A stretch of DNA of 37,008 nt. Source: Nitrospirota bacterium. GTDB lineage: Bacteria; Nitrospirota; Thermodesulfovibrionia; UBA6902. Positions 1 through 37,008 of the stretch are shown here, one piece after another (the stretch's first letter is position 1; each line of letters starts with the position of its first letter). A program made the position numbers and the translations under genes. The stretch is taken from assembly GCA_016234115.1 (NCBI GenBank), contig JACRHD010000060.1, positions 105,135-142,142 on the forward strand, read 5' to 3'. Under the pieces are notes generated by a model. That model did no database searches. It was not told the DNA's origin and saw only the letters and a program-made list of their open reading frames with translations.

Positions 1-47
1 GTCTTGTACTGAGGCGTAACAATTTTCTTCATAGTGGAGGAATTAAT

Positions 48-1514
48 TTGAAAATACTTTTTGTAGTTACTCATGTTTTTTTGAGCGAGCCTTTAGGCGC
101 AATGATATTGATGGCTATTTGTAATAAGGAAGGCCATGAGACAAAACTGGTGGATGCCACTCGCGGCGACCTTTCGATCCATGTTAAAGAATGGAACCCC
201 GATGTAATTGCATATAGCACGGTCAGCTCGGATTTGTATTTGATAAAACGGCAGGATAAACGCGTAAGAGAAGTAATCTCCCGCGGCAACAAAAAAATCT
301 TCAGAATTATGGGGGGACCCTGTCCGACATATTCTCCGGAAGTAATCGATGAGCTGGAACTTGATGCCATATGTCAGGGCGACGGCGATCGGGCGCTGCC
401 CGCTCTTTTAAGCAGGTTTGAAAAAGGTCAAAGTCTTGAGGGAATCCCCAATATCGCTCTCAGCGCTGCCGGCGCAGAGAAAAGGGAATTGGTTGAAGAC
501 CTGGATAATTTGCCTTTTGTATATAGAGAAGGTTTCTATGAGGTTGCTCCTTATTATAAGGAATGCGGACTAAGGTCTTTTTTAACATCCAGGGGATGTC
601 CTTATTTCTGCACTTACTGTTTTAATCATGCCTTCAATAAGATGTTTAAAGGATGCGGAAAGATTTTAAGAAAGAGATCTGTTGAAAATCTGATATCCGA
701 AATCGAATATGTTATACAAAAATATCCTCCCGTGAAACTGATCAGGTTCGGTGATGATACCTTTGCGCATACGGCAGATGAATGGCTTGAAGAGTTTTCC
801 GAAAAGTATGCTTCAAGAATTAAACTGCCCTTCTATTGCCTGATGCGATCAAATACTTTAACGGAAGAAACAGCGTCCCTCCTGTCCCGCGCAGGGTGTC
901 AATCAATAGCCATGTCTATTGAAAGTGGCGTGCAGCGCGTCAGGCAGGATATTTTAAAAAGAAATGTCTCGGATGAACTTTGTATCAGGTCTTTTGAAAT
1001 AGCCGGAAAATATGGAATCAATGTAATCGGCGCCACAATGATCGGAATTCCCGGATCTACTCTCGATGATGACTTTAAGTCGCTGGAGTTTACCCGTAAG
1101 ATTCGCCCGGCAGCTCCGAACTTCCCGATCCTCACCCCTTATCCGGGCACGGAGATATGGAAATATGCCGTGGACTCAAATCTCCTCGACAAAGGAACAG
1201 ATGTATATGTCAGTGCTCACGACCGGTCAGTTTTAACATGCTATTCCAATAAGGAAAAAGACACTCAACTCAGGATAAGTTACTTAGGCGCTCTATATTG
1301 TCATGTCCCTGAATTTCTTGCCCGCCTGGTGTATGGTCTAATTAAAAGCAATGTAAGTCTTAAATTATGCAGACTCATAGGCGAACCTTATCAGCACTTT
1401 TGTTGGTCGACAAAAATTTTCCCTCAGGCTTTTCCAAGAAAACTGACCCACCTGCTCCATGTTATAAAAGATACATTTAAGGCATGGGCTCCGGTTAAAG
1501 ATATGGATTCCTGA
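48..1514 (+). CDS. Cobalamin-type (B12-binding-like) radical SAM protein
   Basis: A 488-residue protein with an N-terminal Rossmann-like region of about 150 residues, as in B12-binding radical SAM enzymes, and a GGPCPTYSPE segment near residue 89. The radical SAM cluster motif CPYFCTYC places the 4Fe-4S ligands at C184, C188 and C191. A C-terminal region follows the SAM barrel. The classical DxHxxG cobalamin motif is not evident, so actual cobalamin binding is inferred from family architecture. The start is TTG, chosen because GGAGG lies about 8 nt upstream. It is clearly paralogous to the gene at 27993-29435; both share FSEKY and PFYCLMR blocks. Substrate unknown; such proteins often methylate or rearrange lipids or cofactors. 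It converges on the acyltransferase gene downstream. Confidence 0.9.
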   Translation: MKILFVVTHVFLSEPLGAMILMAICNKEGHETKLVDATRGDLSIHVKEWNPDVIAYSTVSSDLYLIKRQDKRVREVISRGNKKIFRIMGGPCPTYSPEVIDELELDAICQGDGDRALPALLSRFEKGQSLEGIPNIALSAAGAEKRELVEDLDNLPFVYREGFYEVAPYYKECGLRSFLTSRGCPYFCTYCFNHAFNKMFKGCGKILRKRSVENLISEIEYVIQKYPPVKLIRFGDDTFAHTADEWLEEFSEKYASRIKLPFYCLMRSNTLTEETASLLSRAGCQSIAMSIESGVQRVRQDILKRNVSDELCIRSFEIAGKYGINVIGATMIGIPGSTLDDDFKSLEFTRKIRPAAPNFPILTPYPGTEIWKYAVDSNLLDKGTDVYVSAHDRSVLTCYSNKEKDTQLRISYLGALYCHVPEFLARLVYGLIKSNVSLKLCRLIGEPYQHFCWSTKIFPQAFPRKLTHLLHVIKDTFKAWAPVKDMDS

Positions 1515-1540
1515 GGAAGCTAAAGGTCTGAACGGCAGTG

Positions 1541-2563
1541 TTATCGTATTATCTCTTCTTTAATATAGTAGCGTAATGCAAGAGATATCAGATAACTGCA
1601 TGCGATAATAAGTGCTACAAAAAAGTATCGCCATAGCATACTTGAATTAAAATGTATTGATAAAATGTCTTTTGCATACACCAGAAAGAATCCATGTATG
1701 CAATACAATGCCAGCGAGTGCACACTCATAAATTTAATTACTTTAGGCGACGTAATTTTTGGATTTAGAACAATAACAAGAAGTGCAATTGCAGAGAACA
1801 GCATGGAAACTCTTGCATACGCAGGGATGGCATATCCTCCCCCTCTGAAAAATATCTCACCGATATCAATCTTCCATTCAATGAATGAAAATATCAATGC
1901 AAGCATTACGGCGGCAATAAATACCTTAATTCTCAGACGGCTTATTTGGTCGGACAACCGCACCAATAATACGGCGGCAAATGGATAAGGGATAAAATTA
2001 GATGGGCTCCAGTAGGCACACAAAGGATAGAAAGCAAGCATCTTGGCCAAAGCAGGCGTCATGAATAAACAAATGAGCGATAGAATAAAACCGGCAATAA
2101 CAACCGACGTCCTGCACTTTGCAATATAATATGCACCAGTCAGAGTAACCATCAGGCAAATAAAGAAATAATATATTCCTCCTCCTTTGAAAATCAGAAG
2201 CATCAATGAAGACAGGGAATCAGGGAGCATTTCAATGATTCCATCGGAACCCGATACCCATACTCTTTGCACTATCATCCAGAAGCTGAATAAAAGGAAC
2301 AATCTTCCAAGTCGTCTTTTCAAATATTCAAGATTGTGTTCTTTCAATGAAAATATATAGTTGGAAATCAATATAAATGTCGGAACTGCAAGGAGAAGAA
2401 CGTGGAAATTCATGAAGTCGGAAAACACAAATAAATGATTCATATATTCATCTTTTGAAAATATAAGCGACCTCCCTCCCGCATCCATGTGCCATGTGAC
2501 GACAAAGACGGACATAATGGCCCGCAAGTAATCAATCCCTTCTATTTGGGGTATCTTTTTCAT
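1541..2563 (-). CDS. Acyltransferase-3 family membrane protein
   Basis: A 340-residue polytopic membrane protein. The N-terminus has the acyltransferase-3 signature: a GIDYLRAI segment followed by a conserved histidine in VVTWHMD (residues about 22-28), with roughly ten hydrophobic helices after it. Family members transfer acetyl or other acyl groups to sugars of exopolysaccharide, O-antigen or Nod factor at the inner membrane. It is the last gene of a minus-strand group of glycan-related membrane proteins, so O-acylation of a surface polysaccharide is the likely role. The exact substrate cannot be read from sequence. The ribosome site upstream of the ATG is weak. Confidence 0.8.
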   Translation of the reverse strand: MKKIPQIEGIDYLRAIMSVFVVTWHMDAGGRSLIFSKDEYMNHLFVFSDFMNFHVLLLAVPTFILISNYIFSLKEHNLEYLKRRLGRLFLLFSFWMIVQRVWVSGSDGIIEMLPDSLSSLMLLIFKGGGIYYFFICLMVTLTGAYYIAKCRTSVVIAGFILSLICLFMTPALAKMLAFYPLCAYWSPSNFIPYPFAAVLLVRLSDQISRLRIKVFIAAVMLALIFSFIEWKIDIGEIFFRGGGYAIPAYARVSMLFSAIALLVIVLNPKITSPKVIKFMSVHSLALYCIHGFFLVYAKDILSIHFNSSMLWRYFFVALIIACSYLISLALRYYIKEEIIR

Positions 2564-2684
2564 ATCATCTTGCTAATAATTAGAATATTCTTTTAAGTTC
2601 ATAATGAGAATATAGTTATCTTCATGAATTCACTTCTGACGAACGGCTGAACAAGGGATACGGCACAAGTCGGATCTATCATGT

Positions 2685-4472
2685 TTAGTTTGTAATTGGA
2701 TATATAGTTGCATCAGGTGGTTGAAAATCATCTAACTCGCTCCAACTAAAAACGTCCTCTAAGTCAGGATAACGGACTTTTATTTTCTCCACCATTAACT
2801 TGCCTGACGACCGCTCTACGAGCCCGGATGAAACTAAGGTGTTAAATAGGTAAGCTCCATGCTCTTTCAAATCGTACTTTTTAAAATAAGCATACCGCTT
2901 AACGTACGATGCTATTGCAGTCGGGATATTGTTTTTCAAATAAATCGATTCCGGCCCTATATATTTCTTCTGAAACATTACGCTGTTGTTTAACACAAAA
3001 ATAATAAATGCGGAAAACATAACATAGCGCAATATTTTATTTACAAAAGGAGAGTAGCTGTTATGACTATGCTTTCCTAACATGGACGAGACAATAAAAA
3101 CGCCCGATGCAAAAACACCACCCATTCCAAGAGCTATTACGTTCATTATGCGACCGTTTGGGAAAAAGAACATTGGCAGTGACGAGACTAAGACCATAAG
3201 AACAGAATATATAGAAAAATTGACTATAATTTCATTTTCACCGAAATTTGATAATTTATTGAAATGCTTATTTGAACCGGCGGTTTCCTCTAAACGCGAT
3301 GTTCCCTCTATAGATTGTTTATCCAGATATTTTACTCTTTTTCGATAAATCCAAATGAGTGTAATTGCAATATATATCATTATTGAATATAAAAATAAAA
3401 TATCCTTGTAATGCATTGAATCTATCGCAATACCAGCTATATAGAACGGCGTATTACTTTGGAGCAATTCCGGCAATATATTGATACGCTTAAACAACCA
3501 TAATGATTGTAATGAAATAACACTTAGGAGAAAATATATGAGCGATTTCAGAGTTACTTTTCCACATAATGTCAACAACGAAGACAAGACTTTTTTAAAT
3601 GCAATTAACATAATGCAAATAATCCCAATATATATTAGAAAATATCCGAACCCGGACGATATATAATGATTGAACAATGAAATTTCGCCGAAAAACCTGA
3701 CATAATTCCACGCATAAACTGTTATCCCTGAATTATGATCTGGGGAAACACCCAACGTCGCCCCACCCCATTTCTTTAAAATTAAAAACCGTCCGGTAAT
3801 ATAAGCTGTGAAAATGATCAAATGCCAGCCGACTATCGGTACGTACTGTTTAAAAATAGCTTTTCCATCCTTTCTATAAAATACTATAGTTAATATTGAG
3901 ACGAAGCATATTGCATAATATGTTTCTTTAGAGAAATAGGCCAGGATGGCGAAAATGAAATGAAGTGAAATCATAAAATATCTTGGATTTCGAATATAAG
4001 AAATCAGGGACACCAAGCTAAGAAGAAAAAAGATCATACCAATCAGATTAGGTATTTCTGTATTCCATGTAAAATGCATCCACAAATTAGGATTTAATGG
4101 AAATAATAAGCAACCGGCTAATGATAGAGCATTTTTTTTTGTAAGCATGCGAAAAAAGAAAAAGGCTATGATAGTTTGTATAATTTGTAAAACAATAATC
4201 ATCATATGGAGTTTATAGGGGTCAAAACCAAAGATTGTATATGTGGAATGAAGCATTGCAATGGTCATGGGGCGATAAGCCGTACTGCACGGTATCAGTA
4301 TTTCACACATATCTGAATATAAAGCTTTTATTATTTCCGGATACGAATATGCTCTGAAAGCTCCATAGTCATCCCCGTACATACCGAGATTCAGTGATCG
4401 ATATTGAAAAGCGATGATTAATAACACAATAATTAAAATGGAAGAAAAAACTTGCACTTTTTCTTTCGACAT
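2685..4472 (-). CDS. Polytopic GT-C-like glycosyltransferase, putative
   Basis: A 595-residue integral membrane protein with about 11-13 hydrophobic helices. A first-loop acidic motif MYGDDYG (GDD at residues 33-35) sits just after the first membrane helix, as in GT-C glycosyltransferases (GT39/ArnT-like), where this aspartate is catalytic. The rest has low complexity and no second diagnostic motif, so the family call is moderate. GAGGTGA lies just before the ATG. The gene is AT-rich compared with the right half of the window. Neighbours on the same strand are two GT39-like genes upstream and an acyltransferase downstream, suggesting assembly or decoration of a cell-surface glycan using polyprenyl-linked sugars. 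Confidence 0.6.
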   Translation of the reverse strand: MSKEKVQVFSSILIIVLLIIAFQYRSLNLGMYGDDYGAFRAYSYPEIIKALYSDMCEILIPCSTAYRPMTIAMLHSTYTIFGFDPYKLHMMIIVLQIIQTIIAFFFFRMLTKKNALSLAGCLLFPLNPNLWMHFTWNTEIPNLIGMIFFLLSLVSLISYIRNPRYFMISLHFIFAILAYFSKETYYAICFVSILTIVFYRKDGKAIFKQYVPIVGWHLIIFTAYITGRFLILKKWGGATLGVSPDHNSGITVYAWNYVRFFGEISLFNHYISSGFGYFLIYIGIICIMLIAFKKVLSSLLTLCGKVTLKSLIYFLLSVISLQSLWLFKRINILPELLQSNTPFYIAGIAIDSMHYKDILFLYSIMIYIAITLIWIYRKRVKYLDKQSIEGTSRLEETAGSNKHFNKLSNFGENEIIVNFSIYSVLMVLVSSLPMFFFPNGRIMNVIALGMGGVFASGVFIVSSMLGKHSHNSYSPFVNKILRYVMFSAFIIFVLNNSVMFQKKYIGPESIYLKNNIPTAIASYVKRYAYFKKYDLKEHGAYLFNTLVSSGLVERSSGKLMVEKIKVRYPDLEDVFSWSELDDFQPPDATIYPITN

Positions 4473-4616
4473 TTCTCACCTCGCCGTAAAATTATGATAC
4501 TAAGCATATGATATTAATTACCTTTATTATTTCTGAACACCAAAAAGTAAATAAAACGCATAAAATTACTTCCAGGCATCGAAGTGCCTCACCAGTAGAA
4601 ATAAGAGAAGTCCGTT

Positions 4617-6572
4617 TTATTTTTCTTTTAGGCCGGCATTATTTCCTTTTAGTTTATATATTAAAATATAGTTGTCGTCATGATTGAATCTCGCGACCTC
4701 TGTAAACCCATCATCCATTTTTTCTTTCAGATATTTTGTCTCTTTACTGGATCCGATATCCGGGTAATCATTCCTGGGACCATATGGAAACATAATATAG
4801 GATATATTCTCTGAATAAAAATAATTTAAATCTTCTACATGGCCGATAAGCTCTTTGGCTGTGCCTAAAATATAATAAATAAACCTCTGCTGATTGATGA
4901 TATCTCTGTCCTGAAAAATTCTCTCCAAGTAAAATTTGTAGTAAGTCGGCATAAAAGCCAATATCTTTTCATTATTATTAGTCTTGTCCCTGATCCATTC
5001 CGTTGCCTTCTCAACAGGATACCGCTGGGTCTCGAAATCCTTGTACTTAAATGTAACAAGGTCAGTACCGGATCGGGGAGCCAGACAAAGAAATATTAAA
5101 TAGGCGCCAAGGATTGCATAAGATAATTTAAAAATATGTTTCCCCCTGATTTTGTTAGTAATGTTGAAAACAAATTGCGCAATAAAAACAGCAATTGCGG
5201 GGTAAACAGCCATGGAGTATCGCTGAATGGCAGGCGCTAAACTCAGAGTAAAAAAACTGTAATACGCGATAAAATAAAGACCGTAAAACAGAGACAGGTC
5301 ATCCCTTTTAAACAGGACAAAACATAGCGAAACCAATAACAAATAAGACAGCATAACGGACAACTGACTCTGGAGCACCATGAATATGGAGTCGATTGCA
5401 AGCAAATTGGACACCTCGGGGGCATAATAATTTACCCCGCCTCTGCCGATCAAATAAAAGGGCACGATGGTAATCAAAGACAGCAGCAATATCTTAAAGT
5501 GTATGAATGAATGCCGGTCTCTCCTTTTTATTTTGCTCAGCGCGAGATAGGCAAAACAGACAATAAACATCACCAGGATCTCTCTCCTGTACATAAAACC
5601 CAAGCCGATAAAATAAGAAGTCAATATCAAATCCCGATTATCATCTTCCTTTATGAATCTCAGGAAATGGAAAGAAATCAAGATCATGAAAAATACCGCG
5701 CCGCTTGACAGAAAAGTCAGAGTCGCATAATGAAATATTACCGGCGAAAACAAATATATCGTCGCGCCCAGTAAAGCGGTTTCCTTTTCGCGGAATAAAA
5801 GGACCGTACGATACAAATAGACGGCGCCAAGTATATAAAATATTAATTGAACTATCCTCGGCCCCATTTGGGAAACTCCGAATAAATAATAAGTAACGAG
5901 ATAAAGATAATGTGAAACAGGAGGTTCCCGCAATAATTTCACTGAATCGTCCCAGGAATAGGGGAACAGGTAAGAATACAAACTGAATATACTGAACAGG
6001 CCTAATATCAAAAGGAGCTTTGCCGGGTTTTCCGACCTATATACGACCAATTTTGCATGTACATAATCCGCTATGGAATCGATGGTCCTTCTTTTTTTTA
6101 TCAGCAGGACCAATAAAACCATTATTAATGACCAAAAGCCGTACTGTACCGGAAAACCGAATAAGCCATGCCAATATTTATTGGAAAAATCATACAGCCA
6201 CAGGCCCTGGGTGATATAGCCCAATTCAATAAAAGAGAACTCTCTTACATGAAGAATGAGGGACAGGCAGCAGACAATAAACAGCCATAAATTGCCTCTA
6301 ATATTTTCAAACCAGTCATTGTTCCTGATAATGACGGGCTTATCAACTGTCAGGGCGTTGAAATAACGGCTGATCAGAAGGGCTGAAACTGAAAAATATA
6401 TTGTGAACCCTGAAATTACCAGTGTCCTGGCAAAAGGACCGGAAATGGACAGGCCCTTCGAAGAGAAACTCGAATGAGAACTGATCCATGCCGGAAAAAT
6501 AAAATACAGGCAAAGCCATGAAAGAGAAAAAAGGACCGTGTACTGGAAAGCGTAGTTTTTTTTCTGAACCAA
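4617..6572 (-). CDS. GT39/ArnT-like membrane glycosyltransferase with N-terminal membrane extension
   Basis: A 651-residue polytopic membrane protein. The first 190 or so residues form an extra block of hydrophobic helices. A GT39/PMT-like core then begins with a periplasmic-loop motif YSWDDSVKLLREPP (WDD at residues 207-209) and a following run of helices resembling PMT_2 proteins. A soluble C-terminal tail of about 130 residues follows the last helices. The start is TTG at 6572, with AAGGGG 10 nt upstream. No in-frame ATG exists near the N-terminus. The upstream ORF ends only 21 nt before, in the same reading frame, separated by one TAG. Predicted role: transfer of a sugar from a polyprenyl-phosphate donor outside the inner membrane; acceptor unknown. 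Confidence 0.65.
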   Translation of the reverse strand: MVQKKNYAFQYTVLFSLSWLCLYFIFPAWISSHSSFSSKGLSISGPFARTLVISGFTIYFSVSALLISRYFNALTVDKPVIIRNNDWFENIRGNLWLFIVCCLSLILHVREFSFIELGYITQGLWLYDFSNKYWHGLFGFPVQYGFWSLIMVLLVLLIKKRRTIDSIADYVHAKLVVYRSENPAKLLLILGLFSIFSLYSYLFPYSWDDSVKLLREPPVSHYLYLVTYYLFGVSQMGPRIVQLIFYILGAVYLYRTVLLFREKETALLGATIYLFSPVIFHYATLTFLSSGAVFFMILISFHFLRFIKEDDNRDLILTSYFIGLGFMYRREILVMFIVCFAYLALSKIKRRDRHSFIHFKILLLSLITIVPFYLIGRGGVNYYAPEVSNLLAIDSIFMVLQSQLSVMLSYLLLVSLCFVLFKRDDLSLFYGLYFIAYYSFFTLSLAPAIQRYSMAVYPAIAVFIAQFVFNITNKIRGKHIFKLSYAILGAYLIFLCLAPRSGTDLVTFKYKDFETQRYPVEKATEWIRDKTNNNEKILAFMPTYYKFYLERIFQDRDIINQQRFIYYILGTAKELIGHVEDLNYFYSENISYIMFPYGPRNDYPDIGSSKETKYLKEKMDDGFTEVARFNHDDNYILIYKLKGNNAGLKEK

Positions 6573-6593
6573 ATGGTCAATACCCCTTAATGA

Positions 6594-7277
6594 CTATGCC
6601 GGCCCATGCTTCAGCTCACATACAAGGAAGGTTTTATTTATGCCGGCCTTATTTTCAATAAATTGCGCGCATAACAGCGTCGGAAGCAATGCAAGACCGA
6701 TGCTGCGGACTTCAACTGAAAAAAAGATAAGGAAACCGAGAATTGAATAGCTGAAAAACTTATTGATCCATGTCCTTCCCGATACTACAAATTGTTCAAT
6801 CAGAAAAAGGGATATCAATGTAAAAAATATAAAAGGAATATCGGGATGAACAACATCCTTGAACCTGAAATAAACAGGATTAAAGGCAATAAGGGCAAGC
6901 AACAGCAGATTCTCGCTATTTCTCAATCTGTCCCGAAAAAGCAAATAAAGCGTCAACAGTGACGCGAGAAAGAACAGGTAAATAAAAATCTTCATAACAT
7001 GTATGTCTAATCCGAATGCATAATAAACAGGACTCAATAGAATCGGGAATCCCCAGGGAGCCATAAAAGGCCCGACAGTACTTGGTGAATTTTCCACGCG
7101 ATATTCATGAACGGAAATCAGTTCATCAAAATTCCCGTAAACTATTGCCCTTGCCTGGTCGATATACGCAGCAAAATCATCTCCCCAGATGTGGCCATTC
7201 TGGAAACTGATTAGATTGACAGCGAACACAACGCCGATAAATATAAATAAGATTAAATAGGCCTGTTTCCTGCTCAT
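6594..7277 (-). pseudogene. Truncated GT39-like glycosyltransferase (N-terminal half only)
   Basis: A 227-residue ORF with the start of a GT39-type enzyme: one membrane helix, then the acidic loop motif HIWGDDFAAYID (WGDD at residues 31-34), an APWGFP loop and about five further helices. Family members are usually 450-600 residues, so the C-terminal half is missing; the ORF stops at a TAG after a short hydrophilic tail. The ATG at 7277 is preferred over an in-frame TTG at 7337, which would add an atypical 20-residue leader. The TAG is in frame with the next gene (start 6572), so a recent nonsense change in a fused ORF is formally possible. However, the downstream protein carries its own complete GT39-like core. 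A 3'-deleted remnant is the simplest reading. Confidence 0.55.
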
Positions 7278-7447
7278 AATTTTTGTTTCAATTCTTGGGC
7301 AGAGGCATCTTAAAATTCTTCCCTTGCCGGATGTCAACGAAATCGACCTGATACGAAATAAACCTCGAATATAATAACATAATTTTTTATTATCATTTTA
7401 ATTTATTTTATTATTTGCCATATAAACCATGTGGTTTGATGTTTGCC

Positions 7448-7494
7448 TTGAGCCGCTTGAGCCGCTTGAAAGGTTCGAACGACTTGAATGGTTC
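7448..7494. repeat. Degenerate 9-bp tandem repeat
   Basis: Two perfect copies of TTGAGCCGC are followed by degraded copies (TTGAAAGG, TTCGAACGAC, TTGAATGG). The tract lies between the glycosyltransferase block and the transaldolase gene. It is too short and degenerate for CRISPR. Function unknown. Confidence 0.6.
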
Positions 7495-7559
7495 TTCTTG
7501 ACATTGCTCATGGTAATGCTAAGCTTTGCTCTATATAAGGTCCGAAAGGAGGAGTAAAG

Positions 7560-8426
7560 ATGAGGCCGACAAACCTGAAGACCGCTATTTTTTTAGACGG
7601 AGGAGACCCTGGTGAGACAAGGGAGCTCATCGGACTTCTCGGGTTCCTTGACGGTCAGACCACAAATCCGACCCTGATTTCAAAAAACCCCGAGGCCCGC
7701 AAGCGCCTTGATCGCGGTGAAAAATTCACTGAAGAAGAGATATACCGTTTTTATAAAGATGTGGTACGCGAAATATCGTCCCTTATGCCGTCGGGTTCAA
7801 TATCGATAGAGGTTTATGCAGACCCCTCTACAACAACCGGTCAGATGCTGAAGACCGGCAGGGACATGTTCACATGGATTCCTAACGCTCATATCAAATT
7901 CCCTTCGTCGAAAGAAGGATTGAAGGCAGCGGAACAGGCTGTTAAAGAAGGCCTGCGCGTAAACCTGACCCTCTGTTTCAGCCAGGAGCAGGCTGCCGCC
8001 GTATATGCCGCCACATCAGGCGCAAAAAGGGGAGATGTATTTGTCTCCCCTTTTATAGGTCGCCTTGACGACAGGGGCGAAAACGGCATGGACGTAATCG
8101 CGAACATTATAAAGATGTTCCGTGAGGGCGACGGCCACGTGCTCGTCCTTACCGCAAGCGTACGAAAATTCGACCATCTGATGTTTGCGCTTTATCTCGG
8201 CTCGGATATCATTACTGCGCCATACGGTTTATTAAAAGAATGGGGGCGGAAGGGACTTTCCATGCCGGGGAAAGACTATGTATACGACCGCGGAAACCTG
8301 AAAGTTATCCCCTACAGGGACTTCGACCTGCGGAAAAACCGGCAGGAGTACGACGTCGGTCACGATTTAACGGTTACAGGTATGGAAAAGTTTTCGGCCG
8401 ACTGGAATTCCCTGATCAAAAAGTAA
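7560..8426 (+). CDS. Transaldolase family protein
   Basis: A 288-residue soluble TIM-barrel enzyme of the transaldolase/fructose-6-phosphate aldolase family. The family motif QTTNPTLI is at residues 33-40, and the Schiff-base lysine is predicted to be K113 in AHIKFPSSKEG. It would transfer dihydroxyacetone units between sugar phosphates in the non-oxidative pentose phosphate pathway. It is longer than MipB/Fsa-type enzymes (about 215 residues) and has a C-terminal extension after the KEWGRKG segment, as in a subset of bacterial transaldolase-like proteins. AAAGGAGG lies 8 nt upstream of the ATG. It appears monocistronic and ends at a hairpin. Confidence 0.88.
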   Translation: MRPTNLKTAIFLDGGDPGETRELIGLLGFLDGQTTNPTLISKNPEARKRLDRGEKFTEEEIYRFYKDVVREISSLMPSGSISIEVYADPSTTTGQMLKTGRDMFTWIPNAHIKFPSSKEGLKAAEQAVKEGLRVNLTLCFSQEQAAAVYAATSGAKRGDVFVSPFIGRLDDRGENGMDVIANIIKMFREGDGHVLVLTASVRKFDHLMFALYLGSDIITAPYGLLKEWGRKGLSMPGKDYVYDRGNLKVIPYRDFDLRKNRQEYDVGHDLTVTGMEKFSADWNSLIKK

Positions 8427-8467
8427 ATTGCGGCGTGCGCTTTCATCCTTCCTGCACACGCCGCAAT
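8427..8467. terminator. Bidirectional hairpin between convergent genes
   Basis: Perfect 11-bp arms ATTGCGGCGTG and CACGCCGCAAT enclose a 19-nt loop directly after the transaldolase stop codon. Read on the minus strand the hairpin is followed by a T-rich run (TTTACTTTTT), so it should terminate the convergent minus-strand gene and may also stop transcripts of the plus-strand gene. Confidence 0.65.
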
Positions 8468-8492
8468 GGGTCGGCGGCTGCCGCTTTTGTCT

Positions 8493-8963
8493 TTAATCGG
8501 CCCTTGCCGCTTTGAATCTCTTCGATGTGGCGGAGGTTGGTATGGCGACCGTCTTCAGCTCGTCTTCAAACTGCTTGAGAATAGTGTTCTGTTGTTGTAT
8601 ATCGGCAACGAGATATTGGAGCAAATAGCTGGGGACAGGCGAACCGCCCTTTTTAAGGGCCTCTTGCGCAAGGGAAAGCGCCCTCTCCTCATTGTCCAGG
8701 TGCCTGTTGAGATGCCCTGAAAGGTCCGCAAGCTCTTCAGGACTCAGGTTGACCGCCTCTTTCTTTACACCCTCAATTATCATTTGCTCCATGATGCAGT
8801 GTCTTTCCGCATCGAGTTTAAGCGTCTTGAGCATCGCCTTGATGAAAGGGCTTCGGGCCTTCGGTATCTCTTTGTCCGAGTACTCGATGTTCCTCGACTC
8901 GATCTCCTGACAGTTTACAATTAAATTTAAAAACCTGTTGTTGTCCTGTTCTGTTCTTCTCAT
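8493..8963 (-). CDS. Hypothetical helical protein (possible ferritin/hemerythrin-like bundle)
   Basis: The start was set at the ATG at 8963 because GAAAGGAGAG sits upstream; an upstream in-frame start would run into the ribosome site. The 156-residue product is not recognised. It is strongly helical and charged, without a signal peptide or membrane helix. Segments DAERHCIMEQMI, HLNRHLDNEERALSLA and YLLQYLVADIQQQN have spaced Glu/His residues that could fit a four-helix ferritin-like or hemerythrin-like bundle, but no complete metal motif can be claimed. It is convergent with transaldolase and monocistronic. Confidence 0.65.
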   Translation of the reverse strand: MRRTEQDNNRFLNLIVNCQEIESRNIEYSDKEIPKARSPFIKAMLKTLKLDAERHCIMEQMIIEGVKKEAVNLSPEELADLSGHLNRHLDNEERALSLAQEALKKGGSPVPSYLLQYLVADIQQQNTILKQFEDELKTVAIPTSATSKRFKAARAD

Positions 8964-9101
8964 ATTATTTCTCTCCTTTCGCGGGAAATTTCCCATTGAT
9001 TTATATATTACTTATCACAGATTCGGACACGTTTCAACTACCCTGAGGGCCGTTCGCCCCTACACATGGATCATTCATAAACTGCGGGAGGTACTGCCCA
9101 A

Positions 9102-9140
9102 TCCCCCTCAGTCTCCCTTTCGTAAAGGGGGAGACAGGGG
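9102..9140. repeat. Imperfect inverted repeat (CCCCCT..TCCCTTT / AAAGGGGGAGA)
   Basis: An imperfect palindrome with arms around a CGT centre. Read as protein it gives the NPPQSPF..KGG pattern that is often mis-annotated in repeat-rich bacterial genomes. It abuts the 5' edge of a DUF559 remnant, and a related sequence lies at 9307-9340 on the other side. Confidence 0.7.
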
Positions 9141-9142
9141 TC

Positions 9143-9298
9143 GATGGCGGCCAGCATTACAGCGCTGAAGGCGTGGAGAACGATTGTCTGAGAGATGCAT
9201 ATGTTACAGGAGCGGGGATAACCGTTGCCGGATTTTCAGATAGAGATGTATTGAAGAATCTCAGAGCAGACCCGGAGGAAATATGGAAAAGATTATAA
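9143..9298 (+). pseudogene. DUF559 endonuclease-like gene, C-terminal remnant
   Basis: An open frame of 51 codons plus TAA without its own start. It begins with DGGQHYSAEG, the hallmark of the DUF559 (vsr/MutH-type restriction-endonuclease-like) fold, and continues to DVLKNL and a family-typical C-terminus. Full-length members are usually about 110-150 residues, so the N-terminal half, including early catalytic residues, is missing. The coding sequence begins abruptly at the edge of the left repeat (9102-9140) and is followed within 10 nt by the right repeat. This looks like a decayed, repeat-flanked cassette rather than a functional gene. Confidence 0.75.
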
Positions 9299-9306
9299 TC
9301 GAAAAA

Positions 9307-9340
9307 TCCCCCTTCATCCCCCTTTTCCAAAGGGGGAGAC
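9307..9340. repeat. Right-hand copy of the CCCCCTT..AAAGGGGGAGA repeat
   Basis: Contains a tandem CCCCCTTCATCCCCCTTTT run and an AAAGGGGGAGAC arm, related to the sequence at 9102-9140. Together the two copies bracket the DUF559 remnant. Confidence 0.65.
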
Positions 9341-9386
9341 ATCAGTTGACCCACACTCTTACGCGATGAGCCGGGAAAATAAAAAA

Positions 9387-9490
9387 GGATGCTGACTCAT
9401 GAGGGGACATGGCTGAAGTTAAAAGGTTTGGGCTCTTAGCGTAGGCAGGGAATAACCTTTTAAAATCTAAGTCAGCATCCTGTGCTTGAT
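9387..9490. other. Structured repeat element, copy A (possible ncRNA or MITE-like)
   Basis: The outer stem GGATGCTGAC (9387-9396) pairs perfectly with GTCAGCATCC (9471-9480). An inner stem TTAAAAGGTT (9419-9428) pairs perfectly with AACCTTTTAA (9454-9463). Between the stems lies GGGGACATGGCTGAAGT, and TGTGCTTGAT follows the 3' arm. The outer stem, the GGGGACAT..TGAAGT block and the 3' TGTGC.TTGAT block recur at 14526-14621. On the minus strand the outer hairpin is followed by TTTTTTATTTT, so this copy could also terminate minus-strand transcripts. Coding strand, if any, is unknown. The rest of the 8964-9615 gap holds only the DUF559 cassette and no further ORF I can support. Confidence 0.6.
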
Positions 9491-9615
9491 TACTGTTTCA
9501 TCTTACAACTAAATCATACGAAAATCAACAGGCCCCGTACATGATATAGATCATATATAATAATACGTTGCCTTTCGAACGCACTTCAACCGTTGAAACC
9601 CTTTGTAATTAATCA

Positions 9616-11319
9616 TCATTCCTGCGCCGGCCTCCCCAAGGGGAAACACAGGGTAAAGGTCGAGCCTTTATCAACCGCGCTTTTCACCTCCACGAAGCCG
9701 CCGTGCGACTCTACAATCTTTCGCGTAATGGAGAGTCCTAACCCCGTGCCTTTCTCAAGCACCTTTGTCGTGTAAAACGGCTCGAAGATCAGATTCAGCC
9801 TCTCCGGCAGTATCCCCATGCCCGTATCGCTGATCTTCACACAGACATAAGGCCTTCCTTCATGGATTTCTTCGGCCGTCACGACGGTCAAAACGCCGCC
9901 TCCGGGCATGAAATCGACCGCGTTTAAGACTATATTTTCGACTGCCTCGATCGCGTGCTCCTTATCTATGGGTATCCTCGGCACGTCGCCGTATGCCTTA
10001 TTTACGGAAATGGACTTCTCCCTGCATATCTCCTCATTCAGATTCAATACCCTGTCGAGTATCTCGTGAATATCATATTCTTCAATATTGGGCCCGGTGT
10101 CACGGGAATAAACAAGCACGCTTTTCAAAATCCCTTCCAGCCGGTTGACCTCGGATATGATGAAGCTCAGATAATCTTTCTCCTTCGTCCCTTCTGCGAC
10201 CTTCCTCTCCAGCCTTCTCGCGAAACCGCCGATTGCTGTAAGGGGGTTCCGTATTTCATGAGCCACATTGGCTGCAAACCTGCCCAGGGCCGCAAGCTTT
10301 TCAGCCTGCAACAACTGTTCCTGAAGGCCCCTCTTTTCCTCTTCCGTCCTCTTGCGCTCTATTATGCCCGCGAGAGTCGTTGCGACGGAAGTAAGAAATT
10401 CCGCTTCACCGCCGGATCGCTTGTGGCCTTCTCTTACAAAAATATTGATTAACCCCAGCGTGCTTCCCCCTGAAACTATCGGAACGCAGTAATGGCCGTG
10501 AGGGTACATGCCTTCAAAGTGGATCGTATGGCGGTCGTCAACCTGATCCGCATAGATCAGCTCTGCATGCAGGGCCGCCTCGCCGCAGAGACATTTGCCG
10601 AACGGTATGCTCTCGCACAGCAGACGCTCTCCCTCCGAAAGGCCGCGCTGCGCCACCATTTTCAGGGTGGCCGGTTTATCTTCATCCACGATAAAAATGG
10701 CGCCTCTGGACTGCATGGAGAGATGCGGGACCAGAATTATAAGATCAAGGATCCGTCTGCACTGCTCATGCAGCGGCAGGGGCTCCAGTGATATCTTCAA
10801 CATCGAGTTCATTACCTTCTGGATATGGTAATTCATGTCGTCCTGCTCTTCCATCTGTTTGCGTCTTGTTATGTCTCTGATGGCTGCGGTGGCGATAATT
10901 TCACTGTCTACATTCAGGGAGCTGAGGCTGATGTCAACCGGGAACTCTTCACCGTTTTTCCTCAAGGCATACAGCTCATAACCCTCGCCCATATGACGCA
11001 CCCTGGGAGCGGCGAAATATCCCCTGACGTGTCTGCGGTGTTTTTCATGAAACCTTCCCGGGATAAGCACGTCGAGGTCTTTGCCGGCAATCTCGTCCCT
11101 GGCGTATCCGAACATGACTTCAAACTGCGCATTGGCCATGACAATTTTCATGTCTCTGTTTACAAATACCATCGCGTCAGGGGCCGTCTCAAGCAGTTTT
11201 TCATACTTTTTCTGCGCCTGCAGCAGCTCGGTTTCGCATTCATTCACCTCGCCGACTTTCCTGCGCATTTCTTCGAGTTCCTGCAGACACTCATCTATAG
11301 TCCTGTTATCATCCGGCAT
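9616..11319 (-). CDS. PAS-GAF sensor histidine kinase
   Basis: A 567-residue cytoplasmic kinase without membrane helices. Order: coiled coil 1-40, PAS about 40-155 ending in the IRDITRRK linker, GAF about 170-325, HisKA with the phospho-acceptor H354 in NVAHEIRNPL, and HATPase with N box around N466, G1 DTGMG (498-502), FEPFYTTK (512-519) and G2 GTGLGL (524-529). The GAF domain carries C243, C245 and C278 in FGKCLCGEAA and PHGHYCVP, which could serve redox or metal sensing. No response regulator is adjacent, so it is an orphan here. It is transcribed divergently from the thioredoxin gene. Signal and output unknown. Confidence 0.92.
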   Translation of the reverse strand: MPDDNRTIDECLQELEEMRRKVGEVNECETELLQAQKKYEKLLETAPDAMVFVNRDMKIVMANAQFEVMFGYARDEIAGKDLDVLIPGRFHEKHRRHVRGYFAAPRVRHMGEGYELYALRKNGEEFPVDISLSSLNVDSEIIATAAIRDITRRKQMEEQDDMNYHIQKVMNSMLKISLEPLPLHEQCRRILDLIILVPHLSMQSRGAIFIVDEDKPATLKMVAQRGLSEGERLLCESIPFGKCLCGEAALHAELIYADQVDDRHTIHFEGMYPHGHYCVPIVSGGSTLGLINIFVREGHKRSGGEAEFLTSVATTLAGIIERKRTEEEKRGLQEQLLQAEKLAALGRFAANVAHEIRNPLTAIGGFARRLERKVAEGTKEKDYLSFIISEVNRLEGILKSVLVYSRDTGPNIEEYDIHEILDRVLNLNEEICREKSISVNKAYGDVPRIPIDKEHAIEAVENIVLNAVDFMPGGGVLTVVTAEEIHEGRPYVCVKISDTGMGILPERLNLIFEPFYTTKVLEKGTGLGLSITRKIVESHGGFVEVKSAVDKGSTFTLCFPLGRPAQE

Positions 11320-11393
11320 AACAATACCTTTTCAAATCTTATCACTTTATGACGGGAAAACAAGAGTTGGGGCCTGAACCCGGTGCCCTTTCC

Positions 11394-11402
11394 TGATATA
11401 AT
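11394..11402 (+). promoter_or_regulatory. Extended -10 promoter candidate for the thioredoxin operon
   Basis: TGATATAAT forms a TGnTATAAT extended -10 element about 40 nt before the TTG start at 11441, inside the divergent intergenic region. No good -35 is visible, as is usual for extended -10 promoters. Confidence 0.5.
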
Positions 11403-11440
11403 ATTTGTGACGGCGGTCATAAATACAAAGGAGCTTTTCA

Positions 11441-11887
11441 TTGCCTGGGTCCATTATTCTAAGATGCAGTTCCTGCCGTACGCTGAACCGTCTTCCCGCG
11501 AATAAACTGTGGGACCGGCCGGTTTGCGGAAAGTGCGGGAAACATCTTGAGTTCCCGAAAGGACCTGTTACGGCTGCCGGCCCGGATATTGATCGTGAAA
11601 TAAATGACTGGCCCATGGCGCTGCTTGTCGAATTCAGGGCCGCGTGGTGCGGGCACTGCCGCCGGATCGAACCGGCCGTTGCGGACCTGGCGGAAAGGAG
11701 GGCAGGATTTCTGAAAGTAATTCAGGTCGATATAGACAGTGAACGGGACATCTCGAACCGTTTTTCGATTAAAGGCACCCCGACGTTCCTCCTTTACCGG
11801 GGCGGCCGTATGCTTTCAAGGCTTGACGGCTCGCCCAGGGACCGGCGGGCCCTGGAAAACTGGCTCGATCAAGCGCTGGACAAATAA
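11441..11887 (+). CDS. Thioredoxin with N-terminal zinc ribbon and CGHC active site
   Basis: A 148-residue protein. The N-terminal zinc ribbon has C9, C12, C29 and C32, as in thioredoxin 2 (TrxC). The thioredoxin fold has an active site AAWCGHC with C70 and C73, and the cis-proline loop is KGTPTFLLY. TrxC normally has WCGPC; the Pro to His change gives the CGHC seen in protein disulfide isomerases, which usually makes the active site more oxidising. No signal peptide, so it is cytoplasmic. The start is TTG with AAAGGAG 8 nt upstream. It is followed after 3 nt by the TIGR04283 gene, an apparent operon. Likely role: thiol-disulfide exchange, possibly disulfide isomerisation. Confidence 0.85.
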   Translation: MPGSIILRCSSCRTLNRLPANKLWDRPVCGKCGKHLEFPKGPVTAAGPDIDREINDWPMALLVEFRAAWCGHCRRIEPAVADLAERRAGFLKVIQVDIDSERDISNRFSIKGTPTFLLYRGGRMLSRLDGSPRDRRALENWLDQALDK

Positions 11888-11890
11888 ATC

Positions 11891-12580
11891 ATGAGAGCTG
11901 CTATGCTGAGCGTAATAGTGCCCGTGCTGAATGAAGCCAAAACACTGCGTAACTATTTAAGCATGCTCGCGATATCGGAGTGTGAGGAGCTTATAGTCAT
12001 CGACGGAGGAAGTTCGGATGATACAATGGCTGTCGCGGGTGAATTCACGGAGAAAGTATTTCCGGCCGGGACGGGAAGGGCAAGCGCAATGAATTTCGGC
12101 GCGACGAAATCCTCGGGCGATATTCTCCTCTTTCTGCACGCCGACTGCATACTGCCTGAAGACGCATTTACAATTATCAGAGAAACCCTGAGAGACGCTT
12201 CGGTTGCGGCGGGGGCCTTCGAGCTCGCCGTTGAGCACCCCGGCATTCCTTTCAGGCTCATTGAAATGGGGACCAATCTCAGGGCGCGCGCAGCCTCCCT
12301 GCTTTACGGAGACCAGGGGATGTTTCTCAGGAAGGCCGTGTTCGAACGCATCGGAGGGTTCGCCGATATTCCGCTCATGGAAGACCTCGAGATATCATGG
12401 AGATTAAAGAGCTCGGGCAGGATAGTTTTTGTGAAACCGCCCATTAAGGCGTCACCCAGACGCTGGCTTAACGAAGGAATTTTGTATACCACGCTCAGGG
12501 ACTGGATGAACGCCTTCTCGTATACTTTCTTGAAGGTGTCTCCGGACAGGCTGATACAATATTACAGGGACATCCGATGA
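11891..12580 (+). CDS. TIGR04283-family glycosyltransferase (GT2 fold)
   Basis: A 229-residue protein with a GT2 fold: an N-terminal SVIVPVLNEAKTL strand, IDGGSSDDT around residues 38-45, the GRASAMNFGA motif, and LFLHADCILP carrying the acidic metal-binding residue. This matches the rSAM/selenodomain-associated transferase 2 family. It starts 3 nt after the thioredoxin stop and overlaps the next gene by ATGA, so translation is coupled. Family members are routinely paired with TIGR04282 proteins; the substrates are not established. An alternative start is the ATG at residue 5. Confidence 0.85.
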   Translation: MRAAMLSVIVPVLNEAKTLRNYLSMLAISECEELIVIDGGSSDDTMAVAGEFTEKVFPAGTGRASAMNFGATKSSGDILLFLHADCILPEDAFTIIRETLRDASVAAGAFELAVEHPGIPFRLIEMGTNLRARAASLLYGDQGMFLRKAVFERIGGFADIPLMEDLEISWRLKSSGRIVFVKPPIKASPRRWLNEGILYTTLRDWMNAFSYTFLKVSPDRLIQYYRDIR

Positions 12581-13173
12581 AAACCGGCGCGCTGATAATC
12601 ATCGCCAAGTATCCGGAGAAGGGGAAAGTCAAGACGAGACTTAAAGGTCACCTGACGGACGATAGAATCGTCGAGCTATATAAGTACCTCCTGAATAATA
12701 CTGTGCGGAAACTGAAAGCGGTCCCCGGAATTGATACGTTTATCGCCTTTGCCCCGGAAGGAGCAGGGGACTATTTCGCTGAATTCGGCGTCGGCACAAT
12801 CGCCCTGCCTGAAGGAGACCTCGGAGCGAGGATGTTTCACGCCTTTCATGAAGTGTTCCGCGCGGGCTATAAGAAGGCGTCCCTCGCAGGCGCCGATATT
12901 CCGGAGCTTTCCGCCCCGATAATCCTTAAGTCGATTGAACTGCTTTCTGGAAACGACATAGTATTCGGTCCCGCAAAAGACGGCGGTTATTATCTAATAG
13001 GAATGAGAAAACTCATCAGGGAAATTTTTACAGACGTCCCCTGGTCGTCCGCTCAGACGCTGAATAGAAGCGTGGAGCACGCGAAGAGGTGCGGCTATTC
13101 AGTTGCATTCACTGAGATGCTTTCCGATATCGACACTATCGAGGACGTAAAAAGGGCCGGCTTATATAAGTAG
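12577..13173 (+). CDS. TIGR04282-family (DUF2064) nucleotidyl/glycosyltransferase-like protein
   Basis: A 198-residue protein with a CofC/MobA-like nucleotide-binding fold: IIAKYPEKGKVKTRL at the N-terminus, GADIPELS around residue 108, and FGPAKDGGYYLIG with the conserved acidic and glycine residues. This is the rSAM/selenodomain-associated transferase 1 family. It overlaps the preceding transferase by 4 nt (ATGA). The TAG stop codon is the first part of a period-7 repeat, so the repeat abuts the coding end. It probably acts with the preceding transferase in one pathway; substrate unknown. Confidence 0.85.
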   Translation: MKTGALIIIAKYPEKGKVKTRLKGHLTDDRIVELYKYLLNNTVRKLKAVPGIDTFIAFAPEGAGDYFAEFGVGTIALPEGDLGARMFHAFHEVFRAGYKKASLAGADIPELSAPIILKSIELLSGNDIVFGPAKDGGYYLIGMRKLIREIFTDVPWSSAQTLNRSVEHAKRCGYSVAFTEMLSDIDTIEDVKRAGLYK

Positions 13174-13257
13174 TTAGTAGCAAGCAGTTAGTAGTTGGGG
13201 GAAAAGTGCAGGAAGCTCCCTCCCTTAACTACTAACTACTTAACTACTAACTACTTT
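13171..13257. repeat. Period-7 palindromic repeat (TAGTTAG / CTAACTA)
   Basis: The left part reads in heptads (TAGTTAG, TAGCAAG, CAGTTAG, TAGTTGG). The right arm carries the complement in heptads (AACTACT repeated). The arms can form a long imperfect hairpin around a 25-nt centre. It begins at the stop codon of the upstream gene and resembles the elements at 35711 and 36601. Confidence 0.75.
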
Positions 13258-13291
13258 CTCTTGACTCTCCTCCCTGTTGTATAATTATCCG

Positions 13292-14491
13292 ATGTCCGAC
13301 ATTCTCAGGATCGCAGTTGTTCTCGTCATCATAGTCCTTTTACTGAAAAGGAAATGGGGCCTCGGACCCGTGATGGCGCTTTCATCAGCGGTCCTCGCCT
13401 TGCTTTATCTCCTTTCGCCTTCTGAGTACCTGAAGGCCTTGTACACGGCAACGACCGACAGGACGACCATCAACTTTGTCGCGGCGCTCACCCTCATACG
13501 TATATTTGAAAACGTCATGAGAAAAAGCGGGACCATGCAGAAGATGATGGATTCGTTCAGGGGAATGGTCATGGACCGAAGGGTCCTTATGGCCTCGATG
13601 CCCGCCCTCATCGGACTGCTGCCGTCCATGGGAGGTGCCCTCTTTTCAGCCCCGATGGTGGATGAGGCCTCAAAAGACATCCGTATCTCTGCCGAGAAGA
13701 AGGCATTTATAAATTACATGTTCAGGCATCCCTGGGAATTCATACTGCCTCTTTATCCCGGAGTAATCCTGACGGCGGCCATTACATCATATCCGCTGAG
13801 AGACCTGATGCTCGCAAACCTTCCGTACGCGCTGTGTTTACTGATCGCGGGAAGCCTGTGGGGATTGCGTGGCATCGGAAGGCAGAAAGAGGGTTTCAGA
13901 AAGATGTCGAAATCCGGCTTTTTGAGCTTCGTACCTTTAGGCGCAATCGTAATTATGGTAATAGCGCTGCATCTCGACCTGTCGGTCAGTCTTGCAGTTG
14001 TAATTGCAGGCCTGTATCTTGCGCTTCGCTATTCGCCGAGGGGAATTCTTGAGAGCTTAAAGGAGGGGATATCATGGGACATTATAATGATAATCATTGG
14101 AGTGATGACCTTCAAGGCAGTGCTGGGCTTCTCAGGCGCGATCACCGGCATCAGCGCTTTCTTTACCGAGAAGGGGATCCCGGTCCTGCCTGTGCTTTTT
14201 ATCCTCCCGTTTACTTATGGCCTACTGACCGGACTTACAGTCGGTTTTGTAGGCGGCACCTTCCCTATTCTTCTGGGACTTGAAAATACGCACCACATAG
14301 GGGCTGTGTCTTTTGCCTTCGCTTCAGGATATACGGGAGTGCTGCTTTCGCCGGTCCATCTCTGTCTCGTTCTGACGCGCGAATATTTCAAGGCGGAAAT
14401 GGCAGGGGTATACAAAAAGACGGTCATGGCATGTATGCTGATCATGGCGGCGGCACTGATGGAATATTTGATCATCGGGCATTACCGGTGA
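13292..14491 (+). CDS. DUF401 family integral membrane protein
   Basis: About 399 residues from the preferred ATG at 13292; a TTG 15 nt upstream is in frame. It is a polytopic membrane protein of 10 or so helices with conserved LLPSMGGALFSAPMVDE, FRHPWEF and FVGGTFPILLGL segments, typical of DUF401/TIGR00529 proteins, which belong to the ion transporter (IT) superfamily. A transport role is likely; the substrate is unknown. No Shine-Dalgarno is evident, and TATAAT at 13280-13285 lies so close to the ATG that a leaderless transcript is possible. The gene stands alone between the period-7 repeat and structured element B. Confidence 0.85.
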   Translation: MSDILRIAVVLVIIVLLLKRKWGLGPVMALSSAVLALLYLLSPSEYLKALYTATTDRTTINFVAALTLIRIFENVMRKSGTMQKMMDSFRGMVMDRRVLMASMPALIGLLPSMGGALFSAPMVDEASKDIRISAEKKAFINYMFRHPWEFILPLYPGVILTAAITSYPLRDLMLANLPYALCLLIAGSLWGLRGIGRQKEGFRKMSKSGFLSFVPLGAIVIMVIALHLDLSVSLAVVIAGLYLALRYSPRGILESLKEGISWDIIMIIIGVMTFKAVLGFSGAITGISAFFTEKGIPVLPVLFILPFTYGLLTGLTVGFVGGTFPILLGLENTHHIGAVSFAFASGYTGVLLSPVHLCLVLTREYFKAEMAGVYKKTVMACMLIMAAALMEYLIIGHYR

Positions 14492-14525
14492 ACTTGCCGG
14501 GGACCTTATCTATAAATTCAAGGGA

Positions 14526-14621
14526 GGATGCTGACCCTTGTCTGGGGACATTGGTTGAAGTCGAAGGCTGGTGATATGATGTGCCTCTTAACTGTCAGCA
14601 TCCCCCTTGCTGTGCCTTGAT
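14526..14621. other. Structured repeat element, copy B
   Basis: The outer stem GGATGCTGAC (14526-14535) pairs perfectly with GTCAGCATCC (14594-14603), identical to copy A at 9387. The loop has GGGGACATTGGTTGAAGT. The inner stem GAAGGC pairs with GCCTCTT with one bulge and differs in sequence from copy A while keeping pairing. The 3' flank TGTGCCTTGAT is shared. It lies 35 nt after the DUF401 stop and 141 nt before the XRE gene, with no T-run on either strand, so a simple terminator role is not supported here. Confidence 0.6.
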
Positions 14622-14675
14622 CCGGCTCCCCTGTTTCTGATAAATAGAAGTTAAGCTAAAATCCCTCAATAAATT

Positions 14676-14748
14676 ACACTTAATACATTGTATTTGTCAA
14701 GCCTTTTTTTCAATTTTTACGTTGTAGTGAATAGAAAACTTTAAGTGT
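14676..14748. promoter_or_regulatory. Inverted repeat pair upstream of the XRE gene
   Basis: ACACTTAA (14676-14683) and TTAAGTGT (14741-14748) are perfect inverted copies 57 nt apart, the second 13 nt before the start codon of the XRE regulator. They could be operator half-sites for autoregulation. The 8-bp length makes chance possible. Confidence 0.3.
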
Positions 14749-14761
14749 TAGTATCTAATGC

Positions 14762-15136
14762 ATGCTTACCGGAAACATAAAAACGAGCCGTGAAATAGGG
14801 GAGAGAATAAAGAGGAAAAGAAGGGAGCTCGGTATGACCCAGGAGGAGCTTGCAGTAAAACTGGGGGTCACATATCAGCAGATTCAAAGGTATGAAAGCG
14901 GCGTGAACAAACTCAATGTGGAAAATCTTCAGATCGTCGCAGGAGTTCTGGGGACACCGGTCTCATATTTCTTTGAAGACAGGAACAGGGAAAGACACAA
15001 GGTGTCCGAAGAACTGACCCCTTACCTGCCGGGAGAAGAAGGCAGACTTTTAGGCCACTTCCGGAAGATCAGAAAGAGGGATTACAGGAATTTCGTCCTT
15101 CAGATAGTCAGGCTCGCCTCTAAGGACAGGATCTAA
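14762..15136 (+). CDS. XRE-family transcriptional regulator
   Basis: A 124-residue protein with an HTH_3 domain at about residues 12-66 (IGERIKRKRRELGMTQEEL, then YQQIQRYESG as recognition helix), followed by a basic C-terminal region of about 55 residues with no recognised domain. The length resembles small Xre/SinR-like regulators. No clear Shine-Dalgarno precedes the ATG, so the message may be leaderless. It lies upstream of xerC with 131 nt between, including an 18-bp palindrome. Target genes unknown; autoregulation is plausible. Confidence 0.85.
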   Translation: MLTGNIKTSREIGERIKRKRRELGMTQEELAVKLGVTYQQIQRYESGVNKLNVENLQIVAGVLGTPVSYFFEDRNRERHKVSEELTPYLPGEEGRLLGHFRKIRKRDYRNFVLQIVRLASKDRI

Positions 15137-15172
15137 CGTCAGCTCCTTACACGCGCTCATCATCTTTGCTAC

Positions 15173-15190
15173 GCTATCTTGCAAGATAGC
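15173..15190. promoter_or_regulatory. Perfect 18-bp palindrome
   Basis: GCTATCTTGCAAGATAGC is a perfect palindrome with no loop, between the XRE gene and xerC. It could be a dyad operator, for example for the XRE protein, or part of a terminator; no T-run follows. Confidence 0.4.
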
Positions 15191-15267
15191 CCCATACCCT
15201 TTAAAATATCTTTGCAGAAACTTAAAACAACTTGTTACTGAGGAGTTCATAAGTAAAGCCGCATCAT

Positions 15268-16149
15268 ATGAAAAAAAATATCGACCGGTTTCTCGATTAT
15301 TTGAAAGCAGGACAGGGGGTGTCTCCTCTGACGCTGAAGGCATACGCAGAAGACCTGAGAGATTTCCACGCCTTCACTGACAAGCGCCTGAAGAATATTG
15401 ATAATCATGACATCAGGAGTTTTTTGGCTTTTCTGCATCACAAAAAACTGATGAAATCTTCCATTGCGAGAAAGCTGGCCTCGGTCAGGTCCTTCTTCAA
15501 ATACCTTCACAGGGAGGGATTCATATCCAGCAACCCGGCCAGACTTGTATCAACTCCCAGGGTCCCCAAAAATCTTCCGAGGTTTCTTACCATAGACGAG
15601 GTCTTCTCTCTTGTGGAGAAACCGCAGGGCGATACCTTTTCCGCAACGAGAGACAAGGCAATCCTTGAACTACTGTATTCCTCGGGACTGAGAGTAGCGG
15701 AATTGACCTCGCTCGATTTCGGCGATCTCGATATCAAGGAATCGCTCGTCAGGGTGAAAGGCAAGGGGATGAAAGAACGGATAATACCTGTGGGTTCGAG
15801 GGCCATGGACGCGATAAGGAACTATCTCCCGGAGAGAATTTCCCTTAAAAAAGAGTCGCAGGCCCTTTTTTTGAACGTCAGGGGCGGCAGGTTGACACAG
15901 AGAAGTGTAAGGCGTATAGTAGTACATTACAGCAGGATGGTCAGTCTTAGCAGTCATCCCGGCCCTCACACTTTAAGACATACATTCGCAACACATTTGC
16001 TTCATGAGGGCGCGGATTTGAGGGTCATCCAGGAACTCCTGGGGCATTCTTCCCTGTCGACAACTCAAAAATATACGCATGTAGATATCAAACATCTCAT
16101 GGAAGTTTATGATAAGGCCCATCCCATGGCGAGAGATGATGAAAAGTAG
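15268..16149 (+). CDS. xerC: Tyrosine recombinase XerC-like
   Basis: A 293-residue protein of the usual XerC/XerD length. A SAM-like core-binding domain (residues 1-90) precedes the catalytic domain. Active-site residues are R142 (SGLRVAEL), K166, H234 and R237 (HTLRH), H260 (LLGHSS) and nucleophile Y269 (TQKYTHV). It resolves chromosome dimers at dif with a partner recombinase and the FtsK translocase. Placement directly before hslV and hslU matches the xerC-hslVU order known in several phyla and argues for a housekeeping recombinase rather than a mobile-element integrase. XerC versus XerD (or a single XerH/XerA-type) cannot be decided from this sequence alone. Confidence 0.88.
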   Translation: MKKNIDRFLDYLKAGQGVSPLTLKAYAEDLRDFHAFTDKRLKNIDNHDIRSFLAFLHHKKLMKSSIARKLASVRSFFKYLHREGFISSNPARLVSTPRVPKNLPRFLTIDEVFSLVEKPQGDTFSATRDKAILELLYSSGLRVAELTSLDFGDLDIKESLVRVKGKGMKERIIPVGSRAMDAIRNYLPERISLKKESQALFLNVRGGRLTQRSVRRIVVHYSRMVSLSSHPGPHTLRHTFATHLLHEGADLRVIQELLGHSSLSTTQKYTHVDIKHLMEVYDKAHPMARDDEK

Positions 16150-16220
16150 GGCGACCCGGCGGGGCGACCTTACAAATACGGGCGGGTCTTAAACCGCCGC
16201 TATATAATTAAGGAGCAATC

Positions 16221-16754
16221 ATGTTTCACGCGACAACAGTACTCTGCGTAAGAAAAAACGGCAGGACAGCCATCGGCGGAGACGGCCAGGTCACTCTCGG
16301 ACAGACCGTGTTGAAACACAACGCCAGAAAGATAAGGAAAATGTACAACAGCACGGTCCTTGCCGGTTTTGCGGGCGCGACGGCAGACGCTTTTACACTC
16401 TTTGAGAAATTCGAAGGGAAGCTGGAGACCTACAGGGGAAATATCGCGAGAGCGGCTGTAGAGCTTGCAAAGGACTGGAGGACCGACAGGGTATTGAGAC
16501 GTCTCGAGGCCCTTCTTATTGTGGCGGACAAGGACCATTCTTTTATCTTATCGGGCAACGGCGACGTCATTGAGCCTGAAGATGGAATCGCCTCCATCGG
16601 CTCCGGGGGACCCTTTGCGCAGGCGGCCGCAAAGGCGCTCACACTGCATACGCAGTTAGAACCCCGCATAATAGTCGAAGAAGCGATGAAGATAACTTCA
16701 AGAATATGTATTTATACAAATGAATCAATCAGCATTGAGGAGTTAAATGGATAA
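16221..16754 (+). CDS. hslV: ATP-dependent protease proteolytic subunit HslV
   Basis: A 177-residue Ntn-hydrolase. The short propeptide MFHA is followed by [10 protein letters not shown], so mature HslV should begin at T5, the catalytic nucleophile. Conserved [19 protein letters not shown] and [11 protein letters not shown] blocks follow. It forms the double hexameric core of the HslUV protease with HslU. AAGGAG lies 5 nt before the ATG. Its stop overlaps the hslU start by 8 nt, so the two are translationally coupled. Confidence 0.97.
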
Positions 16755-18105
16755 CCTTACGCCCGTAAAGATCGTTGAAGAACTTGATAAATATGTAGTC
16801 GGACAGGGCAAGGCAAAAAAGGCCGTGGCGATAGCCCTCAGAAACCGCTGGAGGAGACAACTCTTATCCGATGAATTAAAAGACGAAATTCTGCCTAAAA
16901 ATATCCTGATGATAGGCCCGACAGGCGTTGGAAAAACAGAGATTGCGCGAAGGCTTTCCAAACTGGCCCAGGCGCCGTTCATCAAAGTCGAGGCCTCAAA
17001 GTTTACCGAGGTAGGTTATGTGGGCAGGGATGTGGAGTCGATGATCCGGGACATTACAAACCTCGCCCTGAACATGGTCAAAACAGAGCACATTGAAAAA
17101 GTGCAGGAAAAAGCCCGCTCCCTTGCTGAAGAAAAGATACTGAACATCCTGCTGCCGCCGCCTCGCACCCAGAAAAAAATCTCTGTTTCCGAACCGGCCC
17201 AGGAACCGGAAGAAGAAAAAGAAAATTACAGCGACAGCCGCGAGAAGCTTCGCGCCCAACTGAGGGAAGGAAAACTCGACAACAGGTATGTCGATCTTGA
17301 GGTGCGGGAAAAAGTCGTGCCTTTCGGAATTGTTTCAAATATAGGCATGGACGATATCGAAATGAATCTCAAGGAAATGTTAGGCAATTTTCTGCCGGAA
17401 AAACCAAAGAGAAAAAAAGTTAAGGTCCCCGAAGCGGCGCAGATTCTTCAGCAGGAAGAAGCCGGTAAGCTCATCGATATGGACAAGATCGTCAAAGAGG
17501 CGATCGAGAGGACCGAGCAGAACGGGATCATATTTATAGACGAAATCGACAAGATCGCGTCAAGGGGGAGCAGTTACGGCCCGGATGTCTCCCGTGAAGG
17601 GGTGCAGAGAGACCTTCTTCCCATAGTCGAGGGGTCCACTGTTTCGACCAAACACGGACCTGTAAAAACAGACCACATACTATTTATTGCCGCCGGCGCC
17701 TTCAGCATAGCAAAGCCGTCCGACCTTATACCCGAATTACAGGGCAGGTTCCCTATAAGGGCGGAACTGGACGCCCTCGGCAAGGAAGAATTCCTCCGGA
17801 TACTGAAAGAACCCAAGAACGCCCTGATCAAGCAATATACAGCGCTTATCGATACCGAGGGGGTCAATATCGACTTTACGGATGACTCAATCGCGGAAAT
17901 TGCAGGCATAGCTGCGCAGGTCAATGAAAAGACCGAAAATATCGGCGCAAGGAGGCTTCATACCATACTTGAAAAAGTCCTTGAAGAAATATCTTTTACG
18001 GCGCCTGATATCACGGGTAAAGAGCTTTTGATCGATGCGAACTACGTGCGGGAAAAATTAAACGATATCATAAAAGACGAAGACCTCAGCAGATATATTC
18101 TGTAA
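16747..18105 (+). CDS. hslU: ATP-dependent protease ATPase subunit HslU
   Basis: A 452-residue AAA+ unfoldase. Walker A is GPTGVGKT (57-64) and Walker B is IIFIDEID. The sequence between them (about 110-240) is the variable intermediate domain, here rich in charged residues. The C-terminus ends SRYIL, close to the HslU tail that inserts into HslV pockets and activates it. It unfolds substrates for HslV. The ATG lies inside the end of hslV, with GGAG just upstream. A hairpin follows 78 nt after the stop. Confidence 0.97.
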
Positions 18106-18182
18106 ATATTGCCTGCATCACTCTCAAACCTTTCATGTGTTGAATCAAGTCCATGACGCTAACTTCCGATTAATTCGCCATG

Positions 18183-18214
18183 AACCGGTCCGTTTGCCGA
18201 ACAAACCGGTTTTA
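18183..18214 (+). terminator. Hairpin downstream of hslU
   Basis: AACCGG and CCGGTT arms with a partly paired GTTTG..CAAA interior, followed by TTTATAT. A plausible weak intrinsic terminator for xerC-hslVU, separating it from the histidine kinase gene. Confidence 0.45.
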
Positions 18215-18289
18215 TATGAAAAAATATACTTGTTGTGAAAAAAAGGGCGCATTTAGTAAAATAAAATAATTTCCTGATAAGACAATCTT

Positions 18290-20332
18290 ATGAATTGCAA
18301 TAACCATATGCCCTGTAAATCTGAAATCTCAGGACCAGCACAAACAAAGGATGACCCCTTTCAACGACTTGTAGAATCATCTCCTGTTGCAATAGGCATA
18401 CACATACGGAACAAAATATCATTTCTGAACAAAGCAGGGGGCGACCTTTTCGGAGCGGCTTCCCCGGACCATGTCCTGGGCAAATCGCTGATAAGCTTTT
18501 TTCCTCCTGAACATCATGATACCGTGACCGGACAATTCCGGGACCTTCTGGAAAATAAAGCGGCGTTCCCCCCTCTTGAGACAAGACTGTCGCGTGTCGA
18601 CGGGACGGATATCGATGTTGAACTGTCGGCATCCAGGTTCATTTTTCAGCGCAGGCCTGCCGTTCAGTTTGCGCTTTACAGGATTACCAAACGCAAGAAA
18701 ATGGAAGAGATGCTGTTCCAGTCAAAACAGGACTGGGAAAATACGTTTCACGCAATTACCGACGTAATTACCCTTCACGATAAAGACTTTAATATCATTT
18801 ATGCCAACAAGGCCGCCCAGAATATGCTGCGTCTGCCCTCCCTGACCGCGGATACTCTTAATAAATGTTTCAGATACTATCATGGAACAAAATGTCCGCC
18901 CGAGGGGTGTCCCAGTTGCGACTGTCTTAAAACCGGGGTACCCGCGGACTTTGAAATATTCGAGCCGCACCTGAATATGTATATTGAAATCCGGGCGATG
19001 CCGAGGTTCGACAGGAACAACAATCTGATCGGTCTGATCCATATAGCAAGGGACATTACAGAGCGCAAGAAGATAGAAGAAGAGATCAGAAAAGCCAAGA
19101 GCGAGCTTGAAATGCGGGTGGAAGAGCGGACTTCAGAGCTTAAAAAGATCAACGACCAGTTGAAACAGAAAATATCCGAACGCAAAATCGCCGTTGAAGC
19201 CCTTAAGAAAAGCAAGCATAAATTCCGCAACCTCTCCCAGGAATTTCATACGCTCCTCAATTGCATCCCCGACAGCCTGCTTCTCCTGTCTCCGGACCTG
19301 AAGATTATGTGGGCAAACAGGGCCTCGGCCGCCGCATTCGGCAAAAATGAAGCGGCGCTCTCGGGGCAATACTGCTTCAGCCTGTGCTGCAACATCTTTT
19401 CACCGTGTGACAACTGCCCCACCCTGAAGAGCTTTATTTCAGGAATAGAGGAAACCTCGGAGATTACGACGGGCGAAGGCAAGATATGGGATGTCCGCTC
19501 TTTCCCGATAAAGGACGAGTCCGGAAAGGTAAAAAATGTTATCGAACTGGCCAGGGACATAACGGAAAAGATAAACCTGCAGGCGGGGGCGACGCGTTCA
19601 AGGCACCTGGCATCGCTTGGAGAACTGGCTGCCGGCGTGGCCCACGAAATCAATAACCCTATCAACAATATCATTAATTACGCGCAGTTACTGATTGATG
19701 AATTTGATCAGGAGAACAGGGACGCCGAAATCCCCCAGCGAATTGTCAAAGACGGCGACAGGATCGCCACTATAGTAAGGAGCCTTTTGTCCTTTGCGAG
19801 GATACGTAAAGAGGAAAAATCCTATGTGTATCTGCACGAAATATTTGCGGACACCCTTTCCCTTACTTCAGCTCAGATGCGGAAAGACGGCATTCATCTC
19901 AATGTAAACGTCTCTTCAAAAGCCATCAAGGTGCCTGTGCACCCCCAGCAGATCCAGCAGGTCTTTTTAAACATCATAAGCAACGCGCGTTACGCATTGA
20001 ACCAGAAGTATCCGGGAACGCATGAAAACAAGATACTCGATATATCATACGAAAGAATGACGATCGGGGGCTCCCCGTATGTGCATATCACCTTCCATGA
20101 CCGGGGCAACGGGATACCCTCCACTATTATCGACAAGGTGGTAAACCCTTTCTTTTCCACCAAGCCGAACCGGATGGGCACGGGCCTGGGCCTGAGCATC
20201 AGCCACGGCATCATAACCGAACACGGCGGGAAGCTGCTTATCAACAGCATTGAAGGAGAATATACCAAGATCATTATAGACATACCGACAGATTTAAAGG
20301 AGAAGGATGACGCCGAGAATTTTAATAATTGA
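18290..20332 (+). CDS. Multi-PAS sensor histidine kinase with Cys-cluster PAS domains
   Basis: A 680-residue cytoplasmic kinase. Order: PAS1 about 22-135, PAS2 about 145-260, coiled coil 262-312, PAS3 about 315-428, HisKA with H452 in GVAHEINNPI, and HATPase with the FFSTKPNRMGTGLGL block near 621-635. PAS2 contains a Cys cluster (C193, C202, C207, C210, C212) within YYHGTKCPPEGCPSCDC, and PAS3 another (C362, C366, C367, C373, C376). Cys-cluster PAS domains suggest a metal, FeS or thiol redox signal; this is inference. The last 26 nt overlap the sigma54 regulator gene, so the two form one two-component system. The Shine-Dalgarno is weak; an ATG at residue 7 is an alternative start. Confidence 0.93.
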   Translation: MNCNNHMPCKSEISGPAQTKDDPFQRLVESSPVAIGIHIRNKISFLNKAGGDLFGAASPDHVLGKSLISFFPPEHHDTVTGQFRDLLENKAAFPPLETRLSRVDGTDIDVELSASRFIFQRRPAVQFALYRITKRKKMEEMLFQSKQDWENTFHAITDVITLHDKDFNIIYANKAAQNMLRLPSLTADTLNKCFRYYHGTKCPPEGCPSCDCLKTGVPADFEIFEPHLNMYIEIRAMPRFDRNNNLIGLIHIARDITERKKIEEEIRKAKSELEMRVEERTSELKKINDQLKQKISERKIAVEALKKSKHKFRNLSQEFHTLLNCIPDSLLLLSPDLKIMWANRASAAAFGKNEAALSGQYCFSLCCNIFSPCDNCPTLKSFISGIEETSEITTGEGKIWDVRSFPIKDESGKVKNVIELARDITEKINLQAGATRSRHLASLGELAAGVAHEINNPINNIINYAQLLIDEFDQENRDAEIPQRIVKDGDRIATIVRSLLSFARIRKEEKSYVYLHEIFADTLSLTSAQMRKDGIHLNVNVSSKAIKVPVHPQQIQQVFLNIISNARYALNQKYPGTHENKILDISYERMTIGGSPYVHITFHDRGNGIPSTIIDKVVNPFFSTKPNRMGTGLGLSISHGIITEHGGKLLINSIEGEYTKIIIDIPTDLKEKDDAENFNN

Positions 20333-22004
20333 TGATGAGGAAGGCATCAGGTTCACCTTCCAGAAATTTCTTGCGGCAAAAGACTACGAAGTGAAGGCGG
20401 CAAAAGACTTCGAAGAGGCCATGGAATGTATTTCCGGATCGGATTTCGACGTCATATTCGCGGACATTATCTTAAGAGGAAGGACCGGCATCGACATACT
20501 GCGGGAGATAAAAAACAAGAAATTGAACTGTCCCGTAATTATGATAACGGGATACCCCAACATTGAAACCGCCTCTGAAGCGATCCGGCTCGGCGCCTTT
20601 GATTATCTGCCCAAGCCGATACAAAAGGACACGCTTTTTCACACCATAGACGTGGCCCTTCAGCATAAAGCCGTCATTGATGAAAAAGAGAAATACCGTT
20701 CGAACCTTGAAGCTATTTTCAGCAGCGTAAAGGACGCCATTATTACCGTGGACAAAGATTTACTGGTACTCGAGATAAATCAGGCGGCCCAAAGCATCTG
20801 CGGGTTGACCCGGAAATCCGTGGGCACGAGGTTCTTATTACAGGCGGGGTGCAGAGGGAAATGCCTTGAATCTCTTACAGAGACCATCAATTCCAAGAAG
20901 TCCGTTGAAATCAACCGCCTTGAGTGTCAGTTCGGCGACCATCCGGAACAGGTTGTGACACTGACGACGTCGCCTCTGCTTGACAGGCACGGCGAATTTA
21001 TCGGCGCCATCATGGTCGTAAGGGATGAAACCCGTCTGACCGGCCTCGAGCGGGAGCTCAATGAGCGCCAGAATTTTCACAGGCTCATAGGACAGAGCAA
21101 AAAGATGCAGGAAATTTATTCCATGATAGAGCTCCTGTCCGATGTGGAGACAACGGTCCTGATTACCGGGGAAAGCGGCACCGGCAAGGAGCTGGTCGCG
21201 GAAGCCCTGCATTATAAGGGAAGACGCTGCAGTAACCCGATCGTCAAGGTAAATTGTTCCGCATTATCCGAAAACCTTCTTGAAAGTGAATTGTTCGGAC
21301 ACGTCAGGGGCTCTTTTACCGGCGCGATAAGAGACAAGATCGGCCGCTTTCAGTTGTCCGACGGAGGCACAATATTCCTGGACGAGATAGCCGACATCTC
21401 CCCCAAAATACAAATAGAACTCCTGAGGGTCCTGCAGGAAAAGGAATTTGAACGGGTCGGGGACTCATCCACAATCAAGATAGACGTCCGTGTTATAACT
21501 GCAACAAATCAGAACCTTGCCAAGAAAGTCAAAATGGGCGAATTTCGCGAGGACCTCTATTACAGACTGAATGTAATGAAAATCAATCTTCCCCCCCTGA
21601 GAGAGCGGCGGGAGGACATCCCGCTGCTGACCAACCACTTTCTAAACAAATTCAACAACAAGTTCAATAAGGAAATCAGGGGCATTTCTGCAGATGTGGA
21701 GAAGATATTCATGGAATACTCCTGGCCCGGCAATATAAGGGAGCTGGAGCATACACTGGAGCATTCCTTCATTCTGTGCCGGCAGCATACCATTGCCGTT
21801 GAACATTTACCCCTGGAATTATCGACCCTCAACAGTGAGGAAATCCCCCCCAGTAATAATGAGGGGGAGGATATCGACGATCCGCAAATAATTTTCCATG
21901 CCCTTGAGAAAACCGCCTGGAACAAATCAAAGGCGGCCCAGTTGTTAGGCATCAGCAGGCGCTCCATATACCGCAAAATCAAAGAATACAAAATCATCCC
22001 TTAA
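20307..22004 (+). CDS. Sigma54-dependent response regulator (REC-PAS-AAA-Fis)
   Basis: A 565-residue NtrC-family activator. REC domain 1-125 with phospho-acceptor D53 (FADI) and LPKP lysine around 103. A PAS domain about 130-245 contains C182 and C186. The AAA+ domain about 258-490 has Walker A GESGTGKE (288-295), the sigma54 contact loop GSFTGA (335-340; Ser replaces Ala of GAFTGA, a common variant) and Walker B IFLDE. A Fis-type HTH lies at about 525-562. AAAGGAG precedes the ATG, which overlaps the kinase gene. Phosphorylated by the upstream kinase, it should activate RpoN promoters. The palindrome at 22021 and promoter at 22148 are the obvious targets. Confidence 0.95.
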   Translation: MTPRILIIDDEEGIRFTFQKFLAAKDYEVKAAKDFEEAMECISGSDFDVIFADIILRGRTGIDILREIKNKKLNCPVIMITGYPNIETASEAIRLGAFDYLPKPIQKDTLFHTIDVALQHKAVIDEKEKYRSNLEAIFSSVKDAIITVDKDLLVLEINQAAQSICGLTRKSVGTRFLLQAGCRGKCLESLTETINSKKSVEINRLECQFGDHPEQVVTLTTSPLLDRHGEFIGAIMVVRDETRLTGLERELNERQNFHRLIGQSKKMQEIYSMIELLSDVETTVLITGESGTGKELVAEALHYKGRRCSNPIVKVNCSALSENLLESELFGHVRGSFTGAIRDKIGRFQLSDGGTIFLDEIADISPKIQIELLRVLQEKEFERVGDSSTIKIDVRVITATNQNLAKKVKMGEFREDLYYRLNVMKINLPPLRERREDIPLLTNHFLNKFNNKFNKEIRGISADVEKIFMEYSWPGNIRELEHTLEHSFILCRQHTIAVEHLPLELSTLNSEEIPPSNNEGEDIDDPQIIFHALEKTAWNKSKAAQLLGISRRSIYRKIKEYKIIP

Positions 22005-22020
22005 CACACCTTAATGAGAC

Positions 22021-22040
22021 ATGTCACACAGTTGTGACAT
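22021..22040. promoter_or_regulatory. Palindromic candidate enhancer (UAS) for the sigma54 regulator
   Basis: ATGTCACA and TGTGACAT form perfect 8-bp arms around CAGT, 17 nt after the regulator stop and about 108 bp upstream of the -24 element. The distance and dyad symmetry fit an NtrC-type upstream activating sequence. A second, weaker dyad CTTGC..GCAAG follows at about 22041-22056. Confidence 0.65.
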
Positions 22041-22147
22041 CTTGCCCATGTGCAAGGTGACCGGCACGCCGGCTCAGCAGCGCCCCTTTCAGTTGGAACC
22101 CCACAATTAATAAGCAGTATTATCGTTCAAGCATTATCCTGCCTGTC

Positions 22148-22162
22148 TGGCATGTATATTGC
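22148..22162 (+). promoter_or_regulatory. Sigma54 (-24/-12) promoter
   Basis: TGGCATGTATATTGC has the invariant GG and GC separated by exactly 10 bp and matches the TGGCAC-N5-TTGC consensus except one base. It lies 25 bp before the ATG at 22188 and downstream of a palindromic candidate UAS. Confidence 0.8.
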
Positions 22163-22187
22163 TTTTTTAATCCATAAAAGGAGAATT

Positions 22188-22418
22188 ATGATTATTTCTT
22201 ATCCCCAAAAAAAACTTTGCCCCTATCTTCTGGAGCCGTTTGAGAATTGTTACTGCGCAAGAATGGACAGCCAGGACATCGAAAGAGCAGTAAACCTCTG
22301 CAGTTATAATTTCGAAATTTGCGATATTTATAAAAAGAACAACGGGAACGGGAACGGGAACGGAAACGGACATAAAAAAGTAAACGGCGGAAACGGCTCA
22401 AGACATGCCATGAGTTGA
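22188..22418 (+). CDS. Small Cys-rich protein with Asn-Gly repeat tail
   Basis: A 76-residue protein starting at the ATG preceded by AAAAGGAG; longer upstream reading would translate the promoter. The N-terminal 50 residues hold C11, C21, C23, C38 and C45 in KLCPYLLEPFENCYC and VNLCSYNFEICDIYK, which suggests a zinc or iron-sulfur site or disulfides. No signal peptide. The tail contains five Asn-Gly pairs encoded by a 6-bp tandem repeat (AACGGG type), followed by a basic Gly/Asn-rich end. It lies immediately downstream of a two-component system, a palindrome and a -24/-12 promoter, so it is the predicted sigma54-controlled output. Function not recognised. Confidence 0.8.
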   Translation: MIISYPQKKLCPYLLEPFENCYCARMDSQDIERAVNLCSYNFEICDIYKKNNGNGNGNGNGHKKVNGGNGSRHAMS

Positions 22419-22454
22419 CGCGGGAAAAAACGCCGCCTTAAAAGAAGACACCTC

Positions 22455-23873
22455 TTACTTCTGCTTCTCCTTGTTGTGGAAAACGACATCCAGCCATTTA
22501 AGAATCTGGACCATGAACCTCCTGCTGAAGATAAAGCTCAACGGAAACGTCCTGATTATCATGAAGATCCTTTTTGGTCTCAGATAAAATTTCTTGAACG
22601 TATAAGCAAGGAGCTTTCTGACCTCATGCGGCGGAAGCTCGGAAATGGCGCTGGAATACTCGTAATAGCCTTCTCCCAGGTTTTGCGAGGAATTCTCCCC
22701 GATATACCGTGAAAACAGCTCTGTTCCTTTCTGAGGGATGGCTATGGAAAACGCCGCGGAGTGCAGAGGCAGTCCGGCCGCGAAATGAATCGTATCCAGC
22801 ATCTCTTTCCTGGTCTCGGTCGGATGTCCGATCATGAAAAAACCTTCCGCGTGTATTCCGTTTTTCACTGCGACTTCTATCATGTTTCTGATGTTTTCAA
22901 ACCTCAGGTTCCTCCGCAGCAGCTTCTGCAGCCTCCCGGACACGGTCTCAATGGCAAAACACATAACTCTCGTTCCGGCCCTTGCAAGTTTCTCCACTAT
23001 GTCCTTCTCCAGCACGTCGGACCTCAGGCCGTTGGGAAAGTACATATTTATCTTCAGGCGTTTTTCCACTATAAGGTCGCATATTTTTCTGGTCCTGTCC
23101 TTGTCAAAGTTGAAGGTGTCGTCGTAAAACTCAAAATCGGTAAGCCCGAAGTTTGAGTTCAGATGTTCCAGTTCCGCAACGACCCTTTCGGCGGAATGCG
23201 CCCTGAACTTCTTTGCAAAGATATCATGGCAGTAAATACACTTGTACGGGCATCCGCGGGACGTAAAAAGCCCCATGTATTTACGGCTGACCCTGAAGAA
23301 GGCGAAGCTCTTCCTCTTCCAGTATTCCTCGGAAAGGGGATTATTCAGGATGAGGTCCCATGCGGGAAATGGTATTTCACCATCGAGGTCTTCTATGGTT
23401 TCCCTCCTGCCGGTAAATACGGCGCCGCCGTTTTTATATACGACCCCTTTTATATTTTCATAGCGCCCGGCGCCGCCGTCAAACTTCTCTATAACTTCAA
23501 GAAGCGTCCTCTCTCCCTCATGCGCGACCGCGCAGGCCACGTCAAAGTAGTCAAACAGTTCGTCCTTCAAACTCGATACAATCGGCCCCCCCAGGACCAG
23601 AGAGCAGTTCCTGTTGTCCCTTTGTATGTTCTTCATAATCCTGGAAAGGTACAGACCGTCCCTGTTTGTCGACGACAATCCCACGACATCCGAATCCTTC
23701 AGGTTCTGATAAACGTAATCTTCACTCTGGACCGAGAGGTCGAATATGCGTATGTTGTCCCTGCCGGGCCTGTATTTTCTTAAATAGCCCGCAAGATACA
23801 TTAGCCCCAGCGGAGGTGTAACTTCAGGGATGCTTACCGAGGGTTCTCTTACTTTTATTAAAGATATATTCAT
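22455..23873 (-). CDS. B12-binding-type radical SAM protein
   Basis: A 472-residue protein: an N-terminal cobalamin-binding-like domain (residues 1-150; PPLGLMYLAGYLR, LVLGGPIVS), then a radical SAM core with CPYKCIYC (C208, C212, C215), an EFYDDTF block and an IETVSGRLQKLLRR block, and a C-terminal region near the membrane-like helix KRIFMIIRTFPLSFIF. Such enzymes often act on lipids, phosphonates or cofactors; substrate unknown. It converges on the Cys-rich small gene with a 36-nt gap. It is one of four radical SAM genes in the window and is the least similar to the pair at 48 and 27993. Confidence 0.9.
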   Translation of the reverse strand: MNISLIKVREPSVSIPEVTPPLGLMYLAGYLRKYRPGRDNIRIFDLSVQSEDYVYQNLKDSDVVGLSSTNRDGLYLSRIMKNIQRDNRNCSLVLGGPIVSSLKDELFDYFDVACAVAHEGERTLLEVIEKFDGGAGRYENIKGVVYKNGGAVFTGRRETIEDLDGEIPFPAWDLILNNPLSEEYWKRKSFAFFRVSRKYMGLFTSRGCPYKCIYCHDIFAKKFRAHSAERVVAELEHLNSNFGLTDFEFYDDTFNFDKDRTRKICDLIVEKRLKINMYFPNGLRSDVLEKDIVEKLARAGTRVMCFAIETVSGRLQKLLRRNLRFENIRNMIEVAVKNGIHAEGFFMIGHPTETRKEMLDTIHFAAGLPLHSAAFSIAIPQKGTELFSRYIGENSSQNLGEGYYEYSSAISELPPHEVRKLLAYTFKKFYLRPKRIFMIIRTFPLSFIFSRRFMVQILKWLDVVFHNKEKQK

Positions 23874-23966
23874 AGCGCGTGTGGCTCTATTATAATTGAT
23901 ATAAAAAAATTTTAGAAAGCTTCGCCCGGCGCTGCTGTTGAATCTGATTCACCATCAAAAGACAAA

Positions 23967-24108
23967 CCACAGAGACCACAGAGGAAAAAAATAAATATTA
24001 ATCCACGGATTACACTGATTAACACAGATGTATTTAGAAATATTTTTTCAATCTGTGTAATCTGTGAAATCTGCGGATTAATGAATCCTTTCTCTGTGAC
24101 CTCTGTGG
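23967..24108. repeat. Nested palindromic repeat (CCACAGAG / ATTAATCC..CAGATT)
   Basis: Outer arms CCACAGAGACCACAGAG and CTCTGTGACCTCTGTGG match at 16 of 17 positions. Inner arms of about 34 nt run from ATTAATCCACGG to its counterpart CTGCGGATTAAT and are built from ATCTGTG/CACAGAT words. A related single palindrome lies at 25869-25942. The whole 23874-24273 gap contains nothing else I can support; a short ORF across it is an artefact of the repeat. Confidence 0.8.
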
Positions 24109-24273
24109 CCGGGTGGCGGATTCCGGTTGACTGCCAACTTTTAAATCCTTATCATATAACTATTGGGAAGTCTGGAACCGGGGATACATACGCAACCTGT
24201 TTGTCGTGCCTCATCAGTAATAAAGCTGACGGACGCAATCCTGCTTACAATTATAAAGTGAGTGAACAAGATC

Positions 24274-25857
24274 ATGAAATGCCTGCTCATATCTCTCCAG
24301 TCTAATGCCTATGTCGCGGGACTGAAGTATTTGGCGGCCAATATCAGGGACAAGGGCCACGATGCCAGGGTACTGCTCTTACCCGGCTACCTGGAACCGA
24401 CGCTGAATCCCGAGGTGGAAAAATTCATCCGGGATTACAGCCCCGATTTGATCGGCATAAGCCTGATGGCCCTTGAATTTTATCCTTCAAAAAATCTCAC
24501 GCGCCTTTTAAGGGAGAGATTTCAGATACCGGTCATATGGGGCGGCGTGCACGCGACGACCAACCCTGAAGATTGTATAAAGCAGGCCGACTATATATGC
24601 CGAGGGGAAGGAGAAAAAGTTATTGTTTCATTACTGGAGCATCTTCGCGGCAAAGGCGCAGACTGCCTTCCGGAGATCCCCGGTATATGGGCGCGCCGCG
24701 ATGGACGGATCGTAAGAAATGCCGACAGCCCTCCCGAGACCGACCTGGACGCCCTGCCGGCCCAGGAGTACCTCCCTGAATATTATTACGGCTTTCACAA
24801 CAACAGGATATATAATTTCGCCCGGGACCCCAGTCTGTTCCGGAGGTACGCTCTATATGGCGGCACATGCCATATGACGATCACGACAAGGGGCTGTCCG
24901 TTCATCTGCGCATATTGCGGAAACTCCTCTCTTGCAAAGGTATACGGCAGGGAGGTGAGAAAGAGGTCCGTTGAAAATTGCATTGAAGAATTAAGAAGGG
25001 TAAAAAAAGACCCTTATGTTCTGTATATAAATTTTCAGGACGATTGTTTCTTTGTTCATACCAGAGATTGGATGAAACATTTTTGCGACGCCTACAAGAA
25101 ACACATCAATCTGCCTTTTATGGCGCGGGTGATTCCTTCCATGCTCGACAGGGAAAAGCTTTTTATGCTCAAAGACGCGGGGCTGAGCGTTGCCGTTATG
25201 GGCGTTCAAACGGGGTGCGACCGCGTAAATTTCGAGGTCTATAACAGAAAAGTGCATTTCTCAACGGTCATGAAGGCGGCCGGGCTCCTTGCTGAAAGCA
25301 GGGTAGCGCCTTACTACGAGATGATAGTGGATAATCCGTACGAAACTGAAGCAGATATCATGGAAGGTATTAATTCCATGTCTATGCTCCCGCGCCCTTA
25401 TACCGTATCTCTTGCTCATCTGACATTTTTCCCCGGGACTTCGCTTACCGAGAGGGCCTTGAAGGACGCAAAAATCGATCCCGAAGCGTATCTGACAAGA
25501 TTCATGGTGAACATAGACTGGACCTATTTCAACAAGTTACTTTATATGACGCCATTTATACCGCGTTATCTGATAAAAACCTTAAACAGGCGCGAGACCG
25601 AAAGGAACACATTTCACACACTTTTTTTAAACAGTCTGTTCTTCATAGTAAAAAGAACGATTGAACCCGCGGTCTTTTTCTTTGTTATAGCAAGGGGGCT
25701 GAAATATAACGTAAGGTGGACAGTGAGGACTGTGCTCGGCAACTGGAGGTCCGCATTTGCAAAAATACTCTTTAATTTTCTCGGAAAAGGGGACATGGAA
25801 TTCGACAAGAGATTAAAACTCGCGCGTAAAGAGATGCCCTCGCTTTTTGAGAAATAA
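24274..25857 (+). CDS. B12-binding-type radical SAM protein
   Basis: 527 residues from the ATG at 24274; a GTG at 24262 is in frame and cannot be excluded. The N-terminal cobalamin-binding-like domain has WGGVHATTNPED near residue 89. The radical SAM motif CPFICAYC uses C208, C212 and C215. A C-terminal extension with a hydrophobic stretch (LFFIVKRTIEPAVFFFVI) may bind membrane. It is flanked on both sides by palindromic repeats and followed by the convergent phosphodiesterase gene. Substrate unknown; membrane contact suggests a lipid-linked substrate, which is inference. Confidence 0.9.
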   Translation: MKCLLISLQSNAYVAGLKYLAANIRDKGHDARVLLLPGYLEPTLNPEVEKFIRDYSPDLIGISLMALEFYPSKNLTRLLRERFQIPVIWGGVHATTNPEDCIKQADYICRGEGEKVIVSLLEHLRGKGADCLPEIPGIWARRDGRIVRNADSPPETDLDALPAQEYLPEYYYGFHNNRIYNFARDPSLFRRYALYGGTCHMTITTRGCPFICAYCGNSSLAKVYGREVRKRSVENCIEELRRVKKDPYVLYINFQDDCFFVHTRDWMKHFCDAYKKHINLPFMARVIPSMLDREKLFMLKDAGLSVAVMGVQTGCDRVNFEVYNRKVHFSTVMKAAGLLAESRVAPYYEMIVDNPYETEADIMEGINSMSMLPRPYTVSLAHLTFFPGTSLTERALKDAKIDPEAYLTRFMVNIDWTYFNKLLYMTPFIPRYLIKTLNRRETERNTFHTLFLNSLFFIVKRTIEPAVFFFVIARGLKYNVRWTVRTVLGNWRSAFAKILFNFLGKGDMEFDKRLKLARKEMPSLFEK

Positions 25858-25868
25858 AAAACTTTCGT

Positions 25869-25942
25869 CCGCAGATATCACAGATTACACAGATTGCATA
25901 AAAACTGCTTCAAAAAATCTGTATCCATCTGCGCAATCTGTG
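25869..25942. repeat. Palindromic CAGATT repeat, likely bidirectional terminator
   Basis: Arms of about 27 nt (CCGCAGATATCACAGATT.. and the counterpart ending CTGTGG) surround a short centre. The sequence family is the same as at 23967-24108. On the plus strand it is followed by ATTAATTTTTTTTT, so it should end the radical SAM transcript. It sits in the 102-nt gap between convergent genes. Confidence 0.75.
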
Positions 25943-25959
25943 GATTAATTTTTTTTTCA

Positions 25960-27834
25960 TCAGATCAGCGTCTTCCCCTCCATGCCGGATGCAGACATCC
26001 CGAAACATGACAGAACAGTCGGCGCGATGTCGACAAGCGAGGCCCCTTCCCTGTTCATATTAAAATTAGTAAGCAATATGCCCGGCACAATTGAGGGGTC
26101 GACGATATGGTCGCCGCTCCACTTCTTTAAATTATCTTCAAAAATGCGCGCAGGCGCCCCCCCGACCGCCGTCTGCCACGACGCCCTGTATCCATCCTGA
26201 AATCCGACAACGAGGTCCGGAGCGTTGTCGGCCTGCCCGCCGGAGTAAATCAGGTCTCTCCTGTAAACGTTCTTCACCGCTTCATGACCGTCTTTGGGGT
26301 CGGTCAGTATAACAAGCTTTTCGGCAATCTGCTCCGCGGTTGAGAGGGCGTCCGCTCCGGGGGCGACAATGCCGTGTCGTTCCCTGCCCTTGATATTCAG
26401 GTAAATGCTCCCGAACCCGAGTGAGTATGCCCTGGTTTTTTTCCAGTCCACATACTGGAAAAGACCGCCTCCTTCTTTATCGTCCTCGGAAACCTTCTGC
26501 GTGAGGGCCATAAATCCGTTTTGCGCCAGCCACGAGTTTATATGGACGGCGCGGCGAAACGTTGTAAATCCATGGTCCGAAAAGACCATGAGCGCCGTCC
26601 CGGCGTCCACGCGTTTCATGACCTCCCCGAGTATCCCGTCCATTTTGCGATAATAATCATCGATAACATGCCCATATTTTTCCGCATACGCCTTATCATA
26701 GAGCGGATGCCCGGGATCTCTTGTGACCCAGAAGATGTGTTGTATCCTGTCGGTGGAAAAGAATGCGGCGGCCAGCAAGCCCTCCTTAAATCCGTCAAGC
26801 TCATGCCACAGCATTTTCTCCTGCTCATCAACGATCTCGTCACACATGGCAATAAAGGCCTCTTCGTCCGTCCTGCCCTCTTCAAGCGCCTTGGTGTCCT
26901 CGGGCATGCCCAGGGTGTAAAAGCATCCCAGACTGTCCGACAGTTCCTTTACGTAATCGTCAGGGCTTGAAATAACAAAGGCGGGGTCACGGGGATTGAC
27001 CTGCACCGCGGTCATGTACAATTCAATATCCGGGCTGACCTGCTTTAAATAGAACTTTACGATCCCCGACGCCGTTTTCATCATTCCAAGTTTGAATCTT
27101 ACCTCTACCCATTCACTCCATTTGTCTTTACCAAGCTGGAATTTCCTGCCGTCGATATCGATCTCTATCGCCCCGTTTCCGGCAAGGATTCTAATAGTCA
27201 TATCGTCCCTGGCAAGCTCTCTGGACATCAGTTTCGCGATATTGGGGCCAAAGACATGCGTCTTAATTGTCCCGCCGTTCATATGGAGCCGGACAATCTT
27301 ATCATGTCCCTCTGCATTTTCAGGAACCTCCCTCGTAGTATAAAAAGTGTATTTGCCGAGCCCCCCCCTGATGTCGGGGACGCCGAGACCGGAATACAAT
27401 TTTGTCTTCGTCTGTCTTGGCTGAAAAGTCATCGGCCATTTCAAAACCGTGGACGGAATGCCGTGGTCGGTTGTATGGTCCCAGAATGAATTCCCCTGCA
27501 TGACGGGTAAAAACATCGCCTCTCTCTTTCCAAAAACATTCCGGGGATTTACCTTGAAGATGCCCAGTTCCGGCATATAATCCGCGACCCGCCGGTTTAA
27601 AAAATCAAAGACCCCGTGATACCCGGGATTATTCCCTGTTGCAATGGAAGCCCACGCAACCGGGCTCTGGGCGGGATTGCTGGTTATCATCGGCGAAAAA
27701 CCGCCCATCCGGCTGAGTCTGAAAAAATTCGGCAGACTTCCCTCTTTCATCAGTTGACCGGTAATCTTGGGGTCCAGTCCGTCCATCCCGAGGAGTATTA
27801 CCTTACTGTATCTGGAATTTCCATGCATTTTCAT
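25960..27834 (-). CDS. Alkaline phosphatase superfamily phosphodiesterase/pyrophosphatase
   Basis: A 624-residue type I phosphodiesterase/nucleotide pyrophosphatase-like protein. Metal- and substrate-binding blocks: LLGMDGLDP (D18), the nucleophile region NPAQSPVAWAS (S57 predicted), TGNNPGYHGVFDF, FFSTDRIQHIFW and FSDHGF. No signal peptide is evident. It would hydrolyse phosphodiester or phosphomonoester bonds of an unidentified substrate, perhaps a lipid headgroup or nucleotide sugar. It is divergent from the radical SAM gene at 27993 and convergent with the one at 24274. AAAGG precedes two closely spaced ATGs; the second, 6 nt in, may be the better-spaced start. Confidence 0.88.
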   Translation of the reverse strand: MKMHGNSRYSKVILLGMDGLDPKITGQLMKEGSLPNFFRLSRMGGFSPMITSNPAQSPVAWASIATGNNPGYHGVFDFLNRRVADYMPELGIFKVNPRNVFGKREAMFLPVMQGNSFWDHTTDHGIPSTVLKWPMTFQPRQTKTKLYSGLGVPDIRGGLGKYTFYTTREVPENAEGHDKIVRLHMNGGTIKTHVFGPNIAKLMSRELARDDMTIRILAGNGAIEIDIDGRKFQLGKDKWSEWVEVRFKLGMMKTASGIVKFYLKQVSPDIELYMTAVQVNPRDPAFVISSPDDYVKELSDSLGCFYTLGMPEDTKALEEGRTDEEAFIAMCDEIVDEQEKMLWHELDGFKEGLLAAAFFSTDRIQHIFWVTRDPGHPLYDKAYAEKYGHVIDDYYRKMDGILGEVMKRVDAGTALMVFSDHGFTTFRRAVHINSWLAQNGFMALTQKVSEDDKEGGGLFQYVDWKKTRAYSLGFGSIYLNIKGRERHGIVAPGADALSTAEQIAEKLVILTDPKDGHEAVKNVYRRDLIYSGGQADNAPDLVVGFQDGYRASWQTAVGGAPARIFEDNLKKWSGDHIVDPSIVPGILLTNFNMNREGASLVDIAPTVLSCFGMSASGMEGKTLI

Positions 27835-27907
27835 GACCTTTCTTTGATGCTGTCGTCAAATTAAACCTTTGCAATCAACTATCCGAAACACTTAATTATA
27901 AATTAAC

Positions 27908-27937
27908 TTGACATTAAATTTTTATATTACATATCAT
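27908..27937 (+). promoter_or_regulatory. Sigma70-type promoter candidate
   Basis: TTGACA (27908-27913) and TATCAT (27932-27937) are 18 bp apart, within a very AT-rich stretch upstream of the radical SAM gene at 27993. TATAAT at 27939-27944 is another possible -10 but is too far from this -35. Confidence 0.4.
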
Positions 27938-27992
27938 ATATAATATATCTTTATATATTTATTAAGCAAAAACTGTAGGGGGTGTGAAGGTT

Positions 27993-29435
27993 ATGAGTCG
28001 TATCTTATTCGTAGCTCATATTGACAGGACTATGCTGTTAAGCGGAGGATTTGTAACTTTTGGTCCCATGTGGCTCTCGGCAGTTATGAAACAGCATGGT
28101 CACCAGTGCGAAATAGCCGGGGTGAATTATAAGGAAGTTGAAAAGACTTTTGAAGAGTTCAAGCCGGATATAGTGGCGTATACTGCCTTCAGCGGCGGGC
28201 ATAAGACATTTCTGGCGTGGAACATGGAACTGAAGAAGAAGTTTAATTTCTTCGCGATGTTCGGCGGTCCTCACCCGACGTTCTCCCCCGAAATGGTTGA
28301 AGAAGAAGGCGTGGACGGGGTCTGCAAAGGCGAAGGATTTGAGGCAATGCCGGAGCTTGTGAACAAGCTGATGAGAGGGGAGAACATAACGAATGTAAAG
28401 AACTGGTGGGTCAAAGTAGACGGGAAGATTTATAGAAACGACCAGCGACCGCTGATAAAGGACCTCGATGTCCTTCCACCTCCCGACAGGTCCCTGTACA
28501 ACAGATATAAAGACTACCGTCTGGCCCGGACCGCAACCGTAATGACCAGTCAGGGTTGTCCGTTTAACTGTACTTATTGCCATAATCATCTACTGCACAA
28601 AATGAGACTCAAAGGAGATCCTGTCTTCCGTCAAAGGAGCGTCGATCATGTCATCAACGAGTTGAAAGAGCTGAAAAGGGATTACCCGAAAATTGAATAT
28701 CTTATTTTCAGGGATGAAATTCTCACGTTGAACAAAAACTGGATTCAGGAATTTTCAGAAAAATACCCCAAAGAAATCGGGATCCCTTTTTACTGTCTTA
28801 TGAGACCCGAGATTATCAGGGAGGATGTAATTGATGATCTGATAAAGTCAGGGATGTATTATATCGGGATAGGGATAGAATCAGGGAACGACTTTATAAG
28901 AAATACGGTATTAAACAGAAAAATGACCAAGAAACAGATTGTAGACGGGTTGAAAATACTTAGAGATAAAAACGTCAAATTCTCCCTGTATAATATCGTA
29001 GGCGCTCCTCATGAGACCCTTGAAACGGCAATGGAGACCTGGGAATTGACCGTAAAGTGCAAGCCGACATTTTGCGATGCCTTCCTGCTGACCCCGTATC
29101 CGAAGACGGACATATACGATTATTCTGTGGCAAACGGCTTTTTTGATCCGAATATTCAATATCCTGAAACTTACCATGAGCGAATAATATTAAACCTGAA
29201 GGACAGGCGGCAACTGGAAAACTTTATGCACCTGCTCGGCGTCGCCGTCGAATTTCCGTCTCTCATGCCCCTGATTAAAAATGTCCTGATAAAGCTCCCT
29301 CTGCGTCCCTTATACAACAGGGTCAGAAAGTTCTGGAAGGGATACGTCTACCGATACAGGATTTATCCGTATAAGGTCTCCGCTATTGAAAGCGTCAGAA
29401 TAATCTACAATGAACTTTTTGTTTCAAAGGTATAA
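27993..29435 (+). CDS. B12-binding-type radical SAM protein
   Basis: 480 residues from the ATG at 27993, with GGGGGTG upstream; a GTG at 27984 is in frame. The N-terminal cobalamin-binding-like domain has FGGPHPTFSPE near residue 90, and the cluster motif CPFNCTYC uses C189, C193 and C196. It is a paralogue of the gene at 48-1514: both have FSEKY, PFYCLMR, IESG and LTPYP blocks in the same order. A strongly basic C-terminus follows. It is the first gene of a unit with the GT2 enzyme 152 nt downstream. Product unknown. Confidence 0.9.
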   Translation: MSRILFVAHIDRTMLLSGGFVTFGPMWLSAVMKQHGHQCEIAGVNYKEVEKTFEEFKPDIVAYTAFSGGHKTFLAWNMELKKKFNFFAMFGGPHPTFSPEMVEEEGVDGVCKGEGFEAMPELVNKLMRGENITNVKNWWVKVDGKIYRNDQRPLIKDLDVLPPPDRSLYNRYKDYRLARTATVMTSQGCPFNCTYCHNHLLHKMRLKGDPVFRQRSVDHVINELKELKRDYPKIEYLIFRDEILTLNKNWIQEFSEKYPKEIGIPFYCLMRPEIIREDVIDDLIKSGMYYIGIGIESGNDFIRNTVLNRKMTKKQIVDGLKILRDKNVKFSLYNIVGAPHETLETAMETWELTVKCKPTFCDAFLLTPYPKTDIYDYSVANGFFDPNIQYPETYHERIILNLKDRRQLENFMHLLGVAVEFPSLMPLIKNVLIKLPLRPLYNRVRKFWKGYVYRYRIYPYKVSAIESVRIIYNELFVSKV

Positions 29436-29586
29436 TCCGCTTGTTCCTGATCAGGGGAAAATGTTCGGGTCTTACCTGTTGTTCTCTGCCGCCGGTTCAG
29501 ATATTTCGTTTATTATCCGTAAAGATAAATGACCTGTCCCGGAAGCAGGGTTCGGGACGCCCTTATGGCTTTAATGAAAGGAACAT

Positions 29587-30519
29587 ATGCTGGTTTCAAT
29601 AATAATTCCGCTCCATAACGAGGAAGAGAACGTCGAAGACCTGTATGCCTCTCTTAAATCAGTAATGGATGCGCAAACCTATGATTATGAGCTTCTGTTT
29701 GTCGATGACGGAAGCACCGACCGGACAGTCGCGCTTCTTGAGCCGTTTGAACAGAGAGACCCTAAAGTAAAATTGCTGCGCTTCAGGCGTAATTTCGGCA
29801 AGGCGGCAGCCTGGGCGGCAGGTTTCGACAACGCAGCCGGCGATGTAATTGTCACGATTGACGGGGACCTCCAGAACGATCCGAAAGATATTCCAAGCCT
29901 GGTCTCCCTTATCGGCGAGTATGACGTCGTAAACGGGTGGAGGAAAAAAAGACAGGACCCGTTTATCATCAGGAGATTTCCTTCCATCATCGCCAACTCA
30001 CTAATCAGTAAAGTTACAGGCGTTAAATTGCGCGATTACGGCTCGGGGCTCAAGGCCTACAAGGCTGAGGTCGTCAAAAACATAAACGTCTACGGTGAAT
30101 TGCACAGGTTCATACCCGCGCTGGCAAGCTGGTACGGGGCGAAGATCAAAGAAATAGAGACCACGCATCACCCGCGACGCCGTGGAAAATCCAAATACGG
30201 TATTTCCCGGACGCTGATGGTAATTCTGGATATGATCACGATTAAATTTCTCCAGAGTTATTCCACCAAACCCATGCAGGCGTTCGGCCCTTTCGGTCTC
30301 CTGGTAGGAGCGGCAGGGTTGGTCATTAATTTATATCTGGTCATCCTGTGGTTTTCAGGGGAGGCCATCGGGCACAGGCCCCTGCTCCTGCTCGGCATTC
30401 TTCTTGTAATTATCGGGATCCAGTTAATAGGCCTGGGACTGCTCGGCGAAATGCTCGTGAGCTCGTATCATGAAAACCAGCGTAAGCCCCTATACGTATT
30501 AAGAGGACCGCAAAAATAA
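29587..30519 (+). CDS. Polyprenol-phosphate-type glycosyltransferase (GT2, DPM1/GtrB-like)
   Basis: A 310-residue protein with a GT2 catalytic domain: IIPLHNEEEN at the N-terminus, VDDGSTDRT, the metal motif IDGDLQNDP and NGWRKKRQDP. Two C-terminal membrane helices (about 235-260 and 270-297) anchor it to the inner membrane, as in GtrB/DPM1-like enzymes that load a sugar on undecaprenyl phosphate. Such a lipid-linked sugar is what GT-C enzymes like those at 2685-6572 use, so a functional link is possible. AAAGGA lies upstream of the ATG. Confidence 0.9.
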   Translation: MLVSIIIPLHNEEENVEDLYASLKSVMDAQTYDYELLFVDDGSTDRTVALLEPFEQRDPKVKLLRFRRNFGKAAAWAAGFDNAAGDVIVTIDGDLQNDPKDIPSLVSLIGEYDVVNGWRKKRQDPFIIRRFPSIIANSLISKVTGVKLRDYGSGLKAYKAEVVKNINVYGELHRFIPALASWYGAKIKEIETTHHPRRRGKSKYGISRTLMVILDMITIKFLQSYSTKPMQAFGPFGLLVGAAGLVINLYLVILWFSGEAIGHRPLLLLGILLVIIGIQLIGLGLLGEMLVSSYHENQRKPLYVLRGPQK

Positions 30520-30773
30520 ATAATCTGCGCGGCCTTTACCGGAAACGGAATACTCAGCCCGGACAATCAATACCTTCCGATCATAAGCGTAACCTTCCGG
30601 ATACATTAACTTTCAATTCCCGAATTTCGCGAAAGACGGTCCGGGGTCACTGTAATTTCACGTGATATTTTTTTTTAAAAAATTATGGTAAAGTATTAAC
30701 AACTTTAAACTCGGGGAATATCACAGCATAATTGAATGCTGCGAGACCTTTTAACTTCAGGAGAGGATACGCT

Positions 30774-31145
30774 ATGGGAAAGAAATTGTATGTAGGCAGC
30801 ATTCCATTTCAGGCATCAGAGGGTGATCTGCAGGATCTCTTCTCGAAAATCGGAGAGGTGGAATCGGTAAGGATAATAACCGATGCGCAGACGGGTCAGT
30901 CAAAAGGATTCGGCTTTGTCGAGATGGCAACGGAAGAAGACGCGGCAAAAGCCATTACAGACCTGAATGGTACTTCATTCATGGAAAGGACCATCGTTGT
31001 AAATGAAGCCCGGCCCCAGCAGCCGAGAGAAAAAAGGGGAGGTTTCGGAGGCGGAGGCGGAGGCGGCAGAGGGGGCTTTGACAGAAAGAAAGGCGGCGGC
31101 TTCGGTAAAGGCGGCGGAGGTCAAAAACGGGGAGGAAGAAGGTAG
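30774..31145 (+). CDS. RRM-domain RNA-binding protein with Gly-rich tail
   Basis: A 123-residue protein starting at the ATG preceded by CAGGAGAGG; an upstream in-frame start would add an unlikely leader. One RRM covers residues 1-80, with RNP2 KLYVGSI and RNP1 KGFGFVEM. The tail of about 40 residues is a Gly/Lys/Arg-rich RGG-like region. This matches small bacterial RRM proteins known in cyanobacteria and some anaerobes, often cold-induced, which bind single-stranded RNA as chaperones. The 254-nt upstream gap contains an AT-rich run with T9 and A6 and no other gene. It converges with the next gene, 19 nt between stops. Confidence 0.92.
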   Translation: MGKKLYVGSIPFQASEGDLQDLFSKIGEVESVRIITDAQTGQSKGFGFVEMATEEDAAKAITDLNGTSFMERTIVVNEARPQQPREKRGGFGGGGGGGRGGFDRKKGGGFGKGGGGQKRGGRR

Positions 31146-31164
31146 TTCCTGTCGCGGTATTTTA

Positions 31165-31548
31165 TCAGCGCTGTTTCTTATAGCTGATGCTGACTTTGTA
31201 CGATATGTTTGCATGGCCGGATGATCTGGTATCGGTTTTCCCCTTGCAGATCATATCACCCTTTGCAAGTTTCTTACGCTGTTTAATCAGCTTGGTAATT
31301 ACGGGGGTCAGGTCAAAACCGCCGTTATCGCACCCTCTTATCATACATTCCATATTAAAGTCGGCAGTGCTTGTCGGAAAGACGTTAATGGTGCGTTCCA
31401 TGAGAACGGGATTTTCCGCTTCATGGAAGTACGTCATATGAATAGTGATATTCGAGACATTTGGGAAGTGGTCCGACACTATGCCTGCCTCAACCTTGCG
31501 TTTCTTCTTCAATTCCATCTTTTTTATGTAATCCTGTTTATGTGCCAT
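31165..31548 (-). CDS. Conserved hypothetical protein
   Basis: A 127-residue basic soluble protein that I do not recognise. The first 20 residues are a Lys-rich helix. A likely alpha/beta core follows (HFPNVSNITIHMTY, ERTINVFPTS), with an invariant-looking MIRGCDNGGFDL segment and a Lys-rich end with KGDMICKGK. The two cysteine-containing blocks could bind a metal, but this is a guess. It is convergent with the RRM gene. Confidence 0.7.
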   Translation of the reverse strand: MAHKQDYIKKMELKKKRKVEAGIVSDHFPNVSNITIHMTYFHEAENPVLMERTINVFPTSTADFNMECMIRGCDNGGFDLTPVITKLIKQRKKLAKGDMICKGKTDTRSSGHANISYKVSISYKKQR

Positions 31549-31718
31549 GATGAAATCCGTTAATTATCGTTCGTTATGAGTCAATCGCTGACGTTTGTGT
31601 GTAACTACTCTCCCGAACAACTGAAGGCTCCTGATAAATAAGGTTGTTTGGATCCTGAAAATCTTTTAAAACCACGCTTATAATGACAATTTGTGTCAAT
31701 TAAGTCAATAGTTTTTTT

Positions 31719-31752
31719 AAAAAAAGACCTATGGGGAAGAAGGTTCCCTATT
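31719..31752 (-). terminator. Hairpin plus T-run downstream of the GGDEF-EAL gene
   Basis: Read on the minus strand: GGGAA, CCTTC loop, TTCCC, then CATAGGTC and seven T. The stem is short but well placed 12 nt after the stop codon. Confidence 0.4.
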
Positions 31753-31763
31753 CTTGAATGGGA

Positions 31764-33572
31764 CTAAGGTGAAGGTGAATAATTCTTCATGCCCTCCGGC
31801 GCCGCTGTATTCACATGGACCGGAGCGGCGACGTTATTCGAGTCTTTCCTGATCAATGCCTCTGCGTACTCGCTGTCCACAGGCTTGAAAAACAGGTATC
31901 CCTGCCAGTATTCGCACTTCAACGACTTGATTTGAGCAAGCTGTCCTTCTGTTTCGACCCCCTCGGCAATAATATCGACATTCATATCGCGCCCCAGGGT
32001 CATGATGGTTTTGATTATTTCATGATTTTCGCCTTTGTCCCCTATTCTGCGGATAAATGAGCGGTCGATTTTAAGCCCGTCAATAGGCAGGCGGTGAAGA
32101 TAACTCAAAGACGCATACCCCGTGCCGAAGTCATCAATGTAAAGCTGGACCCCGAGGGCCCTCAGCCTGGAGAGCATATCAATTGTAAGCTCGGGGTCTT
32201 CAAGGAGGACATTCTCGGTTATTTCGAGTTTAAGAGTTTCAGCCGCAATGCCCGACTCGCTGATTACCTGAGAGACGTATTCGACGAGATCGGGCTGGGT
32301 CATCTGCTTGTTTGAAAGGTTGACGCTGATAAACCTGAGACAGTTGCCGGGAAACTGCTTGTGCCATTTGCTCATTTGCCGGCACGCCTCCCTGAGCACC
32401 ATCCGGTCGATTGATACTATCATGCCCGTCTCTTCGGCCAGACCGATAAAATCACCCGGGAAAATGAGGCCTCTTTCAGGATGCCTCCATCTTACAAGGG
32501 CCTCGTATCCCATGATGTTGCTCGTATTCGACGAAACGATAGGCTGGTAGTAGGTCACGAATTCATTTTTTTCAACCGCCTTTCTCAAATCCGTCTCCAT
32601 CTTCAGGCGCTCGACGGCATGATCGTGCATGCCCTTTTCAAAAACGACCGAACAGGACTTGCCCCTCGCCTTTGCCTGGTACATGGCGATGTCCGCGTCG
32701 CGCAGTATCTGTTCCGGCCTGTCGTATTCCGGCGTGTTCATCGCCAGGCCGACGCTTGCCGATGCGAAGACATCATGACCGCAAACATGAAAAGGCGCCG
32801 AGAGTTCTTTTTGTATCCGCTCCGCGATCAGCAAAATGCTCGCTACATCGTCGGTATCTTCAAGCAGGATCGCAAACTCATCGCCGCCGAAACGCGCCAC
32901 CGTGTCGCCGGGTCTCAGACACAACAGCAATCTCTGACCTACGGACACGAGCAGTTGGTCCCCGACGATATGGCCGAGACTGTCGTTGATGACCTTGAAA
33001 CGGTCCACATCGAGAAACAACACCGCAAAGGGATGATTGTCGCGCCTCTTTGCCATTACCAGCAGGTGCGACAGGCGGTCCATAAACAAGGCCCTGTTCG
33101 GCAGCCCCGTCAGGGAATCATGGAAGGCGTCATGCTGAAGCTGCTCTTCCGCGCGTTTCCTCTCGGCGACCTCTTGCAGTAGTTTCTGATTGGATATGGA
33201 AAGCTCCAGCGTGCGCGCCAATACCAGGCGCTCCAGCTCGTCCCGGGATTTCCTTAAGGTCTCCGCCATAACGTTGAACGATGAAGCCAGATCGCCCAGT
33301 TCGTTGTTCGAAGTGATGGTTACACGAGTTTCAAAATGTCCTTCTCCTATCTCGCACGCCGCATTTTTGAGCCTGATGATGGGAGTAATAATTTTACGGG
33401 ACAGCAGCAGCGGTGTCCCTATCCCCACTGTGACGGAAACAAGGACCAATGCCCATACTTCCCAGTTGATCCGGCCCTTATATGGAGCGATCGCCGCAAA
33501 GAGCAGGAACAGCAATATTACCGCCATAGGCAATATCAGGGCGTTAAAACTTGTCTTCAGCGAGGTCTTCAA
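31764..33572 (-). CDS. HAMP-GGDEF-EAL cyclic di-GMP enzyme
   Basis: About 602 residues. The TTG at 33572 is preferred because GGGGAGG lies 6 nt upstream; a GTG at 33590 is in frame but overlaps that site. Two membrane helices (about 10-30 and 36-57) have almost no periplasmic loop. A HAMP domain (58-110) and coiled coil (110-145) follow. The GGDEF domain retains RFGGDEFA (229-233) and an RxxD inhibitory site (RPGD) five residues upstream. The EAL domain retains YEALVRW (357-359) and DDFGTGYASL. Both cyclase and phosphodiesterase activities look intact by motif. The absence of a sensory loop suggests a signal from the membrane or a partner. Confidence 0.92.
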   Translation of the reverse strand: MKTSLKTSFNALILPMAVILLFLLFAAIAPYKGRINWEVWALVLVSVTVGIGTPLLLSRKIITPIIRLKNAACEIGEGHFETRVTITSNNELGDLASSFNVMAETLRKSRDELERLVLARTLELSISNQKLLQEVAERKRAEEQLQHDAFHDSLTGLPNRALFMDRLSHLLVMAKRRDNHPFAVLFLDVDRFKVINDSLGHIVGDQLLVSVGQRLLLCLRPGDTVARFGGDEFAILLEDTDDVASILLIAERIQKELSAPFHVCGHDVFASASVGLAMNTPEYDRPEQILRDADIAMYQAKARGKSCSVVFEKGMHDHAVERLKMETDLRKAVEKNEFVTYYQPIVSSNTSNIMGYEALVRWRHPERGLIFPGDFIGLAEETGMIVSIDRMVLREACRQMSKWHKQFPGNCLRFISVNLSNKQMTQPDLVEYVSQVISESGIAAETLKLEITENVLLEDPELTIDMLSRLRALGVQLYIDDFGTGYASLSYLHRLPIDGLKIDRSFIRRIGDKGENHEIIKTIMTLGRDMNVDIIAEGVETEGQLAQIKSLKCEYWQGYLFFKPVDSEYAEALIRKDSNNVAAPVHVNTAAPEGMKNYSPSP

Positions 33573-33721
33573 TGTCTTCCTCCCCTTCACGCAACCGGTT
33601 TTATAGTTTATCGGACTTTTGCCTCGACATCTTTACTGCTCTTTGATTTTTATCTCCTCATAGGCTAAAATATCAGTCATCCAAAACGGAATTATGAAAT
33701 AAACACAGGAGAGTGAATATC

Positions 33722-34180
33722 ATGAAGGTTATTTTGAGAGAAGACGTAAAAGGCCTTGGACAAATGGGCAGCGTGGTCAATGTCGCAAACGGTTACGGCA
33801 GGAACTATCTCGTCCCCAAAAACCTTGCCGTTGAAGCAAGCCCCAAGAATATTAAACAGTTCGAGCATGAGAAGAACCTCATTCTCAACAAGGCCAAATT
33901 GATAATAAGGTCTGCCGAGGACCTGTCCAGGAAGATATCAGGCATTACATTAACCATAGAAGCCCAAAGCGGCGAAGAAGATAAGTTGTTCGGTTCCGTG
34001 ACTTCGATGGATATCGCCGAGGCCCTCTCAAAGCAGGGCGTGGAAATCGATAAGCGCAAAATCATCCTTGAAGAGCCCATCAAGAGACTGGGGACCTTCA
34101 GCGTGCCGGTAAAGCTGCATCAGGATGTTTCGGCAAATGTGACCGTCGAGGTCAAAAAGGCCGCTGCCGCGGAGGCGTAA
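33722..34180 (+). CDS. rplI: 50S ribosomal protein L9
   Basis: 152 residues from the ATG at 33722, with AGGAGA 9 nt upstream; a GTG 9 nt before is in frame but has no spacing for a ribosome site. The N-terminal domain has MKVILREDVKGLGQMG and NGYGRNYLVP, followed by the long connecting helix and the C-terminal domain. It binds 23S rRNA and helps keep frame. It precedes dnaB, as in the common rpsF-ssb-rpsR-rplI-dnaB order; the first three genes are not upstream here. Confidence 0.97.
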   Translation: MKVILREDVKGLGQMGSVVNVANGYGRNYLVPKNLAVEASPKNIKQFEHEKNLILNKAKLIIRSAEDLSRKISGITLTIEAQSGEEDKLFGSVTSMDIAEALSKQGVEIDKRKIILEEPIKRLGTFSVPVKLHQDVSANVTVEVKKAAAAEA

Positions 34181-34306
34181 CCGCTTTTGAATGTTACATG
34201 TTGTAAAGCATACGTTATAAGGTAATAAAGCTTGCGGCGCGCCTTCTTATCTTTTCCGTATAGCATATGGCGAATTAACTTATAACACCCTCACAGGAGT
34301 TTTCAA

Positions 34307-35701
34307 ATGCTTGAACGTGTCCGCAATGACAGCGGGCTTGCCGGCAGTATAAGGCAGCCTGCAGCCGATCCCGACCGTCTGCCCCCTCAGAATATCGAAG
34401 CGGAACAGTCTGTCCTCGGGGCCGTCCTCCTTGAAAACGAGGCGATAGCCGCTGCGCTTGAACATCTCGTCCCCACGGATTTTTACAGGGACTCCCACAA
34501 AAAAATCTTCATCTCCATGCTCGATCTTTATGAGAAGAACGAGCCGATTGACCTCATAACCCTTACAGAACAGCTTAACAGGAAGGAACAATTGGAGGCT
34601 GTGGGCGGCGCCTCATATCTTAGCGCGATAGTCAACATGGTGCCGACGTCCGCAAACATCAGGTATCACGCAAAGATAGTCAAGGAAAAGGCCATCCTCA
34701 GAAATCTTATAACGACCTCAACCGAGATCATATCGTCATGTTACGACACCGAGGACAACGTCCATGAGCTGCTGGACAGGGCCGAGACCAAGATCTTCAA
34801 CATATCCGAAAAAATGGTAAGGAGCTCATACGTACATGTGAGAAAGGTAGTAAAAGACACAATTGAGCTCGTGGACAAACTCTTCAACAAGAAAGAGCTG
34901 ATAACAGGACTCCCCACCGGTTTTGAGGACCTCGATATCGAAACAACCGGCTTTCATCCCGGCGACCTGATAGTTGTGGGCGCAAGACCGGGAATGGGAA
35001 AGACCGCCTTCTGCCTGAATATCGCCGCGCATGTCGGCAGCAGGGCAAAAGTGCCGATAGCTATCTTCAGCCTTGAAATGACGAAGGAACAGCTTGTCCT
35101 CAGAATGCTCTGCTCCGAGGCGGAAGTCGACTCGAAGGCCGTGCGGTCGGGCTTTCACAGCAAGGAGGATTACAGGAAGCTCGTCAATGCCGCCGGAAAC
35201 CTTGCGGAGTCGCCCATATATATTGATGACTCGTTCAATACCGTTCTCGATATGAGGGCCAAGGCCAGGCGCCTGAAGGCGGAGCACGGCCTGGGCCTGA
35301 TTATTATCGATTACCTTCAGCTCATGAGCGGGGTGGGCAATTATTCCGCGAGAGAACAGGCGGTCTCCGACATCTCACGCTCGTTGAAGGCCCTTGCCAA
35401 AGACCTCGGGCTTCCTGTTATCGTTATCAGCCAGCTCAACAGGAGCTGTGAACAGAGGGGAGAAGACAAGTCTCCGATCATTGCGGATTTGAGGGAGTCC
35501 GGGGCCATAGAACAGGACGCCGACACGATCCTGTTCCTGTACAGGGACGAGTATTATAAAAAAGAAAAGAGCACTGAAAAAGGCCTGGCGGTTTTAGATA
35601 TAGCCAAGCAGAGAAACGGCCCGACCAAGAAAATAAAGCTGACCTTCCTTGATAAATTTACGAAGTTCAAGAACCATACGGACATTATGGAGTATGAGTA
35701 A
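34307..35701 (+). CDS. dnaB: Replicative DNA helicase DnaB
   Basis: A 464-residue RecA-fold helicase. The N-terminal domain (about 20-125) starts with LPPQNIEAEQSVLGA, a linker follows, and the C-terminal domain has Walker A VGARPGMGKT, Walker B LGLIIIDYLQLM and the late SQLNR motif. It unwinds DNA at the replication fork and loads primase. No intein or frame break is visible. CAGGAG precedes the ATG. It lies 126 nt after rplI and is followed by a period-7 palindromic repeat. Confidence 0.97.
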   Translation: MLERVRNDSGLAGSIRQPAADPDRLPPQNIEAEQSVLGAVLLENEAIAAALEHLVPTDFYRDSHKKIFISMLDLYEKNEPIDLITLTEQLNRKEQLEAVGGASYLSAIVNMVPTSANIRYHAKIVKEKAILRNLITTSTEIISSCYDTEDNVHELLDRAETKIFNISEKMVRSSYVHVRKVVKDTIELVDKLFNKKELITGLPTGFEDLDIETTGFHPGDLIVVGARPGMGKTAFCLNIAAHVGSRAKVPIAIFSLEMTKEQLVLRMLCSEAEVDSKAVRSGFHSKEDYRKLVNAAGNLAESPIYIDDSFNTVLDMRAKARRLKAEHGLGLIIIDYLQLMSGVGNYSAREQAVSDISRSLKALAKDLGLPVIVISQLNRSCEQRGEDKSPIIADLRESGAIEQDADTILFLYRDEYYKKEKSTEKGLAVLDIAKQRNGPTKKIKLTFLDKFTKFKNHTDIMEYE

Positions 35702-35710
35702 ACAGGAAAG

Positions 35711-35796
35711 AGTGGGAAGTAAGAAGTAAGAAGTGGGAAGTAAAGAAAAGACATTTTACTTCCTACTTCTCACTTCCTACTTCTTACTTCTTATTT
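35711..35796. repeat. Period-7 palindromic repeat (GAAGTAA / TTACTTC)
   Basis: The left arm reads GAAGTAA, GAAGTAA, GAAGTGG, GAAGTAA. The right arm reads ACTTCCT, ACTTCTC, ACTTCCT, ACTTCTT, ACTTCTT. The arms form a long imperfect hairpin filling nearly the whole gap between dnaB and the MEMO1 gene, and leave the latter almost no room for a leader. Confidence 0.75.
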
Positions 35797-35799
35797 AAT

Positions 35800-36603
35800 A
35801 TGAAACGCAAGCCGGCGGTTGCAGGTAAATTCTATCCTTCATCTCCATCGAAACTTGCCGAACAGGTCGGGAGTTATATTCGGGAAAATGCCGCGAAAGA
35901 AAATGTGACAGGCGTTGTTTCTCCGCATGCCGGGCTTATTTATTCAGGGCAGGTCGCGGGCGCGGTCTTCTCGAAGATAATATTCCCCCACACCTTTATC
36001 CTCATCGGGCCGAACCACACGGGAATAGGAAGTCCTGTTTCGATTATGTCATCAGGGGAATGGCAGATGCCCACGGGCAGCTTGAGCATCGACGAAGGGC
36101 TTGCAAAGAAAATTGTTAAGCTCTCTCCCGTTATTCAGGAAGACCCCATGGCGCATGAGATGGAGCATTCACTTGAAGTGCAATTGCCGTTTATACTTTA
36201 TTATTCATCCGTGGTCAGGATCGTTCCAGTCCTCATGATGTACGATTCACTGGAGACCTGCAGGTCGGTCGGAGAAGCGATAGCCCGGGCCGTGGCCGAC
36301 TCGGAATACCCTGTCACGCTAATCGCCAGTTCAGACATGAGTCATTATGTGACGGATTCAGCGGCCCGTGCGATAGATAGAAAGGCAATCGACAGAGTGC
36401 TTGCCGTGGACCCGGAAGGGCTCTATGAAACCGTTGTGAAAGAAAGAATCAGCATGTGCGGCTTTATGCCCGTCACTGCCATGCTTTTTGCCGCCCGTAA
36501 ATTAGGCGCGCAAAAAGGCGAGCTTGTAAAGTATATGACTTCAGCCGAAGTAAGCGGCGATTATGATTATGTAGTCGGATATGCGGGGATGATAATAAAG
36601 TAG
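35800..36603 (+). CDS. amrB: AmmeMemoRadiSam system protein B (MEMO1 family)
   Basis: A 267-residue protein of the MEMO1 family, a dioxygenase-like fold related to LigB. Family motifs: AGKFYP at the N-terminus, PHAGLIYSG (42-50), LIGPNHTG and SSDMSHY, whose histidines form the metal site. In many bacteria it occurs with AMMECR1 and a radical SAM protein (AmmeMemoRadiSam). Those partners are not seen in the window, and none of the four radical SAM genes here has their architecture. The start follows the period-7 repeat with no clear Shine-Dalgarno. The stop codon begins another period-7 repeat. Confidence 0.9.
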   Translation: MKRKPAVAGKFYPSSPSKLAEQVGSYIRENAAKENVTGVVSPHAGLIYSGQVAGAVFSKIIFPHTFILIGPNHTGIGSPVSIMSSGEWQMPTGSLSIDEGLAKKIVKLSPVIQEDPMAHEMEHSLEVQLPFILYYSSVVRIVPVLMMYDSLETCRSVGEAIARAVADSEYPVTLIASSDMSHYVTDSAARAIDRKAIDRVLAVDPEGLYETVVKERISMCGFMPVTAMLFAARKLGAQKGELVKYMTSAEVSGDYDYVVGYAGMIIK

Positions 36604-36650
36604 GCAGCAAGCATCCTACTGCCTGCTGCCTACTATTCACTGTTCACTAT
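36601..36650. repeat. Period-7 palindromic repeat (TAGGCAG / CTGCCTA)
   Basis: TAGGCAGCAAGCA and TGCCTGCTGCCTA pair with one mismatch around TCCTAC, then TTCACTG, TTCACTA continue the period of seven. It begins at the TAG stop of the MEMO1 gene, as the element at 13171 does at its gene. Confidence 0.7.
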
Positions 36651-36661
36651 CTCCCATCTGT

Positions 36662-37008
36662 TTACGGTACCGGTGGAATACCACACGCCCCCTGGGCCAC
36701 ATCCGTAATCGAGCCGGGAGGGAGTCGAGTTGCCAGGGTATCATTTGCCCCTTCAAAGAACCGGAAGGCGCCGACGACCCCGGAGTTGTTGTCCACCCTG
36801 AAGGTGGAATTGGTAGTAGCGTTGACGTTGCCGGAAAGTTCCAGGCACACAGTTGCCGTACTGGCCACGGCGATTGCGGTACGAAAGTCGGTCGCCGCTC
36901 CGCTGAGAGATATCGCGTTGCCGGTTACGAAGGCGGTGACCGCCGCATTGCCTAAAGTGTCGATGCTGATTCCCTCATTGGCTGCGGAGTTGCTGATAGT
37001 GTTGCCCT
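36662..37008 (-). CDS. Beta-helix-like repeat protein, C-terminal end (partial, runs off the window)
   Basis: The frame is open from the right edge to TAA at 36662-36664, giving 114 residues without a start in the window. The composition is Asn/Ser/Thr/Gly/Ala-rich, with repeating patterns such as NTISNSAANEGISID, TGNAISLSG and LSGNVNATTNSTFRV, as in parallel beta-helix surface or secreted proteins. The last residues, ACGIPPVP, show no membrane helix or sorting motif. Probably a large exported repeat protein or adhesin; export route unknown. Confidence 0.7.
   Translation of the reverse strand, partial: GNTISNSAANEGISIDTLGNAAVTAFVTGNAISLSGAATDFRTAIAVASTATVCLELSGNVNATTNSTFRVDNNSGVVGAFRFFEGANDTLATRLPPGSITDVAQGACGIPPVP

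Follow-up and report, generated by a model that had tools for sequence, protein, structure and literature searches.

The window analysed here, a 37,008-nucleotide stretch of DNA from a Nitrospirota bacterium, contains two copies of a hairpin that raise the question of what kind of element they represent: an RNA gene, the leader of a neighboring gene, or a piece of mobile DNA. The earlier note on this DNA had described a perfect 10-bp outer stem (GGATGCTGAC/GTCAGCATCC) in both, and this stem is indeed present at positions 9387-9396/9471-9480 in copy A and 14526-14535/14594-14603 in copy B. The block GGGGACAT..G.TGAAGT is likewise common to the two copies. The 3' TGTGC.TTGAT block that had been counted with them lies outside of the element; it abuts the stem in copy A, is found about 8 nt farther away in copy B, and is missing elsewhere. 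Judged from comparisons among related genomes, the repeated hairpin appears to be a copy of a previously unlisted family of small-RNA (sRNA) genes, with elements of ~100 nt. An exposed loop in this RNA is complementary to the message starts of RAYT genes, and the RNA probably switches these jumping-gene enzymes off.

RAYTs (REP-associated tyrosine transposases) are widespread, largely domesticated transposases, and little is known about their regulation. If the assignment is true, it would be a rare case in bacteria of enzymes of mobile elements being controlled in trans by small RNAs. The host-encoded family also gives an exact pairing prediction that can be tested cheaply.

Distribution and genomic context of the family

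A DNA search of the same genome with copy A recovers three more near-full-length copies (E = 1.5e-34, 7.5e-32, and 8.9e-12), a recurrence well beyond what chance would give. A covariance model built from 26 copies, with copy B left out, places the element at eight distinct sites in this genome (C46, which carries both A and B, and C47, C7, C33, C22, C19, and C67), and its matches here also include mirror-strand echoes of the palindromic stem. Copy A (9377..9481, minus strand), defined by its outer stem and U-tract, matches with 111.4 bits. Copy B (14516..14604, minus strand) is diverged and has lost most of its interior, and the model still recognizes it (E = 4.3e-5 over the searched loci, 7.0e-4 per genome). 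Among 61 relatives, a DNA search finds matches in 30 genomes, all from one taxonomic family, and the covariance model matches 30 of the 37 genomes of this family with 1-11 rows per genome that include some mirror-strand echoes. The further copies in the genome and its relatives for which the earlier note had proposed a covariance-model search exist. A phylum-wide draw of 296 genomes contains a single match outside of the family (G096), and that copy has lost its seed. The core also turns up in public MAG records that carry the labels Deferribacteres, Thermodesulfovibrio sp., and BMS3Bbin09.

Rfam gives no match at the gathering score, none at E <= 10 around copy A, and only subthreshold chance matches at the other loci. 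The interiors of 67 distinct copies sort into four subtypes, I (46, including copy A), II (10), III (6), and IV (5). An RNA family that is not in Rfam is gained in this way from a poorly studied, mostly uncultured group. The DNA beside copy A also contains two occurrences of a different repeat, CCCCCTT...AAAGGGGGAGACA in type and unrelated to the hairpin (window positions 9100-9145 and 9303-9342).

The copies are intergenic. Their neighboring genes point in both directions and downstream distances are varied, and a riboswitch or other leader belonging to a single gene is ruled out on these grounds. Several contexts recur between species or genera: PhoU-like and UDP-glucose dehydrogenase-like genes border the element in both G000 and G002, a glycosyltransferase does so in genera g12 and g15, and an ArsR-like gene in g7. 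In six genera (g1, g3, g4, g7, g8, and g9; loci L023, L026, L027, L034, L038, L052, L053, L061, and L064), one to three copies directly follow the pair formed by a histidine kinase and a NarL-type regulator, or the regulator of this pair. In several of these contexts, genes for two further proteins come next, one two-CW-like (MAKLNCWEFKKCGREPGG) and one rhodanese-like; these names, like those of all context genes, come from reading translated sequences rather than from family searches. The NarL-type regulator may control the adjacent sRNAs. No element copy occurs at the RAYT loci of this genome, where the sRNA genes lie away from the RAYT genes. The suggestion that the hairpin is a stem-dependent mobile element is not supported by these observations: several copies keep their neighbors across species or genera, the stems vary around an invariant loop, and RAYT genes of this genome are not flanked by any copy. 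The link to transposases is of another kind and lies in the complementarity of the loop to RAYT starts.

Architecture and transcribed strand

Copy A has an outer stem, P1, whose 5' arm (RNA sense GGAUGCUGAC, 9471..9480, minus strand) and 3' arm (RNA sense GUCAGCAUCC, 9387..9396, minus strand) are defined by their sequence and by covariation in the family. The stem is presumed to be that of an intrinsic terminator, and a U-tract (RNA sense UUUUUUAUUU, 9377..9386, minus strand) follows it, in keeping with a family-wide U-tract bias. Since making the alignment fit this stem favors it in the pairing figures, what matters is how large the contrast is: 97.3% of the cells in its 12 pairs are standard pairs among 67 distinct, correctly oriented copies, and this value falls to 27-49% if the partner is slid by one to three columns. 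Changes on both sides occur in 10 of the 12 pairs, and none of 500 shuffles reached any of the outer-stem measures. These results uphold the earlier proposal of an RNA structure. The covariation offered as its basis needed the wider family, since two copies are insufficient to show any, and it is in the outer stem that covariation is seen family-wide.

The inner hairpin of copy A (P3, 9419..9463, minus strand), with the conserved loop CCCUGCCUACGCUAAGAGCCC in the RNA sense, is visible in single-sequence folds and in the family alignment. Single-sequence folds also agree with the claim that the inner stem pairs in both copies, with the qualification that it is short in copy B (~5 pairs). The covariation claimed for this stem did not emerge in type I copies, where its sequence hardly varies and RNAalifold made no call.

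Across the family the stems vary while the exposed loop is invariant (CAUGUCCCC, with the complement GGGGACAUG(G)). Its TGTCCCC seed is conserved at 99-100% in 70 copies, a figure that is somewhat flattered because having a CATGTCCCC-like loop, with at most two mismatches, was a condition for inclusion among these copies. The exposed seed of copy A (CCAUGUCCCCU, 9402..9412, minus strand; complement AGGGGACAUGG) was assigned from this conservation and from its pairing with RAYT starts. The corresponding region of copy B (RNA sense CCAAUGUCCCC, 14544..14554, minus strand) has one additional A.

The element had first been read on the plus strand. Several signals point instead to an RNA on the minus strand, spanning 9377-9481 in copy A and 14516-14604 in copy B. 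In 45/70 copies the stem is followed by a 9-nt stretch with at least six T's, as compared to 15/70 on the other side. With the minus-strand reading, the outer stem contains 25 G-U pairs versus 8 A-C pairs. Promoter scores are higher upstream than at the mirror position (Mann-Whitney p = 8e-4). A recurrent TATTTACAAA promoter precedes 12/70 copies, versus 2.6 in shuffles and 3 downstream, and a -10 box lies directly before the stem in 17/70, versus 12 in shuffled sequences and 3 at mirror positions. These promoter signals are enriched across the family and weak for copy A itself, for which the candidate TTGAAG-18-TATTAT (9560..9589, minus strand) is equaled by 22% of shuffles. The copy B candidate (TTGACA-16-TGTAAT, 14673..14700, minus strand) is equaled by 4%.

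Predicted folding energies run contrary to the minus-strand signals, with the complementary plus strand more stable. We do not rely much on this test, as the composition of G-rich complements by itself makes them fold better. The plus strand could also be read as coding (MAEVKRFGLLA*), but this fails because indels between copies shift its frame. A minus-strand transcript would be a trans-encoded sRNA of ~100 nt, or longer if the promoter lies farther upstream, with several sibling genes per genome. Its ends would pair in a stem of 10-13 bp that, together with the U-tract, could serve as an intrinsic terminator. The invariant, pyrimidine-rich seed would then be exposed between the outer stem and the inner hairpin.

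RAYT translation starts as predicted targets

This genome contains 55 occurrences of the seed complement GGGGACATG, versus 25 of the reversed control. Four of its five RAYT (Y1_Tnp) genes carry GGGGACATGG at the start or within 13 nt of it. At L013, L014, and L015 the motif is part of GGGGACATGGC, whose ATG is the RAYT start codon, whereas at L017 it begins 13 nt before the start. When 696 gene starts are ranked by predicted duplex, these four RAYTs take ranks 2, 3, 5, and 7, and the fifth RAYT, which has no site, takes rank 328. The starts come from ~0.8 Mb of the 3.5 Mb genome, a selection that takes in the RAYT genes and most GGGGACATG sites; the inclusion of these sites makes the ranking conservative with respect to non-RAYT competitors. 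Two hundred shuffled loops never placed more than two RAYTs among the top ten. The motif is found upstream of 15/22 RAYT genes and downstream of 1/22, its position is tied to the start codon, and the predicted duplex spans the start codon itself.

Other genes have sites of this kind. A further transposase-like gene (of the MKYNPDIHHRRS type) has one 14 nt before its start, as does a relative in G005, and in a G027 relative GGGGAC occupies the same place, 14 nt before the start. At three loci of this genome (L101, L115, and L238), GGGGACATG lies at a plausible start of a lipoprotein-like, a RecQ-like, and a RadC-like ORF; these non-transposase genes are possible further targets. When eight selected genomes were searched for the site with looser criteria, the matches were mostly short or coding.

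The same association holds at the family level. The strict motif is present in 25/44 RAYT leaders of the family and in 0/21 from other families of the class, and the predicted pairing is correspondingly stronger (-21.6 versus -11.6 kcal/mol, p = 1.7e-7). Among 69 RAYT genes, 26 of the 39 from sRNA hosts have the site, as opposed to none of the 30 from hosts without the sRNA (p = 1.2e-9, uncorrected for relatedness). The RAYT tree has at least eight motif changes on well-supported branches, and neighbors in it (for example, L302/L318 and L013+L139/L325) differ in the motif according to host. No independent pair changes in the wrong direction, and the sign test on these pairs is borderline (median p 0.03-0.06). 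Family members that lack the sRNA (G018, G019, and G032) also lack the motif at their readable RAYT starts.

A third of the RAYTs in sRNA hosts, including most in G013, are without the strict site, and some genomes with the sRNA (G010, G012, G016, and G030) have no PF01797 match. Other targets are therefore likely, and RAYTs are probably not the sole targets of the sRNA.

Hfq is found in 31 of the 37 family genomes and in 29 of the 30 with the sRNA. Both are present in 29 genomes, the sRNA only in one, Hfq only in two, and neither in five (p = 2.7e-4), a correlation owed in part to one genus, the source of three double negatives, and to some genomes being incomplete. The five without detectable Hfq or sRNA (G014, G019, G024, G028, and G032) suggest joint loss or absence.

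We consider it fairly probable that these elements encode a multicopy, trans-acting sRNA of the Hfq type that carries its own terminator and whose invariant loop pairs with RAYT starts to repress translation. In the proposed mechanism, a duplex between the seed and GGGGACAUGG would cover the ribosome-binding site and the start codon of a RAYT mRNA and so block its translation, and Hfq would most likely assist the pairing. We infer from the patterns above that the sRNA is expressed, that the pairing takes place in the cell with Hfq participating, and that repression is the outcome. More tentatively, the family could be a genome-wide silencer of polyphyletic RAYT and IS200-like transposases, separate lineages of which would have repeatedly acquired the start-codon site in sRNA hosts. 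Such a silencer, if real, would be a bacterial counterpart, in logic and not in machinery, of small-RNA transposon silencing.

Alternative functions and relation to known systems

A wider role for the same RNA would make RAYTs just some of the many targets of an LhrC-like blocker of Shine-Dalgarno sequences, with the function that preserves the seed lying elsewhere, such as in a NarL-type two-component regulon. The copies that adjoin a NarL-type system in six genera, the sRNA genomes without PF01797 matches, and the three non-transposase ORFs with sites at plausible starts are what one would expect of it. It does not account for RAYTs taking four of the top seven places among 696 gene starts or for RAYT sites that track host sRNA status, and we regard it as unlikely. 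The pairing might also take place without repression, either activating translation or making the RAYT leaders decoys that titrate the sRNA. There is precedent for antisense RNA that activates transposase translation (PMC8450116), and the repeated gain of the site by RAYT lineages needs a reason; a duplex over the start codon itself, however, usually blocks initiation, which makes this reading improbable.

Two further explanations dispense with the minus-strand sRNA. The hairpins could be REP-like or miniature DNA elements that are RAYT substrates, with GGGGACATGG a RAYT recognition mark in the element and at the gene border. As in REP and REPIN systems (PMC2817692, PMC3116915), they are repeated intergenic palindromes with a common motif in genomes that contain RAYT genes. 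They differ in their low copy number, in contexts common to several genera, in the U-tract after the stem, and in having an invariant loop instead of a tag that adjoins the hairpin. None occurs at the RAYT genes of this genome, the motif is nearly confined to the start side and tied to the start codon, and the inverted ends of the L017 RAYT (GGGACGTTGTT and AACAACGTCCC) are separate from the motif. A REP element beside RAYT genes is rejected on the absence of copies at RAYT loci and the start-side motif, and we judge the more general version highly improbable. Finally, the functional RNA could be the plus strand, with GGA motifs that bind CsrA in the manner of CsrB or RsmZ. This strand does contain AGGGGACA and CAGGGA, has the more stable predicted fold, and, like CsrB, RsmY, and RsmZ, would come in several copies per genome with a NarL-family regulator nearby. 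The U-tract, the G-U versus A-C counts, and the promoter signals all favor the minus strand, whose loops are C-rich and lack GGA motifs unlike those RNAs. A CsrA sponge is disfavored by this strand evidence, and the chance that it is correct seems very slight.

Our best reading from these comparisons is that the repressing sRNA would work like LhrC or IS10 RNA-OUT and is a member of neither group. LhrC1-5 of Listeria monocytogenes are multicopy, Hfq-binding, two-component-dependent RNAs in which a UCCC motif blocks Shine-Dalgarno sequences (PMC4132741). The family shares with them the several near-identical copies (of ~110 nt in Listeria), the UCCC pairing with Shine-Dalgarno sequences (predicted here), and the two-component link, where the adjacent system may exert control; the association with Hfq, which LhrC binds, is computed from co-occurrence. 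The likeness to LhrC, as described in PMC4132741, is one of mechanism. The sequence and the phylum are unrelated, one long closing stem here doubles as the terminator, and RAYTs are the predicted targets.

IS10 RNA-OUT pairs as an antisense RNA at the ribosome-binding site of transposase mRNA with the involvement of Hfq (PMC5006887), and the predicted pairing is at a similar place. Antisense RNAs of insertion sequences are encoded in cis by the element, unlike these chromosomal, multicopy genes, which lie away from the RAYT genes and would be aimed at several RAYT lineages. The sRNA genes neither oppose nor adjoin transposase genes, and a cis-encoded antisense RNA of an insertion sequence is rejected for this reason. 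Asr9 and Ssr9 of ISPpu9 are small RNAs that act on the 5' region of transposase mRNA, the region predicted here, and Asr9 is reported to raise translation; both are encoded at the insertion sequence, unlike the present family (PMC8450116). In IS200, a small RNA derived from the tnpA 5' end targets genes of the host (PMC12594629), which is the reverse of the direction proposed here, from host RNA to transposases. We found no description, in the open-access literature that we consulted, of a chromosomal, trans-encoded sRNA family with RAYTs as its targets.

Three additional observations concern individual RAYT loci. Type III copies (GCGUGUCCCC) and the G001 RAYT leader (GAGGGGACACG) show covariation that is suggestive, with predicted energies that do not discriminate. 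The inverted ends of L017 (C51) are distinct from its start-codon site and are reminiscent of CGTC-tagged REP elements. The best predicted duplex among the 696 starts is that of L222 (C48 of this genome, 14880-19769), an ORF of 1629 aa that closely follows a RAYT gene; its start region has two predicted pairing partners in the sRNA, the seed and the ACUUCAGC part.
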